Shown piece by piece: positions 1 to 64,000 of a stretch of 64,000 nt of DNA. This DNA comes from Flavobacteriales bacterium (GTDB taxonomy: Bacteria; Bacteroidota; Bacteroidia; CAIKAF01), in assembly GCA_018401695.1 (NCBI GenBank), contig JAGYKD010000001.1, forward strand, positions 1,180,016 to 1,244,015. Direction: 5' to 3'. Each line of letters begins with the position of its first letter. Within the stretch, counting starts at the first letter, position 1. The notes under the pieces were generated by a model. The model ran no database searches. It had not been told where the DNA came from and saw only the letters and a program-made list of their open reading frames with translations. Position numbers and translations under genes: made by a program.

Positions 1-229
1 TTAGGAAGTTCATCTGGGCGCTGCAAATCGTATGCTACCCGAAATCCTTGCAGGTTGCCAAACAAGGGTTGGACTTACCTACGGATAATGCCTGTTTTCT
101 TATATCGGCCGTTTTCCTTGGGCAGTTTGGGCCTTTGAACGGGGAAATTTCTTTGGATTGGTTTTATGGGTTTTGGCCCGCATTTCCGGCTGTCTCTGCA
201 AGTCCTCGCCACCAAAGGCAAAGCCACTA

Positions 230-398
230 TGGGACTGATGATACGACGCTATTCTAGCGACAATCCTGTCCTGACCGCAGCGTCAGGGTATGCGTTGCAG
301 CCAAATCTCAAGGTCCTCATTTACCATTAGTAAACTCCGGCCTTTCAATTTGCCTGCGCCTTAATTTGTCTTGAAAACGCGCCTTATCATCAGTCCCA
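230..398. repeat. Family E intergenic element, copy 1, bounded by a 14-nt perfect inverted repeat
   Basis: The ends TGGGACTGATGATA (230-243) and TATCATCAGTCCCA (385-398) are perfectly complementary. Inside lies the hairpin CCTGAC-CGCAGC-GTCAGG at 270-287. A 26-nt stretch at 264-289 that includes this hairpin is identical to 37354-37379. A GCTATT motif upstream of the hairpin is also shared with the copies near 35.9 and 37.3 kb. No coding sequence is inside. It could be a small non-autonomous mobile element or a structured RNA. Confidence 0.6.
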
Positions 399-498
399 TT
401 CAACGGTGCGGGGTCTGCCCGAAAAACGGTCAGCCTCCACCCGTTAAGTGGCTTTAGCCTTTGGCTGCTCCGGGCTTTCCGTTCCATCCGGGCGGGAG

Positions 499-621
499 AT
501 CTCTACACTAAAGGCATTCTTGGAACCCTTTGGGTTTGCCTCAATAGCTGGAATTCGGGCCCAACGAATCGCTTTTTGACCTTTAAGGGACCAAAACGCC
601 CAAAAGCCCACATGTAGAGAT
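499..621. repeat. Block bounded by 9-nt inverted repeat ATCTCTACA
   Basis: ATCTCTACA at 499-507 is exactly complementary to TGTAGAGAT at 613-621, and TGTAGAGAT recurs in direct orientation at 668-676. The block is non-coding. It may be a degenerate small inverted-repeat element, but with only one copy seen this is weak. Confidence 0.3.
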
Positions 622-819
622 TTTCAATTTTAATTAATATTGATTATCAATTAATTATCTCTTTTTATGTAGAGATTGACGGCAGCAACAGGATGCGATT
701 ATTGGGCCTAAAATAAGGTCAAGAAGCATGGTTTAGGAACGTGCTTTCCGTTTTCAGTCCGGGGAAATTAGCCACGGCCATGCGGCTTAGAATTATAGGA
801 TAAAGGAATTCCAAAATAT

Positions 820-986
820 GGCCCCCCGGCCCCATGGAAGGCCGCCTGCAGACGCTACCCTGCCGCACTTAGGCGAGGAGGTGGAGCTTTGCGGAACCCC
901 CGGAGCCTTAGTGCGGCAAGGTGGGGGCAAAGGAGCCTGGAATCAGGGCCGGATACGGAGCATGCATGCCCAATGGGCGAGGGCCC
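820..986 (+). repeat. Family A GC-rich dispersed repeat, copy 1
   Basis: The element begins GGCCCCCCGGCCC and ends ATGGGCGAGGGCCC, with GGGCCGGATACGGAG before the end. The centre holds a long conserved segment (AGCTTTGCGGAACCCCCGG and flanks) bracketed by GCCGCAC...GTGCGGC. A second copy in inverted orientation lies at 10503-10671 and a more diverged copy at 25012-25231. In the 25 kb copy the bracket is GCCGCCC...GGGCGGC, so pairing is kept while sequence changes. It lies just downstream of cydB, and with the 10.5 kb copy it brackets the sulfide operon. Confidence 0.75.
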
Positions 987-996
987 AAAACCTCAA

Positions 997-2031
997 TCAA
1001 TAGCTGTGCTCGTCCATTTTTACTTTGCCTCGGAAGGTCCAAAAGACAAAGCCCGTGTAAATGGCCACCAAGGGTACGCCTATGGCGGCCACGGTGAGCA
1101 TGATGCCAAGGCTTTTGTCGCTGGAGGCGGCATTGTATATGTCCAGGCTATTCTGTGGCTGAACAGGGTCAAACAAAAGCACTGGAAACAGCTCCACGCT
1201 TACTACCATAAGCAGTACCGCCAAGACCAAAGCGCTGCTTATAAAACCGCGTAGATAGCGGCCTTTGGTAACTTCGCGGGGAATATTGGCCAGCAGCAAG
1301 GTCAAGACCACGGGCAAGGCAAACATCCAAGGGTTGGCCCTAAGCTTATCGGACATGTGCGGAATGTAGAGCAACACATAGAGCGTGGCCAATACCAGCG
1401 TAAGAATAAAGCCAATCATGGCTCCTCTAAGCAAAAAGCGCATGCGTTGAAACAGCCGCCCTTGGGTTTTGAGCAACAAATACAATCCCCCATGCATGGC
1501 AAAGGCAAAGAGGGTAACCAGTCCGGTGAGTACCGCAAAGGGATTGACAAAAGAAAGCCAGCTGCCGCGGTAAACGCCTTGTTCGTCTAGTGGGAAACCC
1601 AAAATAAGGTTTCCTACCACCACCCCAAGCAGTATTGCCAAGAGTATGGAGCTGATGGAGTAAGACCAATCCCAAAGCTTTTTCCACCAGGCCATGGGCT
1701 CTTTGCCTCGAAATTCAATGCTGATGGCGCGAAAAATAAGCGCTACCAAAAACAGCATAAAAGGAATGTAAAAAGCAGAGAACAAGGTGGCATATACCTC
1801 CGGAAATCCGGCAAAAAGGGCTCCGCCGCCAATGACCAGCCACACTTCGTTGCCGTCCCAAACCGGCCCAATGGCATTGATGGCAATGCGTCGGCTTTCT
1901 TCTTTGCGTAAGAACATGTGCAGGGCGCCGGCACCTAAATCAAAACCATCCAAAATGGCGTATCCGGAAAAGACAGCGCCTATTACCAAAAACCACCAGG
2001 TGGGATAATCAAGGCCTAAAAATGTTTCCAT
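997..2031 (-). CDS. cydB: Cytochrome bd quinol oxidase subunit II
   Basis: Subunit II of the cytochrome bd terminal oxidase in the inner membrane, which with CydA reduces oxygen to water using quinol. The 344-residue protein is mostly hydrophobic helices. The N-terminus carries the family signature ILDGFDLGAGAL at about 26-37, and the NEVWLVIGGGALFAGFP region follows at about 60-76, both typical of CydB. It starts 4 bases after cydA and is the last gene of the operon. No small CydX-type ORF is apparent after it. Cytochrome bd is known to resist sulfide inhibition better than haem-copper oxidases, which fits its place behind sulfide oxidation genes. Confidence 0.95.
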   Translation of the reverse strand: METFLGLDYPTWWFLVIGAVFSGYAILDGFDLGAGALHMFLRKEESRRIAINAIGPVWDGNEVWLVIGGGALFAGFPEVYATLFSAFYIPFMLFLVALIFRAISIEFRGKEPMAWWKKLWDWSYSISSILLAILLGVVVGNLILGFPLDEQGVYRGSWLSFVNPFAVLTGLVTLFAFAMHGGLYLLLKTQGRLFQRMRFLLRGAMIGFILTLVLATLYVLLYIPHMSDKLRANPWMFALPVVLTLLLANIPREVTKGRYLRGFISSALVLAVLLMVVSVELFPVLLFDPVQPQNSLDIYNAASSDKSLGIMLTVAAIGVPLVAIYTGFVFWTFRGKVKMDEHSY

Positions 2032-2035
2032 GGGC

Positions 2036-3424
2036 TTAGGAGTTTGGGGATTCTAAAGCGCGCGCCATATCGTCTTGTCGAGGACGGTGGCTGTCGTCTT
2101 GGTGGTGTGCATTGGGTCCGTGCTGCACTTTGCGGTTGAACAAGTAAATAAAGAGTGCAAATAGAAGCATATATACCAAGGTGAACAGAATTAGACTAAA
2201 GAGCACCTGGTTGGCTTGCACGGCTTCGGAAAGGGCATCGGAAGTCCGCAGTAAATTATATACCACCCAAGGTTGACGACCTACCTCGGCAGTATACCAG
2301 CCCAGCTGGTTGGCCAACTGAGGAAAAAATACGGAGGGCACAAAGAGCAGCATAAGCCATCGGGTGTTGAATAAGCGGCCTCTCCAACGTTTGAACTGAG
2401 CAAACAACGTTAGGGCAATTAAAAACAAACCTATAGCCACCATGGCGTGGTAGGTTTGAAACACAAAATTTACGGCTCCGGGGCGATCTTCGGGCGCAAA
2501 GGCGTTTAAGCCGGTGATGGGGGCTTCCGGGTCCATGTGGGTAAGCAGTCCAAGCCCACCTGGAATGGCTACGCCGTAAGTTTCCTGACTGCTGCCGTTT
2601 ACCCAACCAAAAAGGTAAAGATCGGCAGGGGCACGGGCTTCCCAGTGTCCCTCCATAGCGGCTAATTTGGCCGGTTGGTGTTCGGCCACAATTTCCGCGG
2701 AGCGGTGGCCCGAAAAGAGTTGCAATAAAGCCGCAACAGTGGCCACGTGCAAGCCTAAGGTAAAGGATTGTTTGGCAAATTCCAGGTGGCGTTTCTTAAT
2801 GATATAGTAAGCGGCCACGCTCATGACCAAGAAGGAGCCGGCCAAAAAAGAGCCGAGCCAAACGTGCATTAAGCGGTCCATAGAAGAGGGGTTAAACACC
2901 ATGGCCCAGAAATCGGTGATTTCTGCGCGGGCTTCCAGGCCTTCGCCCACTACCTGAAAGCCTGCCGGAGTTTGTTGCCATGAGTTGGCCACCACAATCC
3001 AAACAGCGGAAAACATAGAGCCCAAGGTTACCATTATGGTGGAAAGGAAGTGCACCCAAGGTTTAACTCTGTTCCATCCAAAAAGCAGAATACCCAGAAA
3101 TCCAGACTCCAAGGCAAAGGCAAAAATGCCCTCAGCGGCTAGGGCGGAGCCGAATACGTCGCCCACGTATCGGGAATAAACCGCCCAATTGGTGCCAAAT
3201 TCAAATTCCATAACAATGCCGGTGACTACGCCAATGCCAAAAATTAGGGCAAAAATGCGTACCCAAAACCGGGTCATGGCTTCGTAAAGCGGGTTGCGGG
3301 TTACTAAATAGCGGCCCTCCATAAACACAAGTACCAAACCCAGGCCAATGCTCAAAGGGGGATAGATGTAATGAAAAGCTACCGTAAAGGCAAACTGAAT
3401 TCGAGAAAGTATTTCAACGTCCAT
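2036..3424 (-). CDS. cydA: Cytochrome bd quinol oxidase subunit I
   Basis: Haem-carrying, quinol-oxidising subunit of cytochrome bd. Expected ligands and signatures are present: His18, Glu98 and Glu106 ([14 protein letters not shown]), His187 ([10 protein letters not shown]), Met328 (YHAMVAIG) and the GRQPW signature at 382-386. The quinol-binding loop holds the [12 protein letters not shown] motif with Lys253 and Glu258. At 462 residues it is shorter than the roughly 520-residue E. coli protein, indicating the short Q-loop form. It begins about 10 bases after the methyltransferase gene and is followed almost directly by cydB, so sulfide:quinone oxidoreductase and its likely quinol outlet share a transcript. 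Confidence 0.96.
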
Positions 3425-3433
3425 GGCTTGGAT

Positions 3434-4039
3434 TTATATGGGTTTTTGAGCAATCATGCGCACCAGGCGCGCTTCGCCCTGATGACCAATCCCTTCGTTT
3501 AAAAAGGCGGGAGTTTTGGCTAGGTACTGCAAATGCATGCCTGCAAAATCTTGGCAAAGGTCCTCGAGCTTATAAAGCATGTTTTCTTGTTTGGGGCCTC
3601 CGGAACCAAAGTTCAATTGCTCGGGGTGGAAGGCCTCCAACAGTACAAAGCCTCCGGGCTTGAGTTTTTGGATCAAGGCTTTGTGCACCTTGCTGCGGGT
3701 TTCGGGCGGCAAATGAAAGTAAATAAGCCCTATCAAATCGAACTGCTCCGAGGGAAGTGGCGTTTCCGGAAGCAAGCCCTGCAGGTAGTTGAATTTATCA
3801 CCAAAAGCTTTGAGCTTGGCACGGGCATGGTCTATGGCGGTTTCGCTGCCGTCCAAAGCAGTGACTTGCCAGCCCTTTTGAAGAAGAAAAGCGGCATTTC
3901 GTCCTTCGCCTTCGCCGGGCAAGAAGGCAAGGCCGGGGCTGAGTTTGAGTCTGTGCACCGTGGCTTCGAACCATGCGTTGGGGGCTTGCCCATAAAGCTC
4001 CGGACGCTGCTCAAATTTTTGGTTCCAAAAGTCCGACAT
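3434..4039 (-). CDS. Class I SAM-dependent methyltransferase (TehB/TPMT-like)
   Basis: A 201-residue Rossmann-fold methyltransferase. The SAM-binding motif I is LPGEGEGRNAAFLL at about 40-53, the acidic motif II is VTALDGS, and IGLIYFHLPPETR resembles motif IV of the tellurite-resistance/thiopurine methyltransferase group. The ATG at 4039 overlaps the sqr stop as TGATG, so it is translationally coupled; an upstream in-frame ATG at 4069 would overlap sqr by 31 bases and is less likely. The context between sqr and cydA suggests methylation of sulfide, thiols or another soft nucleophile as a detoxification side route, but the substrate is inferred from position only. Confidence 0.85.
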   Translation of the reverse strand: MSDFWNQKFEQRPELYGQAPNAWFEATVHRLKLSPGLAFLPGEGEGRNAAFLLQKGWQVTALDGSETAIDHARAKLKAFGDKFNYLQGLLPETPLPSEQFDLIGLIYFHLPPETRSKVHKALIQKLKPGGFVLLEAFHPEQLNFGSGGPKQENMLYKLEDLCQDFAGMHLQYLAKTPAFLNEGIGHQGEARLVRMIAQKPI

Positions 4040-5301
4040 CACATCTTTCCTTTGAGCATTTTGTTCCAATACAACCAGGGCAGCGCATATTTTTTAAGCA
4101 GCCACATGCTGTATTTTTCTTTGGTGGTATCTACCAATTTACTGAGCAATGGGTCGGAGTCACGCACATTATTGTACTTAAATTCTGCAAGCACCATTTT
4201 TCCGTAATCGGTTACCAAAGGACAGGAGCTGTAGCCCTGATAGGTTTTGGAGCTTAGGCCTTTATTTTTTCGGTAGGCCAAGAGGTTGGCTACCACCACG
4301 GGAGCTTGTTTACGGATAGCGGCACCGGTTTTGGCGGTAGGTAAACCTGCCGCATCGCCCAGCCCAAACACATTGGGAAAGCGTTTGTGTTGCAGGCTGT
4401 GTATGTCTACTTCCAGCCAGCCTTTGGCCGGGGCTTCGGTTCCTGCCAAGGGAGAGTTTCTTATGAATTCCGGCGCCGATTGAGGAGGTGCTAAATGCAA
4501 CAGGTCATAAGGCATTACAATGGCTGCCTCACCTTCGATGCGTTCGCGTAATTTTTGGTCCTCGGTAAGTACGCAGTCGTTTTCGCCTGCTTTGGTATAC
4601 CTAAAATGAATTTCTTGTTTTTTGGGGTCGATGCGCACCGGTTCGTAGTAGTACTTTAGGGTAATGTCCTTTTTGCGGATGACCTCGTTGAGTGTTTTGG
4701 CGAACTCTTTTACGCCAAAAATCACGGAGCCGGGTGTAGCAAAAACCACATTGGTGTTATCGCGGACTCCCGACTTCCTAAAGTAACTGTCGGCCAGGTA
4801 TAGGATTTTTTGAGGTGCTCCTCCGCATTTGATGGGCGTGGCGGGCTGGGTAAAAACGGCCTGCCCTCCTTTGAAAGATTGCAAGGCCTTCCAAGTGGCT
4901 TCGGGATCCATGTAGTTGCTTACCACTTTTCCGGTGGCCAATCCTTCTTCCAGTCCCGGCAGCAAATCCGGTCTGAGTTGAATGCCGGGGCAAACCACCA
5001 GTTGCTCATATTCCAGGCGGCTGCCATCCTCCAAAACCACCTGATTTTGATCCGGGTCGAGCGATTCAACGTATTGTTTTATCCAGTCTACTCCCTGTGG
5101 AATAAAGTCGGCCTGAGGCTTCCAGGTTTTTTGCATGTCAAAAGTTCCGGCGCCTACCAAGGTCCAGGCAGGCTGATACCAGTGCTTTTCGGCCTTGTCG
5201 ATTAAGGCAATCGACAGGTCGGGTTGCGCTCTTTTGAGCTGGGCGGCCACCATGATTCCGGCAGTTCCACCTCCGACAATAATTACAGGATAATTTTTCA
5301 T
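4039..5301 (-). CDS. sqr: Sulfide:quinone oxidoreductase, type II (mitochondrial-like)
   Basis: A membrane-associated flavoprotein that oxidises sulfide and passes electrons to quinone. The FAD motif GGGTAGIMVAA is at 10-20, and HWYQPAWTLVGAG at 40-52 is a hallmark of the eukaryote-like SQR type II group. The candidate redox cysteines are Cys159 (TPIKCGGAP) and Cys360 (YSSCPLVTDYGKMVLAEF), with surroundings like the two catalytic cysteines of human SQR. The length of 420 is normal for the group. It follows a 107-base spacer holding a repeat ORF and is coupled to the methyltransferase. Its persulfide product would be the substrate of the dioxygenase encoded upstream in the operon. Confidence 0.92.
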   Translation of the reverse strand: MKNYPVIIVGGGTAGIMVAAQLKRAQPDLSIALIDKAEKHWYQPAWTLVGAGTFDMQKTWKPQADFIPQGVDWIKQYVESLDPDQNQVVLEDGSRLEYEQLVVCPGIQLRPDLLPGLEEGLATGKVVSNYMDPEATWKALQSFKGGQAVFTQPATPIKCGGAPQKILYLADSYFRKSGVRDNTNVVFATPGSVIFGVKEFAKTLNEVIRKKDITLKYYYEPVRIDPKKQEIHFRYTKAGENDCVLTEDQKLRERIEGEAAIVMPYDLLHLAPPQSAPEFIRNSPLAGTEAPAKGWLEVDIHSLQHKRFPNVFGLGDAAGLPTAKTGAAIRKQAPVVVANLLAYRKNKGLSSKTYQGYSSCPLVTDYGKMVLAEFKYNNVRDSDPLLSKLVDTTKEKYSMWLLKKYALPWLYWNKMLKGKM

Positions 5302-5313
5302 GTAGTTTGGTTT

Positions 5314-5409
5314 TTATTTTGTGGAGGAGATGAGCGACGGGAGGCATCCCGTCTTTACCTCATCGCTGAGAGACGGGAGGAATCCGGTCTTTACCTCATC
5401 GCTGCTCAT
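5314..5409 (-). CDS. Candidate 31-residue small ORF made of two 12-residue repeats
   Basis: The frame starts at an ATG that overlaps the stop of the second YeeE gene (TGATG) and ends at TAA 12 bases before the sqr ATG. It encodes two copies of SDEVKTGxLPSL (x is F, then C), from two DNA repeats of exactly 36 bp, so repeat number does not change the frame. I recall this repeat as recurring between genes in Bacteroidota, where it is sometimes called as spurious proteins. It could be a translated small protein, a coupling leader, or a DNA/RNA repeat that merely happens to be open. Function unknown. Confidence 0.35.
   Translation of the reverse strand: MSSDEVKTGFLPSLSDEVKTGCLPSLISSTK
5334..5403. 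repeat. Two tandem 36-bp repeats between yeeE half 2 and sqr
   Basis: Copies at about 5334-5367 and 5370-5403 share the body GACGGGAGG-ATCC-GTCTTTACCTCATCGCT with few differences. The first copy contains the perfect hairpin GACGGGA-GGCA-TCCCGTC; the second carries a mismatch in it. There is no spacer between copies, so this is not a CRISPR array. Confidence 0.8.
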
Positions 5410-5825
5410 CAATGGGGCATTTTGTCTTTTATGAGGCCATACAAAAAGGTTCCAAGCAGGCCTCCCAGGGCTACAGGCAGCATGGCCAAGAAACCCGCGC
5501 CAAGGTTTACAAAGACAGGTCCCGGACAAGCACCGGTAAGCGCCCAACCCAAACCGAAAATGAGTCCACCCAAAAGGTAGCGTTTCCAACCCGGGGCTTT
5601 GTCGGGAATAACAATGGGCTGTCCCTTGAGGTCCTTTAGTTTGAATTTGTTTATGAGCAAATAGCCCAAAGCACCCATGGCTACAGCCACCATAATGATG
5701 CCGTACATGTGAAAAGAGCCAAAGCGGAACATTTCTTGGATCCGATACCAAGAGGCGGCTTCGCTTTTGTACATAATAACGCCAAAAAAAGTTCCGGCAA
5801 GTACGTAAGGAATAAGTCGTAGCAT
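5409..5825 (-). CDS. YeeE/YedE-family sulfur transport protein, half 2
   Basis: A 138-residue inner-membrane protein of the YeeE/YedE (DUF395/DUF6691) group, which includes thiosulfate transporters. The conserved motif WALTGACPGPVFVNLGAG places the functional cysteine at residue 100. Helices lie near 1-18, 40-58, 84-100 and 112-132. It corresponds to the C-terminal half of a full YeeE; the other half is encoded at 7218-7781, and the two probably assemble together. The ATG at 5825 lies one base after the porin stop; a TTG 21 bases upstream is inside the porin gene and less likely. Confidence 0.88.
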   Translation of the reverse strand: MLRLIPYVLAGTFFGVIMYKSEAASWYRIQEMFRFGSFHMYGIIMVAVAMGALGYLLINKFKLKDLKGQPIVIPDKAPGWKRYLLGGLIFGLGWALTGACPGPVFVNLGAGFLAMLPVALGGLLGTFLYGLIKDKMPH

Positions 5826-5826
5826 A

Positions 5827-7233
5827 TTAAAAATGAATTTGTGCAATTAAATTAAAGTGATGATAATCGGCTTGGTAGTACAAGCGTGCTTTGGGGCAAT
5901 CGGCATTGTAGGCGCGTTTATGCACGTACAAAAAGCGCAGCTCCAAGCCTTCTAAAAATTGGTGAAACTTCCAGGTAATGTCTACATTGGATTGGAAGTA
6001 AGACATTTGCTGGTATTTGTTCACGCTAAAGTCATTGAGGTCGGGCGCCGACAAATGACCCAAGTCTATGCCAATGGTCCAGTCGGGATGCAGGTGCTTT
6101 TGCCCTCTAAGACTTAAGGAGTGAAATTGGCCCAAGCCTTCCATACGACCGCGCGAAAGGGTGGCGAAGAACTGCTCGCGCCCCCATTCTGTGGGAAAGG
6201 TGAATCGACCCGGCCCAAAGGCATGCAAGCTGTTCAAGCTCATGTTCCAACTTTCTTTTTCCAATCCAATTCGGCTTCCCAACAAATACACTTGCTGGTC
6301 CGGGAAATAGGTTTTGGAAGGATCGGCATTGCCCCCATCGGCCAGCTGAAACTGCGCCATTCCCTCCACTCCGGCGTTCAGCTTCCAACCCTTGTCGCCC
6401 AAACTCCAAGCCTTGGTAACTTGCAAATAGCTCGACCAGGAAACGCGGTCAAACCAATAGTTCCACAGGTCGAACCGAATACCTTTCCAATGATGTCCCA
6501 AATTCAAATAACCCAGACCTCCGCTGCTTATGTTGCCGGCGTAGTTGCTTTGGCTCCCGTCGGGATTGAAACCGGTATTGTAAATGCCCACGGATTCACC
6601 GATGTTGTACCAGCTCACGGTAGATCTCGGGGAAACATGGTTTAAGAATCCGGCTTGGAGCCAGGACCTAAGTTTTGGAAGTTGCCACTGCAGATCTATG
6701 CCTTGGCTGGCATAAGGTTTCATGCGGGTGTCTTGCTGATTCACGAAAGGGGTGTTGAGGACAAAGCGCCCCCCGGTTATTTCAAACCCCCGGTGGTGCC
6801 AATGCAAATACAATTCGTCCAAACGGTCCAACTCGTAGTGGTTTTCCGGGTCGGTCACATCAAACAGCTGCCTTTCGAAGCGCGGGAGCGCCCCTGAAAT
6901 TTCGTCCTTCTCCCCCAATTCTGTACCCGCAACACGAAAGGTAAATACCCCTCCCAAACCCATACTGAATCCTTTAAATGAGGCGGTGTGGTAATGAAAT
7001 CGAGCACCGGTAGCCAAGGCAAATACAGGTTCGGAGCCGGTTTCGTGCAAGGTAGACATGCCGTAGGTGCGTAAATGCCCGTGGAATTCTCCATGCGAGA
7101 ACAACCATGCCAAATGATGCACCGTTTTTTGGGTGGAATCGGGCGGATCGGAAGCCTCCAGTTCGGCTACAGGCACAAAGGCCAGGCCAAAGACAATGGC
7201 CCAAAAATGATATAAATTTAGCCGAGCAGCCAT
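5827..7233 (-). CDS. OprD-like outer-membrane porin
   Basis: A 468-residue protein with an N-terminal signal peptide (about 1-28), alternating polar and aromatic beta-strand patterns throughout, and a C-terminal phenylalanine, as in outer-membrane barrels. The stretch ITGGRFVLNTPFVNQQDTR resembles the conserved GRQ-LNTP segment of OprD-type specific porins. The ATG at 7233 overlaps the stop of the upstream YeeE half by 16 bases; the open frame extends further upstream only as an overlap with that gene. Its place between two halves of an inner-membrane sulfur transporter suggests it admits thiosulfate or a related anion, an inference from context. Confidence 0.72.
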   Translation of the reverse strand: MAARLNLYHFWAIVFGLAFVPVAELEASDPPDSTQKTVHHLAWLFSHGEFHGHLRTYGMSTLHETGSEPVFALATGARFHYHTASFKGFSMGLGGVFTFRVAGTELGEKDEISGALPRFERQLFDVTDPENHYELDRLDELYLHWHHRGFEITGGRFVLNTPFVNQQDTRMKPYASQGIDLQWQLPKLRSWLQAGFLNHVSPRSTVSWYNIGESVGIYNTGFNPDGSQSNYAGNISSGGLGYLNLGHHWKGIRFDLWNYWFDRVSWSSYLQVTKAWSLGDKGWKLNAGVEGMAQFQLADGGNADPSKTYFPDQQVYLLGSRIGLEKESWNMSLNSLHAFGPGRFTFPTEWGREQFFATLSRGRMEGLGQFHSLSLRGQKHLHPDWTIGIDLGHLSAPDLNDFSVNKYQQMSYFQSNVDITWKFHQFLEGLELRFLYVHKRAYNADCPKARLYYQADYHHFNLIAQIHF

Positions 7234-7781
7234 GGATAAATTACATGGGTCATGAATAATCCGCCGGCAAAAAAGCCAATTACAGCGATTAAAGAGGGAA
7301 GTTGAAACGAAGACAAACCGGTAATGGCGTGTCCGGAGGTGCAACCGCCGCTGTACCTGGAGCCAAAGCCAATCAAAAGGCCACCAAACAACAACAGCCA
7401 TAGCGTGCCGCCAAGAAACCAATCCTCACCATACCATTCCAGGGGTTGGTAGGCTGCCGGAGTAGCAAAACCTAAGGCTTGCAATTGGCCCTGAACGCCT
7501 GCATCAATGGCGGGTATTTGTCCTCCCTCGGGCGAAAGAAAATGCGCCGCCAAATATCCACCTACAGTTGCGCCCACAAGAAAGGCCAGGTTCCATTTCT
7601 GCGTTTTCCAGTCAAAAGCAAAGAAATTTGCGGCTTTCCCGGCACCGCACATGGTGCACATGGTTCTAAAATTCCCCGAAAAGCCAAAGGTTTTTCCGGC
7701 AAACCACATGAGCCAAAGGGTAAGACCAATCATTGCTCCGCTAAACCACCAAGGCCAGGGTTGGGTTAGAAATTCTATCAT
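7218..7781 (-). CDS. YeeE/YedE-family sulfur transport protein, half 1
   Basis: A 187-residue inner-membrane protein, the N-terminal-type half of the YeeE/YedE sulfur transporter family. Conserved cysteines appear in RTMCTMCGAG (Cys42, Cys45) and RYSGGCTSGHAITGLS (Cys146), the latter a signature of the family. Four or five hydrophobic helices are visible. It starts 19 bases after the thioredoxin gene and overlaps the porin start by 16 bases. Thiosulfate transport through conserved cysteines is established for full-length YeeE; here the work would be shared with the protein encoded at 5409-5825. Confidence 0.88.
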   Translation of the reverse strand: MIEFLTQPWPWWFSGAMIGLTLWLMWFAGKTFGFSGNFRTMCTMCGAGKAANFFAFDWKTQKWNLAFLVGATVGGYLAAHFLSPEGGQIPAIDAGVQGQLQALGFATPAAYQPLEWYGEDWFLGGTLWLLLFGGLLIGFGSRYSGGCTSGHAITGLSSFQLPSLIAVIGFFAGGLFMTHVIYPWLLG

Positions 7782-7800
7782 ACGTATATTGTTTATTCTG

Positions 7801-8100
7801 TTAGTTTAAATATGGCGACAAGGCCGCTTTCAATTGATGCAAAGGCATAACGCCGGATTGGCGCCAAAGGGCTTCTCCCTTACGAAACAGCATAAGCGTA
7901 GGCACCCCACTTACCTGAAAAGCCGCCGCCGCTTGCGGATTCTTGTCCACATCTACTTTTATGATTTTAAGGCGACCCTTTTCCTCTGCCGCCAGCTGCT
8001 CCAAAGTCGGGGCCAAGGCATGGCAGGGACCGCACCAGGTGGCAAAAAAGTCCACCAATACGGGTGTTTCGTCGGAAATCAATGCTTGAAAAGTGCTCAT
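7801..8100 (-). CDS. Thioredoxin
   Basis: A 99-residue thioredoxin with the classical active site WCGPC at 22-26, the VDVDKNP segment and the cis-proline motif GVPTL near residue 75. It has no signal peptide, so it is cytoplasmic. It sits 34 bases after the persulfide dioxygenase gene. In sulfur oxidation a thioredoxin can reduce persulfides to release sulfide or recharge rhodanese, so a dedicated role here is plausible but inferred from context. Confidence 0.93.
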   Translation of the reverse strand: MSTFQALISDETPVLVDFFATWCGPCHALAPTLEQLAAEEKGRLKIIKVDVDKNPQAAAAFQVSGVPTLMLFRKGEALWRQSGVMPLHQLKAALSPYLN

Positions 8101-8134
8101 ATTAAGCGTTTGTTTTATGAATAAAGAGATGATG

Positions 8135-9550
8135 TTAGGCTTTAGCCGTTAGGGTGGAGGGACATACGTATTCGCTCACTTCCAATCCCGCTTCTTCGAG
8201 TGCCTTGAATCCTCCCAAAATGTTTACCACATCGTGCACGCCTCGACTTTTTAAAATCGAAGCCGCAATTACGGAACGGTAACCACCGGCGCAATGCAGG
8301 TAAAATGGCCCTTCCGCTCTAAAGGCATTCATATGCTCGTTCAGGTAATCCAACGGTGTATTCTGCGCCGAAGGCAGGTGGCTCGAAACAAATTCACCGG
8401 GCTTCCGCACGTCCATTATTTTGGGCTGCCGCGCCATAAGTTCTTTCATGACCGATGCGGAAACGTTCTGAATCCTATCGATTTCTTTACCGCCCTGTTC
8501 CCAGGCAGCTAATCCTCCTTTCAGATACCCTAAGGTTTGGTCGTAGCCCACCCGCGCCAGGCGTGTCACCACCTCTTCTTCTCGGCCTTCTTCGGCTACA
8601 ATCAACAGGGCTTGGTCAATGGAAGGAAAAAGTGCGCCAACCCAAGGAGCAAATTGGCCGTCAATGCCTATGCTTATGGAGCCCGGAATATGCGAGGCGG
8701 TAAACGCTTCGGGACTTCGAGTGTCCAACACCAAAGCATGGTGCTGCTCGGCCAAAGCTTCAAACGCATCCGGAGTCAAAGCGGTCATGCCTCTGTCTTT
8801 AATGCCATCCAAGGAATCGTAGCCCTGTTTGTTGAGCCGCACATTCTCCGGAAAATAAGCCGGTGGGGGCATTAAGCCTGTGGTCACTTCTTTAATAAAG
8901 TCCTCTCGACTCAACCCTGGGTTTAATGCATAGTTCACCTCTTTTTGGTGCCCCAGGGTGTCGAAGGTTTCTTTACCTAAGTTTTTTCCGCAAGCGGAAC
9001 CGGCGCCATGTCCGGGGTATACCAGCAGGCTATCGGGCAAAGGCAAAATTTTGTTGTGGATGGATTCGTACAAGTGACCGGCCAAGTCCTCCTCGCTGAG
9101 GTCGCCTTTTACCGCCAAGTCCGGACGGCCCACATCGTTAATGAACAAGGTGTCGCCTGTAAACAAGGCCTTGGGTTCGTCCTTTTCGTTGCGCAACAAA
9201 TAACAGGTGCTCTCCATGGTATGCCCGGGAGTATGCAACACTTCAATGCTGATATTTCCCAAAGTCAAACGCTCGCCGTCTTTGGCCTGATGTACTTCGT
9301 ACAGCGGTTGAGCTAAAGGCCCAAACACCACTTTTGCTCCGGTCTTGCGGGCCAGGTCCAAATGACCGGACACAAAGTCGGCGTGGAAATGCGTTTCCAG
9401 CACATACTTAATTTCTACGCCCATGGCTTTGGCTTTTTGGACGTAAGCTTCGGTATCCCGCAAAGGGTCTATCACTAAGGCTTCTTTTCCGGAGGCAATA
9501 AAGTAGGCTCCCTGCGCCAAGCAACCGGTATAGATTTGTTCAATATGCAT
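8135..9550 (-). CDS. Persulfide dioxygenase fused to two rhodanese domains
   Basis: A 471-residue cytoplasmic fusion. The metallo-beta-lactamase domain (1-230) has the iron/zinc ligands THFHAD (His54, His56, Asp58), His110 in HTPGH, Asp133 in FTGD and His181 in YPGHGAG, matching ETHE1-type persulfide dioxygenases. Two rhodanese domains follow. The first (about 258-355) has no cysteine at its loop (LLIVAEEGRE), so it is probably inactive. The second (about 368-465) carries Cys420 in LHCAGGYRS and should transfer sulfane sulfur. The start at 9550 begins the recognisable fold. It would oxidise the persulfide made by SQR to sulfite and exchange sulfur to form thiosulfate. Confidence 0.92.
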   Translation of the reverse strand: MHIEQIYTGCLAQGAYFIASGKEALVIDPLRDTEAYVQKAKAMGVEIKYVLETHFHADFVSGHLDLARKTGAKVVFGPLAQPLYEVHQAKDGERLTLGNISIEVLHTPGHTMESTCYLLRNEKDEPKALFTGDTLFINDVGRPDLAVKGDLSEEDLAGHLYESIHNKILPLPDSLLVYPGHGAGSACGKNLGKETFDTLGHQKEVNYALNPGLSREDFIKEVTTGLMPPPAYFPENVRLNKQGYDSLDGIKDRGMTALTPDAFEALAEQHHALVLDTRSPEAFTASHIPGSISIGIDGQFAPWVGALFPSIDQALLIVAEEGREEEVVTRLARVGYDQTLGYLKGGLAAWEQGGKEIDRIQNVSASVMKELMARQPKIMDVRKPGEFVSSHLPSAQNTPLDYLNEHMNAFRAEGPFYLHCAGGYRSVIAASILKSRGVHDVVNILGGFKALEEAGLEVSEYVCPSTLTAKA

Positions 9551-9620
9551 GGTATTGTGGTATTTTCGAATTGTTGAATACAAAAGTAAAGGCTGACAAA
9601 TGAACACTTGGTGACCAAGG

Positions 9621-10415
9621 TCACATGTCCAGGAGCTGCTGGGCCATAATAAACACACCCATTACCAGCACAAACCAACCAAAAGCGGGTTTCAGTTTCT
9701 CTCCGCTGATGCGGTCGCTCAGCCAACTTCCCACAAATATGCCGGCAATAGAAATGGCACTAAAGCCCATCAAAAACATCCAGTCGATTTCTCGGTTGGC
9801 CACATCGCCCGTAAAGCCAATCAAGCTTTTAGCGGCAATGATTATTAGGGAAGTACCCACGGCCTGCTTCATGGGCAAACCGGTCACCAGCACCAGCACA
9901 GGAATAATCAAAAAGCCACCGCCGGCGCCTACCAAACCGGTAAGCACGCCAACCCCCAGTCCTTCTACCAACACTACGGCATAGGATTTCCAGCCGGTAT
10001 GCTTTTCCTTGGGAGTCGCTGCGCCGCCTTTCTTCTTTCGAATCATTGAAAATGAGGCCAGAACCATCAGCACGGCAAAGAGCAGCATCATCCAGGTGCC
10101 TTTAGATAGGCCGGCAATGGTTTCCGGCAGCCAAGGCACCAAAGTATATCGGGTAAAAAACACTGCTACAATCGAAGGTGCACCAAAAGCCAAAGCAATG
10201 TTGATTTTTGCCAAGCCCTTGCGCCAGGCCTGAGCTCCACCTACAAGGCTCGAAATGCCAACAATAAACAGCGAATAAGCCGTGGCCGTTTCCGTGTCCA
10301 GACCCAAAAAATAGAACAACACGGGAACCGTCAAAATCGATCCCCCGCCGCCAATAAGTCCCAACGAAATGCCAATGGCAAGCGCCGATATCCAACCAAG
10401 TATTTCTAGTACCAT
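9621..10415 (-). CDS. TauE/SafE-family anion permease
   Basis: A 264-residue inner-membrane protein with about eight helices and the two internally repeated glycine-rich signatures of the family, [15 protein letters not shown] near 19-33 and [17 protein letters not shown] in the second half. Members export or import sulfite, sulfoacetate or related anions. The ATG at 10415 begins the recognisable domain; the longer open frame upstream covers the promoter and a repeat. As first gene of the sulfide operon it probably removes sulfite made by the persulfide dioxygenase, an inference from context. Confidence 0.88.
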
Positions 10416-10431
10416 GTGTTTTGCTTTAGCA

Positions 10432-10475
10432 CAAAGGACGCAAGACTTTATTCCATATTCAGTAACAATAGTTAC
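10432..10475 (-). promoter_or_regulatory. Candidate Crp/Fnr-type operator and promoter of the sulfide operon
   Basis: A GTAAC-AATA-GTTAC palindrome lies at 10462-10475, about 53 bases upstream of the tauE ATG. Reading the minus strand, a GTCCTTTG sequence at 10432-10439 is a weak match to the Bacteroidota -7 box TAnnTTTG. The palindrome centre would then be near -41 relative to the start of transcription, the usual place for an activator of the Crp/Fnr family. The regulator is not encoded in the window. Confidence 0.4.
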
Positions 10476-10502
10476 AATAAAGTAAAAGAAGCGCAAAGGG
10501 TA

Positions 10503-10671
10503 GGGCCCTCGCCCATAGAATAATCCCGCTCCGTATCCGGCCCCGGGCTGCGGCCAACCTCCCCGGCATTTAGCCGCTCTAAGGCTCCGGGGGTTCCGCA
10601 AAGCTTCACCTCCTCACCTAAGAGAGACTACATGCCGGCTTCGGTGGGTCCTCCGCTTGGGCCGGGGGGCC
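10503..10671 (-). repeat. Family A GC-rich dispersed repeat, copy 2 (inverted relative to copy 1)
   Basis: Read on the minus strand it matches 820-986 closely, with the same GGCCCCCCGGCCC beginning, the AGCTTTGCGGAACCCCCGG core, GGGCCGGATACGGAG and the ATGGGCGAGGGCCC end. The bracket around the core is CTCT/AGAG here. It fills most of the 309-base space between tauE and the sprA stop codon. With copy 1 it forms a long inverted pair around the whole sulfide operon. Confidence 0.75.
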
Positions 10672-10724
10672 ATTCTATAAAATTTATGCATTCTAAGGGG
10701 ACATTCCCATCCCTTGCCCCCATT

Positions 10725-13700
10725 TTAGGGCTGCAAAGTAAAGCGGATGCTCAAACCTCCGTTGCTGGTAGAGGTCGGAAACTGGTTCGAAATAAAAGGA
10801 TTGTTGCCCACATGATCAAAGAAGAACCGCGCCGATATAGACTTGCTGAAGGCATACTCCGCAAAAAACTTTATGTTCAAGGCTTGCTGTCCTGCCGTTA
10901 CCTGCTGCACCTCTTCCTCAATTTTGCGAATGACCGTAGCATTGTCTCTCCAGCCAATGTCCAAACGAATGTTCAATTGGTTGGCTATGCGTTTGCCGTT
11001 GATTAGGAAGGGGAAGGGGAATTCGGCCACCCGATAACCTGCGCCGACCGCCACCTCAAAGGTATTGTTCTCGGTTACCTGATTGTTGGGGAAATTTAAA
11101 CTGATGTTGCGCGAAGACTTAAGCTCTACCGTAGCCTGGATGTCGTTGTTAAAGGTCAAGTCCAGCTTAATCAGTGGATTAAAACTTTCTTGCAAGGTCA
11201 CCGAGTTTAAGAAAAAACGACTCACAAAATTGTTGTTGGGGTCCAATTCGGTAAACCCGAAAGGATTGTTGTCCCAATAGCCGGCCCCCACCTGATTGTA
11301 GGCGTTGTTGGACTGGTATCCGCTCATGGACAAGGTGCTTTGATAGCCATGGGTAAGGACAATATTTTTTAAGCGATCTTTAAAGAAAGGAATGTTCTTG
11401 AGCCCATCAAATTGGACCCTCCAGTTGGGAATAGGAATGTCCGGGAACATATCCAACGATTGGCTTTCGGCATCTACGCCACGGTATGCTGCCAAGAAAG
11501 AGTACAGCAAAACATCGCTTTGGTTGGGCCCAAATCCGGGTTGATACGCGGCGTTTGGATTCACTGTTACTTCCGGGTTCAGCTCACCCAATCGTCTTGA
11601 AATTACTGAGCGGTTTTGCAGCATTTGATCAAAAATGCGGCTGGTAAAATTGTCGCCATCCTTACCAAAGAAGGTGCCCAAAGTCATATAGGACATGGTG
11701 AAATTACCCATGGTGAGTGGGTTTTGCGCTCTATAATCGTTGATGCTGGGCACAAAACGATAGTTGGATTGGTAGTTTTCGGAGAAGGTTCGGTTGGCCG
11801 TAAAAGTTACTCTAAATCCTTTAAAAGGTTCGTAGGTTGAGTTGGCGGTCAAATTGCTGGTATGGGTGCGCATAAACATTAGGTTCAGGGTGGAGTCCCG
11901 CACCAACCACTTGTCCGACACAATTTTTTGCGCCAAATCTTGGTCGTCGAATTGGCGACCAAAGGCAAAATCCGGACCAATGCCTGGGCCGCTGAAATTC
12001 ATGCCCAACAGATCGGTTCCCTGGGCATAACCGGGCAACACGGTGCCGTTGGTTTCGGTGTAGGAAACCGACATGTTCTTAAAGCCGGTAAATATTTTTA
12101 CCATGGTCTCCGGCACAATTCCCAAATCAATTTTCTTAATCTTTCGGACGCCGGTAATGAGCACATCGGCGCGTTTGATGTCGTCGGAAGCGGTAAAGAG
12201 TAAGGCATTTTCGTCTTTTATTTCCACTTTTCCTTGCACCGTATCTCCGTCTTGGGTAATCACAAACACTTCTACGTCCTCGGTTTTGAGCTTGTGGCGG
12301 AGGCGTCGTTTTCTATCCTTTTTAAAGGAATAAGGCTTTTTGGCCTTCCATTTCACTTCTTTGAATTTGTACTTGGTACTGTCTATGTCCTCTCCGGGTT
12401 TTTCGGGGCGCTTGGGTTGGTGGAGTTTTTTCAGGTAGGGACTCTTGCGGTATAGGGTATTGAAATTGATTTGACCGTTGAGTTTTCGGCTTTGGTTGTT
12501 CTGCACAATATTCCCCCAACGACCTCGGGTAAATTCTTGGGTAGTTTGATTGCGTTCCAAGTTGCTGGCCGTCCAACTGAAATCGCCCCCATATCCGGCA
12601 GAAAGGGTTACAAAGTCGAGTAAAGGTATTTTGCTCAATGGTAAGGCATAGTTCAAGTCGAATCTGTGGTTGTAGCGTGTGTTTCTTCCCAACCCTTGTA
12701 CCCTTGGGGCTACCGTGCTGTCGAGTTGCATTTCCGGCTCATCAATGCGCGAATTGTTGGTTGCCGAAAAGGTTGCGGTTATAGAGCGGGTGGGGTTGTA
12801 TTGGAACTCGTAATTGCGGGTCCAGGTAAAGTTCTTCCTAAAGGTAGGTAGAATTAAAAGGTCGTAGCGGGTAGTATTGCGGAGCTTAAACTCGTTCCAA
12901 TCGCGCAATACGTTGGCGCTAAAGCCCAAGCGTTTGGGCATCCAAGTAAAGTTAAAGTCTTTAATGAGTTTTAGCCATTTGGATCTAAAGCGTTTGGAGC
13001 GTTTAAAGGGCTCCCAGTACTTTACGGATGGACTAAAGGACCAGGTCAATGCTGCCCTATGTTCGTAGGTATTGTTGTATTCGGTATTGATGTCCTGAAA
13101 AAGCTCTTCGCTGTAGGCATAAGAAACCGTAAAGTTTGATATGTCGTAGATTTTAGGCCCGGAGGAGCTTTTGCCGCGCTGCTTGCGCATGTTGTTGATG
13201 TTTACGCTGCGCCGAGTGGTAATGGTCTGCACAATGCTGCGCAAGGAGTCTCGGGCAATGTCGTTGGGCAGCACCTGAAGCGCATCGGTAAACAAAATAT
13301 CCGGATCCAGTGGGTTGAATTGGGGATTGGCTAGAGAATTGCTGTAGCCAATAAACAATGGAATTTGCACACCGGCTTCTTTGCCAAAGAATTTGCCCAG
13401 TTCAAGTCGGGTGGTAAGGTCAATGGTGGTGGTGTTTTCTCTGGCACGTTCTTGTGGTCTTTGTTCAATGGCTCCAAAACCAAAGCGGGTAGTTCCCACC
13501 GACAAACCTACCTGTCCAAAGTCTGCCAAATCTAAGGTGCTTCGCGCTAAGGCAGCCCAGCCACCGGGTTCAAAATAATCGGTTACCCGCAATTCGTTTA
13601 CCCAAACTTGTACGCATTTGGCCAAGCCATCGTCGGGTTGGGAACCGGGTTGGCCCGTTTGCCAAGGATTGTTCTTTTTTGCCGGGTTGCGTACCCCAAT

Positions 13701-16700
13701 TAAAATGGTGCGGACATTGGCCAGGTTGGGATTGCCTCGCACCGAAACCCGTTGGCCGTTAATAACGTCAGAATAAATGACGTTGGGGTTTTCGCCTTCA
13801 GTATTTCTTCGGAGTTTTAAATCGGGGAGCAAGGCAAGTTCAATATTTACCCGGTTCTTCTCCGGCCATACGTTTTCGCGGTAGTCCGGATCTTGGTTTG
13901 GATCTCCTGAAGCAGCATTGGGTTGAATGGAAATGTCGGAAGGCGACAAAGGGATTTCGTATTCGTAGTAGTTCTCAGAGGCATCCATGCCCAAGCGTAC
14001 AAAAACGGTTACGTCGTTGCTGTCTAAAGCAAAACCTTCTACTCCTTCTAAGTGCGCATACATGCGCAGGAATTTGTAGGCCCTCAGGTCCAATTCGGTG
14101 TTTTTAAACACGGCCTTGCCTTCGCCGTCCTTTAAATCGCAGGCATTAAGTACCAAGGATTGCTCATTGAGCTGTTGAAGCTGAGGGTTAGCCGGGTCAA
14201 TCTCACGAGTAATTCCAGGCGGCAATACATAAGGGAAGGGCTCTTTTTGTGTATTCTCCTCAATGTTTACCGTGGTGCTGTTAAAATCGGCGCCTTCTTG
14301 CCAAATATCGGCCACATCGGCAATGAGTCCGGGGAAAACCCGCCAATCGGCACGCACCAATTGCAAAGTGGCCAAACGCACAAAAATATCGTCCGGGAAA
14401 TTCCTCATGGCCATGCGCATGAAACGAATGCTGCGGAAGTCGTTGATATTCCCAAACTTCTCTTTCATTTCTGTTTGCACAGGAATGCGGAATTGAATCC
14501 AACGTACCGGCTTGTTGATGGTTCCTCCGCTTGGTCCGGGAACCGAGGCCGTGGTTTCCAATATATCGCTGATGAAGTTTTCGCCGATTTGATCCAGGTC
14601 TTGCGGCCTTAAGCTGATGGAATACTGGTAATAGGATTCAGGTTGGTCTAGCGTATAGTTGACGTTGATGTCTTCGGAGTTGGGAATTTGCCCAAAAGAT
14701 TCGGTATTGTTTTGGGCAGGCGAGTTTCCCTCAGGACCTAAAAAGTTTTTGTAGCGGTTGTGGATGTAGTTTTCGCCGGGAATATTTTGGTCGTTGTTGT
14801 AGCCGGTTCCGGCATAATGGCGAAAGTTGTCGCCGGCCGGGTCGTTTTGAAGCAATGCCAAAGAGGCGCTTCCTCCCAATACTCCCGCAGCTTGGTTCAA
14901 AAAGGCATTGAAAAAGTCGGCTTCGTCTTCGTCGCTAAGGCCATCGTAGCCTACATCTTGCAATTCACGGTTGACAGGGTCGTTGTCAAAGTTTTGGTTG
15001 ATGGGTTGCAAGAGCGGAATGCGTCCCCAAGCGGTTTCTATAACCGGACGGTCTTCTTGGGGTGTGGGCAGGCCGTTTTCGTAGCTCATTCTTCCATCAC
15101 GCAGAATGTCCTCACTCATATTTCCTACTTGAATAAGGAAATCGCCGCCGCCGTCGGGCAGCAAATTGGCGTTTGTGGAACCGGGAACCCCGTTGTCCCA
15201 TTCTTTCAATTGATTTAGGTCTTCGGATTGGAAGGGGTCCATCATCCAAAATTCTATGTAGGCAATGTTGGCGGCATCCCAGTTGGTGGTTTCCATGCGG
15301 CGCATCATGAGGCCGAAATTGGAACGGGGATTCAACAGTCCCACTCGATTGGTGGCCGCAGGATCCAAGCTGTTTGCATCAAAATTGTAGGGGCCGCGTT
15401 CTGCAGGATAGTAGTGAATGTCCAACACCTGTTGGTTGATTTGTTGCTGGGTATAGTTGGGTTGAAACCCGGGGAACACCTCGGTTGGACGTATTTCCCG
15501 AAGGTAATTGTTGGCCCGCATTACGGGGTCGTTGCTTACGTTGGGCGGAGTTTGGCTGTTTTGACGAAAGAACAAAGGGTCCATAATGAACCAGGTCATT
15601 TTGGCCCGATTGAATCCGTAACGCAAATCGTCGAACAAATCGCCGTTGGGAAACTGTGGATTGGATTGGGGCACACTACCCAAACGCCAAGCAGTAAAAC
15701 TTTTGATGTCAATGGCCGTTTCTGCCGCTTCAAAGTCGTCCACAAAGGAAACACCTCCCTCGCCGTTGGCATCAATAACACCGTTAAAGCCCGGAATCAA
15801 GTGCGCAAATTCACCGTTAAAGGTCAACACACTAGGCGCTTTGGTGTCAATGCCGGGGATTTTATCTACCAAACGCGTTACGATGGGAAGTTCACGGGTA
15901 AGGTTTACATCCAAGCCCCAAATGGTGTTGTTCACCGGCTCATTGCCAATATCGATTTTTTGGGTTAAGGGCAGCTCATTCAAATTCATAATGGTAGCTC
16001 CTACCACAAAATCTTTATTGAACCGGTAATCGACATGCGTACCCATCAGGCGCTTTTGCTGAATGTTAAAGGTTGCATTGTTCTCCATGGAGATGTTGAT
16101 GGGCAAGCCGGAATTCAGCACGCCATCGTTGATGATGCGCACCCGTCCAATGGCATAATCTACCGTATAGTCTGAACCTTCGGTTAAGGTTTGTCCGCCT
16201 GCGGTAACCGTTACCGAACCTTGTGGAACATTGAATGCATTAAGGCTGATTTCCGAACCGGAGGCACCTTGGTAGGAACCTCCCAGGTAAAAGCGGTTCT
16301 TTTCTTGATTGAGCTCTGCCAACTCCTGAATATTGGCGTATAGCTCATCGAAAGCGTAGCGCTCTGTCATGGCCTGGATGTCGGCCGAGGGATTGTTGAG
16401 GTTGGCCTGCGTAAAGATGCGCTCTAAATATTGAGCAGAAAAAGGCTCCTTTACGGGGAAAATGATGCGTCCGTTTTGTGAGATGATGGTTTTGCCCTCA
16501 ATAAAATCGAAAAAGCCATCGGTGAGTTGATCCCCTTGTGGGTTGAGTCGGTCCAAATTGAACAATTGAAGCAAGGGTGTACCACTCACTCCGGGCGCAT
16601 TGGGAAAATAGTTGACTTTTACCCCGGTTTCGGTATCTTGATACAGGATATTTAAGGCAAAATCTTCTTGACCTATATTGAACCCTCCAATGCTGTAGAT

Positions 16701-18077
16701 GTTTTTCATCATCCAAGGCCAGTTGGCCTCTTGCACATCTAAGTTGGAAGACTTTAGCAGTTTTACCACCAAAGCACCCGGAGAGGCCACATCTTGAGAA
16801 AACTCCCCTACCCGAAAGGTTTGCCCACCTGCGGTGTATTCGTAGGCAACGGCCAGGACTTCGTCGGCATTCAAGGCTTGGTTGAGGGAAATATACCCCA
16901 GCAAAGGATCAAAGGTGTATTCGTTGGGACTTAGCAGACGGGCATTGGTCAACTTCTCAATTTGGGTGCCGTTGTTGAGCTGGTTAAATAAGTATTGCGA
17001 AGTAATGTCGCGTACCGAAGGGTCTAAGGTTTGAGGATTAAAATTATTGGCATTATCAGGGAACACGTTGGTGTTGGGTAGGTTTTCGCCTAGAGGCAAG
17101 AGGCCTACAATGTTGCGGACGTTTTCGGTAGCGTTAATGCGGTTGGTAACCCAAACTTCGATTCGAGTAATGTTTACGGCAGAGGTTACGAAAGGCAAAT
17201 TTTGGTTGGCCTGATCGTATTGGTTCATAAAATAATCGCTGAGGAAGAAGTGTCGATTGGCCTCGTATTTTGCGGCTGATATTTCAAATTCGGTTACCTG
17301 TGCCCCGCCTTGAACGGTAATATTTTGGCGTTGTCCTTGTTGTTGCGCAAAAACGGATTCGATTTCCCACCGGCCAAATTTGAGTCGGTTTTTTACCCCA
17401 AAAAGAGAAGAGGACCCTTGAATAAGTTGACCGTCGAGGCCGAGGTTTACGTTACCAAACTCAATCAATTGCAAAATATCGTCTTCGCCTCCCTCGTAGG
17501 CCAGGTTCATTTGGTTTTCGAAGGCAAAAACCGATTCGGTATTGAAGTTGGTGTTGAGCTTGATTTTGTCACCAATGCTTCCCACCACGTTTACCTGAAT
17601 GTTTTGATCGAATTGAAAGGTAGTAATGGTGCGTTGGGAAAGGGGAATGTTGGGATTGTCGTTGTGGTTTACCCGAACCCCCATAATTAATTCGGCGCTA
17701 CCTTGGGGACGAATTTCAATATTTCCCAGACCTCCGGGGATATCGCCCAAATTGATTTGAGGGATGAGCGAGTTGGACTCGTCGCCTTTGGCTTGTTCGC
17801 CGGCCTTTTGGCGCCAGTAATCTAAGGCTTGGCGTGCCATTTCACGGGATCTATACTCTTCGGGCGAGAGGTATTCGGAGGCGATTTCGATGTCTCCTAC
17901 CTTTTTCACCACTTCGTATTGGCCGGATTCCGGGTCATAGTTCACCTCCTCGGTGATTCCCGGGGGATCATCGTCGCCCATTTGATGGTGGCTGGAGTCT
18001 TGCTGGGCCAGCAAAAGGCTTGGCAAAAGCGCCAGCAACAGCACCCACATCGGTAAGAACAGTTTCCTCAACCGCAT
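10725..18077 (-). CDS. sprA: SprA, outer-membrane translocon of the type IX secretion system
   Basis: A very large protein (2450 residues from the ATG at 18077) with a signal peptide ending near LLLAQQDS. SprA forms the single-chain 36-strand barrel through which T9SS cargo crosses the outer membrane. The sequence shows long runs of barrel strands, many Asn/Thr/Arg-rich loops, and a C-terminus (GGLSIRFTLQP) ending like a beta strand; length fits the family, about 2300-2500. An in-frame ATG at 18104 would add nine residues before the signal peptide. It lies 44 bases after ruvA, the usual partner in flavobacteria. Its plug/lateral-gate partner PorV is encoded at 56600. Confidence 0.95.
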   Translation of the reverse strand: MRLRKLFLPMWVLLLALLPSLLLAQQDSSHHQMGDDDPPGITEEVNYDPESGQYEVVKKVGDIEIASEYLSPEEYRSREMARQALDYWRQKAGEQAKGDESNSLIPQINLGDIPGGLGNIEIRPQGSAELIMGVRVNHNDNPNIPLSQRTITTFQFDQNIQVNVVGSIGDKIKLNTNFNTESVFAFENQMNLAYEGGEDDILQLIEFGNVNLGLDGQLIQGSSSLFGVKNRLKFGRWEIESVFAQQQGQRQNITVQGGAQVTEFEISAAKYEANRHFFLSDYFMNQYDQANQNLPFVTSAVNITRIEVWVTNRINATENVRNIVGLLPLGENLPNTNVFPDNANNFNPQTLDPSVRDITSQYLFNQLNNGTQIEKLTNARLLSPNEYTFDPLLGYISLNQALNADEVLAVAYEYTAGGQTFRVGEFSQDVASPGALVVKLLKSSNLDVQEANWPWMMKNIYSIGGFNIGQEDFALNILYQDTETGVKVNYFPNAPGVSGTPLLQLFNLDRLNPQGDQLTDGFFDFIEGKTIISQNGRIIFPVKEPFSAQYLERIFTQANLNNPSADIQAMTERYAFDELYANIQELAELNQEKNRFYLGGSYQGASGSEISLNAFNVPQGSVTVTAGGQTLTEGSDYTVDYAIGRVRIINDGVLNSGLPINISMENNATFNIQQKRLMGTHVDYRFNKDFVVGATIMNLNELPLTQKIDIGNEPVNNTIWGLDVNLTRELPIVTRLVDKIPGIDTKAPSVLTFNGEFAHLIPGFNGVIDANGEGGVSFVDDFEAAETAIDIKSFTAWRLGSVPQSNPQFPNGDLFDDLRYGFNRAKMTWFIMDPLFFRQNSQTPPNVSNDPVMRANNYLREIRPTEVFPGFQPNYTQQQINQQVLDIHYYPAERGPYNFDANSLDPAATNRVGLLNPRSNFGLMMRRMETTNWDAANIAYIEFWMMDPFQSEDLNQLKEWDNGVPGSTNANLLPDGGGDFLIQVGNMSEDILRDGRMSYENGLPTPQEDRPVIETAWGRIPLLQPINQNFDNDPVNRELQDVGYDGLSDEDEADFFNAFLNQAAGVLGGSASLALLQNDPAGDNFRHYAGTGYNNDQNIPGENYIHNRYKNFLGPEGNSPAQNNTESFGQIPNSEDINVNYTLDQPESYYQYSISLRPQDLDQIGENFISDILETTASVPGPSGGTINKPVRWIQFRIPVQTEMKEKFGNINDFRSIRFMRMAMRNFPDDIFVRLATLQLVRADWRVFPGLIADVADIWQEGADFNSTTVNIEENTQKEPFPYVLPPGITREIDPANPQLQQLNEQSLVLNACDLKDGEGKAVFKNTELDLRAYKFLRMYAHLEGVEGFALDSNDVTVFVRLGMDASENYYEYEIPLSPSDISIQPNAASGDPNQDPDYRENVWPEKNRVNIELALLPDLKLRRNTEGENPNVIYSDVINGQRVSVRGNPNLANVRTILIGVRNPAKKNNPWQTGQPGSQPDDGLAKCVQVWVNELRVTDYFEPGGWAALARSTLDLADFGQVGLSVGTTRFGFGAIEQRPQERARENTTTIDLTTRLELGKFFGKEAGVQIPLFIGYSNSLANPQFNPLDPDILFTDALQVLPNDIARDSLRSIVQTITTRRSVNINNMRKQRGKSSSGPKIYDISNFTVSYAYSEELFQDINTEYNNTYEHRAALTWSFSPSVKYWEPFKRSKRFRSKWLKLIKDFNFTWMPKRLGFSANVLRDWNEFKLRNTTRYDLLILPTFRKNFTWTRNYEFQYNPTRSITATFSATNNSRIDEPEMQLDSTVAPRVQGLGRNTRYNHRFDLNYALPLSKIPLLDFVTLSAGYGGDFSWTASNLERNQTTQEFTRGRWGNIVQNNQSRKLNGQINFNTLYRKSPYLKKLHQPKRPEKPGEDIDSTKYKFKEVKWKAKKPYSFKKDRKRRLRHKLKTEDVEVFVITQDGDTVQGKVEIKDENALLFTASDDIKRADVLITGVRKIKKIDLGIVPETMVKIFTGFKNMSVSYTETNGTVLPGYAQGTDLLGMNFSGPGIGPDFAFGRQFDDQDLAQKIVSDKWLVRDSTLNLMFMRTHTSNLTANSTYEPFKGFRVTFTANRTFSENYQSNYRFVPSINDYRAQNPLTMGNFTMSYMTLGTFFGKDGDNFTSRIFDQMLQNRSVISRRLGELNPEVTVNPNAAYQPGFGPNQSDVLLYSFLAAYRGVDAESQSLDMFPDIPIPNWRVQFDGLKNIPFFKDRLKNIVLTHGYQSTLSMSGYQSNNAYNQVGAGYWDNNPFGFTELDPNNNFVSRFFLNSVTLQESFNPLIKLDLTFNNDIQATVELKSSRNISLNFPNNQVTENNTFEVAVGAGYRVAEFPFPFLINGKRIANQLNIRLDIGWRDNATVIRKIEEEVQQVTAGQQALNIKFFAEYAFSKSISARFFFDHVGNNPFISNQFPTSTSNGGLSIRFTLQP

Positions 18078-18121
18078 TCTGTGTATGTTCCTGCAACTAA
18101 CCAATGCTTAACTCCAAAAAT

Positions 18122-18721
18122 TCAAAGATATTTTAAGGCAATGCGAATCCAATCTTCCACAGGTTGGTCCGGTTGAACTTCTTTCCCCGACTTTTGAAGG
18201 GCTTTGTCGATGGCGGCGCGGGTGAAGCCAAGGGCTTGGAGCGCCAAGGCGGCTTCATTTCTTACCGCTATATTTCCTCCGAAACCTAGGGCGTTTTCGG
18301 CGCTACCGTTGCTGCCTTCCAATTTGCCCACTTTGTCCTTCAGGTCAACCAAAATGCGTTCGGCAGAACGGGTACCAATGCCTTTAACCCGTTTTAAGGT
18401 GCCTAAATCTTCCTGCAAAATGGCGGTTTGGAGGTCTTCGGTGCGCAAGGCCGAAAGCATCATGCGGGCTGTGGCGGCACCAATGCCCGACACTCCAATA
18501 AGCAAACGAAACATTTCGCGCTCGCCGGCCTCTGCGAAGCCATAGAGCTGGTGGGCATCTTCCCGAATAACTTGGTGCACTAATATTTTGCCTGAGGCAT
18601 TGCCTTGGAGCTTGTCGTAGGTCTGCAAGGAAATGGAACAGAGATAACCCACTCCTTGTACGTCCACCACCACATGGGTAGGACTTATTTCCACAAACGA
18701 TCCGTTGAGATATTCTATCAT
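18122..18721 (-). CDS. ruvA: Holliday junction branch migration protein RuvA
   Basis: RuvA (199 residues) binds four-way DNA junctions as a tetramer and loads the RuvB motor in recombination repair. The N-terminal OB-fold starts MIEYLNGSFVEISPTHVVVDVQGVGYL, two helix-hairpin-helix segments follow (LIGVSGIGAATARMMLS and LKRVKGIGTRSAERILVDL), and the C-terminal domain (about 150-199, LGFTRAAIDKAL) is the RuvB-binding three-helix bundle. Its adjacency to sprA is a conserved Bacteroidota arrangement. Confidence 0.97.
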   Translation of the reverse strand: MIEYLNGSFVEISPTHVVVDVQGVGYLCSISLQTYDKLQGNASGKILVHQVIREDAHQLYGFAEAGEREMFRLLIGVSGIGAATARMMLSALRTEDLQTAILQEDLGTLKRVKGIGTRSAERILVDLKDKVGKLEGSNGSAENALGFGGNIAVRNEAALALQALGFTRAAIDKALQKSGKEVQPDQPVEDWIRIALKYL

Positions 18722-19176
18722 TTGGCCAAAAGTTCCCTTCCGTTGTCAGTTCTCGGAACTGAAACGCATTGAATTATTTTTCATTACACTGAAATTCAGC
18801 TTAGTACGGGTGCTTAATAGGCCAACAAAGATTATGGGCTGCCAAATATACAATGGATAATGGGAAATCCCTATGTTTCCTTTTGCAGAATCCTTTGCAT
18901 AAGGGTTAGAAAATGCAGCAAAAACAATGGAGCTAAGAAGGAGTAGACCCAACAACAGAAGATAGACGCGGCAGGGATGGATGCGGCAGCCCGGAGGGAC
19001 GCAAGCCACAGCGCCCGGCGGGTGGAGGCCCCCGAGGATTCGGGGGACCCCGTACCGCTTGGCGCTGTGTGCTTGGGGACCGAGGACTATAGCGGACAGC
19101 CCGGTTCAGCCGCCCCAAAAAAACGCAGCTAAGTAATTGAACCTAGCTGCGTATGCCTTATTTATGGCTCCGTGTA
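18722..19176. other. Intergenic stretch upstream of ruvA containing a structured element
   Basis: No gene is supported in these 455 bases. About 18746-18960 shows no notable feature except modest AT richness. The rest is the family C element at 18967-19116, which ends in a short A-run on the plus strand. Confidence 0.55.
18967..19116 (+). repeat. Family C structured intergenic element, copy 1
   Basis: It begins GCGGCAGGGATGGATGCGGC and ends GCGGACAGCCCGG-TTCAGCCGCCC, so GCGGC and GCCGC close the outside. An inner stem pairs CACAGCGCC (19007-19015) with GGCGCTGTG (19061-19069). Inside that is the hairpin CCCCCGA/TCGGGGG (19029-19035 with 19040-19046). Copies near 32.6 and 47.0 kb, and an inverted one near 41.2 kb, keep this architecture with different stem sequences. 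Confidence 0.75.
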
Positions 19177-19782
19177 TTAGCCTTCCAAACCTTGCACCAA
19201 ATCGCTTAAAGGTAGTCGGTTGCGGTTGGCCAACTCGCGGCTTAGGAAGGGCTCGTTTAGCTGGTCTGCGCTGCCGGGAAATCCTAAAGCAAAGCATACC
19301 CCGGGTTCAAAGGCTTCTTGCTCCGGCGCCAAGGCTTTGAATGCGTCGCTGTCGAATCCGCCCATAAGGTGGCCATAGATGCCCAATTCGGTGGCTTGGG
19401 TCATCATGGCCTGCATGGCTGCACCTAGGTCGAAGAGCGCGTGTCGATTGGGGCTGTCTTTGCCTGAAAAAAGGGTCCTGGCCCAAGCCATACCCAGGAC
19501 CGGTGCGTGGGTGGCCCAAGTTTGGTTGCCCGGTGCCAAGATGTCGACGATGCGCCGATGCATAGCTTCTCCTTTGCGGGCGAGCAGAAAGCGCCAAGGT
19601 TGGGCATTGGTGCTGCTGGGCGCCCAGCGGGCGGCCTCGAAGAGCAGGCTCAAATCGGCCTCGTTAAGCGGTTTGGAGTCAAAGGCTCGTGGACTCCAGC
19701 GCTTGCCAATAGCTGGAATCAGCTGCTTGGGAACCTCTTTGGTTTTTAGGTCGGTAAGTTGTTTAAAATCCATAGGGTTCAT
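19177..19782 (-). CDS. Nitroreductase-family FMN oxidoreductase
   Basis: A 201-residue FMN-dependent NAD(P)H oxidoreductase of the nitroreductase fold. The FMN-binding N-terminal motif RWSPRAFDSKPL is followed by LLFEAARWAPSSTNAQPWRFL, the classic serine/arginine phosphate and flavin contacts, and GAAMQAMMTQATELGIYGHLMGGFD in the second half. The ATG at 19782 overlaps the pirin stop codon as ATGA. The substrate (quinone, nitro compound or other) cannot be told from sequence. It is the last gene of a three-gene operon with a pirin and a receiver-like protein. Confidence 0.9.
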   Translation of the reverse strand: MNPMDFKQLTDLKTKEVPKQLIPAIGKRWSPRAFDSKPLNEADLSLLFEAARWAPSSTNAQPWRFLLARKGEAMHRRIVDILAPGNQTWATHAPVLGMAWARTLFSGKDSPNRHALFDLGAAMQAMMTQATELGIYGHLMGGFDSDAFKALAPEQEAFEPGVCFALGFPGSADQLNEPFLSRELANRNRLPLSDLVQGLEG

Positions 19783-20639
19783 CGCATAGGGATTTCCATG
19801 AGCAATACGTGGCTGTTTTGGTCGGCTTGGATTTGGAACTCCGAAGTATCCCACATGCCTAAGGCGTCGCGGCGTTGCAGTTTTTGCTGAGCTACCTGAG
19901 CTTCGCCTTCGATCATAAAGAGGTAGAGGCCGTTGCCCGGTTTTTGGAGCCGATAGCTGAGGTTTTTTCCTGCCTCAAGTTGGGTTTGATGAAACCAAAG
20001 GTCCTGGTTCACCCAAACGCCCGAGTCTTCCGGGTTGGGAGAAACCAACAATTGCCATTGGTTTTGCATACCTGCAGGTTCGAACTTTTTTTGATCATAG
20101 CGCGGGGTTAAATTGGGTGCACGCGGGAAGGCCCAGATTTGCAGAAAGCGTCCGGTTTGGTCTTTGTGGGCATTGTATTCGGAATGTTGGATGCCGGAAC
20201 CGGCGGTCATTACCTGCACTTCGCCGGCGGTGATTACGGCTTTGTTGCCCATGCTGTCTTGATGCTCTAAGGCTCCCTCCAATGGAATGGTAATGATTTC
20301 CATGTTGTCGTGTGGATGTCGGCCAAAGCCGGTACCTCCGGCGATGGTATCGTCGTTGAGCACCCTCAGCACGCCAAAGTGCATGCGCTCGGGGTTGTAG
20401 TATTGAGCAAAGCTAAAGCTATGGTAGGTTTTGAGCCAACCGTGGTCGGCGTGGCCGCGTGAGTTTGCGGGATGAAAAACGGTGTTCATGGTTTTGATTT
20501 CTTTGATGGGTAAATGATTGAATCCAACGTGTGGCGCCATTTCTTCTGCGGTGTTTTTTGAGGTGGCGCCAAGAGCGGGAGCAGCAGCCAACGCGGCAGC
20601 AGCTGCGGCTGAGCGTTTGAGGAATGACTTTCTGTCCAT
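19779..20639 (-). CDS. Pirin-family cupin protein with an N-terminal export-like segment
   Basis: A 286-residue bicupin. The metal site is visible as GRHPHDNMEI and GIQHSEYNAH, typical of pirins that bind iron and in some bacteria act as quercetin dioxygenases. The C-terminal pirin domain covers about 190-286. Unusually, the first 25 residues (DRKSFLKRS followed by an Ala-rich stretch to LGATS) look like a signal peptide, with an RK-SFLK pattern close to but not matching the twin-arginine consensus. Most pirins lack such a leader. It is two bases downstream of the small receiver-like gene and overlaps the nitroreductase. Confidence 0.85.
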   Translation of the reverse strand: MDRKSFLKRSAAAAAALAAAPALGATSKNTAEEMAPHVGFNHLPIKEIKTMNTVFHPANSRGHADHGWLKTYHSFSFAQYYNPERMHFGVLRVLNDDTIAGGTGFGRHPHDNMEIITIPLEGALEHQDSMGNKAVITAGEVQVMTAGSGIQHSEYNAHKDQTGRFLQIWAFPRAPNLTPRYDQKKFEPAGMQNQWQLLVSPNPEDSGVWVNQDLWFHQTQLEAGKNLSYRLQKPGNGLYLFMIEGEAQVAQQKLQRRDALGMWDTSEFQIQADQNSHVLLMEIPMR

Positions 20640-20641
20640 GG

Positions 20642-20971
20642 CTATGTCAATGTTTGGTTGTCTTCTTTTAGGCTATTCTCGGAATGCATCAAGGCTTGCT
20701 CCACCAACATGGGCAGCTCCTCGATGGGGCCAATGCGTCGCAGCCATTGCACTGCGCTGTGGCTGGCGTGGGCGGTTTGCATAAGCCAGCGGTCGGTGGT
20801 TTCGCCGAAACTGCCGCTTTGCACTACCAAGTCGAAAGGGAGCAGTTTGAGCAGGCGCATGGCAGCTGCCGCATCAAATGCACTAAGCACCTCGTGCTCC
20901 GGATGTTGCAGTATTTTGGCCAATTGAGGCAGGATGCTGTGTTGTGAACCGGTTATCAATATGCGTTTCAT
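20642..20971 (-). CDS. Small receiver-like or unknown protein
   Basis: A 109-residue protein starting MKRILITGSQHSILPQLAKIL. The beginning, the DLVVQSG strand and the alternation of strands and helices resemble a degenerate response-regulator receiver domain, but the phosphoacceptor Asp and the conserved Lys are not clear, so it may be only structurally similar. The gene ends two bases before the pirin gene, so they are probably one transcript. No function assigned. Confidence 0.65.
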   Translation of the reverse strand: MKRILITGSQHSILPQLAKILQHPEHEVLSAFDAAAAMRLLKLLPFDLVVQSGSFGETTDRWLMQTAHASHSAVQWLRRIGPIEELPMLVEQALMHSENSLKEDNQTLT

Positions 20972-21026
20972 ATAGTTGTACGTACAACTATTGTGCCAAA
21001 ATCAGGCATGACAAAGCGACGTTTTA

Positions 21027-22223
21027 TTAGGTGCGGCTTGGTCTGGGTCCGGCGGGTACATCCTTATGTCGTCGTTGCAATTCTTTGTGAATCAAGGCCA
21101 GTTCACGCCCGGTTTGACCCCGAACCGAGGTGTTTTCCCGTGCCCTGCGTTCCATGTAAGGAAGCAGTTCTTTTACCGGCCCATAAGGCACGTATTTGGC
21201 CACATGGTATCCTTGGTTGGCCAAATTGAAGGAAATATGGTCGCTCATGCCCAACAATTGCGCAAACCATACGGCAGGAGCATTGGAAGGAAGGCCCAAA
21301 GCGGCCATTTGGGCCACGGCTTTGAGGCAGCTTGCTTCGTTGTGGGTGCCCAAAACACTATGAATGCGGTGATGGTTTTGGAGGCAATAGGTACATGCGG
21401 CATCGAAGTCTCGGTCGGTGGCTTCTCTGTTGGGTTGGATAGGGTCCGGGTATCCTTTAGCGGCAGCGCGTTCCCTTTCTTTTTCCATATATGCCCCTCT
21501 TACCAGTTTAGCTCCAATGAAAAAGCCTTCGCTTTCGGCTTTTTGGTGCAGGGACTTTACATACTCCAACCGATCGTGCCTATACAATTGTATGGTGGTG
21601 ACTGCCAAAGGGATTTGAGTATTGAAACGCCGCATCATCTGTTCTGCCAAAAAGTCAATGGCCCCCTGGAGCCAACTTTCTTCGGCATCGATAAGCACCG
21701 GCACCGAATGGTCTTGAGCGGCTAAGAAAATGCGTTCCACCCGGTTTTGCACCCTCTGCCAAGCGGCGGTATCGGCTGAAAGCAGGTTTTGGCCCAAACT
21801 CACTTTTTCCAATAAATCTTTAGAGGCGATTCCGGTAGTTTTAAACACGGCAAAAGGGATGCGTTCTTCGCCGGCCGCCCTCACAACGGTACGGATAATT
21901 TCATCGGTAGATTTGTCGAAGCTGGCTTCGTTGTTTTGCCCTTCTACCGAATAGTCGAGAATGGTTCCGGTTCGGTGGCTCCCCAAAGCACGAATTACGG
22001 GTTCGCAGGCCTCAATGGTTTCTCCACCAACAAATTGACGAAAAATCGTTTTTTTAATGAGCCCTTTGACCGGCAACCCGGCCTGGAGGGCCCAACTGCT
22101 CAGTTTGCTCCCCATGCTCACCAATTCCGGTTTGGACAGAAGCTGAAACAATAAACGAGCCTGGCGCAGATCCGCGTCTGATTTGCCGGCGAATGCCACT
22201 TTTGTATCTTCAAACGACACCAT
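21027..22223 (-). CDS. Proline dehydrogenase (monofunctional PRODH)
   Basis: A 398-residue FAD-dependent proline dehydrogenase that converts proline to pyrroline-5-carboxylate and feeds electrons to the quinone pool. Family motifs include VLIDAEESWLQGAIDFL, the Lys-containing GAKLVRGAYMEKERERA strand that contacts FAD, and VLGTHNEASC near the C-terminal third, with YGPVKELLPYMERRARENTSV at the end for substrate binding. It lacks the P5C dehydrogenase half of PutA, as is usual in Bacteroidota. It is transcribed divergently from aroB with a 91-base shared promoter region. Confidence 0.93.
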   Translation of the reverse strand: MVSFEDTKVAFAGKSDADLRQARLLFQLLSKPELVSMGSKLSSWALQAGLPVKGLIKKTIFRQFVGGETIEACEPVIRALGSHRTGTILDYSVEGQNNEASFDKSTDEIIRTVVRAAGEERIPFAVFKTTGIASKDLLEKVSLGQNLLSADTAAWQRVQNRVERIFLAAQDHSVPVLIDAEESWLQGAIDFLAEQMMRRFNTQIPLAVTTIQLYRHDRLEYVKSLHQKAESEGFFIGAKLVRGAYMEKERERAAAKGYPDPIQPNREATDRDFDAACTYCLQNHHRIHSVLGTHNEASCLKAVAQMAALGLPSNAPAVWFAQLLGMSDHISFNLANQGYHVAKYVPYGPVKELLPYMERRARENTSVRGQTGRELALIHKELQRRHKDVPAGPRPSRT

Positions 22224-22249
22224 GGAATAGGATGCATTTTAGCAAGAAA

Positions 22250-22257
22250 CAAACCTA
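22250..22257 (-). promoter_or_regulatory. Candidate -7 box of the proline dehydrogenase gene
   Basis: On the minus strand TAGGTTTG matches the Bacteroidota sigma-ABfA -7 consensus TAnnTTTG and lies 26 bases upstream of the start codon. No clear -33 TTG at the ideal spacing is visible. Confidence 0.45.
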
Positions 22258-22289
22258 CAGCAAAAATGTTAGCCTTACATTAGGTATTG

Positions 22290-22297
22290 TACCTTTG
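22290..22297 (+). promoter_or_regulatory. Candidate -7 box of aroB
   Basis: TACCTTTG matches TAnnTTTG and lies 17 bases before the aroB ATG, so the leader would be very short. TTAG at 22269-22272 is a possible weak -33 element 17 bases upstream. Confidence 0.5.
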
Positions 22298-22314
22298 TAC
22301 CCAAGAATTGACTT

Positions 22315-23382
22315 ATGTATCTCGTAACGGAGCACTATCCGGTATATTTTGAAAAAGAATCCCTATCCTACTTTAAGGAGTTTCTTGAAAAAAAATGCAG
22401 CAAGCGCCAAGTGTTTGTTTTAACCGATACCAACACCAGGAAGCATTGTTGGCCAAAGATTTCGGGTATGTTTGCCGGGTTTGAACCGCCCAAAGTGCTT
22501 ACAGTTCCCGCCGGCGAACCCGCCAAAAACTTCGATACCGTGCAATCGGTATGGAAGCAATTGCTGGAAATGGAGGCCCGACGCGATGCCCTGTTTATTA
22601 ATTTGGGCGGGGGAATGATTAGTGATTTGGGCGGTTTGGCGGCCTCGCTGTTTAAGCGCGGCCTTCCTTTTATTCATATTCCTACCAGTTTGTTGGGCAT
22701 GCTCGATGCCTCCGTAGGCGGAAAAACCGGCGTGGACTTTTTAGGCCACAAAAACATGGTTGGCCTATTCTCCAATCCCGAAGCTGTATTTATTTGGGAC
22801 GGATTTTTGGATACGTTGCCTAGTGAGCAGCGCAGGTCAGGTATGGCCGAAGCCTTTAAGCATGCCTTAATCGACAACAACGGCTATTGGTGCTACCTTA
22901 AAAAATCGGTGCATGAATCCTTATCCTACGATCGACTGATTTTTAAATCCTTGGAGATTAAGAAAAAAATAGTGGACCGAGACCCCAAAGAAGGCAACGA
23001 ACGCAAAAAGCTCAACTTTGGGCACACCATAGCCCATGCCATAGAAAGTTATGCCTTGGCCACGCCCGGCCATCCTCCGGTTTTGCATGGCGATGCGGTG
23101 GCAGCAGGTATGATTGCCGAGTCTTATATCTCCTGGAAAATGGGTCAGTTGAGCAAGGAATGCCTGGACGAAATTAGGGAAGTCCTTGGCGGTTATTTCC
23201 CACGCATTGCCATGCAACTCGAACAGGTGGAGCCCATGCTGCAGTTCATGGGCAACGACAAAAAGAACACTGAGAAAGCGCTCAATTTTACCTTGCTGGA
23301 CTGCCTCGGCGGGGCAGTAGTGAATCAAAACGTTCCACCTGCCCTGGTACGCGAGTCTTTAAACTATTATGCCTCGTTGTGA
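22315..23382 (+). CDS. aroB: 3-dehydroquinate synthase
   Basis: Second enzyme of the shikimate pathway, converting DAHP to 3-dehydroquinate with NAD and a divalent metal. In 355 residues the family motifs are clear: LGGGMISDLGG for NAD, KRGLPFIHIPTSLLGMLDASVGGKTGVDF for substrate and metal, GMAEAFKHALI, and the metal histidines in NFGHTIAHAIES and HGDAVAAGM. It is coupled to the next gene by a GTGA overlap, forming an aroB-aroA operon for chorismate and aromatic amino acid synthesis. Confidence 0.96.
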   Translation: MYLVTEHYPVYFEKESLSYFKEFLEKKCSKRQVFVLTDTNTRKHCWPKISGMFAGFEPPKVLTVPAGEPAKNFDTVQSVWKQLLEMEARRDALFINLGGGMISDLGGLAASLFKRGLPFIHIPTSLLGMLDASVGGKTGVDFLGHKNMVGLFSNPEAVFIWDGFLDTLPSEQRRSGMAEAFKHALIDNNGYWCYLKKSVHESLSYDRLIFKSLEIKKKIVDRDPKEGNERKKLNFGHTIAHAIESYALATPGHPPVLHGDAVAAGMIAESYISWKMGQLSKECLDEIREVLGGYFPRIAMQLEQVEPMLQFMGNDKKNTEKALNFTLLDCLGGAVVNQNVPPALVRESLNYYASL

Positions 23383-24575
23383 AACTTAGCTTTCGAGGTA
23401 GCATCGGTGCTGCCAGCGTTGTTTTGCCTTGGTCCAAGAGCCTGGCCAACCGCCATGCAGTCCTTTGGGCTTGTTCCGGCCATGCCCTTCCCGAGATGCT
23501 GCATGAGCCTTCTATGCCACAAGACGTTCGTCTTTTGGCAAAGGCATTGGAGGCTCCCTATGGAGGAACCTTGAACTTAGGTATGGGAGGAACCACGCTT
23601 CGATTTTTTATGGCTCGAGCTTTACTCTTCCATGCACCGACTTCCATTGATGTACACCCAAGGTTGCAAAATCGGCCCATTCAACCCTTGGTTGAGGCGC
23701 TGACTCAATTGGGCATGACAATCGATGCCGGATGGCCCAAGCGGTTAATTCCTCCCAAAGTCACTCATAATCAGGTAAAACTCGACTCCTCTGTATCCTC
23801 CCAGTTTCTTTCGGCCTTACTTTTGGTGGGCGCCTTTATGCCTCATGGGTTGTTGGTAGAATTGCAAGGCCCTGTAGCCAGCAGTTCCTACCTTGAGTTG
23901 ACCCTGCAATGCTTGGACGCATGGGGCATTCGGTACCAACGCAGCCCCAAGGCGTTTGAGGTCTTTCCCGGCTATCGGAAACCGGCATGCTTTCCATTGG
24001 AAGCCGATTGGTCTTCGGCCATTTACCCGCTCATGCTCTCCGGATTACAACAAAGGTCTTTGAGAATGGAGGGCTTGCGGAAAAACTCCGGACAGCCGGA
24101 CGAGGCATTGCTTGCCCTTTTGCCGGCCTTAGGCATGGAATGGGACGGTGCGGCCCACTGGAAAGCCGTCCCGGGGAGCCCAAAGCCGCTGCATTTAGAT
24201 TGTGAAGCCTGCCCCGACTTAGTTCCCGGCTTGGTAGTATGGCTTTTGATGCGCGGCACCCCGTTCCACCTAAGCGGTTTGGACACCTTACCCGGCAAAG
24301 AATCGAACCGAATTGAGGCCTTGGCACGCGCTGCGGAAAAAGCCCATCGACCGCTAAAGAGCAGCAGTCGGCATCTGGCCTGGAATGGGGAAGGGGCGGA
24401 CCAAGGCGGCGAAGAACTACAGCTGTCGGCAGAGAACGACCATCGGCTGGCCATGGCCTACCCCGGCTTTGCGCATCGGTTTAAGGTGGTGAGCCTGGAA
24501 GGTTGGGAAGAAGTAAGAAAGTCCTTTCCGGGATTTTGGGCGCAGTGTAGTGGGTTGTTGAGGATGGAGAAGTAG
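23379..24575 (+). CDS. aroA: 3-phosphoshikimate 1-carboxyvinyltransferase (EPSP synthase)
   Basis: Sixth enzyme of the shikimate pathway, joining shikimate-3-phosphate with phosphoenolpyruvate. Visible motifs are PWSKSLANRHAV (the catalytic Lys of the KSxxNR motif), GMGGTTLRFFMA in place of the usual LGNAGTAxR, QNRPIQPLVEAL, and SSVSSQFLSALLL. It starts with GTG overlapping the aroB stop. At 398 residues it is short for the roughly 410-440 family, and some segments diverge, for example the ENDHRLAMA motif is kept but the GTTLR loop is altered. Still the likely functional copy. Confidence 0.9.
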   Translation: MKLSFRGSIGAASVVLPWSKSLANRHAVLWACSGHALPEMLHEPSMPQDVRLLAKALEAPYGGTLNLGMGGTTLRFFMARALLFHAPTSIDVHPRLQNRPIQPLVEALTQLGMTIDAGWPKRLIPPKVTHNQVKLDSSVSSQFLSALLLVGAFMPHGLLVELQGPVASSSYLELTLQCLDAWGIRYQRSPKAFEVFPGYRKPACFPLEADWSSAIYPLMLSGLQQRSLRMEGLRKNSGQPDEALLALLPALGMEWDGAAHWKAVPGSPKPLHLDCEACPDLVPGLVVWLLMRGTPFHLSGLDTLPGKESNRIEALARAAEKAHRPLKSSSRHLAWNGEGADQGGEELQLSAENDHRLAMAYPGFAHRFKVVSLEGWEEVRKSFPGFWAQCSGLLRMEK

Positions 24576-24617
24576 GCTTAGGGGGCCTAGGTTTCATATT
24601 TCAATCGTTTATTCTAT

Positions 24618-24764
24618 CCGGCCTTTGTTCCGGCCAGCCTTGCCCCTGCTTGGTTTGGGGGGCCTGCGGTGGCTTGGCCAAAGCATCGGGTCGTCCATAG
24701 ACCTCCCCAAACCAAAGCATCGGCTGCGGCGGGTCCTCCCTTAAGGCCGGGAGGCTATTCTGTG
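24618..24764 (+). repeat. Family B GC-rich repeat, copy 1
   Basis: It contains CGGCC-TTGTTCCGGCCAGCC followed by TTGCCCCTGCTTGGT, and ends in GGGTCCTCCCTTAAGGCCGGGAGGC. The first part recurs at 26772-26883 in the same orientation. The end resembles the end of family A copy 2 on the plus strand (GGGTCCTCCGCTTGGGCC), so families A and B may be related. Confidence 0.65.
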
Positions 24765-25011
24765 TAGTTTTTTTATTCTATTGATTCGTTTCAATATAAG
24801 TTTTTGAAAGATTTAGCATAAAACAAATTATTTAGGGATTCTTTTATCTGGGCAGCACTCCGTGCCCACCCACAAGGCAAATTTCGCATTTTTCAAAGCC
24901 AAAACCGTTTATTAAACGCTTGTAAACGTTTAGGCCAACCGTTTCCGGTAGAGCTTAGAGTATATGTACTTCAAAATATTGCCCCCTCCTGACGCTTCGG
25001 TAAGGACCTAA

Positions 25012-25231
25012 GGCCCGGCCCAAACGGAGGAACGCTGACGCTTCGCACTGGCGCTTCGGCCAGTATCATAGGGTCAGGACTAAAAGCAGCTGAAGTACCA
25101 AGCTAGCCGCCCTTGGGCGAGGATTCCGACCTTAGGGAGGAGCCCGCAGCCTTAGGGCGGCTTGCTTGGTACAAAAGTTTTCCGGAGCAAGGGCCGGATA
25201 CGGAGGGTAAATACGATATGGGCGAGGGCCC
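25012..25231 (+). repeat. Family A GC-rich dispersed repeat, copy 3 (diverged)
   Basis: It begins GGCCCGGCCCAAACGGAGGA and ends GGGCCGGATACGGAG...ATGGGCGAGGGCCC, as do copies 1 and 2, but the interior is longer and mostly different. The bracket GCCGCCC...GGGCGGC sits where copy 1 has GCCGCAC...GTGCGGC. Confidence 0.65.
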
Positions 25232-25386
25232 AAAAAACCAAAATGTATAATCGATTTCTGAATTTGTGGTGGCTGTTTCATAAATCAAAAGGCATGGTCG
25301 TGCCAGATCTGCAAGCTGTAAATCATGCAAATCACGTCCCTAAACACGCCGGAATAGATAATAAAGCCTTACTTCGGTCTGTTACA

Positions 25387-26661
25387 TTATGGCTCTAAAT
25401 AGCTATGCAAGTCCCACGCTTGGATGTGTTTGATTCCGTTATTGTTACCAAACTTCACATCATCTAAGGACACTATAATTTTTTCGTAGTGGTCGGGTAT
25501 GGCTTCTAATGCGCTGTATTCTCGCTTTTGGGTCAACTCGTTGTTCAGTAGGTAGCTGCTCTGCACATAAACGAGCCGATCGGCTTTTTTTGCAACAAAA
25601 TCCACTTCTTTGTTTGGCAAAACCCCTACGTAAACCTTGAATCCGGAACGTCTTAATTGAAGATACACCAAGTTTTCCAGTAGATATCCTGTTCCATAAG
25701 CGAAGCCGCTGAACAAAAAGTTTTTGTAAGCCAAGTCATTGCAATAGTACTTTACATTGCCGGCAATGGTTTCTTTGCCTCTGATTTCATATCGCTCTAC
25801 TTTGTGGATAATAAAAGCGTCTTCAATATACCCAAGATAGGAAGATACTGTATCGTATGTAGTTTTCTTTCCTTTGGTTTTAAAATAGTTGGTTATATTG
25901 TTCAAGGACATCAATTGCGACGCGGTATTGACCACGTACACAAACAGGGCTTCCAATAGCTTGGGATCCTTTATTGCCTGCCGCTGGATAACATCGCGAA
26001 GCAACACCGTGTCGCGAAGGGCCGCAACATAATGCTGTTTCGTCTCTTCGTTGGGCAATGAGAACAATTCCGGCAAACCACCGCTTTGCATGTAGCTTAT
26101 GTAAGCCGCCTTAGTATTTTCAAGTGCATTGATTCCTAGAAATTCAACATAGCTGAATGGGAATACCTCAAAGCTTATATACCTGCCAGATAGCATGGTG
26201 GCCAATTCGCCCGAAAGCATGTTCGAATTTGAGCCGCTGATGAAGAGCTCGTAGTCCTCGGCAAAATTTTGGGCATAAGAATTAACCAAAAACTCCCAGC
26301 CATGAATGTTCTGTATTTCATCAATAAAAAGGTAAATCTTGCCGGTGGGCTTTAGGCATTCCTTATACTGTTTTATAAGTGCATCTAAGGCTTTGTAATC
26401 CTTTATCTCATCAAATTCAATAAATTCTTTGTTAATAAAGAAAATATTGGTTTTCGGTATTCCATTTTGGATAAAGCGGTAGGCAATTTGCCTAAGCAAA
26501 TAACTTTTACCTGCCCTCCGCTGCCCTACCAAGACCTTTACAAGGGAATTGTTACAGAACTGCAGAATTTTATTTAGGTATTCCATCCGTAAATAACCCA
26601 GCCTTGGACTAGGATTATCCCAGAAGTTATATTTTGAAAAAGCCGAATAGAATTCGTCCAT
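25387..26661 (-). CDS. AAA-family ATPase with DUF4143 domain
   Basis: A 424-residue protein of the archaeal-type AAA ATPase/DUF4143 family, common but of unknown biochemical role in Bacteroidota. Walker A is GQRRAGKS at 46-53 and Walker B is IYLFIDEIQN at about 119-128, followed by a sensor-like HGWE. The C-terminal DUF4143 part has the nuclease-like signature EVDFVAKKADRLVYVQ near 365-380. These genes are often scattered and transferred between genomes. It stands alone, flanked on both sides by family B repeats and by one family A repeat. Confidence 0.88.
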   Translation of the reverse strand: MDEFYSAFSKYNFWDNPSPRLGYLRMEYLNKILQFCNNSLVKVLVGQRRAGKSYLLRQIAYRFIQNGIPKTNIFFINKEFIEFDEIKDYKALDALIKQYKECLKPTGKIYLFIDEIQNIHGWEFLVNSYAQNFAEDYELFISGSNSNMLSGELATMLSGRYISFEVFPFSYVEFLGINALENTKAAYISYMQSGGLPELFSLPNEETKQHYVAALRDTVLLRDVIQRQAIKDPKLLEALFVYVVNTASQLMSLNNITNYFKTKGKKTTYDTVSSYLGYIEDAFIIHKVERYEIRGKETIAGNVKYYCNDLAYKNFLFSGFAYGTGYLLENLVYLQLRRSGFKVYVGVLPNKEVDFVAKKADRLVYVQSSYLLNNELTQKREYSALEAIPDHYEKIIVSLDDVKFGNNNGIKHIQAWDLHSYLEP

Positions 26662-26966
26662 AGGGTAAAGTGTTCCTTAAAGATATGCTTTTTTCTTTTG
26701 CAAAAGAAAGTATGGCGAGCTCTCCTTTCTCATTTTCGGGCCTTTCCTCCGTAACGGCATCTTTTTCTCTACCCGGCCCTTGTTCCGGCCAGCCTTGCCC
26801 CTGCTTGGTGTGTGGGCCTGCAGTGGCTTGCTTGAAGCAGGGGGTAGTCCATAGGACCCTAACGCAGCGTAGGGACCATCCCAATCAGTTCCCTAGATTG
26901 AGATCCAAGGCAGTCCCGAATAATTCACCGGGGAATTTCCATTAAACAGAAGGCGGAGCATGCTGC
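26662..26966. other. Intergenic stretch holding a family B repeat
   Basis: The 305 bases between the ATPase start and the histidine kinase stop contain the repeat at 26772-26883 and nothing else I can support. Confidence 0.5.
26772..26883 (+). repeat. Family B GC-rich repeat, copy 2
   Basis: It shares TTGTTCCGGCCAGCCTTGCC and CCTGCTTGGTxTGxGGGCCTGC with the copy at 24618 in the same orientation; the two sit on either side of the ATPase gene. The 3' half differs. Confidence 0.65.
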
Positions 26967-29105
26967 TCAACGCTCACCCAAAGGAATCCTCAGCTTTACT
27001 TCCGCACCGCCATCCGGACGATTGTCGATGCTCAAGCTTCCTCCATGGGCACTTATGAGCTTCTGAACTATATACAAGCCTAAGCCTGTGGTCGTTTCCC
27101 CGGCGGTACCTTTACGCCCTTCCACACTGAATGGCTGAATTAAATTGGGCTTACTGTCGACATTAAACCCAATGCCTCGGTCCTGTACTTTTATGCTTAA
27201 GGAGCTGCCTTTTTTTTCTACCCATAAGTGAATTTCAGCGCGGCTTGGACTGAATTTAATGGCATTGTCCATAACATTCAACAAAGCTCTTTTCAGTTTG
27301 TCCGGGTCTCCCAAAAAGCTGCGGTTGAATTTAATATGGGTGTGTATGCTCAGTTGCTTGCGCTCTGCGCGCAAACTCAGCAAGCCCACTACTTCTTGTA
27401 CCAGACTTTCGGGCAAGAGTGGCTCTTTCTCTAAGTCGAATTCTCTCTCAGGGCGAACGCCTTCCAATAAATCCTGTATGGTGTGCATGCCCAAGCGTCC
27501 ACTTTGGCTCATTAAGTGCAACAAATGCTTGGTACGACGACTTTGTTCGTCTTCTCCTTCAAAATCCATAAGCAGCAACTCGGACACCTGATTTACATTG
27601 CCCAATAAGTTGCGTATGTCGTGCGCTACTGCCCCCAAAAGGTAGTTTTTGTGCACATGGGTTAGGTTGAGCTCTGCATTTAACTGCTCCAACTCTTCTT
27701 TTTGCCTACGCACGGTACTAAGCAGGCGGCTGGTTCGCCTTTGTTGCATGTATAAACGGTTGAGCAAAACCCCCAAAACCAATAAAATAGCTCCGGCAAT
27801 GATTAAAAAAACAACCGTAGTGCGGTAATTTTCGTTGGTGTTTTTGGTTTGGGCCTCGTATAATTTGCGTTCGGCACGCTCTTGGCTAAGCTTTTGCCGT
27901 GTGGCTTCCAGTTGCATTAGGTTTTTAGAATCCAACTGAGCCAAGCTGTCTAGGAGTAGATTAGCTTTTTGGTAATATTCGGAAGCGGGCTTGTAAGCGC
28001 CGCTAAGAAAATGGTAACGCGCCAAGGCAGAGTAGACCGATTGCACCGAGGTTAAACTGCGGTTGTTATTTAGCGATTGTAGCGCCATAACCACATAAGG
28101 CTCTGCTCCTTCCAATTGGCCCAAATCCATTTGTGCCTCCATAAGCAAAGACACGGTATTGGCCAGCAATTCGGGGCTGCGGTTTACCAAAAGCAAACCA
28201 TACGCCTTCTCGTAGTAATACAAGCCGGTAGAGTCGGGATAAAGGGCATGAATAGCGCGCCCTTTGTTAAGCATGGCAAGGCCCATTCCATCGGTGTTCC
28301 AATTGGCTTTGGCCTCGGTGTAGGCTAAGTTGAAAAATTTAAGCGCAAGCTCCGGTCGGTCTAAACGAAGCTGGCAAAGCCCAATATTGCTCAATACGTT
28401 TTGAAGCCAGGACGACTTGCGTGCGGACTGAATGGATGCCTGGTTTTTGTGCATTAAAAACAAGGCCTTGGTAAAATATTCCCAAGCACTTTGATAAGCA
28501 CCTTCTTGGTAATACAAAATGCCCAAATAGTTCATTAAAACCGCACGGTCAAAAGCGGGTATGCGCGCATCAAGGATGTCTTCTGCTCGAATGAGATAAT
28601 CGATGGACTTGTAGTAATTTTGGTTTTCGAAGTAGGTGGCACCCAAGGAAATCAAAACTTTAAAATAAGCCAATCCATCGTGCTTGGGACCAAGGGCTTC
28701 GGCTTCTATTTGCACCTCAATGGCTTCTTCGAATCGGTTCATTCGGTTCAAAAAAGACGCCTTGAAATACAAGTAATTAATGATTAAGGCGCTGTCCTTT
28801 TCTAAATAGGCTTTATTTCCTAGTGCTTCCAGCTCCTCCAGGCAGGCGCGGGGTTCACCCGAGCGCAGGCAATCCGACAACTGTTCCACTTCGGAAGAGT
28901 TTATCGATGGCCAATCTTTTTCTGCTAAGCCTGGGTTTTTGGCTGCCAGGAACCCCAAACTGTTGAGCCAAAACCAAATCACCATCCCCAAAAACGGGGG
29001 AGCTAAAATTGCCCGAATTTGGGAGTTGGCATGTGGCTTTGTGATTAAAAAGGCCATGAAAAGGTTGTCTTTGGGCTTGCCTAAGACGAATATACGTTTA
29101 CGCAT
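26967..29105 (-). CDS. TPR-repeat sensor histidine kinase
   Basis: A 712-residue membrane-anchored sensor kinase. After a hydrophobic N-terminal segment (about 34-55) come tetratricopeptide-like repeats (about 70-390) that would lie outside the cytoplasmic membrane, then a transmembrane helix (VVFLIIAGAILLVLGVLL, near 425) and a coiled linker. The H-box AVAHDIRNLLG holds the phosphoacceptor His. The ATPase domain has the N box NVMDNAIKFSP, G1 DRGIGF and G2 GLGLYIVQKL. No response regulator is adjacent, so it is an orphan kinase. ATG at 29105 chosen; Met17 is an alternative. Confidence 0.88.
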   Translation of the reverse strand: MRKRIFVLGKPKDNLFMAFLITKPHANSQIRAILAPPFLGMVIWFWLNSLGFLAAKNPGLAEKDWPSINSSEVEQLSDCLRSGEPRACLEELEALGNKAYLEKDSALIINYLYFKASFLNRMNRFEEAIEVQIEAEALGPKHDGLAYFKVLISLGATYFENQNYYKSIDYLIRAEDILDARIPAFDRAVLMNYLGILYYQEGAYQSAWEYFTKALFLMHKNQASIQSARKSSWLQNVLSNIGLCQLRLDRPELALKFFNLAYTEAKANWNTDGMGLAMLNKGRAIHALYPDSTGLYYYEKAYGLLLVNRSPELLANTVSLLMEAQMDLGQLEGAEPYVVMALQSLNNNRSLTSVQSVYSALARYHFLSGAYKPASEYYQKANLLLDSLAQLDSKNLMQLEATRQKLSQERAERKLYEAQTKNTNENYRTTVVFLIIAGAILLVLGVLLNRLYMQQRRTSRLLSTVRRQKEELEQLNAELNLTHVHKNYLLGAVAHDIRNLLGNVNQVSELLLMDFEGEDEQSRRTKHLLHLMSQSGRLGMHTIQDLLEGVRPEREFDLEKEPLLPESLVQEVVGLLSLRAERKQLSIHTHIKFNRSFLGDPDKLKRALLNVMDNAIKFSPSRAEIHLWVEKKGSSLSIKVQDRGIGFNVDSKPNLIQPFSVEGRKGTAGETTTGLGLYIVQKLISAHGGSLSIDNRPDGGAEVKLRIPLGER

Positions 29106-29117
29106 TGAATTTTGGCC

Positions 29118-30227
29118 TCAATTGGGACTATTCCGTACGGCGATGCTTATTTCACGGCGTTTTACGCTTTTTTCTACATAATAACTGTTCAGCAAGCGCA
29201 AGGCACCCATATAGTTTACCTTAAAATCAATATAGTCGCCCACTTTGAGCCCTGAAGGGTTGCTACCCACGTCAATCACCACTATATCTGAACTGGCACC
29301 ATCGATGCGGTAGCCGGGATGCCGCGGCAAAATATTATCCAAATCAATGTCCAACAGTCCAATATCTACCAAGGCGCGGGTGGAGGTTTGGCTAAAATCG
29401 TCGGGTACATCATCCGCCACTTCGCCTTGCAAATTCATGCCGCGGGGACCGCTGGGTTGCAGTGGTTTTTCTTGAATCTCAATGATTTCGGCCTTTAAGG
29501 AGAACACATCTTCCCGTAAGTTTCTAAACCGTTTGTGTTCGAACAAATCCACCCCAAAAAACAAGGTTTCTCCTACCCGAAAATGATTCATTCCCTTAGG
29601 CACCAGCTTTTTAGGCAGCATGGGTAGGGTAACCGAGGTCCCTGCCGAAACCCAGGGGATTTTTTTGCCGAACTTGGCTTCCACCAGCTCCTTATACAAG
29701 CTCAGCTGAATAAGTTTGTCGTGCGAAGGCATGATACCGTTTAAGCAGTTCAGGTTCGCTCCAATACCAATTACCTCTACATGAGGCAATTCAAATATGG
29801 ATCCATAAAAGGCTACAAAATCTTCGCGCATCACCCCCTCGCGCAAATCGCCCATCTCAATCATAATCACCACCTGATGAATTTTGCCCAGGGTGCTTGC
29901 CAAATCGTTGATGGCTCGAATGGTTTCTACGCTGGTATTGAAGGAAATATCTGCTACCTTGAGTAGTTTTCTTAAACTCCGCTTGGGCGGGGGTTTAATG
30001 TACGCAGTTTGAATATCCGGCCGCAACTTCCGCACGGCCTCCAAATTGCTCAACCGGCTGTCAAACACGGTTTCCGGCTCCAAATTCAGCACCTCTTGCA
30101 AGAATAAAGAATTGCCGCACAGCATTTTAGTAACCACACCCCAGTGCTTGTTGTGCTTGCCAAAGTATTGATTCAGTTGCTTGAAATTGTACTTAAGGGC
30201 TTCGCTGTTGAGTTCAAGAATTGCCAT
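29118..30227 (-). CDS. PLP-dependent alanine/ornithine racemase-like enzyme
   Basis: A 369-residue protein of the alanine racemase N-terminal-domain family that includes ornithine racemase. It begins MAILELNSEALKYNFKQL; the PLP lysine is probably Lys34 in VVTKMLCG. MIEMGDLREGV and VIGIGANLNCLNG are family strands, and GEFVVIDVGSNPSG-like strands close the C-terminal beta domain. The ATG at 30227 starts the fold; longer frames upstream run through a repeat element. It follows an acetyltransferase and a sodium symporter on the same strand, suggesting uptake and interconversion of an amino acid, but the substrate is not evident. Confidence 0.8.
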   Translation of the reverse strand: MAILELNSEALKYNFKQLNQYFGKHNKHWGVVTKMLCGNSLFLQEVLNLEPETVFDSRLSNLEAVRKLRPDIQTAYIKPPPKRSLRKLLKVADISFNTSVETIRAINDLASTLGKIHQVVIMIEMGDLREGVMREDFVAFYGSIFELPHVEVIGIGANLNCLNGIMPSHDKLIQLSLYKELVEAKFGKKIPWVSAGTSVTLPMLPKKLVPKGMNHFRVGETLFFGVDLFEHKRFRNLREDVFSLKAEIIEIQEKPLQPSGPRGMNLQGEVADDVPDDFSQTSTRALVDIGLLDIDLDNILPRHPGYRIDGASSDIVVIDVGSNPSGLKVGDYIDFKVNYMGALRLLNSYYVEKSVKRREISIAVRNSPN

Positions 30228-30249
30228 AAGGAGTTTTGTTAAGGGTTTT

Positions 30250-30410
30250 GGCCGCCTTTTCCGGTGCTTGCCTTTTGTCCCCAAGCCACCGGCCACATGC
30301 AGCCACGGCCTCCGGGTGCTCACTGGCGTTCCGCATCCTCGGCTCGGGCTGCATGGGCCGCCGGCTTGCGGGCAATCGGCGCGCCCCGGGGCGGAAATTT
30401 CGCTCCGCAT
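30250..30410 (-). repeat. Family D structured intergenic element, copy 1
   Basis: Its ends, GGCCGCCTTTTCCGGTGCT and ATCGGCGCGCCCCGGGGCGGAAAT, match those of 41172-41336. The inside carries the perfect stem CATGCAGCC (30296-30304) with GGCTGCATG (30347-30355). The interior sequence differs from the other copy, which instead resembles family C. It sits between the symporter and racemase genes, which read through it on the minus strand. Confidence 0.7.
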
Positions 30411-30448
30411 GAAAGCAGCCCGTTGCTGTCTTTAAATGCAGGAGGCGC

Positions 30449-31897
30449 TTATCTTTCATGACGGCTGTGTTGGTGCATCATTACATCGGCAAAAGCTGCC
30501 ATCGTGCTGGCCAAAATTCCGGGAATCAATGGCTTAAAGCCCCAAAGCAAATCTTGTTCTGCCAAGCCTTCGGCGAGCATAAGGGCACCTGTCACCAGTG
30601 CGCCGGCAAGCATGGTGCTCAGGGCTCCTTTGCGGCTGAGTTTTATTCCGGTCAACAGGGCCAAGACCGGAACCAACATGCTGGCCACCATTATTCCATA
30701 GGAACCCAACATCAAATCCAGAACTTGGTCTACCGTTAAGGCCAGTAAAATGGCTAAAATTCCGGTAATTAAGGTAATGCCTTGGCTCCATCGAATCACC
30801 GATTTGGCCGAACCTCTACCAATGCCGGTAAGGTCGGTTACAAAATTGCCGGAAGCTGCCATAAGGCAACTGTCGGCCGTAGACATAATTGCCGAAAAAT
30901 AGGCCGACAACATAAGTCCGGTTAAGCCGGCAGGTAAAATGGTGCGCAAAAACATAGGTAAGGCCACCTCTTCGTCGCCTAGAGCAGCAGCAGAAGCAAA
31001 ACCATCGGCGGCAAACATCCCTTGGTCGGCACCGGCGCGTGCAAACATGCCCAGCAATACACCCATAAATGCCATGATGGGATATTCAAAAAGTCCTGCC
31101 AAAAACCAGGCTTTTTTTGCCGTTTTTTCGTCCTTACAGGCAAAGATTCTTTGGTACAACGTCATGCCAACAAACCAAATAGGAATAATGGTGAAGGCCC
31201 AGTTTATTGCTTGTTTCCAACCCAAATTCGCCAAGCTGAAATGCGCAGCAGGCAGGTGTTGTTGCAAACCGTCCCATCCTCCCACAGCCATATAGCCCAA
31301 GGGTATGCCTATTCCAATAAGTCCGCCCATTAAAATAATCCATTGAAAGGTGTCGGTATAAATAACAGCCTTCATGCCGCCCAAAACGGTATACAGAATA
31401 GCGCCCAGTCCCATGACCAAAAGGGCGGCATTTTGATCAATTTCAGGAAATGTACCGGAAGCCAATTTGGCTCCTGCCAAAAATTGGGAGGCCGTAAAAC
31501 CCAAATAGCCTATGCCCGAAATGAGTCCGGCATACCAGGCCACATGTTTTCCATAATGGCTTTTTAAAAAACCCGGAAACGAACTGAGAGACCTATGGTT
31601 TTTGGTCTTGAATATTTTGGGAATGAGCAAAACGGCACTCAACCAGGCTCCAATAAGTCCGGTAAACAACATCCAGGAACCGCTCATGCCCATCAGAAAG
31701 CCCAAACCGCCTAAGCCAATAGAAAAACCGCCGCCTACATCGGTGGCTACTACAGATAAACCGATGTGCCCGGCGCCCATGTTGCGACCACCTACATAAT
31801 AATCGTCGGCGTCCGTATTTTTTCCGTAAAAGTACCAACCCACCCCCAGAACCAAGAGCATGTATATGCCAAAGACTATATAATCAAGGGTAGTCAT
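30449..31897 (-). CDS. Sodium:solute symporter family protein
   Basis: A 482-residue inner-membrane protein with about thirteen helices of the SSS (LeuT-fold) family. Signatures are DDYYVGGRNMGAGHIGLSVVATDVGGGFSIG at the start, with the unwound helix 1 region, and the motif PLVLLVGMKAVIYTDTFQW-type strand (VLGGMKAVIYTDTFQW). The solute, an amino acid, sugar or vitamin, cannot be read from sequence. Its start overlaps the acetyltransferase stop as ATGA, and a racemase-like gene follows. Confidence 0.9.
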   Translation of the reverse strand: MTTLDYIVFGIYMLLVLGVGWYFYGKNTDADDYYVGGRNMGAGHIGLSVVATDVGGGFSIGLGGLGFLMGMSGSWMLFTGLIGAWLSAVLLIPKIFKTKNHRSLSSFPGFLKSHYGKHVAWYAGLISGIGYLGFTASQFLAGAKLASGTFPEIDQNAALLVMGLGAILYTVLGGMKAVIYTDTFQWIILMGGLIGIGIPLGYMAVGGWDGLQQHLPAAHFSLANLGWKQAINWAFTIIPIWFVGMTLYQRIFACKDEKTAKKAWFLAGLFEYPIMAFMGVLLGMFARAGADQGMFAADGFASAAALGDEEVALPMFLRTILPAGLTGLMLSAYFSAIMSTADSCLMAASGNFVTDLTGIGRGSAKSVIRWSQGITLITGILAILLALTVDQVLDLMLGSYGIMVASMLVPVLALLTGIKLSRKGALSTMLAGALVTGALMLAEGLAEQDLLWGFKPLIPGILASTMAAFADVMMHQHSRHER

Positions 31898-32358
31898 GCC
31901 TTATGGCTTCTTCGCATTTCCAAATATTTGTTGGTAAAACCTTCGCGTTCGTACAAGCGTTTGGCCGGATTGTCGGGTTCTACATGCAGGGCTATATCGC
32001 CGTGGGCCAAGGCAAAGGTTTTTTGAAGCAAACATTTGCCGACACCTTTGCCACGCAAACGGGCGTCGGTAGCAATATATACCAATATGTTTTCGGGAAT
32101 GTATCCACCCATACCGGTGGCGTTTATGACTACATATCCTACGGCTTGCTTTTCGATGCTTCCTTTGAGCACAAAGCCACCGAAAGAGGGAATGTCTTTC
32201 ACGGCGTAATCGATGGCCTTACGAATGGCAGTAGCCTTGTCGCCAAAGCGCTCCAGGTGTTCGTGCAAAAACTGCACTGCCTGTTGCTTTTCCTCTTCAG
32301 ACATTTGATGAAAGGCGTCAAAAACCTCAAAGCTTAAGTCTACAGATGATTCGTTCAT
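31894..32358 (-). CDS. GNAT-family N-acetyltransferase
   Basis: A 154-residue acetyltransferase. The acetyl-CoA motif A is IATDARLRGKGVGKCLLQKTFA (with the R/Q-x-x-G-x-G/A loop), and motif B appears as NPAKRLYEREGF near the C-terminus. It is the first gene of an operon with the symporter (ATGA overlap) and the racemase-like gene. The acyl acceptor is unknown; an amino acid or its D-isomer is possible given the neighbours. Confidence 0.88.
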   Translation of the reverse strand: MNESSVDLSFEVFDAFHQMSEEEKQQAVQFLHEHLERFGDKATAIRKAIDYAVKDIPSFGGFVLKGSIEKQAVGYVVINATGMGGYIPENILVYIATDARLRGKGVGKCLLQKTFALAHGDIALHVEPDNPAKRLYEREGFTNKYLEMRRSHKA

Positions 32359-32600
32359 TAAAATTCTATTAAATTTTTTTGACGGGCATTCTGTGAAAAA
32401 TTATGCCATAAACCATGTTTTTCGCAAAATTTTGATAAAAAACAGCGAAAAAATATAAAGAATATGGAGCAGAATATGTCAAATCTGGATTGTACAAAAT
32501 TAAGATTCAAAAGTCAGATTACCAAAGGGTGGTTCCTTGTTTCGCAGAGCGGGCTAATGCATTTTTGGTTTGAGATGTTTTTAGTTCTGGAAGAAGATTT

Positions 32601-32751
32601 GGCGGCAGGGATGGCAGCGGCAGCCCACAGGCTTTGGCCCTAGGCGTGCTTGGCGGGCGGAGGCCCCTCGAGCATTCGGGGGCCCCCGTACCGCTTAGCA
32701 CGCCTTGGGCCGGAGACGAGGACTAGAGCGGACAGCCCGGTTCAGCCGCCC
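32601..32751 (+). repeat. Family C structured intergenic element, copy 2
   Basis: It begins GGCGGCAGGGATGG and ends GCGGACAGCCCGG-TTCAGCCGCC, closing as GGCGGC/GCCGCC. The inner stem pairs AGGCGTGCT (32642-32650) with AGCACGCCT (32697-32705), a different sequence from copy 1 at the same place, around a CCCCTCGA-x-TTCGGGGG hairpin. Compare 18967-19116. Confidence 0.75.
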
Positions 32752-32886
32752 AATAAACCGGTATCTATCTCGTTTTTTGTCCGATTTTTTGGGTTTAATC
32801 TACCCTTGCACTTGGAGAGAAAATTAGGATTCTTGGATGGCGGGCTTGTAATGTGCCCATGGCGATGCTCAGCCAAGGTATTTTTT

Positions 32887-32894
32887 TACCTTTG
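32887..32894 (+). promoter_or_regulatory. Candidate -7 box of the PfkB kinase gene
   Basis: TACCTTTG matches TAnnTTTG and lies 21 bases before the ATG at 32916. The run of T before it is typical of Bacteroidota promoters. Confidence 0.5.
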
Positions 32895-32915
32895 ACGCCC
32901 GAGAAACATTGCATT

Positions 32916-33842
32916 ATGAGCTTACTTGTTATAGGAACCGTTGCATTTGACCAGGTGGAAACCCCTTTTGGAGCGTCCGGAAAAATCATTGGCGGCGCGG
33001 CTACTTATGTGTCGCTGGCTGCATCCTACTTTTTAAAGAACAACATCCATTTGGTTTCGGTGGTGGGAGATGACTTTCCGCAAAGCGGCATCGAAAACTT
33101 TCACCGTCGGGGCATTGGGACCGAGGGCTTAGAAATAAAGAAAGGTGAGAAGTCTTTTTTTTGGCATGGGCGCTACCGTGCCGACATGAATTCAAGAGAC
33201 ACCCTAGAAACGCAACTTAATGTGCTTGCCGACTTCAACCCCGTACTACCTGAGTCATTGAAAGAGCTCGACTTTTTGATGTTGGGCAATTTGGTTCCGG
33301 CGGTGCAAAAAAGTGTGTTGAATCAAATGAATAAGCGTCCAAAGCTAACGGTAATGGATACCATGAACTTTTGGATGGATACGGCGTGGGATGAGCTCAT
33401 AGAAACCATTAAACTGGTAGATGTACTTACCATTAACGACGAAGAAGCTCGTCAATTGACCGGCGAATACAGCTTGGTTGTAGCGGCTCAAAAAATACTT
33501 ACCATGGGTCCCAAATACTTGGTAATAAAGAAAGGCGAGAATGGTGCCTTGCTTTTCCACGGCAAGGAAGTCTTTTATGCACCTGCGCTTCCTTTGGAAG
33601 AAGTGTTTGACCCCACCGGTGCCGGCGATAGCTTTGCCGGAGGCTTTATTGGTTATTTGGCGGCTACCGGCGACTTGAGCTTTGAAAACATGAAGCGTGC
33701 CGTAATTTACGGATCGGCTATTGCCAGTTTTTGCGTAGAAAAATTTGGCATTGAACGGGTAACCGACCTTCGCCAGGAAGAGTTGGATGCACGAATCAAG
33801 GAGTTTGTGCATTTGGTTCAATTTGATATAAACTTGGCCTAA
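32916..33842 (+). CDS. PfkB/ribokinase-family carbohydrate kinase
   Basis: A 308-residue sugar or nucleoside kinase. Signatures are the N-terminal GTVAFDQVETPFG and GGAATYVSLAASYF substrate region, and the C-terminal DPTGAGDSFAGGFIGYLA with the catalytic Asp in GAGD. A mid-protein LTINDEEARQLTGE strand is typical of the family, which in Bacteroidota includes members annotated as adenosine or sugar kinases; the substrate is not determined here. The ATG at 32916 fits the fold and follows the promoter box. Confidence 0.9.
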   Translation: MSLLVIGTVAFDQVETPFGASGKIIGGAATYVSLAASYFLKNNIHLVSVVGDDFPQSGIENFHRRGIGTEGLEIKKGEKSFFWHGRYRADMNSRDTLETQLNVLADFNPVLPESLKELDFLMLGNLVPAVQKSVLNQMNKRPKLTVMDTMNFWMDTAWDELIETIKLVDVLTINDEEARQLTGEYSLVVAAQKILTMGPKYLVIKKGENGALLFHGKEVFYAPALPLEEVFDPTGAGDSFAGGFIGYLAATGDLSFENMKRAVIYGSAIASFCVEKFGIERVTDLRQEELDARIKEFVHLVQFDINLA

Positions 33843-33843
33843 G

Positions 33844-33863
33844 CCAATGGTTCAAACCATTGG
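33844..33863. terminator. Hairpin between convergent genes
   Basis: CCAATGGTT (33844-33852) and AACCATTGG (33855-33863) form a near-perfect palindrome that overlaps the stop codon of the AraC gene and follows the kinase stop. The short T-run beyond it is weak, so it is a candidate bidirectional terminator. Confidence 0.4.
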
Positions 33864-34745
33864 TTTGGACGGGGATTGCCTCAGCTCTGAGGGGAGCCTG
33901 CCGTGCCGCTCCTTAAACATTTTAGAGAACTTGCTAATGTTGGCGTAGCCAATGCGAAAAGCGACTTCGGAAACATTGAGCCCGGTGGTTTGAAGCAGTT
34001 TAAAGGCATGGTCTAAGCGCAAATCCAGGTAGTATCGGTATACGGATTGCGAAGTAGTTGCCTTAAATAAGGTCTTGAGTTTGGAAGGGCTTACGCCGCA
34101 GTGGTCGGCAATTTGGTTAATGGAAAGAATGGAGCCCTCGATGTGTTGTTCCATAAAGCGCACGGCGGCACGGGTCAAATCTTTGCTGCTTATTTTTACA
34201 CGGCCACTTCGGGCAATCCCTTCTTGAATATGGAAAAAGGCGTTAAGGGTTTGGAAAGTAAAGTAATTCCACTCCAAAAGACTTACTTTTTGCAGGGATT
34301 TATGCTGCAAAAGTCGGGTGGTTTCTTCTTGAAAGCTCATGTTCAAAACGAGTACCTCATGGAGGGGTTGCAAAAGGTCATTTGATGTGGTGTAAGGCAG
34401 GTTTGTGGCTTGTTGCATCAACCCTTTTTTGGATAGGAGAAAAACAAACACCCGTTTGCCCGGGAAAAACAAGCGCAAACTTTTTTTCTTAGCGCCACCC
34501 AGATGCAGCGCAGAAAGAGCCACTTTGTCGGTGGAGCAACAACCGGTTCCTTGCTCCTTACTATGCACGGCAAGAAGGCATTCTGCAGTTTTGGGTATAG
34601 GCAATTGATTGATTAGGCACTCTTTGGTAGGAATGCGTAAGCAAAGCATTTGAATGCCGGGCTCAATGGTAACATCCAATTCTTTGACCACGGACTCTAT
34701 GGAGCTTGGCCCTATAGTGGAATAAGATGGACTTGAAACAGCCAT
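33852..34745 (-). CDS. AraC-family transcriptional regulator 1
   Basis: A 297-residue regulator whose C-terminal 100 residues form the double helix-turn-helix AraC DNA-binding domain: SINQIADHCGVSPSKLKTLFKA and then LNVSEVAFRIGYANISKFSKMFKERHG. The N-terminal 190 residues show no known effector domain. A second regulator (36090-36947) has a very similar DNA-binding domain, so they are paralogues, with a small XRE regulator between them. The ATG at 34745 is preferred over an upstream TTG. Confidence 0.87.
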   Translation of the reverse strand: MAVSSPSYSTIGPSSIESVVKELDVTIEPGIQMLCLRIPTKECLINQLPIPKTAECLLAVHSKEQGTGCCSTDKVALSALHLGGAKKKSLRLFFPGKRVFVFLLSKKGLMQQATNLPYTTSNDLLQPLHEVLVLNMSFQEETTRLLQHKSLQKVSLLEWNYFTFQTLNAFFHIQEGIARSGRVKISSKDLTRAAVRFMEQHIEGSILSINQIADHCGVSPSKLKTLFKATTSQSVYRYYLDLRLDHAFKLLQTTGLNVSEVAFRIGYANISKFSKMFKERHGRLPSELRQSPSKPMV

Positions 34746-35253
34746 AAGTGAATTTTCGTTCGCCAATATAAAATCCGTTCGACAGAAGAATTATCTTGCG
34801 GATGGGTTCTGTACGTGCTTTAACGTTAGACAAAGAAATAGGTTTTATTCCAAAAAATAGAAAATCGCGTAAAATTTCCCTTTCGCCCGGTTCCAAGGCA
34901 TGGGTGTGCCAACATCCGCCCTGTTTTTGAGGCTTTGAGTGCTTATGGCTTAGGCTTCGCTTGGTCCTTAAATGCCTGAGAGAAACTCTTTGGGCATTTT
35001 GAATTGTCCTTTAGGGTTGCTGGAACGTTTATTTAGCCTGTGGTTGCATTTTGCCCCTCCAAAAGTCTTTGTTTTCGCTACTTTCGTGAGGGTCGCTAGC
35101 TTTTGTTTTTGTCGCTTCTGTCCCTTTGGGTTAGATTGTCATAGGATAGGGTTCGGCTAATTAAGAATTCGGGTTAAAAAGGTTGAGTATAGTTAAACGT
35201 TTTACGTTGATTTTTTTACCTTTGAACATATTGTTCACCCAACAACAAAATTG
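34746..35253. other. Intergenic region between AraC regulator 1 and the XRE gene
   Basis: No gene is supported in these 508 bases, which form the shared upstream region of divergent genes. A possible hairpin AAATGCC...GGCATTT lies at about 34970-35000, and the XRE promoter box is at 35217. Nothing else stands out. Confidence 0.5.
35217..35224 (+). promoter_or_regulatory. Candidate -7 box of the XRE regulator gene
   Basis: TACCTTTG after a T-run matches TAnnTTTG, 29 bases before the ATG at 35254. Confidence 0.5.
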
Positions 35254-35610
35254 ATGAGACTAAAAATCGGATCCGAAATTAAGCGATTGAGAAAAGAACA
35301 GCGCTTCACTCAAGAGCACATTGCACTCAAACTAGACATGAGTGTGGCAGGCTATTCGCGTATTGAGCGCGACGAAGTAAATGTAACCCTAGATAGGTTG
35401 CAAGAGTTGGCTGAAATTTTAGGCACAACCCCTGAATTTATTTTGGGTATTCATGATGAGAACGGAGAAATCATTTCGCCGGAACCTCTAGCCGACCAAG
35501 TTTTTGCAGCCAAGGTTGAAAAACTGTATCAAGACCAAATAGCTCAGCTAAAAGAAGAGGTGCAATTCCTCCGAGAGCAGCTGCGTCGTTTTGAACTTGC
35601 CGAAGATTAA
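35254..35610 (+). CDS. XRE-family transcriptional regulator with coiled-coil tail
   Basis: A 118-residue protein. Residues about 3-62 form an XRE helix-turn-helix (GSEIKRLRKEQRFTQEHIALKLDMSVAGYSRIERDE), followed by an acidic linker and a C-terminal coiled coil (KVEKLYQDQIAQLKEEVQFLREQL). It looks like a small phage- or plasmid-type repressor or a stationary regulator. A TTG three bases upstream is not needed; the ATG follows a good promoter. It is followed by a strong terminator. It lies between two paralogous AraC regulators; any joint role is unproven. Confidence 0.88.
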   Translation: MRLKIGSEIKRLRKEQRFTQEHIALKLDMSVAGYSRIERDEVNVTLDRLQELAEILGTTPEFILGIHDENGEIISPEPLADQVFAAKVEKLYQDQIAQLKEEVQFLREQLRRFELAED

Positions 35611-35613
35611 GCA

Positions 35614-35650
35614 TAGGCCACCTCATTGAGGTGGCCATTTTTTTTTCGAT
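35614..35650 (+). terminator. Rho-independent terminator of the XRE gene
   Basis: A stem GGCCACCTCATTGAGGTGGCC (about 35616-35636, with a 3-base loop) is followed by a run of nine or more T. It starts just after the XRE stop. Confidence 0.85.
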
Positions 35651-35863
35651 GCCTGCTGACCAGCTGTTGAAGCTCGGCTGCATCAAGGGTGCTTTTTTTT
35701 ACGTTTTGGTTGGGATAAGAACACATGATCCCGTTGTCATAATTTTGAAATCGCTCGATTTTTGCTGTGCGGAAGGCAGGAAGTTCGTTGTCTTGGCCTG
35801 CAGTGCGTAGCTATATTTCCTCCGACGTTTCGGGGCAGGATGCATACCCTTGCCTGGAGCGCT

Positions 35864-35962
35864 GAGGCGCTGCTATTGTCTGGCGGCGACCTTGTCTTGA
35901 TGCTTCGGTCAGCATGTTGATCGACATCTAGGGTCCTTAAAGACACAAGGCATCAACGCCTC
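35864..35962. repeat. Family E intergenic element, copy 2
   Basis: The block is bounded by GAGGCG (35864-35869) and CGCCTC (35957-35962). It shares the GCTATT motif and a GGCGGCG-CCTTGTC segment with the copy at 37327 (GGCGGCG-TTCCTGTC), and a hairpin CTTGATGCTTCGGTCAG that corresponds to the CCTGAC hairpin there, though it is more diverged. Confidence 0.45.
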
Positions 35963-36089
35963 ATTTCGCTTTTTCCCTGCGGCTTTGTCCAATGGTACAA
36001 GCCTTGGGTTTTATCTGTTTCCTTAATTCTTCTAACCTTGGGGCATCCATAGCCCACAGGTGTATGGAAAGCGTTGGTTATAAACGGAC

Positions 36090-36947
36090 TTACACGGCCA
36101 TGGCATTTTGTCCATGGCGCGACGGTAGATTTCCGTGGCGTTCTTTAAACATTTTGGAGAACTTTCCAATGTGGCTGTATCCAATTTTGTAGGCTACCTC
36201 TGAAACGTTAAGGCTGGTAGTGGCCAATAAGTCGGCTGCATGATCTAACCGTAAGTTCAAGTAGTAGCGATAGACCGAGATATTGGTTTCGGCTTTGAAA
36301 ATAGTTTTTAATTTGGATGGGCTTACGTGGCAATGTACAGCAATATCTTGGACGCTTAAAGGGTGGCCTTCCAAGTGCATTTCCATATATTTTATAGCGT
36401 TCCGAATCATTTCGGCTCGGTAACTTTTTACAGGTTTGTTTTGAATTAAACTCCACTGCTTTCTAAAAAAGGAACGGCTAACCAGGAAAGTAAAGTATGC
36501 CCATTCAATTTCGGAAACCTCATGCATACTTTCCAGCGTCTCCAAACGCTTGATTTCTTCAATCAATTCCAGATTCTGAATTCTTAAGTGCATAAAGCTG
36601 TAAAATGAATCGGCGCTAATGGCGCAGGAGTCCGAGTCATCAAGGTGAATTTTGGCTTGGTCCTGTAACCAACCACCTTTGCAATAGAAAACAAAGACCC
36701 TGCCGGTATTAGGGATACTTCCTTTTGGATGCTCAGAAGTTTTAAGAACCGAAATATTGGGCGCACTCGGTTTGCTGCCGGGCATTTGGTATACCACTGC
36801 CGCAAAAGCATACCTGTCCCCGTTGGGTATTTCCGTGGATTTGAGTTCTTCGCCTCCGGTGGCTATGCTCATTAAAAAAACGTCATTGCCCAGGGCAAGT
36901 TGAGTTTCGATGTAAGGCGTGGCTAGGCCTGATGTACTTGTTTTCAT
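36090..36947 (-). CDS. AraC-family transcriptional regulator 2
   Basis: A 285-residue paralogue of the regulator at 33852. The C-terminal domain is the AraC double helix-turn-helix (SVQDIAVHCHVSPSKLKTIFKAETN, then LNVSEVAYKIGYSHIGKFSKMFKERHG), closely similar to regulator 1. The N-terminal 180 residues resemble regulator 1 only loosely and match no effector domain I recognise. Both are on the minus strand with the XRE gene between. Confidence 0.88.
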   Translation of the reverse strand: MKTSTSGLATPYIETQLALGNDVFLMSIATGGEELKSTEIPNGDRYAFAAVVYQMPGSKPSAPNISVLKTSEHPKGSIPNTGRVFVFYCKGGWLQDQAKIHLDDSDSCAISADSFYSFMHLRIQNLELIEEIKRLETLESMHEVSEIEWAYFTFLVSRSFFRKQWSLIQNKPVKSYRAEMIRNAIKYMEMHLEGHPLSVQDIAVHCHVSPSKLKTIFKAETNISVYRYYLNLRLDHAADLLATTSLNVSEVAYKIGYSHIGKFSKMFKERHGNLPSRHGQNAMAV

Positions 36948-37202
36948 TGCTCTTATTAGTCTACCAAATGTACCTAAAAAACCCCTTTTTTGTTTAGCCT
37001 ATATGGTCAATTTTAAAATCCATAACGGGTTAAACAGAACTTTGAATAGTGTCCAAATAATGGAAAAAAGTCGGCAGATTCAATGTTTACAGCTAATTTA
37101 TAATAGCAAATAAACCGATTTAATTTTTGCAAGCCAAATTTTTGGATGCCTTTTAGGGTTATTAGGAGGTGTAAAATTTTACCGGCGTTTAGTGTCGATA
37201 CG

Positions 37203-37210
37203 TATATTTG
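37203..37210 (+). promoter_or_regulatory. Candidate -7 box for the 37.2 kb small RNA
   Basis: TATATTTG matches TAnnTTTG. The expected start of transcription is around 37216. Confidence 0.4.
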
Positions 37211-37215
37211 TCATG

Positions 37216-37301
37216 TCTTACTTGGGTTCTAATTCACCACCTGGTGGATAGATTAGGTGTATACCCGAAGTTCCTCTCGGAGCTTCGGGTACACCTTTTT
37301 T
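37216..37301 (+). ncRNA. Candidate small RNA of about 85 nt with a terminator
   Basis: A promoter box (37203-37210) is followed, about 40 bases later, by a strong hairpin GGTGTA-TA-CCCGAAG (37256-37270) with CTTCGGGTACACC (37283-37295) and a T6 run. Between them is a small CCAC/GTGG hairpin. There is no ORF with protein character and no gene upstream on the plus strand for the terminator to serve. The transcript end is inferred and the promoter is only a partial match. A database or RNA-seq check is needed before treating it as real. Confidence 0.4.
37256..37301 (+). terminator. Rho-independent terminator with no upstream gene
   Basis: A 13-bp stem with a two-base bulge and a T-run. Listed separately because it is the most certain part of the 37.2 kb small RNA. 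Confidence 0.75.
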
Positions 37302-37326
37302 AGGAGGGCACGTAAATGTAGAGACT

Positions 37327-37407
37327 GTTGACGTGCTGCTATTCCGGCGGCGTTCCTGTCCTGACCGCAGCGTCAGGGTTATACACGTGAAAACACAACG
37401 CGTCAAC
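37327..37407. repeat. Family E intergenic element, copy 3
   Basis: GTTGACG (37327-37333) and CGTCAAC (37401-37407) bound the block. The central CCTGAC-CGCAGC-GTCAGG hairpin (37360-37377), within a 26-nt identical stretch, is shared with copy 1 at 264-289, and GCTATT precedes it. Confidence 0.6.
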
Positions 37408-37754
37408 GGCCTTATGTAGTTTTGAAACGACGGAATTTTTCTTCTTTTCTTTGCAAAGATGCTTTTATTGCTGCCGGTTTCTTTTCGGTTTGCGCAGAAA
37501 ATGGGATTCCCTGATACCCATAGGCCAATGCCTTCAAGAAGGGTTTAATGGATATGTTACGCAAGTGCCGGACTTGTTTTGCTCCCAAGGTTCAAGTGCT
37601 TCAATGTATTCCCGGTGTTCCCCTAATCAAAAGCATCTTTCGGTCCAAACATGGGTTTAAAACAAGCATACCCTTGGTGATTATACCGTGCCTTTAATCT
37701 ATGAAAACATGTACACTCGGCATGAAATATTCGGAATCCTTACTTTACTTTAGA

Positions 37755-39719
37755 TTACAGGCTATTTTCGCTTTCTAAAAGGGTATTCACCCGTTCGCTG
37801 TTGCCAAATACCAGAAGGATATCGCCCCTTTCGGGTACATAAGATGCAGGTGGATGAGGGTTCCAAATGCTTGCGCGCCAATAGCCCAATACCGTTACCT
37901 CAAGCCGCTCCCGAATATTAGAACTGCCCAAATTGTGCCCGGTGAGCTGATGCGGATCCAAGTCCAGTTTTAAACTACCAATTTTTACGTTTGGAAAATG
38001 GCCAATCAACCCGGCTTCCCGTCCAAAAAGTGGCCTAATTCTTCGGTCGGCATTCGATCGAACCATATCGGCATAGTTTCGAATTAAATCGGGGGGGACC
38101 AAATACTGCGCCAAGGAGCGAACAGAAATTTCTACACTGCTTTCCACTTCTTCTGCCACCACATCGCTGGCTCCGAGGCTGCGCAACCTTGCGGCTTGCG
38201 TTAAACTTTTGCAGCGCGCAATAATGTGCACCGAGTTGCACATCTCTCGAATTTGTGCAACAATGCTTTCGGTGGCATGGTCGTCGGAGACAGCAACTAC
38301 AGCAACCCGCGCCTTAAAAACTCTTAAGTGCTCCAAAATAAAGGCCTGGGTGGCATCTCCAAAATGAGCCGGCTCTCCCAGGGCCTGCGCCTTTCGGATG
38401 CTTTCCGGGTTTAAATCGGCTACCACATAGCGAATGCCGGCCTTTTTGGCCACTTTGGCCATCTGTTGTCCGTTTAAACCATAGCCAATAATGATTAAAT
38501 GGTCTTTCAATTCCTCCTCTTCCTCCTCCGAAAGCTCCGGCAAATCAGGGAGTTTATTTGCCACCAGTTTTTTAATGATGCCTGGGGCCGCCATTATGGC
38601 AAATGGGGTTAATGCCATGGTAAATACCGAGACATTTAAAAAGTATTGGTACTCTACACCTCCAATTAAGGCATAATCCTGTCCGGTTTTGGAAAGAATA
38701 AAGGCAAATTCGCCCACTTGAAATAAGGCAAAACCTGTATTCAAAGCCACTTTTAATGGATATCCCAACAACCGAACTACAGCGGTTATAAGGCCAAATT
38801 TTACCGTCATAACCAACACGGTTAAGCCCAATACCTCAAGCACGTGATGCGCAAAAAAGTTCAGCTCCAAAAGCATGCCCACCGAAACAAAAAAGAAGCT
38901 GGTAAACAGCTCCCTAAAGGGAATAATAAGACTAGTGGCTTGGTGGCTGTAGGGTGAGCCCGAAATGGTTAAGCCCGCCAAAAAGGCGCCCAGGGCCAAG
39001 CTTAAACCCAAGCTCGAGGTGCCAAAGGCCACCGCAAAACAAATAACCACCACCGATAACAAAAACAGCTCTCGGCTTCGGGTTCGGGCAATTTCTCGCA
39101 ACAAGAAAGGAACCGCATAGGTTGTGCCCAAAAACAAACAAAGCCCAACCGCCAGGAATTTTACCAACAATATACCCAGCTGCACCCATGGATTACCCTC
39201 CCCCGCACCTGCCAATATGGGCGTTACCAGCATCATGGGCACCACAATAATATCCTGAAAAATTAAGATGCCCAAGGCCATCCTACCATACGGGGTGCGA
39301 ATCTCTCCCCGTTCTTGAATTAGCTTCAACACAATGGCCGTGCTACTTAAACTAAATAAAAACCCGATGAACAGCGCCGACTCCATGCCCAAGCCCCAAA
39401 GTAGGGCTACCCCACCCATGGAAGCAATGGTAAGCAATACTTGCCCCGTGCCGCCGCCCAAAACAGCTTTGCGCAGCTTCATTAAATCGTTGAGCGAAAA
39501 CTCCAAACCAATGATGAACAGCAGCAACACGACCCCGATTTCACTCAGCATCTCAATTTCATGAGAGGCGGAGGCTAGTCCAAATCCCGAAGGCCCAAAA
39601 ATGATACCGGTGGCCAAAAAACCCAAGATGGTGGGCAATTTGAGTTTTTGAAACAAATAAATGACCAATACAGAAAGGCCGAGTATGGTAACAGCTTCTT
39701 TTAGTAGCGGGATTTCCAT
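37755..39719 (-). CDS. KefB-type cation:proton antiporter with TrkA domains
   Basis: A 654-residue CPA2 (KefB/KefC-like) antiporter that exchanges K+ or Na+ for protons across the inner membrane. The N-terminal 380 residues hold about twelve helices, including FPAIGVVLLLFIIGLEFS-like and LLSVVVICFAVAFGTSSLGLSLALGAFLAGL. The C-terminal half holds a TrkA-N Rossmann domain (IIIGYGLNGQQMAKVAKKAG...HFGDATQ) and a TrkA-C domain (about 570-654), which sense nucleotides. Stress or pH homeostasis is the usual role; the ion is not assigned. Confidence 0.92.
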   Translation of the reverse strand: MEIPLLKEAVTILGLSVLVIYLFQKLKLPTILGFLATGIIFGPSGFGLASASHEIEMLSEIGVVLLLFIIGLEFSLNDLMKLRKAVLGGGTGQVLLTIASMGGVALLWGLGMESALFIGFLFSLSSTAIVLKLIQERGEIRTPYGRMALGILIFQDIIVVPMMLVTPILAGAGEGNPWVQLGILLVKFLAVGLCLFLGTTYAVPFLLREIARTRSRELFLLSVVVICFAVAFGTSSLGLSLALGAFLAGLTISGSPYSHQATSLIIPFRELFTSFFFVSVGMLLELNFFAHHVLEVLGLTVLVMTVKFGLITAVVRLLGYPLKVALNTGFALFQVGEFAFILSKTGQDYALIGGVEYQYFLNVSVFTMALTPFAIMAAPGIIKKLVANKLPDLPELSEEEEEELKDHLIIIGYGLNGQQMAKVAKKAGIRYVVADLNPESIRKAQALGEPAHFGDATQAFILEHLRVFKARVAVVAVSDDHATESIVAQIREMCNSVHIIARCKSLTQAARLRSLGASDVVAEEVESSVEISVRSLAQYLVPPDLIRNYADMVRSNADRRIRPLFGREAGLIGHFPNVKIGSLKLDLDPHQLTGHNLGSSNIRERLEVTVLGYWRASIWNPHPPASYVPERGDILLVFGNSERVNTLLESENSL

Positions 39720-39775
39720 ACGGAAAGATACTTAAGTTTCCGTTTTGCTCTTCAATAGGTATGGGCTTTTCGTAG

Positions 39776-40522
39776 CTACACCGACTCAACTACGGGAAGA
39801 CTTTGCTCTATGGCGTCCCAAAATTTTAACCGGGCCATTAAGGCTGCTCGTCCGGCCTCGGCTGCTTCTTTTTCCTTGGTCTTGTCACCACCGCAAAGGG
39901 CCGCTACCAGACGTTTGGCCATATCGGCGTGTTGGCCTCCATCTACTTCTATATGCCGCTCCAAATAGTACAAATACAAGCTCCATTTCCCCTTTTCTGT
40001 GTCGTTCATACTTTCTACCATGCCTTGAAACATGTCCGGAATCAAATCTTCTCGCCCCAGGGTAAATGCAGCGGCCACTTCGTGCAAGCCCCCGTTTTCA
40101 ATCAAGTCAAAGCTGTGTTCCATAAACGCTCTTGCCGCGGGGGGAACTTGCGTCATATTAGGCAATTTTCCCCTGCTTTGGGCTTCGGACACCAGGGCCT
40201 TTATCGCTCCAACACGGGCACCGCATTGCTCCATGGCTTCTACATACATTTCAAAATGACTCAAATACCGCCCATCGGGCAACACATCGGCCTCTTCCCC
40301 TGCAACAATCTCGTTGATTAAATGCCTGGCTTCGGCTTGACTTACCGGCACCCAGGGCACCCGCACGCAGGTAAGCTCCAGTTGTAGCTTTTTTACCAAG
40401 GACATAAAATCCCAAACCGCATACACGTGGTGTTCCATAAAATGCCGCAATGCCTCGGGGTGGTTTAGCTTGGGATACAAACGGTGTTCCCTTAGCGCTA
40501 GTTTCAATTCTGTTGTGGTCAT
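39776..40522 (-). CDS. DUF3050-family protein
   Basis: A 248-residue protein that matches the DUF3050 family. The first third has HPEALRHFMEHHVYAVWDFMSLVKKLQ and the last third has YLERHIEVDGGQHADMAKRL. Such spaced His/Glu motifs recall haem-oxygenase-like diiron enzymes, a suggestion from the motif pattern only. The ATG at 40522 is preferred over a TTG nine bases upstream. Its stop lies 56 bases before the antiporter start on the same strand. A flavodoxin-like gene precedes it by 24 bases, so the pair may be co-transcribed and could be a redox pair. Confidence 0.78.
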   Translation of the reverse strand: MTTTELKLALREHRLYPKLNHPEALRHFMEHHVYAVWDFMSLVKKLQLELTCVRVPWVPVSQAEARHLINEIVAGEEADVLPDGRYLSHFEMYVEAMEQCGARVGAIKALVSEAQSRGKLPNMTQVPPAARAFMEHSFDLIENGGLHEVAAAFTLGREDLIPDMFQGMVESMNDTEKGKWSLYLYYLERHIEVDGGQHADMAKRLVAALCGGDKTKEKEAAEAGRAALMARLKFWDAIEQSLPVVESV

Positions 40523-40546
40523 ACCTAGCAAACCCTTAAGCCTCGA

Positions 40547-41104
40547 TTAGGGTTCACCGGCTGCTGCATTTTTTATTTGCCCAAGCCGTTCCAGGCATTC
40601 CATTATCCTATGTTTTTGCGCTTCGGTCAACCCTTTTTCTTCCAAACGATAGTGCATTAGCTCTTTTTCCTCCGGCATGGGATCCAAGCCTAAGCTCACC
40701 GGAACGGCAGTGGCCCATAAGAGCCAATCCCCGGCTTCCTTTTGAGCAGCATCCAACACCTTTTGGTAGCCCCATTTGCTATAGCGCTTTTCGTCCGGAC
40801 TTCCGCAGGACAGCACCAAAACCACGGGAGCCCTCCGTTTGCGGCACAAAGACAAAACCCCACGGAGCGGCGCAATCAGCAGGCCACCCCACACAGGACC
40901 AAAGAGCACCACAGGCACTCCTGTACGAACCCGAGCATTCGCTTCTTTGCTTCCGGAGCCCCTGCCAAAGAGCGAAATAAGAAACAAAATGCCGGTACTT
41001 TTAGGCCAAACCTCCATGGCCTTGGCCTGAACATCCAGTGCTTGAGCAGCAAACTCAGCCATGCATCGACTATTGCCGCTACCCGAAAAATACAACACTT
41101 CCAT
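40547..41104 (-). CDS. Flavodoxin-like fold protein
   Basis: A 185-residue protein beginning MEVLYFSGSGNSRCMAEF, the FMN-phosphate loop of flavodoxins, followed by strands including GVPVVLFGPVWGGLLIAPL and APVVLVLSCGSPD, which look like the flavin-binding loops. It is probably an NAD(P)H or electron-transfer flavoprotein. An ATG at 41143 would add 13 residues before the fold start and is less likely. It leads into the DUF3050 gene and both may act together. Confidence 0.75.
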   Translation of the reverse strand: MEVLYFSGSGNSRCMAEFAAQALDVQAKAMEVWPKSTGILFLISLFGRGSGSKEANARVRTGVPVVLFGPVWGGLLIAPLRGVLSLCRKRRAPVVLVLSCGSPDEKRYSKWGYQKVLDAAQKEAGDWLLWATAVPVSLGLDPMPEEKELMHYRLEEKGLTEAQKHRIMECLERLGQIKNAAAGEP

Positions 41105-41171
41105 AGCTTTGATTTTCTGCAAATTAGAAAGCTTGTTTCGCATTTCCCATGATTTTTATCAGGTCTTTTTT

Positions 41172-41336
41172 GGCCGCCTTTTCCGGTGCTCCCCTTTAGC
41201 GTAGTCAGCCCGGCCGGCTGCGGCTAGGCGCTGCGGGGTCCCCCGAAAAATCGGGGGCCTCCGCCCGCCAAGCCGCAGCAGGCCGCCCTTTCCTACGGCT
41301 ATCGGCTCGCCCCGGGGCGGAAATCATGCTCCGGAC
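41172..41336 (-). repeat. Family D/C structured intergenic element, copy 2
   Basis: The ends match those of 30250-30410. The interior, read on the minus strand, matches family C: CTTGGCGGGCGGAGGCCCCCGA, a loop, then TCGGGGGACCCCG. The surrounding stem pairs GCTGCGGCT (41217-41225) with AGCCGCAGC (41271-41279), a sequence found in no other copy. It thus links families C and D. Confidence 0.75.
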
Positions 41337-41403
41337 CTTTGCTTTAGCTTAGCAATGCAGTGGCTCCTTAGGTTGGTAGTCTTGCAAATCTTACTTTAGT
41401 AGC

Positions 41404-42108
41404 ATGTTTGCCGGTAGGAAAGATCGGGTATTTTTTGTGTTGAGTGGCTTTTTTCTCACCAATGCCCTCGTGGCCGAAATGATAGGTGGAAAGCTCATAC
41501 AAATTCCCGCCTTAGATTGGCTTGGCCATAGTTTCGGCCCTTGGCCCTTAAGCATTGGTATTTTGCCATGGCCCATTGTTTTTCTTACCACCGATCTTAT
41601 TAATGAATACTATGGGTACCGAGGTGTGCGCAAAATTACCATGCTCACCGCCGGATTTATTTTATATACTTTCCTGCTTTTGTTTCTAGGAGGATTAGTC
41701 CCTGCGGTTGGGTTTTCACCCGTGCAAGACTCGGATTATGCCACTGTCTTTTTGCAATCTCAATGGATTATTGCAGGTAGTTTGGTTGCTTTTTTGGTGG
41801 CTCAGTTTCTAGACGTATTGGTTTTTTTACGGGTAAGACGGCTTACCGGTAAGCGGCTTATTTGGCTGAGAGCCACCGGGTCAACCTTGGTGTCTCAGCT
41901 TATAGATACCTTTATTGTTCAAGGAATTGGCTTTTATTTGCCCGGCAAAATTACCCGAGCTGAGTATTTCGAAATTGCATGGAACAGCTACGGAACCAAA
42001 CTGGTTATTGCATTGGCCATAACTCCATTGATTTATCTCGGCCATTGGCTCATTGACCGCTATTTGGCAGGAGAAGCTCAGGACCAAGCCCCCAAAAGCA
42101 ATCCCTAA
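41404..42108 (+). CDS. Queuosine precursor transporter (YhhQ/VUT family)
   Basis: A 234-residue inner-membrane protein with six or seven helices. Its N-terminal SGFFLTNALVAEMIGGKL, the LPWPIVFLTTDLINEYYGYRGVRK segment and LVSQLIDTFIVQGIGFYLPG are family signatures of the vitamin-uptake/queuosine precursor transporter group. It takes up queuine or preQ0/preQ1 for modifying tRNA wobble position 34. The gene converges with the serine hydrolase gene, leaving 6 bases. Confidence 0.92.
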   Translation: MFAGRKDRVFFVLSGFFLTNALVAEMIGGKLIQIPALDWLGHSFGPWPLSIGILPWPIVFLTTDLINEYYGYRGVRKITMLTAGFILYTFLLLFLGGLVPAVGFSPVQDSDYATVFLQSQWIIAGSLVAFLVAQFLDVLVFLRVRRLTGKRLIWLRATGSTLVSQLIDTFIVQGIGFYLPGKITRAEYFEIAWNSYGTKLVIALAITPLIYLGHWLIDRYLAGEAQDQAPKSNP

Positions 42109-42114
42109 TCCGAC

Positions 42115-43395
42115 TTACTTAACCATAACTTGTCGCGCATAACCATTGGCATGCTTACATTCCAGCAGGTAGGTCCCTTTGGGCAAAGCGCTTAGGTTAA
42201 ACGCGGCAGCATTCCCCTCCATAATCAACCGCCCAAATGTGTCCAACAATCGGTAATTTCCCATGGGATAGGCCACCTGTAGATGGTCTTGCATGGGATT
42301 CGGCCAGGCAAGGGGGCTTGTTGCGCCATGGTTTTCTAAACCGGTGGTGCAAGGCAAACGGTTTATGTACTGCCAAACATCATCGTTAAAGCTTACCGAT
42401 ACCGCACCGGCTGCCGCAGGAGGCGCATCGCCCAAGCGAACAAAGACCAAATCTTGCGAAGGCACCACATTGAGCATTTGGGCATTTTTCCCCAAGCCTG
42501 CATACATATCCGCAGGTGCGTTGGGGTTCATCCAACCGGGAAACTGGAATTGAAGTTGTGGAATCATAAATCCGTTTTGACCATTGAGCCAAAATAAGTA
42601 GCCATAGGAAGGGTTTAAACTCTGAGACGGCCGTATCATATCGTGGAAATATCCGGTGTCCTGCATCAGTTGAGTGCCATTCCAAGCTCCCTCGCTTAAT
42701 AAAAACAGACCAAATCGAGCCATGGAACGTGCCGTGCTAAAGAAAACATTCACATCACCAAGGGGCACAAACCCGCCGTCCATGCCCAAAGGGTTTTTTA
42801 GGGTGTTTTGAAACCACTGATTCATGTTGTTTCCGGTGGCGTAATACACCACCGAATCTAATAAGGTGTAGGGTGCATTGTGGTAGGCCCACCGTTGCCC
42901 TGCAGGCGACAAGTACTGCAGGCAAGTATCATACATACAATCCACATTGGGCACTCCGTCGTCCAAGCCGCTGGTCATGGTAAGTTGATGCCAAATGGTG
43001 ATGTCTTTTTCTTGGGCAGGAGTTAAGGAAGTCCAACCGCTTCCTAAATAGGCGCTGCTGCTGTCTTGAATGCTCAAGTAACCCTGTTCTTGGGCCAATC
43101 CCACCAAAGTAGCCGACATGGTTTTTCCGGCCGAGGCCCAATACCAAGAATCGTTGGCGGTAAAACCATTAAAATAGCGCTCCAACACAATTTTTCCGTC
43201 CTTGAGGAGCACAAAGGCTTTGGTTTGATTGGCCTCCAGGAACAAGTACAAGGAATCTATGTTATCGCTGCACCAGTTGAGCGCTTGAGGACTTAAGGTG
43301 TCCCAGGCATTGCTCTGATTTGGAGGATAATAATAGCCTTGGCTCTTAGCCGTGAGGCCAAGCAGCAAAAAGAAAATAGGGTATAAATTCCGCAT
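42115..43395 (-). CDS. Secreted serine hydrolase (class C beta-lactamase fold) with T9SS sorting domain
   Basis: A 426-residue exported protein. It has a signal peptide (1-19), then a penicillin-binding/beta-lactamase fold with the catalytic SAGK motif (Ser88-Lys91) and a YxN-like YHN. The C-terminal 80 residues (about 348-426, starting near LAWPNPMQDHLQVAYP, with NLSALPKGTYLLEC) match the type A T9SS C-terminal sorting domain, so it probably crosses the outer membrane through SprA and is processed by PorU, both encoded in this window. The natural substrate (ester or peptide) is unknown. Confidence 0.9.
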   Translation of the reverse strand: MRNLYPIFFLLLGLTAKSQGYYYPPNQSNAWDTLSPQALNWCSDNIDSLYLFLEANQTKAFVLLKDGKIVLERYFNGFTANDSWYWASAGKTMSATLVGLAQEQGYLSIQDSSSAYLGSGWTSLTPAQEKDITIWHQLTMTSGLDDGVPNVDCMYDTCLQYLSPAGQRWAYHNAPYTLLDSVVYYATGNNMNQWFQNTLKNPLGMDGGFVPLGDVNVFFSTARSMARFGLFLLSEGAWNGTQLMQDTGYFHDMIRPSQSLNPSYGYLFWLNGQNGFMIPQLQFQFPGWMNPNAPADMYAGLGKNAQMLNVVPSQDLVFVRLGDAPPAAAGAVSVSFNDDVWQYINRLPCTTGLENHGATSPLAWPNPMQDHLQVAYPMGNYRLLDTFGRLIMEGNAAAFNLSALPKGTYLLECKHANGYARQVMVK

Positions 43396-43432
43396 GGGCT
43401 TTTTAAATTAGACGTAGCCCGGCACCAAAGGT

Positions 43433-43891
43433 TTAAACGCCGAACTGCTGCAAATGATGATCTAGATGTTTGTAGAACAACGTTTCCCACTCTTTGGCCG
43501 TTAGTTTTCCAAAAGAAGGGGAGTCCACACCTTCGTAATGCGCTGCTCCACGTTCAAGAAGCCGGTTTAAATTACTCAGGAGTTTTTGTTTTTGTTCCTC
43601 AAAATCTTGGGCTTCGGCCACTTTAAAAGCCCCTGCCGTGGGGCTGTTTTTTTTGTAGGGTTTGGGCCCAACAACCATGGGTTTTACCAGCAGGCGCATA
43701 ATAAACCGAACGGGTGCCGGTTGAGCGGAGAAAGCGCCTTCTGACATTTGAAATTGCACATTCACATGGGCCAACATTTGAGCGGCATGCATCTTGCCCC
43801 ATTTAGGTTTTTTTTCGGGGCTTAATGCATCAATTCTTTGCTTCAGTTGGTTTACGGTAGCGGATAGAAAGATGCTAGGGAAATTTGACAT
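43433..43891 (-). CDS. DUF1569-family protein (DinB-like fold)
   Basis: A 152-residue protein. It ends with SFGKLTAKEWETLFYKHLDHHLQQFGV, the DUF1569 signature with conserved His residues, and WGKMHAAQMLAHVNVQFQMSEG in the first half; both resemble the four-helix metal-binding DinB/YfiT fold. Biochemical role unknown. It ends about 40 bases before the serine hydrolase start on the same strand and is divergent from the SUMF1-like gene. Confidence 0.88.
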   Translation of the reverse strand: MSNFPSIFLSATVNQLKQRIDALSPEKKPKWGKMHAAQMLAHVNVQFQMSEGAFSAQPAPVRFIMRLLVKPMVVGPKPYKKNSPTAGAFKVAEAQDFEEQKQKLLSNLNRLLERGAAHYEGVDSPSFGKLTAKEWETLFYKHLDHHLQQFGV

Positions 43892-43937
43892 GGATAGTTT
43901 AATTGGTAAGCTGTTTAGAATAATGCTAATTTGCTGT

Positions 43938-44687
43938 ATGAAAATAGGGAATCTTTGCTTTTTTCTTTGTGCTTTTTTTCATTTTAATATTCACGCACAG
44001 GAACTTGCCAAAAGTGTAGAGGAAAGTTGGCTGCGTATAAACGACTCCGTTTTTGTGTGTCGTTACGAGCAAACTTGGGAATGGTATGCTGCCTTTTTGA
44101 AAGAACAAGCCAATCCCAAAGCCTTTTTGCCTGTGGAACAGCTCACTTCTATGCCCGATGCGTTCACTTTAGCTCCCCTGCGTTGGGAAAATCCTGACTT
44201 TAAGAACTATCCGGTCGAAGGGATTAGTTATGAAGCGGCTCAAGCTTTTTGCGCTTGGTTGACCAAGCAATATTTGGCGGACCCCCAAGCCTCCCAGAAA
44301 CCGGTAAAGTTTAGATTGCCTACCCGCCATGAATGGAGCTTGGCTTTGGCTGCCTTCCCTGAGTCTGAATATCCTTGGTATGGACAGGAGCCGGTGCATC
44401 CCAACGGACGCTTTGCTGCAAACCTTAGGTACAGCGATTTAGCTTCAGCAGCCTTGCTGTACGAAGTGGATGGTTTTTTGATGATGGCTCCGGTGGGAAG
44501 TTTTGAACCCAACCGTTTAGGTTTGTACGACATGATTGGGAACGTTGCCGAAATGATTTCGGAACAAGGACAATGCATGGGCGGTCATTGGGATATAGAA
44601 CTTAAAAAATCAGGAGTACTTCAGTCGCTGCCCTGTGGCATGCCTGATCCCCGTTTTGGATTTCGTTGGGTAGCTGTAGTGCCTTAA
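43938..44687 (+). CDS. SUMF1/FGE-like secreted protein
   Basis: A 249-residue exported protein with a signal peptide (about 1-20). From residue about 30 it follows the formylglycine-generating enzyme/SUMF1 fold: YEAAQAFCAWLTKQYL, KFRLPTRHEWSLALAAFP, RLGLYDMIGNVAEMIS and FGFRWVAV at the end. Family members activate sulfatases or, in Bacteroidota, belong to gliding and T9SS lipoproteins such as GldJ and GldK. There is no lipobox cysteine, and the FGE catalytic cysteine pair is not evident, so a structural or binding role is possible. The ATG at 43938 is chosen because the fold and signal begin there. Confidence 0.82.
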   Translation: MKIGNLCFFLCAFFHFNIHAQELAKSVEESWLRINDSVFVCRYEQTWEWYAAFLKEQANPKAFLPVEQLTSMPDAFTLAPLRWENPDFKNYPVEGISYEAAQAFCAWLTKQYLADPQASQKPVKFRLPTRHEWSLALAAFPESEYPWYGQEPVHPNGRFAANLRYSDLASAALLYEVDGFLMMAPVGSFEPNRLGLYDMIGNVAEMISEQGQCMGGHWDIELKKSGVLQSLPCGMPDPRFGFRWVAVVP

Positions 44688-44694
44688 GCCTTGG

Positions 44695-46401
44695 CTATTC
44701 TTCAGGGGCTTCTTTCTCGCCTCTGGCGCCTCCTTCGATTAGTTTTTTTCTATCTCTTCCTTGCAAGTCCCAACGTTGGATTTGATCAAACCCTCCTTTA
44801 AGGCTTACGGTACTTCCCGAATAATAGACAGGTTCGGGCAGTTGCTTGGGGATTAAGGTTCCGCTATCCCAAATTTGGTTGTTGTTTTGGTCTTTAATAA
44901 GTCTAAGTTGGTAGGTGCCTGCTTGCAATTTCTGCGCGGCATTCCACTCCATGCCCAGGCTGTCGGCTTCGGGGCGCAGCCCAAAGGGCTTTAATGCTAA
45001 GGCAATAGGAAGGGCATCTTTTTTCTCCGGAATGGCTTGCAACAACCAAGGGCCATTGTCCGGTAAACCTGTGAGTCGTACTTCCAGACGTACAAAATCT
45101 CGTTCGCTTAAGGTTGTCCATGCCAAAGAATCGGCACTAATATAAAGTCCATATACATCGGTTAGGGCGGAGTCTTTCCATACCAAAGCGTAATTGGCAT
45201 TGGGTAGAGCGGCATAGTCTAAAACCAATTTGCTTCCCTTAAAGGAATATTGAAAAGGAACGGATGTGCTGTCTAAGAGTAGCTTTACTTTTGAGGTGTC
45301 CAAGGAGCTAATGCCGTGGTTAAAGACCATGCTTAGCGGCGCATCGAAGGGTGCCTTAGCTTGGGGCTTTTCTCCTTTAAAAAGGTAAGGGCTGTCGTTG
45401 CTTAACCGTTTACCTCTGCCCGGAGGCAAAGGGGGCGGAAAGTAGACCAAGGTGTCGTTTAAATCGTTGGCTTTTAGGTAAAACACAAGGGAGTCGGGGT
45501 AGTTGGGGCCGCCCAACCAAAAGACCAGCGAGTCTTTTTGGGGATTGCCCCATTCCCAGCGTGCGGCTTGGTTTAAGCTGTCCGGAACGCACTTAAATTC
45601 GAGTTGTTCTATGGGCTTATTGAATCGAAAAAATACTTTTCCGGGATAGGCTTCGCTCTGGTTGGAAATTTGGGTGTTTTCGGGAGTTTCAAAAAACAAA
45701 AGCAGGGTGTCACTGTAGCCCGGAAGGCTGGGAACGGCCTCCGGAAAAAAGCCGATTTGCTCTGCTCCACCGGGCCTGTAAATATAATCGGTAACGGGTT
45801 CTTTAAGTCCATACAAGAACAGCTTTAAGTCGGCCAAGTAGGGCAGGCGAGCGATGCCTTTTTCGTTTGAAAAGGCAACAAAGTCGGGCTTTTCCTTATA
45901 TGGGAGGCTATCTGCACCTGATTTAAAGGCCAGTAAGGCCGCCTTAGCTATAGGTGCTTTGGTGTAGGCATCCAACAACAGCATTTCTATGTAGCCGGAG
46001 TCTAATTCCGGGCCTGTGCTAAAAACATAGCTCAGGCCACTGGCGGGGTTGGCTTCCGTAAAGTCTACAATAGCATTACCAAACTGAATAATGTAGGTGG
46101 TATTGGGGATAAGGCTGTCTTTTAAGGTGAGTTCGATGCCCTTTCCCTTTATTTTTACTTCGGGAGCGTTTTTTTGGGGCGGGGAAATTAGAATCTCGCG
46201 GCTAGGATTTTGAAGCTCTACCCATTCGTTAAAGCCAATTCGGATGCTGCTTTGGTTTACTAGTGTGGCAAAGGTGTCGGGTTGGGCATAAGTTAGGAAG
46301 GGCGCTTCGGTATCTTTGTCGCCACCTGTGGGAGCTACCGGATTTGCGCAAGAGGCCAGCAGTCCAAGGAGGAATAAAAATGAGCCAAAGGATTTGCTCA
46401 T
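44695..46401 (-). CDS. Ig-like-domain lipoprotein
   Basis: A 568-residue Bacteroidota lipoprotein with lipobox LLASC near residue 17-21, followed by PTGGDKDTEAP and an SbsA-type Ig-like domain (FATLVNQSSIRIGFNEWVELQ...LKDSLIPNTTYIIQFG). Several later beta-rich segments of similar type follow; the C-terminal part ends basic. Family function is unknown. The ATG at 46401 overlaps the upstream stop as ATGA, which favours it over the ATG at 46416. Cell-envelope localisation is inferred from the lipobox. Confidence 0.85.
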   Translation of the reverse strand: MSKSFGSFLFLLGLLASCANPVAPTGGDKDTEAPFLTYAQPDTFATLVNQSSIRIGFNEWVELQNPSREILISPPQKNAPEVKIKGKGIELTLKDSLIPNTTYIIQFGNAIVDFTEANPASGLSYVFSTGPELDSGYIEMLLLDAYTKAPIAKAALLAFKSGADSLPYKEKPDFVAFSNEKGIARLPYLADLKLFLYGLKEPVTDYIYRPGGAEQIGFFPEAVPSLPGYSDTLLLFFETPENTQISNQSEAYPGKVFFRFNKPIEQLEFKCVPDSLNQAARWEWGNPQKDSLVFWLGGPNYPDSLVFYLKANDLNDTLVYFPPPLPPGRGKRLSNDSPYLFKGEKPQAKAPFDAPLSMVFNHGISSLDTSKVKLLLDSTSVPFQYSFKGSKLVLDYAALPNANYALVWKDSALTDVYGLYISADSLAWTTLSERDFVRLEVRLTGLPDNGPWLLQAIPEKKDALPIALALKPFGLRPEADSLGMEWNAAQKLQAGTYQLRLIKDQNNNQIWDSGTLIPKQLPEPVYYSGSTVSLKGGFDQIQRWDLQGRDRKKLIEGGARGEKEAPEE

Positions 46402-46862
46402 GGGACTTGTTTCCATTTTGGGGCAAGAAGTTCCAAGAAGCGGGGCAGGTATTTGGCGTCCATAGCTGAGTAGTACCTAAAATCGGTGGAGTCTAAATCC
46501 AATACTCCGAATACTTGCCCATTCAAGCTAAACGGCACCACAATTTCTGAGTTGGAGGCCGGGCTACAGGCAATATGTCCGGGAAAGCTATGCACATCTT
46601 CTACTACCAAGGTTTGGGCTTTTTCCCAAGCTTGACCGCAAACCCCTTTTCCTTTGGCAATGCGCGTACAGGCAACAGGGCCTTGAAAGGGACCCAAAAC
46701 CAATTGATTGTCCTTTACAAAGTAAAAGCCGGTCCACCAGTTACCTAAGCCTTCGTGCAAAAGGGCGCAGAGATTGGCTGCGGAAGCAAGGAAGTCCGGT
46801 TCGTCCTCTACCAAGGCGGCCGCTTGTTTGAGCAATTGTTTGTAAAGGGCACTTCGGTCCAT
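46398..46862 (-). CDS. msrC: Free methionine-(R)-sulfoxide reductase (GAF domain)
   Basis: A 154-residue GAF-domain enzyme that repairs free methionine-R-sulfoxide using thioredoxin. The three catalytic cysteines appear at Cys65 (GPVACTRI), Cys75 (KGVCGQAW) and Cys99 (GHIACSPAS), with the same spacing as E. coli Cys84, Cys94 and Cys118. NWWTGFY and SEIVVPFSLNGQVFGVLDLDS are family segments. It is translationally coupled to the lipoprotein gene downstream, although no functional tie is evident. Confidence 0.93.
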   Translation of the reverse strand: MDRSALYKQLLKQAAALVEDEPDFLASAANLCALLHEGLGNWWTGFYFVKDNQLVLGPFQGPVACTRIAKGKGVCGQAWEKAQTLVVEDVHSFPGHIACSPASNSEIVVPFSLNGQVFGVLDLDSTDFRYYSAMDAKYLPRFLELLAPKWKQVP

Positions 46863-46956
46863 GGATACAAAAATAGAGGAACTCTGCTACAAATATGGAA
46901 ATTGGTTTTTGGAGCCTGTATGTTGTGAAACGGCCAACCCCTTTTCGGAGCTTAAA

Positions 46957-47110
46957 GCGCCCCTGATGGAAGAGCGGAACAGCTGCTGTGGGCGGCCCTA
47001 AGCACAAGCCAGGCGGAGGCTTTTTCGGCCTACCGGAAAAGACCCCGCACGGCGTAGTGCTTAGAGGCCGGGCGCAGTAGCTTGTAGCCTGACAGCAGGA
47101 TAAGGCGCCC
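46957..47110 (+). repeat. Family C structured intergenic element, copy 3 (diverged)
   Basis: It keeps the order of family C: a closing region, an outer stem CTAAGCAC (46998-47005) with GTGCTTAG (47057-47064), and an inner hairpin CTTTTTCGG/CCGGAAAAG near 47014-47041, flanked by GGCGGAGG and GACCCCG as in copy 1. The sequence of every stem differs from the other copies while pairing remains. It lies between the methionine sulfoxide reductase start and the Omp28 stop. Confidence 0.6.
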
Positions 47111-47118
47111 AAAAAAAC

Positions 47119-48006
47119 TTAAGGAATTACCTGAACTTCTTCTGCCTGAATTACCTCCATATTTTGGTCGTCGTACAGGACAGCAACTAAGCTGCAATTG
47201 CTTATGTCCCAGCTTTGACCACTTAGGTTGGCGCTGAAGACCTGAATTTCGTTGCTGCCGTTGGTGCTGTTGTTGGCGAGTACTTGGCGTCCCCAAATGG
47301 GGCCAATGGCGGTGCGAAGGATGTGGTTGTGTTCGTAGTTTTCGATTTCTTCTCCTGGGACGGAGTAGTCGGCCTGCCAATTAACGAATTTATGTTCGGC
47401 CAGGTATACTGCGAGTTTTAGGTTTGCCGGCAAAGCAGTGCGGCTTTCAACAAAGGCAAAAACACAAAGGCTTCTATCGGTTTCGTTCCACTCGGCTGCA
47501 AGTTGAATATCGGCGAGTACCTCAAGGGCAAGTTCGGTATTGACCGCCTGATTCCAAGTGCTGGGAGGAAGAGCTTTGGTGCCGTTAAAAGCTTTTCGGT
47601 TCACCATTCCTTTGGGGAGGCCGGTGGCGGCGATTTGGAATTCGGCGTCTAGGGTATTGCTGACTTCGTTTCGGAAATCGTGTCGGAATTTATCGCCGTC
47701 GTTTTTGGGGGCGGTAAAATACCCTGCATTTTGAGCATGAATGGCCAATCCTACGATTTGGTCAGGGTTTGCACTTATGAGGTCTTTAAGGATGGTTCCG
47801 GCGTTGGGGCAGTTTCCGCATCGGTGGCCGGTGTAATCTTCCAGCAAAACTTTTCGAATTGGGTCAATCCGTGGGGTAAAATTGGGGGTGTCTGAGCAGG
47901 GCACCGGAGGTGGTTGGTTGTTGCCGTCGGGGTCCTCTATGTAGTCGCAAGAGGGAACACAAAGGAACAGACATACACTAAATAAGAGCAGCAAGGAACG
48001 TATCAT
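47119..48006 (-). CDS. Omp28-related outer-membrane lipoprotein
   Basis: A 295-residue lipoprotein with a signal sequence and lipobox cysteine near residue 20 (CVPSC). The Omp28 signature RKVLLEDYTGHRCGNCPNAG with its CxNCP motif follows, then a thioredoxin-like region (about 55-180) and a C-terminal beta domain. Omp28 family proteins are surface-exposed in Porphyromonas. The start is ATG at 48006, not an upstream TTG. It leads a run of envelope genes with the DUF6029 protein upstream. Confidence 0.87.
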   Translation of the reverse strand: MIRSLLLLFSVCLFLCVPSCDYIEDPDGNNQPPPVPCSDTPNFTPRIDPIRKVLLEDYTGHRCGNCPNAGTILKDLISANPDQIVGLAIHAQNAGYFTAPKNDGDKFRHDFRNEVSNTLDAEFQIAATGLPKGMVNRKAFNGTKALPPSTWNQAVNTELALEVLADIQLAAEWNETDRSLCVFAFVESRTALPANLKLAVYLAEHKFVNWQADYSVPGEEIENYEHNHILRTAIGPIWGRQVLANNSTNGSNEIQVFSANLSGQSWDISNCSLVAVLYDDQNMEVIQAEEVQVIP

Positions 48007-48036
48007 AGCAACCGATTTGAACAATGCTTAAAGATA

Positions 48037-49707
48037 CTAAAAACTACTCATTAATGAAAGGGTGAGGCCGTTGGATGCCGGCACTTGACGACAGACCCCG
48101 CCAATGCAAACAATGCCTTCACGCTGCCGTCCATAGCTCAAGGCAATTCGGGTAGCACCGGAGTTGTAGCCCACGGTGGTGGTGATGTAGTGTATTTGGA
48201 AGTCGGCCACCGGATTCTCGTAGGCCCACTGATCCATAACGCTCACAAAGAAATTAGGGCTAAGGCTGTATTCAATCATGCCCATAAGCCAGGAGCCGTT
48301 GACCCGGTCTCCTATCTGGTCTAATTCCTGAGCGGTTTGCAAGGTTTGAACCTCCATGCGCAAGGTATGTCGCTTGGCTATCTTCCAGGTTAGATCGGCT
48401 ACGGCAATGTGGGAGGCAATTTCTCTGGGAGAAGTGCCCAAACCTTGGGTTTGGTTACGGTCGACCCAGAGGTACATATACATTAGATTAAGCTTAAGCT
48501 TTTTGCTGATTTTTTGGTTAATTTCTAGGTTGCCGTCCAAATAATAAAGCCTACCGGGGTTAAAAAGCGCGCTGGTGTAGCCTTGTCTGTCGCCGGTGCG
48601 GGTGGTGTCTAGCCCATTCACCATACTAAAGTTTAGGTTGATAAGCGTAGAATATTTACCTCTGAACCATTTGGGGGTAGTGAAGTTTACATCGGCTTGC
48701 CAGCCCAATTCGCCATTGGCTTGCACGGCATAAGGGTAAATGGTGCCGGGTAAGGTGTAGGTATGCTGCTTGTTGAGCATGGGAATGAAATTGAGCAGCA
48801 AGGCGTTGCCGGATTCGTTTCGGTCGCTTCGGAAGTCGAAGTTTTCTACTCTTTTGCCTTGCAAGGTAATTCCCAGGCCTTTGGTGGCATAGCTTGCGCT
48901 GAGGTAGGTGGCATTGCCGGGGCGGTAAATAAATTGATTGGTGAAGTTTGGATCGTTGATTTTCCAGGCGAACTCGCCATTCATTTGGAATTTACCGTAC
49001 CCTAGGTTCACTCTTCCGGCATAAGAGCCTACGTTTAGGGGAATGTCAAGAATTTTGTTTGGGTCGTCGGGGTTTGGGATTTCTTGTGCTCCCTGGTAGC
49101 GACTCACAAAGCTTCCACCCAAAAGCAGGCGAAATTTGCCAAAATCTTGATTAGGAAAAAGTTGATTAAGGCTGGCTTCGGCATCGAAGCCTTTGATTAC
49201 GCCATCGCTCATTTCGAAAAAATAGCGTTGGCGGCCTACTAAAGCGGTTAAGCGAATGCCTCCAAAGAGGGTGTATTTTGCCCGGAATCCGTCGAGGGGG
49301 TTGTCGAAACCCAGGGCGCGTTCTTCGTAAGCGCGCAGGATGAGTCCGTTGCCAAATTGTTCGTAAAAGTGTCCGGCGGTTACGTCGAGGTCTCCCAAGG
49401 TATATCCGGCATAGCGGAAGGGAATGCCCTGGCCTTCGAAACGCGGGTCAAAGCCCAGCAAGGGGCCGGGTAAATAGGCCTCGTAACGCGCGCCGGCACG
49501 AAAGTTGTTGTTGGTATACACCAGATTTAAAAAGGCATTCATCCGGAATTTTTCGGGAACCTCGGGTGCTCCGATTAGGCTGTCGTTGGTGTAGTACTGG
49601 GCATCGATGCCCACATTTCCGTGAATTTGTCCGGGGCTGCTTAAGAGCTGTGCATGCATAGCACCGGTTAGGGCCAAAGCCAAAACTCCAAAAAAGATAT
49701 TCCTCAT
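48037..49707 (-). CDS. DUF6029-family outer-membrane beta-barrel protein
   Basis: A 556-residue exported protein. The signal peptide (1-19) ends at MHAQ, after which alternating beta-strand patterns run to the C-terminus LSLMSSF with final Phe, a barrel signature. GNVGIDAQYYTNDSLIGAP and GHFYEQFGNGLILRAYEER match the DUF6029 family as I recall it. Its gene is 31 bases upstream of the Omp28 gene, and the TlpA-like gene is just before it, so the three may be one transcript for envelope maturation. Function unknown. Confidence 0.85.
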   Translation of the reverse strand: MRNIFFGVLALALTGAMHAQLLSSPGQIHGNVGIDAQYYTNDSLIGAPEVPEKFRMNAFLNLVYTNNNFRAGARYEAYLPGPLLGFDPRFEGQGIPFRYAGYTLGDLDVTAGHFYEQFGNGLILRAYEERALGFDNPLDGFRAKYTLFGGIRLTALVGRQRYFFEMSDGVIKGFDAEASLNQLFPNQDFGKFRLLLGGSFVSRYQGAQEIPNPDDPNKILDIPLNVGSYAGRVNLGYGKFQMNGEFAWKINDPNFTNQFIYRPGNATYLSASYATKGLGITLQGKRVENFDFRSDRNESGNALLLNFIPMLNKQHTYTLPGTIYPYAVQANGELGWQADVNFTTPKWFRGKYSTLINLNFSMVNGLDTTRTGDRQGYTSALFNPGRLYYLDGNLEINQKISKKLKLNLMYMYLWVDRNQTQGLGTSPREIASHIAVADLTWKIAKRHTLRMEVQTLQTAQELDQIGDRVNGSWLMGMIEYSLSPNFFVSVMDQWAYENPVADFQIHYITTTVGYNSGATRIALSYGRQREGIVCIGGVCRQVPASNGLTLSLMSSF

Positions 49708-49724
49708 TCCGGTGTATTGATGTG

Positions 49725-50243
49725 TCAGTGGCCTTTAATGGCTTCCCCTTTGGCGAGTTTGCGCACCAAGTCGAACAGTTCCTCTTCGTCTCCGGGGTTG
49801 TACGAATTGTGCTGCCAAACGATTTGACCTTCGCCGTTTACCAAAAAAGTGTGGGGAACCGTATTGACCGATAGGGCACGTTTGAAATTGCCGTTGGGGT
49901 CACAGAATACTTCGTATGTCCAGTTTCGGCCGTAAACAAAGGGAGCCACTTTGGCCACATTGCGTACGTCGTCAATGCTTACTGCTACTAATTTAAGTCC
50001 GGTTTCGTCCTGCAAATCCTCGTATTGGTCGTGTATGGCAGAAAGTTCTGCAATGCAAGGCTTGCACCAGGTGGCCCAAAAACTGATAATCATGGGATTT
50101 CCGTCATTGGCCAGACCTTCGGTTTGAAAGGTGTTTCCTTCCAGGTCTTGCACTTCGGCATTAGGTATAGGGTAGTTGTCTTGGGCCAGTATTGGCGTGG
50201 AAAAGAATAAGGTTCCAAGGGCAACAAAGAGCAGAGATTTCAT
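49725..50243 (-). CDS. TlpA-like exported thioredoxin
   Basis: A 172-residue exported thiol oxidoreductase. After a signal peptide (1-20) comes an AhpC/TSA-type thioredoxin domain with active site WCKPC (Cys60, Cys63), PMIISFWATWC and the cis-Pro loop TVPHTFLV. It acts in the periplasm, probably reducing or isomerising disulfides of envelope proteins. The ATG at 50243 follows the GT9 stop; a much longer frame upstream lies inside that gene. The Omp28 gene downstream has its own CxNCP motif, a possible partner. Confidence 0.9.
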   Translation of the reverse strand: MKSLLFVALGTLFFSTPILAQDNYPIPNAEVQDLEGNTFQTEGLANDGNPMIISFWATWCKPCIAELSAIHDQYEDLQDETGLKLVAVSIDDVRNVAKVAPFVYGRNWTYEVFCDPNGNFKRALSVNTVPHTFLVNGEGQIVWQHNSYNPGDEEELFDLVRKLAKGEAIKGH

Positions 50244-50268
50244 AATTCCAGCTTTATCAGGTACAAGT

Positions 50269-51273
50269 TTAAACAATTGAAACGGGTCGTGAAAACCCTT
50301 CATTGCATTTATCTTGCACATTCCATGCCGTAATTTGTTCCATACATTTAAAATGGCCCTTGGGACAAGCTTTAAATCCAAGTTTGGAGCACGGCCTGCA
50401 TGACAAATGCTGCACCTGCCGGTAACGCACCGGAAAATCTTGCTGGCTACCATAATAGGGTTCCATACCAAAGTCGGGAATGGTGCTGGACCAAACTACG
50501 TCCATGGGTTTATTAAAAGCGGCTGCCATGTGCATTACCGCCGTGTCGCCCGAAATGATATGACCGGCATGCTTTACCAGCCAAGCGGTTTCCAGTAAGC
50601 TTGCCCGCCCACAAAAGTTTAGAACTCGGTCCGGAGCGGTTTTTTTTACTTGTTCTCCTTTGCTTTGTTCGGCGGCTCCTCCCAGCAATACAATGGCCTG
50701 GTCGGGGTTTGTTTTGACTAAGTCTTGCGCCAGTTTTATAGAAATAGCTTTTGTGGCGTGGGCTGACCCTAAGGCAATGGCCAAAAAGTTTGGGGGGATT
50801 TCGGCAGCCCAAGCAGGTGGGGAAGGGGGAAGATACAGTCGAACGCCCTTTCCATCGTCCTGGACAGGAAAGCCACTATATACATCCGCCATTCGTTGCA
50901 CCACGTGTCGGCAAGGACTATTGGGTTTGGGGCCATGTACCATCCGCCATTTTTTTAGGTTTTGCTTGTGGAGTTTACGACTCAAAACAGGCAAGCCGGA
51001 GTACAGGCTTTGGCTTTTGGTGTTTTTTTGAAAATCGGCAATGAGGTCGGGGGCGAATTTTTGTATTTCTCTTCGAAGGGTTGGGAGGTTTTCCTTTTGA
51101 TACACCAGTATTTCATCTATGTTGGGGTCGTATTGCAACAGGTGGGCTTGTGCCTGACCGGTAATAAGCATTACTTCGGCTTTGGGGGCATGTTGTTTCC
51201 ACCAACGGAGCAAAGGGGTACAAAGGATTACGTCGCCGAGTGCGCTAAGTCTTATGGCGAGTAATTTGGGCAC
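50269..51273 (-). CDS. Glycosyltransferase family 9 (heptosyltransferase-like)
   Basis: A 334-residue cytoplasmic transferase of the GT-B fold. The N-terminus MPKLLAIRLSALGDVILCTPLLRWW is the heptosyltransferase signature. The C-terminal donor-site region has HIISGDTAVMHMAAAFNKPMDVVWSST. It should add a sugar to lipopolysaccharide core. There is no ATG; the GTG at 51273 overlaps the sirtuin stop as TAGTG and gives the canonical N-terminus, so I prefer it to a GTG nine bases upstream at 51282. Confidence 0.9.
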   Translation of the reverse strand: MPKLLAIRLSALGDVILCTPLLRWWKQHAPKAEVMLITGQAQAHLLQYDPNIDEILVYQKENLPTLRREIQKFAPDLIADFQKNTKSQSLYSGLPVLSRKLHKQNLKKWRMVHGPKPNSPCRHVVQRMADVYSGFPVQDDGKGVRLYLPPSPPAWAAEIPPNFLAIALGSAHATKAISIKLAQDLVKTNPDQAIVLLGGAAEQSKGEQVKKTAPDRVLNFCGRASLLETAWLVKHAGHIISGDTAVMHMAAAFNKPMDVVWSSTIPDFGMEPYYGSQQDFPVRYRQVQHLSCRPCSKLGFKACPKGHFKCMEQITAWNVQDKCNEGFSRPVSIV

Positions 51274-51959
51274 TATCGGCACAAGTTTTCAAGTTCAACT
51301 TTAAGTTTAGGAAGGCCGAAGCTGGCGGTTACTGTTCGCGTTTCTACGCCTCGATTGGGGTGCATATAGCCGGGATCCGGGTCTATATAATAAATTTTAG
51401 CGCCGGGTTTTGTTTCGTACAATAAACCTGCGGCGGGATATACCTGCAGCGAAGTGCCGCAAACAATCAAGACATCGGCTTCCTGAACCCATTCCAGGGC
51501 TTTGGGCATTTCGGTGACGGCTTCGCCAAACCAAACAATATGCGGACGGAGCAAGCGGCCCTCAGGGTCGGTTTGTCCTACCTGTAAATCCTGAGTCCAA
51601 GGGTAAATTACCTTCGGGGCATCTATGGCGCGTACCTTTAGAAGTTCCCCGTGCAAGTGCAGTACTTGCGAGGAGCCTGCCCTTTCGTGTAAATCATCAA
51701 CGTTTTGGGTCACCACCTTTACTTTGGCAAAGGTTTCCATTTGGGCCAGGGCATGGTGTCCGGGGTTGGGCTCAACTTGCAAGAGCTGTTTTCTGCGGGC
51801 GTTATAAAAGCGCATGACCATTGCAGGGTCTTGTTTAAACGCCTCAGGACTGGCTACTTTGTGCACCGGTTGGTTTTCCCACAAGCCTCCTTGTCCTCTA
51901 AAGGTGGACAGACCGCTTTCGGCCGAAATTCCTGCACCGGTAAAGGCAACAATGTGCAT
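51273..51959 (-). CDS. Sir2-family NAD-dependent protein deacylase lacking zinc ligands
   Basis: A 228-residue sirtuin. NAD motifs GAGIS (8-12), TQNVDDLH (84-91) and catalytic His103 (HLHGE) are present, as is the GTSLQVYPA loop. The zinc ribbon normally follows the catalytic His with two CxxC pairs, but residues 104-146 contain no cysteine at all. A YxxR motif (Tyr52, Arg55) in the SIRT5-like position would favour succinyl, malonyl or other acidic acyl groups over acetyl. It is three bases after the kynurenine monooxygenase gene and overlaps the GT9 gene. Confidence 0.9.
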   Translation of the reverse strand: MHIVAFTGAGISAESGLSTFRGQGGLWENQPVHKVASPEAFKQDPAMVMRFYNARRKQLLQVEPNPGHHALAQMETFAKVKVVTQNVDDLHERAGSSQVLHLHGELLKVRAIDAPKVIYPWTQDLQVGQTDPEGRLLRPHIVWFGEAVTEMPKALEWVQEADVLIVCGTSLQVYPAAGLLYETKPGAKIYYIDPDPGYMHPNRGVETRTVTASFGLPKLKVELENLCR

Positions 51960-51962
51960 GGC

Positions 51963-53300
51963 TTAGGAGGGTAGTTGTTGCAAAATGGCATGTTCAATTT
52001 CTGGGCTGTCCCAGCGGTTTTCAATGTCTGGTAGTTGCATAATGTTTTGCATTATGGCTTCTTGAGCTTCGCCTTTGGCTAGGGCTTCGGAATAAGGAGT
52101 GTGCGAAAAGGTAACCATAGAGTATAGCGGAAGCCACTTGTTTGGATGCCGCTCTGCAAACCTAGCCTCGATTTTCTTTTGAAGCAAAAAGGAGGGGTCG
52201 GCGGTTCTGTCGCGCATTTCAATGAAGTTTCTTAGCGCCAATTCCGAAATAGCCACTCCGTCGGGTTGGCGCCATTCGGCATAAGCAGGGAAAAGGCCTT
52301 CCCATTGATGCTTGCGTTGGTTGAGCATGTGGTGGAGCAATCTGCAATCTTCAAAGCCGGCATTCATGCCTTGGCCGTAAAAAGGAACAATGGCATGGGC
52401 TGCATCTCCCAAAACCAGCACCTCGTCTTTATAGTTCCAGGGCTTGCAGCGCACGGTAACTAAGCTTGAGCTTGGGTTGCGTTGGTACTGCTCTACCAAG
52501 TCGGGAATAAGCGGTACTACATCAGGAAAGGTTTGGTTGAAAAAGTCACGAATTTGTTGTTCGGTTTTTAATTGCTCAAAGGAAACCGGCCCTTCAAAAG
52601 GAAAAAATAAAGTGCAGGTGAAAGTAGCATCAGGGTTGGGTAGAGCAATGAGCATAAAGGAACCGCGTGGCCAAATGTGCAAGGTTTCTTTTTCCATTAA
52701 AAAACCTCCATCTGGTGCCGGTGGTATGGTAAGTTCTTTGTAGCCGTGTTCAATATAAAACTGCTGGAAATTGAATCGGTCTTGAAACATCAGAGCTTGC
52801 CTAATGGCCGAAAAGGCGCCATCGGAGCCAATAAGTCTTTGGTAGTTATGGCTTATTTCTTGGTTTTGGGGGTTGGAAAATTTAAGCGTTTTGGATTGTA
52901 AATCGACTGCCTCGCAACGGTGTTCAAAGAAAAACCGGGTGTTCTGGGCGGAATCAGCAGCTTCGATCAACAAAAGGTTTAGCTTGCCTCTACTTACAGA
53001 ATAAATTGCTTGGCTTTCTTTGCCGTAGGCCTGGTAACTGAGCTGCCCCTCCGAACTGTGCATGGTGCGTTTGTACATTGGGATGGCAATTTTCCGCACT
53101 TCTTCGGCAAGGCCAACTTCTTCGAGGGCCGCCCAGCCTCTATCGGAAAGGGCCAAGTTTATGGACCTTCCTTCATATAATTTTGCTTTTCGAATGTCGG
53201 ATCGCCTTTCGTAAACGTCCACTTTTAGTCCCAACCGACTTAGGTACAATGCTTCTAGAGCGCCAACTAAGCCGGCGCCAACCAGGGTGATGTCTGCCAT
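51963..53300 (-). CDS. kmo: Kynurenine 3-monooxygenase
   Basis: A 445-residue FAD/NADPH monooxygenase that hydroxylates L-kynurenine to 3-hydroxykynurenine in the tryptophan-to-NAD route. The FAD motif GAGLVGA (8-14), RSINLALSDRGWAALEEVGL, and the second FAD motif VLVLGDAAHAIVPFYGQGMNAGFEDC near 290 are typical of KMO. The ATG at 53300 begins the fold. Other kynurenine pathway genes are not in the window. The next gene in the transcript is a NAD-consuming sirtuin, a notable juxtaposition. Confidence 0.93.
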   Translation of the reverse strand: MADITLVGAGLVGALEALYLSRLGLKVDVYERRSDIRKAKLYEGRSINLALSDRGWAALEEVGLAEEVRKIAIPMYKRTMHSSEGQLSYQAYGKESQAIYSVSRGKLNLLLIEAADSAQNTRFFFEHRCEAVDLQSKTLKFSNPQNQEISHNYQRLIGSDGAFSAIRQALMFQDRFNFQQFYIEHGYKELTIPPAPDGGFLMEKETLHIWPRGSFMLIALPNPDATFTCTLFFPFEGPVSFEQLKTEQQIRDFFNQTFPDVVPLIPDLVEQYQRNPSSSLVTVRCKPWNYKDEVLVLGDAAHAIVPFYGQGMNAGFEDCRLLHHMLNQRKHQWEGLFPAYAEWRQPDGVAISELALRNFIEMRDRTADPSFLLQKKIEARFAERHPNKWLPLYSMVTFSHTPYSEALAKGEAQEAIMQNIMQLPDIENRWDSPEIEHAILQQLPS

Positions 53301-53838
53301 ATAACAAATATACACAGACTGTCTGTTATTGTGCCGTCGGAACCCGGCTGCCCTTCCAGGGAAAGTTGGCAAAGCCATTTGGCCCGATTACAGATTTTCT
53401 GCATTTGCTTAGCGTAAACAAAACGTTCCTTCCTTTCTTTATCGCTGGTATTGGAGGAGAGCTCCTGCCTACTTTTGCAGTGGTATGTTGTGTGCCGTTG
53501 GCATATCGCTTGGCAAAGGCCAAAGGCAAGCAAATAAAGACCAAAGCATTTAATCGACATTTTATTATGCCTCAAAAGAAAAAACTAAATGGTAAAGGGA
53601 CATTTTGCAGCCCTTTTCGCTTTTTTCAGATGGAGACTTTGTCAACTCCTATTCCATATGCAGCCTTCAGAGAGAGCTCTTCTTCGGATCCACATATTAT
53701 TATTGAGAATGACCAAGAACCAATTGGTTCACCCAAGTCAGATAGAACCAAAATAAATAAAGGTAAATGAGCTAAAAAAACGAGCGCCGAGTAGGGCGAA
53801 ATGTAAAAAATAGTTAGGTTTGACAAAAGCTTTTGGAT
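53301..53838. other. Intergenic region between kmo and gcvH
   Basis: No gene is convincing in these 538 bases. A 134-codon frame at 53366-53770 starts at TTG and has no protein character beyond an Ile/Leu-rich segment. A -7-like box precedes gcvH. Confidence 0.5.
53815..53822 (+). promoter_or_regulatory. Candidate -7 box of the gcvH operon
   Basis: TAGGTTTG matches TAnnTTTG, 16 bases before the gcvH ATG. Confidence 0.45.
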
Positions 53839-54216
53839 ATGAGCATTCCGACCGATTTGAAGTACTCGAAAGACCATGAATGGGTTCGTGTAGAGGGTGA
53901 TGTGGCCACCGTGGGCATTACTGCATATGCGCAGGGTGAGCTTGGCGATATTGTATTTGTTGAAGTGGATACCGTAGGGGAGACCATGGACAAAGAAGAG
54001 GTGTTTGGCAGTGTGGAAGCGGTGAAGACCGTTTCGGATCTGTACATGCCTATCTCCGGAGAGATTTTGGAGTTTAACGAGTCTTTGAACGATGGCCCTG
54101 AGACCGTAAACAGCGACCCATATGGAGAAGGTTGGATGATAAAAATTCGCATTAATGACATCAGCGATTTGGAGGCCTTGATGGATGCTGAAGGCTATGC
54201 TGTGCATATTGGCTAA
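53839..54216 (+). CDS. gcvH: Glycine cleavage system H protein
   Basis: A 125-residue lipoyl carrier of the glycine cleavage complex, shuttling the aminomethyl group from P to T protein. The lipoyl lysine is Lys63 in [50 protein letters not shown] is typical. The start is ATG at 53839, since the ORF's upstream TTG is unnecessary. It is followed by vanZ and tonB, the gcvH-vanZ-tonB run which in many flavobacteria follows sprA directly, but here is 36 kb away from it. Confidence 0.96.
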
Positions 54217-54218
54217 TT

Positions 54219-54650
54219 ATGTTTTGGCGGCATAATCTCCTGCCTTTGGTGCTTACTTTATTGGTGAGCTTGCTGTGTTTAACTCCGGGGGGAGATATGC
54301 CCGGGTCGCCTTTTATGAGTTTCGATAAATTGAGCCACGCCGCTTTTTTTATGCTGCTTTTTTTTCAGTGGTCGGTGGGCTTACGCAAGCAAGACCGGTT
54401 TAAATGGTGGAGGAGGCATAGTTTTGCACTAGCCTTTTTTGGCTGTTTGGCCTATGGAGCTTTGCTTGAGCTTATGCAGGGCCTAGCCTTTGAGAGCCGA
54501 AGCGGCGATTGGAAGGATTTATTGGCCGATGGCATTGGAGTTGCTGCAGGTGCTGTGTTTTATGTGGTTTTGTTTGGTAAAGATGGCTTTAGATTGGGTG
54601 TAAGTCATAGATATCGGTGGCGACCTAGGAGGTCGATTGAACGTTTTTAA
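54219..54650 (+). CDS. VanZ-like membrane protein
   Basis: A 143-residue inner-membrane protein with four hydrophobic helices. It has the VanZ signature SFDKLSHAAFFMLLFFQWSVG near 28-48 and YGALLELMQGLAFESRSGDWKDLLADGIGVAAG near the end. VanZ proteins alter teicoplanin sensitivity in enterococci; the role in Bacteroidota is unknown. It starts two bases after the gcvH stop and lies just before tonB. Confidence 0.88.
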   Translation: MFWRHNLLPLVLTLLVSLLCLTPGGDMPGSPFMSFDKLSHAAFFMLLFFQWSVGLRKQDRFKWWRRHSFALAFFGCLAYGALLELMQGLAFESRSGDWKDLLADGIGVAAGAVFYVVLFGKDGFRLGVSHRYRWRPRRSIERF

Positions 54651-54754
54651 AAGAAATACGTATATTATAAGGAAGCCGACAAAGCCCAGGTTTTGTTCGA
54701 AGGAAAAACTTGCAAAATTGTTTGGGTTCTTTAATTTTATGAGCGATTTAAGAT

Positions 54755-55471
54755 ATGGAACAGCGTAAAAAACCCGAAGTCGATGTGCGCCGCTACAGTT
54801 TGCTAGCAGGAGCCATTGGGCTTGTAATTGCCGTGTCTTTTACACTTATGGCTGCTGAATGGCGGGTATATGTGCAAAAGACCATTGAGGCCTTTGTGCC
54901 CGAAGATGATTTTTTGGTGGAAGAACAGATTATAAATTACATTCCGCCGCCTCCTTCTTCTCCCCCTAAGCCTCCGCCCCCTTCGGTAGTGGAGCAGATA
55001 GAGATAGTGGAGAACGATGTGGAGTTGGAGCAAGAAGTAGAGATTGATGTAGAAATTGATTTGGAAACCGAGATTTCGGAAAATACCGGGGACTTTGGCT
55101 CGGTTGGAGAGGAAGTGCAGGACGACCAAGTTTTCCAAATTGTTGAGGATATGCCTAGGTTCGCCGGTTGCGAAGATGCCAAAGATCCGGACAAATGCTT
55201 TCAAGAAAAACTCTACAAGTTTTTGGGTAAGAACTTACGTTACCCTCCCACCGCCAAAGATATGGGCATCACCGGCCGGGTGTATGTTTCTTTTGTAGTA
55301 GAAAAGAATGGTTCTGTGGGTGAGGTGAAAGTATTGCGTGATATTGGAGGAGGATGTGGTGCCGAGGCCAAACGCGTAATTTCACAATTGCCGAAATTTA
55401 CGCCCGGCAAGCAGAGGGGACGTCCGGTTCGGGTGCAGTATCAGTTGCCCATCAACTTTACCCTCCGCTAA
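54755..55471 (+). CDS. TonB-family energy transducer
   Basis: A 238-residue protein that transmits the proton motive force to outer-membrane receptors. It has one N-terminal transmembrane helix (about 14-35), a proline-rich and acidic periplasmic linker (PPPPSSPPKPPPPS near 66-80 and a Glu/Val repeat), and a C-terminal TonB domain (about 160-238, with LRYPPTAKDMGITGRVYVSFVV...GGCGAEAKRVISQLPKFTPG). The family is often multi-copy in Bacteroidota. A terminator follows. Confidence 0.93.
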   Translation: MEQRKKPEVDVRRYSLLAGAIGLVIAVSFTLMAAEWRVYVQKTIEAFVPEDDFLVEEQIINYIPPPPSSPPKPPPPSVVEQIEIVENDVELEQEVEIDVEIDLETEISENTGDFGSVGEEVQDDQVFQIVEDMPRFAGCEDAKDPDKCFQEKLYKFLGKNLRYPPTAKDMGITGRVYVSFVVEKNGSVGEVKVLRDIGGGCGAEAKRVISQLPKFTPGKQRGRPVRVQYQLPINFTLR

Positions 55472-55496
55472 AAACTTAGCAGATGTGCGATTCAAA

Positions 55497-55530
55497 CCTC
55501 GAAACTAGATTGTTTCGGGGTTTTTTATTT
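55497..55530 (+). terminator. Terminator between tonB and purS
   Basis: The stem CCTCGAAAC with GTTTCGGGG (G-U closing, about 55498-55520) is followed by a T-run. Because purS converges, it may serve both strands. Confidence 0.75.
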
Positions 55531-55782
55531 TAGAGGTTCTAAGCGAAAATGAAAATGCTCCATTACTTTATTGTGGAGCAACTCTTGGCAGGCTTTGGTG
55601 ACCAGGCTGTTTGCTTCCTCTTCGGAATCGGCTTGTACCTGAAGGCGAATATGCTTTCCGACACGCACATTGTGTAGGGTATCTAAACCCAAGTGATGCA
55701 GCCCTTTTTCAACAGCTTTTCCTTGGGGATCAAGCAGTGCATCGTGGGGCATAACAGTAATGTGGGCAAGGAAAGAAGCCAT
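55525..55782 (-). CDS. purS: Phosphoribosylformylglycinamidine synthase subunit PurS
   Basis: An 85-residue small subunit that holds PurL and PurQ together in the FGAM synthase of purine synthesis. It has MASFLAHITVMPHDALLDPQGKAVEKGLHHLGLD and VRVGKHIRLQVQADSEEEAN, which are family hallmarks. The ATG at 55782 begins the fold; the longer frame upstream is not supported. It lies downstream of pssA on the same strand; purL and purQ are not in the window. Confidence 0.93.
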   Translation of the reverse strand: MASFLAHITVMPHDALLDPQGKAVEKGLHHLGLDTLHNVRVGKHIRLQVQADSEEEANSLVTKACQELLHNKVMEHFHFRLEPLK

Positions 55783-55826
55783 AGCAGAATTTTGGATATA
55801 AAGGTAGCAAAAAGCCGGATGCCAGG

Positions 55827-56510
55827 TTAAGGCCAACGGTTTTCAATCATGGAAAAGAGCAGGTATGCAGGAAGTATGGCTAAGGCCCCCGGCCAACCTA
55901 AGCTAAGGCAAAGGATAGCAACCAAAACCAAAAAACTAATGCGCCAGCGCATGACCTTTGGGGATCTGGATAAGGATTTAAGGGAGAACAAGCGAATGGG
56001 GGCGTGGAGCCAAATGGCGGCCAGCAGCGCAATAAATGGGTAGCACCAATGGGCGGAGAGGGGCGGGAGAAGCCAAAAAGGCTCAGACCAAACCACAAGC
56101 AGTAAGTAGAGGGCATTGAACGGGGTGGGAACGCCAATAAAAACGGTTGTTTGTCGGGTGTCGTGGTTGAAACGAGCCAAGCGCAAGGCCGAAGACATGG
56201 GCAAAAGCAAGAGGAGAAAAGTTTGCAAGGCATTTGGAGTACCGGGCAAAGAGAAGGCCATTAAGGTGGCGGGCGCTACGCCAAAACTCACGAGGTCAGC
56301 AAGGGAGTCCAGGTCCTTACCCACGGGAGATTGCGCCTTGAGCCAACGTGCTACCGCGCCGTCGAATACATCCAAAAGGGCGGCGATTAAAATCAATACC
56401 ATACCCGTTTGGGTTTGGTTACGCGCAAAAAGCCAAAGGGCTAAAACCCCACAAGCAAGATTGGCAAGAGTAAGCGCATTGGGTATAGCAGTTCGAATCC
56501 TCAAAGGCAA
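55827..56510 (-). CDS. pssA: CDP-diacylglycerol-serine O-phosphatidyltransferase
   Basis: A 227-residue inner-membrane enzyme making phosphatidylserine, the precursor of phosphatidylethanolamine. The CDP-alcohol phosphatidyltransferase motif is DVFDGAVARWLKAQSPVGKDLDSLADLVSFG. Helices precede and follow. No ATG lies near the fold; a TTG at 56510 gives MPLRIRTAIPNALTL, and 56504 or 56525 (both TTG) are alternatives. Upstream extension would run into porV, which is divergent, so a start near here is favoured. The downstream gene is purS. Confidence 0.88.
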   Translation of the reverse strand: MPLRIRTAIPNALTLANLACGVLALWLFARNQTQTGMVLILIAALLDVFDGAVARWLKAQSPVGKDLDSLADLVSFGVAPATLMAFSLPGTPNALQTFLLLLLPMSSALRLARFNHDTRQTTVFIGVPTPFNALYLLLVVWSEPFWLLPPLSAHWCYPFIALLAAIWLHAPIRLFSLKSLSRSPKVMRWRISFLVLVAILCLSLGWPGALAILPAYLLFSMIENRWP

Positions 56511-56599
56511 TGGTCGATTAAACAATGAAAACCGCTCAAAGTTCGGGCTATTTTTTATTCCACGAAATTTACGCTTAATTTGTGCCAATACACTAGACG

Positions 56600-57727
56600 G
56601 TGAGTAGATTATTTGCTGCGTGCCTGGTATTGTTTGCGGGAGTAGGAAGCTCCCAAGCCCAAGTAAACAAATACGCCAACGCATTTTTAGATATAGGAGT
56701 AGGCGCTCGAGGCATTGCGCTCTCTCAGGCAACGGTGGCTTCTGCCGACGATGCCACGGCTGCCTTTTGGAACCCGGCAGGGCTTACCGATATGCGTCGT
56801 GACATTCAAGTGGGTTTGATGCACAACGAGCACTTTGCCGGCATTGTAAAGTTCGATTATGGCACGGTTGCCGTGAAGTTTAGTGAAAAGGATGCCGGTG
56901 CTTTTACTTTTATTCGGAGCGGAGTAGACGATATTCCCAACACCTTAGAGCTCTTAGATGCCAATGGTAACGTAGATTATGATCGGGTGCAAAGTTTTTC
57001 TGCGGCCGATTATGCCTTTATGCTGTCCTATGCCCGGAGAATTGATAAGCTAAAGGGCTTGAGTGTTGGGGGCAATGCTAAAGTAATATACCGTCATATA
57101 GGAGAATTTGGCCAAGGTTGGGGGTTTGGAATAGATTTGTCGGCGCGGTATGTGCGCAATAAATGGAAGTTTGGGGCCATGTTTAGGGATGCCTCCTCTA
57201 CCATAACCCAGTTTTCGTACAATACCGAAACCTTTCGGGTGATTTTTGCACAAACCGGGAATGAGGTTATATCGAGTTCTACGGAAATTGCAGTGCCCAG
57301 GCTTATGTTGGCCGGAGCACGTCGTTTTGAATTGCCTTGGAATTTGAGTGTTCAACCGGAATTACAAATGGTAATGACTACGGACGGTCGACGAAATGTG
57401 TTGATAGGTACAGATGCACTAAGTATAGATCCGTCCTTTGGCTTTGAGTTTGGCTACAAAGACATGGTGTTTTTGCGCGGAGGGGTAGGTCGGTTTCAAT
57501 ATTTAAAGGAGGTGACTGCCGGAGGTGGCTACGATGGAAAGTCACTGACCCTATTGCCCACAGCGGGCATTGGGTTCCGAATCAAGGCATTTACAGTGGA
57601 TTACGCTTTGGCCAATTTCGGCAATAGTTTTATGGGATTGTCGCATGTGTTTAGCTTGAGGTTGGATTTCCATAAAGCGGGGAAAAAGAGCCAAGACGAA
57701 TCAACCGATAGCAATTTAAGGCCATGA
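56600..57727 (+). CDS. porV: Type IX secretion system outer-membrane protein PorV
   Basis: A 375-residue FadL-like barrel that binds and shuttles T9SS cargo from SprA to the attachment complex. The signal peptide ends near SSQAQVNKYANAFLDIGVGARGIALSQA, a family signature, followed by barrel strands with NPAGLTDM typical of the FadL fold. The start codon is GTG at 56600. It overlaps porU by ATGA, so the two are one transcript. This pairing of PorV with PorU is conserved across T9SS bacteria. Confidence 0.92.
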   Translation: MSRLFAACLVLFAGVGSSQAQVNKYANAFLDIGVGARGIALSQATVASADDATAAFWNPAGLTDMRRDIQVGLMHNEHFAGIVKFDYGTVAVKFSEKDAGAFTFIRSGVDDIPNTLELLDANGNVDYDRVQSFSAADYAFMLSYARRIDKLKGLSVGGNAKVIYRHIGEFGQGWGFGIDLSARYVRNKWKFGAMFRDASSTITQFSYNTETFRVIFAQTGNEVISSSTEIAVPRLMLAGARRFELPWNLSVQPELQMVMTTDGRRNVLIGTDALSIDPSFGFEFGYKDMVFLRGGVGRFQYLKEVTAGGGYDGKSLTLLPTAGIGFRIKAFTVDYALANFGNSFMGLSHVFSLRLDFHKAGKKSQDESTDSNLRP

Positions 57728-60700
57728 GTGGTATGAAAGGTATTTTTCTGTGGTTCTTTTGTTTGGGTTTTCCTTTAATGGTATCGGCCCAATACGGAAA
57801 TGAGTGGATAGATTATAGTCAAACCTATTATAAGTTTCCCATAGTTCAGGACGGGGTATACCGAATCAGTGGTCAAACCCTTCAGAATGCGGGAATTCCA
57901 ATAGCTTCCATAGATCCTCGAACCCTTCGGATTTATGGCAAAGGCGCGGAGTTGCCTTTGTTTATTCCCGGAGAGGGTGATGGACAGCTTGCGCCAAATG
58001 AGTTTATTGAGTTTGTAGCTTTTGGCAACGACGGTTTTTTGGATAGAGAGCTTTACGAACAATCTGCAGAGCAAGCCCATCCGGCGCGGAGCCTGTTTAC
58101 GGATACCTTATACTATTTCTTGACTTGGTCCAACAGCAACGGCTTGCGGTATATTAGCGAGGTAGATACCAATGCTTTTGCGTACAGTCCTGTAAGTCAC
58201 CGCACCGAAACGATTCGTCAGGTTCCGGGAATTGCTCAGAATACTTATTACACAGGCGTTGTTTACTCCGGAGGTACTTTGAATCCGATTATGGATGCTG
58301 GAGAAGGCTTTGCTTCCCTGACCACCGGCAACTTGAATTTTGCACCGGCGTGGAACAGCGGCCCCCTGAATGGGTTTCAGGCCATACTGCATAATGCGAA
58401 CGCCGAGTTGGAGTTAAGGACAGTTACAGCCAGCAACCCCACCATAGGTCAACCCGATCATGCCCACGAGCTATTGGATGCAGGGGGCAACGTGCTGGAG
58501 AGTCGCACCTTGGATGGCTATCGTCAAGAGGTTTATAGCCGGAGCTTGTCCTTTGCTCAGTTTTCGGGAGGCAGCTCACCCTTTGCGTTTAGGTGCAATA
58601 CCAGTTTGTCGGGCTTAACCCGAAACGGCATTACGGAATGGAGTTTGAAATTGCCATTACAAACCCGATTTGGAGCAAGAAGTAAGGTCTTATTTTCTTT
58701 GCCGCCACAAAGTGGATTAAAGCGCAGCCTTTTAATTCGTGATTTTAATCCTCAGGGCGGCAATGTGCGTTTGTACGATTTAAGCAGGCGGCGAAGAATT
58801 CCCGTACAGGCGTGGACTTCGGGGAATTATAGGGCAGTTGTTCCGGGTAATTCCCAAGAAATAGACCTCTATGTTTCGGCAGAAAGCGCTATAACAAATA
58901 TAGTTCAGTTAAAACCGGCGGGCAATAATGGGCGATTTCAGGACTTTGAGAGCAGCCGTAGAAATGCGGATTATTTAATCCTAACCAATGCTTGGTTGCG
59001 CACGGGAGCTCAGCAATATGCAAATTTTAGGAAGCTTACAGGTTTTAGCCCTATGGTGGTAGAGGTCCAGGAGCTTTCCGATCAATTTGGTCAGGGAGTA
59101 GCCAAGCATCCGGAAGCTATACGACGTTTCTTGCGTTTGGCCTATCAGGAGTGGGACTTAAAGCCACGTTATGCCTTTTTTATAGGTAAGGGCATAAAGT
59201 ATACCAGCACCAGAAACAACCAAGCTTTGGCACAGCGTTCCTTGGTGCCACCCATGGGCGAGCCGGCCTCGGATAATTTGTATGCCTGGAACTTGTTGGG
59301 CGATAGCAAGCAGCACATTGCTACAGGGCGTTTGGCGGCGGAGACCAATCAACAAGTGCTGGATTATTTAGCGAAAATGCAGGCCCATGTTTCCGAAGGA
59401 CAGGGCTTATGGCGCAAACGTTTTTTGCATTTGGGGGGCGGTAATTCCGCTGCCGAGCAGTTGGCTTTGGCAGGATACCTAAATAATTTTAAGCGCCATG
59501 CCGAGGATAGCTTAATGGGTGGGCAGGTAGTGAGCTTATTTAAGAACACATCGGCCCCTATACAGATATCGCAGGGGGATTCCATTCAGAACCTAATCAA
59601 CAACGAAGGCGTTTCGGTCATCACCATTTTTGGTCATGGATCTGGGCAAGGCTTTGACCAGAACATTGACCAGATTGAGAACTATACCAATCAGGGGCGG
59701 TATTTTATGCTCATTGCCAACTCCTGCTTCACAGGCGATATTTTTACGCCGCAGCGTTTGGTGAGTGAAGATTTTGTATTAACACCTAACAAAGCAGCCG
59801 TGGGCTTTTTGGCCTATGGAGCCCCCGGTATTTCGAGTTTGATGAGTGTGTATGCAGACACCTTGTACCGGAACTTTTGTAGAGATCGTTTTGGCTTGCC
59901 TTTTGGAGATGCCATGTTGGAGGCGGTCAATGGCAACACCCAACCGGGTTCCAACATACTTGTGCGTTTTACTGCGCAAGGCTTTCAATTGCATGGCGAT
60001 CCGGGTTATAGTTTACGTGTTCCAAAGAGTCCGGACTTGTTCATTACTTCTCCCGGAATTCGTTTTGAACCGACCGAGTTAACTACGGATTTGGATAGCT
60101 TTCAAGTGGTGGTGGCAGTACAAAACCAAGGCCGTATGCCTTACGACTCGGTACTGGTATCGGTGCGTTGGAATCGTTTGGGCATGTTGAATGGAGATAC
60201 ATCGGTGTCGGTATTGATGCCCCCGGTTGGTTTTTCGGATACGGCCAGGTTATGGTTGCCTTTAAACCCGCAAATTGTGCCCGGCTTGCATCAGTTTACG
60301 GTAACGGTAGATCCATCCAACCTTATTACAGAAACCACGAAATCCAACAACAGCATTAGTCTTAGCCGGACCATTTCGTCGGCAGATATTTTGCCGGTAT
60401 TTCCACCGCGCTATGCGGTAGTTCCCGATTTACCTATACGTATTTCAGTACAAACCGGAGACCCTTTTGCCCCCCAAAGAGGGTATCGGATTGAACTGGA
60501 CACTACTCCCTCTTTTAATAGCCCATTTTTACGGGACACCACCTTTGTTGGCCTCGGGGGTGTTTACTCTTGGACGCCTGGCTTGCAAGCGGCGGACTCT
60601 ACCGTTTTCTTTTGGCGGGCGGGGGTCGATAGTGCAAGCACGGGTATCTATTATAAATGGAGAAACAGCAGTTTTCAGTACATCAATAACCGCTTTGGTT

Positions 60701-62751
60701 GGGGACAAGCACGCTTTTCCCAGCTGACGGAAAACAGTGCTTTGTATATGGCTCCTGCCCCCTCCGGAACAGCCTTTGATTTTGTGCCGGTGTTTAAGAA
60801 GCTTAATTGCAAGAGCATTACCTGTCCAACCCCCAGTCAATACCGGGAAACCTATTACGATATTGACGGAGCCGTTATGGAGCGTGATGGGTGTACAGCA
60901 CAGCCCGCCATTCACATCGCCATTATTGATCCCATTACTTTGGAGCCGTGGGAATCGAGGTTTGGAAACCAAAACACCGGAAATGTGTTTGGGAACATCA
61001 ACGACAACGGATCTTGCCGTGCCAGACCGGAGAAATACTTTATTTATTGGTTGAATAGCCCTGTGCAGCAAATAGGTTTGGAAAACCTGTTGTATTCGGT
61101 ACCCAACGATCATTATATTTTAGCCTATACATTTATTCAAGGGCCGTTTAGCCCAACCGCTTTTCCTTCGAGCTTGGTTACTGCATTTGAGTCTTTAGGG
61201 GCAGATACCCTTCGGACTTTGGTCGATAGCTCCTGGGCACGGCCCTATATTTTCTTTGCGCGCAAAGGCGACTTAGCCAGTGCACAAGAAGTGGTGGGCA
61301 TGCAACAGTGCGGCACCATTAACTTGTCGGTTGACTTGAGCACCGATTGGGTCTATGGCAATTTGAGTACCTCTTTGATTGGTCCGGCCTCGGAATGGCG
61401 TTCGCTTACCTGGCAAAGTAATCCTGAAGAAACAAATCCGCTGACCGACTTAACCTATTTGCGTGTGTTTGGCGTTCGTGCCAATGGAGGGGAAGATTTA
61501 CTTATGGATAACCTGACTCCCGGAACCCAAATCATAAACAACCTCAATGATTCGGTGAGTGCGCAAACGTATCCTTACTTGCGCTTGCAGTATTTTACAA
61601 GAGACGATCAAAACTTAACTCCGGGACAATTGAACCAATGGCATGTGCTGTTTGACGGGGTTCCGGAAATGGCTTTTGCGCCCAATAGAGGCTTTAGTTT
61701 TGCTCAGGACAGTTTGCAACGCGGCGATACCTTGGAGGTGGTGGTGCCTTTTCAAAATATCGGCTTTTTAGCGGCAGATAGCTTTTTGGTGCAGCACCAG
61801 ATTACTAATTTGTCCGGGCAATCGGAGCAGTTGCGGCGCTTTTTGCCTGCCTCACAGCCCGGAGACCTCTTATTCGACACCTTGCGCTTTCCAACCTTGG
61901 CCATTGGCGGGCAAAACACCTATTTCTTGGAAGGAAATCCGGCTCAGACCAACGGTAGTTTTTTGGAGCAGACCTTATCGAACAATAATGCGGTGCGGCC
62001 ATTTTTTGTGGGGAGAGACCGCACCAATCCATTGCTGGACGTAACCTTTGATGGTATTCGAATTATGGATGGGGACCTGGTTTCGGCAAATCCGTTGATT
62101 CAAATTAGCCTTAGCGACGAGAACCCCTTACTTCCCCTAAACGATACCGCTGATTTTGAACTGTACTTAAGGCGTCCGGGAAGCAGTCAACCGGTATTGA
62201 TTCCCATGGGCGATCCGGCCGTTACTTTTTTCCCGGCAACTGCTCAAGACAATGAAGCTAGATTGGAGTTTCGACCGGATTTGGAGCAGACGGATGGCAT
62301 GTATGAGCTGTTGGTAAGGGCAAGAGACCGCTCCGGAAATATTTCGGGAACAGGCGATGGAAACTACGATTACCGAGTACGTTTTGAAGTGGTGCATCAA
62401 TCTACCATTACGGAGGTAATGAACTATCCGAACCCTTTTAGCACCAGCACCCGTTTTGTATTTACCTTAACCGGAACAGAGGTTCCCGATGAGCTGACCA
62501 TTCGAATCATAACCGTATCGGGAGTGGTGGTTCGCGAAATAACCATGGATGAGTTGGGTCCTTTGCATATTGGAAGAAACATTACTCAGTTTGCTTGGGA
62601 TGGAACGGATGAGTTTGGCGATCCATTGGCCACCGGAACCTATATTTATCAGGTGGTGGCAAAGACCCAGGGGGAGGATCTGGAGCGAAGAGCCTCCGGT
62701 GCAGACCGTTTCTTTAAGAATGGCTTTGGCAAAATGTACCTCTTGCGCTAA
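57724..62751 (+). CDS. porU: Type IX secretion system sortase PorU
   Basis: A 1675-residue surface sortase of the C25 gingipain-type peptidase family that cleaves C-terminal sorting domains of cargo and attaches them to the surface. Signal peptide about 1-22. The caspase-like peptidase domain (about 430-770) has the catalytic His638 in IFGHGSGQG and Cys668 in ANSCFTGD. The C-terminal third has Ig-like and CARDB-like beta domains, ending in its own domain resembling a sorting domain (NYPNPFSTSTRF...TGTYIYQVV). It is larger than P. gingivalis PorU (about 1160), due to extra central beta domains. Confidence 0.93.
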   Translation: MSGMKGIFLWFFCLGFPLMVSAQYGNEWIDYSQTYYKFPIVQDGVYRISGQTLQNAGIPIASIDPRTLRIYGKGAELPLFIPGEGDGQLAPNEFIEFVAFGNDGFLDRELYEQSAEQAHPARSLFTDTLYYFLTWSNSNGLRYISEVDTNAFAYSPVSHRTETIRQVPGIAQNTYYTGVVYSGGTLNPIMDAGEGFASLTTGNLNFAPAWNSGPLNGFQAILHNANAELELRTVTASNPTIGQPDHAHELLDAGGNVLESRTLDGYRQEVYSRSLSFAQFSGGSSPFAFRCNTSLSGLTRNGITEWSLKLPLQTRFGARSKVLFSLPPQSGLKRSLLIRDFNPQGGNVRLYDLSRRRRIPVQAWTSGNYRAVVPGNSQEIDLYVSAESAITNIVQLKPAGNNGRFQDFESSRRNADYLILTNAWLRTGAQQYANFRKLTGFSPMVVEVQELSDQFGQGVAKHPEAIRRFLRLAYQEWDLKPRYAFFIGKGIKYTSTRNNQALAQRSLVPPMGEPASDNLYAWNLLGDSKQHIATGRLAAETNQQVLDYLAKMQAHVSEGQGLWRKRFLHLGGGNSAAEQLALAGYLNNFKRHAEDSLMGGQVVSLFKNTSAPIQISQGDSIQNLINNEGVSVITIFGHGSGQGFDQNIDQIENYTNQGRYFMLIANSCFTGDIFTPQRLVSEDFVLTPNKAAVGFLAYGAPGISSLMSVYADTLYRNFCRDRFGLPFGDAMLEAVNGNTQPGSNILVRFTAQGFQLHGDPGYSLRVPKSPDLFITSPGIRFEPTELTTDLDSFQVVVAVQNQGRMPYDSVLVSVRWNRLGMLNGDTSVSVLMPPVGFSDTARLWLPLNPQIVPGLHQFTVTVDPSNLITETTKSNNSISLSRTISSADILPVFPPRYAVVPDLPIRISVQTGDPFAPQRGYRIELDTTPSFNSPFLRDTTFVGLGGVYSWTPGLQAADSTVFFWRAGVDSASTGIYYKWRNSSFQYINNRFGWGQARFSQLTENSALYMAPAPSGTAFDFVPVFKKLNCKSITCPTPSQYRETYYDIDGAVMERDGCTAQPAIHIAIIDPITLEPWESRFGNQNTGNVFGNINDNGSCRARPEKYFIYWLNSPVQQIGLENLLYSVPNDHYILAYTFIQGPFSPTAFPSSLVTAFESLGADTLRTLVDSSWARPYIFFARKGDLASAQEVVGMQQCGTINLSVDLSTDWVYGNLSTSLIGPASEWRSLTWQSNPEETNPLTDLTYLRVFGVRANGGEDLLMDNLTPGTQIINNLNDSVSAQTYPYLRLQYFTRDDQNLTPGQLNQWHVLFDGVPEMAFAPNRGFSFAQDSLQRGDTLEVVVPFQNIGFLAADSFLVQHQITNLSGQSEQLRRFLPASQPGDLLFDTLRFPTLAIGGQNTYFLEGNPAQTNGSFLEQTLSNNNAVRPFFVGRDRTNPLLDVTFDGIRIMDGDLVSANPLIQISLSDENPLLPLNDTADFELYLRRPGSSQPVLIPMGDPAVTFFPATAQDNEARLEFRPDLEQTDGMYELLVRARDRSGNISGTGDGNYDYRVRFEVVHQSTITEVMNYPNPFSTSTRFVFTLTGTEVPDELTIRIITVSGVVVREITMDELGPLHIGRNITQFAWDGTDEFGDPLATGTYIYQVVAKTQGEDLERRASGADRFFKNGFGKMYLLR

Positions 62752-62770
62752 AATTCCCTAATTTCGGGGG

Positions 62771-64000
62771 ATGCGAAGCATACTTGCCCCCCTGCTTTCC
62801 GGTGTTCTTTTGGCCTTGGCCTGGCCGGTTCACGGAATTCCTTTGTTGCTTTTTGTAGCCTTAGTGCCCTTGTTTTGGCTCGAAGAACATATCCGAAAGG
62901 ATGGGTTCTCCAAAAAGGGGCTGCGGTTTTTTATGCTTTCGTGGTCGGGGTTTTTGCTGTTCAATGCCCTTACCACTTGGTGGGTTTGGAACTCTACGGC
63001 CGGAGGAGCCATTCTGGCCATTGTGTGCAATGCCCTATTTATGGCTTTGGTGTTCTTGCTTTACTTTAAGACCGCAGGACGTTTGGGTGCTTTTCGCGGA
63101 AAAGTGAGTTTGGTATTTTTTTGGCTGGCTTTTGAGTATGCCCACCTCAATTGGGATTTAAGTTGGCCTTGGCTTCAGTTGGGCAATGGGTTTGCGGCTT
63201 GGTATCCAATGATTCAGTGGTATGAATGGACAGGCGTTATGGGCGGCACGCTTTGGGTTTTAGTGGCCAATATGTTGGTTTGGAAAGCCCTTTGCAGCAA
63301 TCCACGGAGGGTAGCCTCTTTTGCTCCTTTTCTTTTGTTGGTTTTTATCCCTTCTGTTTGGAGTTTAGTACGTTATTTTACTTGGGAAGATAAAGGGGAG
63401 GTCGTAGAAGTGGTGGCCGTACAGCCCAATATAGACCCTTACACGGAAAAGTTTAAAACAAGTGCCGTTGTTCAAGCAGAGGCTATGACAAACTTAGCTC
63501 AGCAAGGCATAGGTCCCGAAACCCGTTTGGTTTTGTTTCCCGAAACAGCAGTTCCTTCGTCCATTTGGCATCAGGATGTGGCCAGCACTCCAAAGTTGCG
63601 TTTTTACAGGGCTTTGTTGGAGAACCGACCTGAAATTTCGGTGATTACCGGGGTTTATTACATCCAAACCTTTCCTTTTTCCGAAGGCCCCGCTCCCTTA
63701 TCGGCCAAAGTGTTACCAAACGGCGATTTTGTAGAGGATTACAACAGCGCTTTGCAGCTGAACCCGGATGGTAGCGTGGCCATTTACCATAAGTCTAAAT
63801 TGGTGCCGGGCCCTGAAACCTTTCCTTTTGCGGAGGTTTTAAAGCCTTTTCAAGAAACCTTATTAAAAAACATCCATGGGGTTGGCGATATGGGAAAACA
63901 AAAAGAGCGTAGTGTTTTTCCGCATCCCACCCAAGCTGCTTTAGTAGCTGCACCCGTGATTTGTTATGAGTCGGTGTATGGCGATTTTGTTACAGAGTAT
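62771..64000 (+). CDS. lnt: Apolipoprotein N-acyltransferase (5' part, cut by the window)
   Basis: Inner-membrane enzyme that adds the third acyl chain to lipoproteins. The 410 residues in the window are in frame to the edge. The N-terminal six or so helices (about 1-190) precede the nitrilase-like domain with the catalytic triad: Glu in LVLFPETAVP (about 257), Lys in IYHKSKLVPGPE (about 340) and Cys in VICYESVYG (about 398). It starts 19 bases after porU. The gene is expected to need roughly another 120-150 codons beyond the window. Many lipoproteins here, such as Omp28, are substrates in principle. Confidence 0.93.
   Translation, partial: MRSILAPLLSGVLLALAWPVHGIPLLLFVALVPLFWLEEHIRKDGFSKKGLRFFMLSWSGFLLFNALTTWWVWNSTAGGAILAIVCNALFMALVFLLYFKTAGRLGAFRGKVSLVFFWLAFEYAHLNWDLSWPWLQLGNGFAAWYPMIQWYEWTGVMGGTLWVLVANMLVWKALCSNPRRVASFAPFLLLVFIPSVWSLVRYFTWEDKGEVVEVVAVQPNIDPYTEKFKTSAVVQAEAMTNLAQQGIGPETRLVLFPETAVPSSIWHQDVASTPKLRFYRALLENRPEISVITGVYYIQTFPFSEGPAPLSAKVLPNGDFVEDYNSALQLNPDGSVAIYHKSKLVPGPETFPFAEVLKPFQETLLKNIHGVGDMGKQKERSVFPHPTQAALVAAPVICYESVYGDFVTEY

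Follow-up and report, generated by a model that had tools for sequence, protein, structure and literature searches.

To our knowledge, the small RNAs of the Bacteroidia are little charted outside a few model species. The pairs GcvA-GcvB, OxyR-OxyS and SgrR-SgrS, in which a regulator gene lies divergent from the small RNA under its control, are proteobacterial, Hfq-linked and built on other types of regulator than the one considered here. GcvB is described as being activated by GcvA (PMC4773443). Within the Bacteroidetes, the account given of GibS of Bacteroides thetaiotaomicron is that a conserved single-stranded 5′ portion pairs with the start regions of two mRNAs (PMC7366714).

The locus examined here lies in a 64,000-nucleotide stretch of Flavobacteriales DNA (the window), located on contig C1 of a host genome of 2.99 Mb in 19 contigs (G000). 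Our favoured reading, held with moderate confidence, is that it encodes an independent trans-acting small RNA, probably controlled by an AraC-family protein and pairing via its 5′ end.

Anatomy of the predicted unit

The unit occupies about 100 bp of an intergenic region and comprises the following elements, given with what is kept in the sister genome G003.

37203-37210, plus strand: -7 promoter box TATATTTG of the small RNA, of the form TAnnTTTG, a form kept in G003
37215-37301, plus strand: predicted small RNA of ~87 nt, its start taken from the position of the box and its end from the T6 run, kept in G003
37212-37254, plus strand: near-invariant core, made up of the 5′ end (candidate seed) and hairpin 1, 42/43 identical to G003
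37228-37252, plus strand: hairpin 1, predicted to form 10 pairs, all invariant between the two species
37255-37301, plus strand: intrinsic terminator, composed of an 18-pair stem at 37255-37296 (predicted fold) and T6 at 37296-37301

The structural elements that the first-pass annotation had read from the letters are recovered. The box that it named, TATATTTG, is present at 37203-37210 and fits the Bacteroidetes -7 box TAnnTTTG, its short hairpin is located at 37228-37252, and its 13-bp stem with T6 corresponds to a terminator core at 37262-37291, for which a pattern scan gives 13 pairs (7 G-C), together with the T run at 37296-37301. It had also described the region as free of plus-strand genes, and no convincing plus-strand gene is indeed found at the unit. 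The predicted start at 37215 follows from the placement of the box at -12 to -5 in the Flavobacterium psychrophilum promoters, as described in PMC9723704. The 5′ end, ~37215-37227, is unpaired in the predicted fold. The segment 37214-37301 folds with -39 kcal/mol (z -6.33), a stability equalled by 0/200 shuffles, and the G003 copy folds stably too (z -4.99).

Terminator-like sites are abundant in the surroundings, with 14 in 35000-40000 by pattern scan vs 8.0 (sd 2.5) in shuffles; that of the small RNA has the most pairs among these 14. A stricter rule of our own selects four strong terminators on both strands of the 64-kb window, of which that of the small RNA alone is preceded by a TAnnTTTG box within 150 nt. 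Since the plus strand of the window carries 27 such boxes, which by our own arithmetic amounts to a ~6% chance of a box per terminator, the combination of box and terminator is, taken alone, suggestive at most. A scan for sigma-70 promoters of the E. coli type listed none at the unit, as expected because the promoter would be of the Bacteroidetes type, and no clear -33 box was seen by eye upstream of the small RNA. The second TAnnTTTG in the direction of the small RNA within the window's intergenic region is situated at 37417, past the unit.

Genomic setting

The unit is divergent from a regulator gene and convergent with an antiporter gene.

35251-35610, plus strand: XRE-type regulator, the nearest convincing plus-strand gene upstream of the unit
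36090-36947, minus strand: AraC-family regulator (Pfam HTH_18, E 7.6e-20, and HTH_AraC), candidate controller
37755-39719, minus strand: KefC-like cation/proton antiporter, with Na_H_Exchanger and TrkA_N matches

The XRE-type gene is followed by its own terminator-like site (35616-35636) and the genes flanking the unit are on the minus strand, which leaves the terminator at 37262-37291 without an evident protein gene to serve. As far as can be judged from the sequence, the small RNA does not appear to be part of a longer mRNA. The open reading frames 37218-37406 (minus strand, 62 aa) and 36919-37113 (plus strand, 64 aa) look, in our judgement, spurious.

Several features of the neighbourhood deserve mention in their own right. 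Two paralogous AraC-family genes, ~50% identical over the matched part, flank the XRE-type regulator in 33852-36947, and G003 likewise has this AraC/XRE/AraC set together; a third AraC-family copy, more distant (38%), is located elsewhere in both genomes. A DUF3050 protein (39776-40531, E 1.1e-88), which also has a haem-oxygenase-like match that stays under its cut-off, adjoins the KefC-like gene and is retained in the G003 syntenic block. When the window and 12 loci were searched for paralogs of the unit with model R1, the matches returned were the two copies already known, the reverse strands of these and a single match at chance level (53692-53748); accordingly, no copy of the small RNA is found upstream of the paralogous AraC-family gene 33852-34766.

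Just past the terminator begins a dispersed repeat (37312-37415), which resembles a REP or MITE element. A 321-base query (37100-37420) found 80 matching pieces in its own genome, and the 79 non-self pieces all fall within 37312-37415. The element contains an inner inverted repeat, CCTGAC...GTCAGG, and seven of its copies, in mixed orientation, were aligned with the window, so that its borders are approximate. A second copy of the repeat core CCTGACCGCAGCGTCAGG is found near the start of the window, at 270-287, and a weakly similar stretch (50/71 bases) lies beside the unit in G003.

Conservation and covariation

Conservation is the main sequence evidence that the unit may be regarded as a gene. 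In G003 it lies, on a 30547-base contig, between the same AraC-family gene (230/282 aa identical) and KefC-like gene, with 87% identity over 37207-37294. The 42 identical positions out of 43 in the core have P ~3e-8 against p = 0.62 and are less striking against a coding-type identity of 0.85 (P ~0.008). Fourfold sites are identical in 36/78 cases in the AraC-family gene, 72/117 in part of the KefC-like gene and 24/38 in the XRE-type gene (46-63%). In five neighbouring coding genes, 31/4632 windows of 43 bases reach 42 identical positions; identity at the level of the core is rare but not unheard of in coding sequence.

Around the core, identity varies widely. It is 43/53 in the block 37128-37180, 11/26 in the spacer just upstream of the box (37177-37202) and, in a forced alignment, 11-20/40 per 40-base step to the right of 37308. 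The box (6/8, P 0.36) does not rise above neutral, nor does the terminator segment when considered alone (32/43, P 0.06). The G003 box, TAGCTTTG, stands at the orthologous place and is the only TAnnTTTG in the small RNA direction in the intergenic region of that genome; two free positions have changed and the form TAnnTTTG is kept. The G003 terminator keeps its stem, with a T run that is broken and not clean.

Between G000 and G003, 3/28 pairs are changed on both sides, all of them in the terminator stem, and one pair is broken, so that 35/36 cells of the terminator helix are still paired. When the partners are slid by 1-3 columns, pairing falls from 98% to 29-48%, and each of the six slid versions has 0 double-sided changes; at the +1 slide, further pair types number 4 vs 3 observed. 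In a shuffle control, which is weak with two sequences, 75/500 shuffles reach the covariation measures and 42/500 the paired fraction. The covariation rests on a single comparison because only two species carry the unit.

The distribution is indeed narrow. By blastn, the unit is present in 2/6 genomes of the genus (its own included) and 2/16 of the family, and a search at the level of the order, which covered the same 16 genomes, finds it in the same two. The covariance model built from the two copies matches in 2/395 genomes of the class, both matches being its source copies, in a search whose stricter filters may lose weak matches. The antiporter is found in 2/16 genomes at E <= 1e-60, and a close AraC ortholog only in the host genome and G003, each of the other four genomes of the genus having one partial relative (36-52%). 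Because the whole block of small RNA, regulator and antiporter is common to the same two genomes, co-occurrence of the small RNA with the regulator shows no link between them. A search of public contigs with the AraC-family protein returned two loci, JAUHWY010000029.1 and a distant Shewanella AraC-type match.

The covariance search for conservation in relatives, proposed by the first-pass annotation as a check, thus finds the unit kept in G003 with the box in the same place and three stem pairs changed on both sides. The annotation's central proposal, an unannotated small RNA with its own promoter and terminator, gains support from the conservation in G003, the position of the box and the paired stem changes. 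Transcription of the unit is what we infer from these features, and they make it very probable that the unit is a real small RNA gene.

Predicted promoter of the regulator and candidate operator

Two further elements were found between the regulator and the unit.

36965-36972, minus strand: -7 box TACATTTG of the AraC-family gene, which ends 17 nt upstream of the ATG; TAGTTTTG has an identical spacing in G003
37122-37150, no strand assigned: direct repeat AATTTTTGCAAGCC-N-AATTTTTGGATGCC, candidate operator

The boxes TACATTTG and TAGTTTTG are the only TAnnTTTG boxes in the AraC direction in the window and in G003, respectively, and the predicted starts of the small RNA and of the AraC-family gene are 255 bp apart. 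The two 14-bp copies of the repeat (37122-37135 and 37137-37150, spacing 15 bp) match each other at 12/14 positions in G000 and in G003 alike, and a T/A difference that separates the two species is present in both copies. A repeat equally good in both species arose in 0/2000 column shuffles and 0/2000 doublet shuffles. Relative to the small RNA start it spans roughly -93 to -65, and its distance to the predicted start of the AraC-family gene is ~160-190 bp. From this we infer that a dimeric regulator may bind there, the simplest candidate being the divergent AraC-family protein. Position and repeat are the basis for linking the two, and whether this regulator controls the small RNA appears to us evenly poised.

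A wider set of sites was also sought with a 19-base motif covering the second repeat copy (37140-37158). Allowing at most 3 mismatches and counting the motif itself, it has 8 matches in G000, where its reversed control has 2, and 7 in G003, where the control has 3. Among the 13 non-self matches, 6 are clearly inside long open reading frames and the rest are between frames or unclear. Only one pair of matches (L055, L054), beside another terminator, is common to both genomes, and despite the excess over the control these matches are not counted as a regulon.

Proposed mechanism and search for targets

In the mechanism proposed here, a sigma-A-type promoter with the -7 box TAnnTTTG would start an RNA of ~87 nt (37215-37301), its start being set by the promoter geometry described for F. 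psychrophilum, and the intrinsic terminator would end it. The near-invariant unpaired 5′ end (~37215-37227) would pair in trans, as a seed, with one or more mRNAs, while hairpin 1 and the terminator would stabilize the RNA. The AraC-family protein would control the small RNA by binding the direct repeat at 37122-37150. By analogy with GibS, which the near-invariant unpaired 5′ end recalls, the small RNA probably acts by base pairing.

Limited searches for partners returned numbers close to background. A 15-base stretch of the 5′ end was searched as its complement with at most 2 mismatches; self included, it has 7 matches in G000, where the reversed control has 6, and 6 in G003, where the control has 9, overall no more than the control. 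For the 11 non-self matches, the site was placed on the given strand in 7 cases. One G000 match (L042), with 2 mismatches and no G003 counterpart listed, overlaps the start codon of a gene that we take to be sugar-nucleotidyltransferase-like. A match shared by both genomes (L044, L041) was rejected as a target: it is orthologous, lies inside a long coding frame and has the same two mismatches, which coding conservation explains. Predicted duplexes with seven neighbouring start regions have unremarkable energies; 17/200 background windows equal the best of them.

Hfq was found in 0/2 genomes, in a search whose control matched in 5/14 known genomes. RRM_1 has two matches in each of the two genomes, and RbpB and similar RNA-binding proteins of Bacteroidetes belong to the RRM class.

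Alternative readings

The arrangement of the unit between two minus-strand genes allows for a role in cis, in which its transcript would oppose read-through from the KefC-like gene into the AraC-family gene, either as an antisense RNA, in this case against the untranslated 3′ end of the KefC-like transcript, or by colliding transcription. The two genes do lie on the minus strand on either side of the unit, and the pattern scan shows no minus-strand terminator in 37300-37755. Such a role needs no near-invariant 5′ end, however, and conservation drops from 42/43 in the core to 11-20/40 right of 37308, which makes a role in cis unlikely. The core could also be a DNA operator, with a terminator that is fortuitous or merely insulating. 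The block does precede a regulator gene, and some of the intergenic sequence clearly resembles an operator. The core itself, however, is separated by ~240 bp from the -7 box of the regulator, and on the opposite strand it is immediately flanked by the conserved -7 box of the small RNA and by a terminator stem showing paired changes; we regard the operator explanation as quite improbable.

Conservation of the core could otherwise reflect a tiny mRNA, leaderless or with a slightly earlier start, since an ATG at 37213 opens a 12-codon frame ending with TAG at 37249-37251. The encoded peptide would be MSYLGSNSPPGG, and MSYLGSNSPLGG in G003 (by eye), so that frame, start and stop are all kept, and leaderless mRNAs are known in flavobacteria, where they make up 5.5% of the F. 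psychrophilum set described in PMC9723704. Against this, the predicted start at 37215 falls inside the ATG (37213-37215), and the start codon would be cut because the box at -12 to -5, as described in that source, puts the start there. Moreover, the only substitution in the frame alters an amino acid, synonymous changes are absent, and conservation continues beyond the stop to 37254. We regard a tiny mRNA as unlikely. A dual-function RNA, which would be driven by AraC, pair without Hfq with the help of an RRM-domain chaperone and also encode the 12-residue peptide MSYLGSNSPPGG from the 5′-most start codon, seems to us highly improbable. The trans-acting small RNA is retained as the preferred reading.

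Comparison with known systems

No Rfam family was found to account for the unit. Rfam 15 has 0 matches at gathering score in the whole window, and a loose search of 37100-37430 gave four matches far under the cut-offs, all to eukaryotic families. There is no tRNA or tmRNA in the window. The phage and plasmid collections gave no match, and a 23-base core has 0 exact matches in viral contigs. In literature searches on small RNAs with AraC or Bacteroidetes and on TAnnTTTG with small RNAs, no title was recognised as describing the present RNA. We take it to be a new and lineage-specific representative of a familiar class, the bacterial small RNAs. The candidate is compact: in genomes with no detectable Hfq, it brings together a promoter box, a terminator, a conserved 5′ end as candidate seed and a likely regulator. 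It is a useful lineage-specific example that by itself leaves current knowledge unchanged.

The likeness to GibS is one of layout, and no sequence relation is claimed: according to the description in PMC7366714, GibS is likewise an intergenic small RNA of Bacteroidetes with its own promoter, a conserved and mostly single-stranded 5′ part and an intrinsic terminator, whereas it is longer (~145 nt), is transcribed from a non-canonical PM2 promoter and has known targets. Rfp18 and other independent transcripts of Flavobacterium psychrophilum, as presented in PMC9723704, belong to the same phylum and share a strong predicted fold and TAnnTTTG promoters; Rfp18 differs in being widely conserved in its genus and protease-linked, the present RNA having been found in two species only. 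With GcvA-GcvB, OxyR-OxyS and SgrR-SgrS, the locus shares the layout of a regulator gene pointing away from a small RNA. In contrast to GcvB, OxyS and SgrS, the regulator here belongs to the AraC family, Hfq is not found, and control is predicted from position and repeat.
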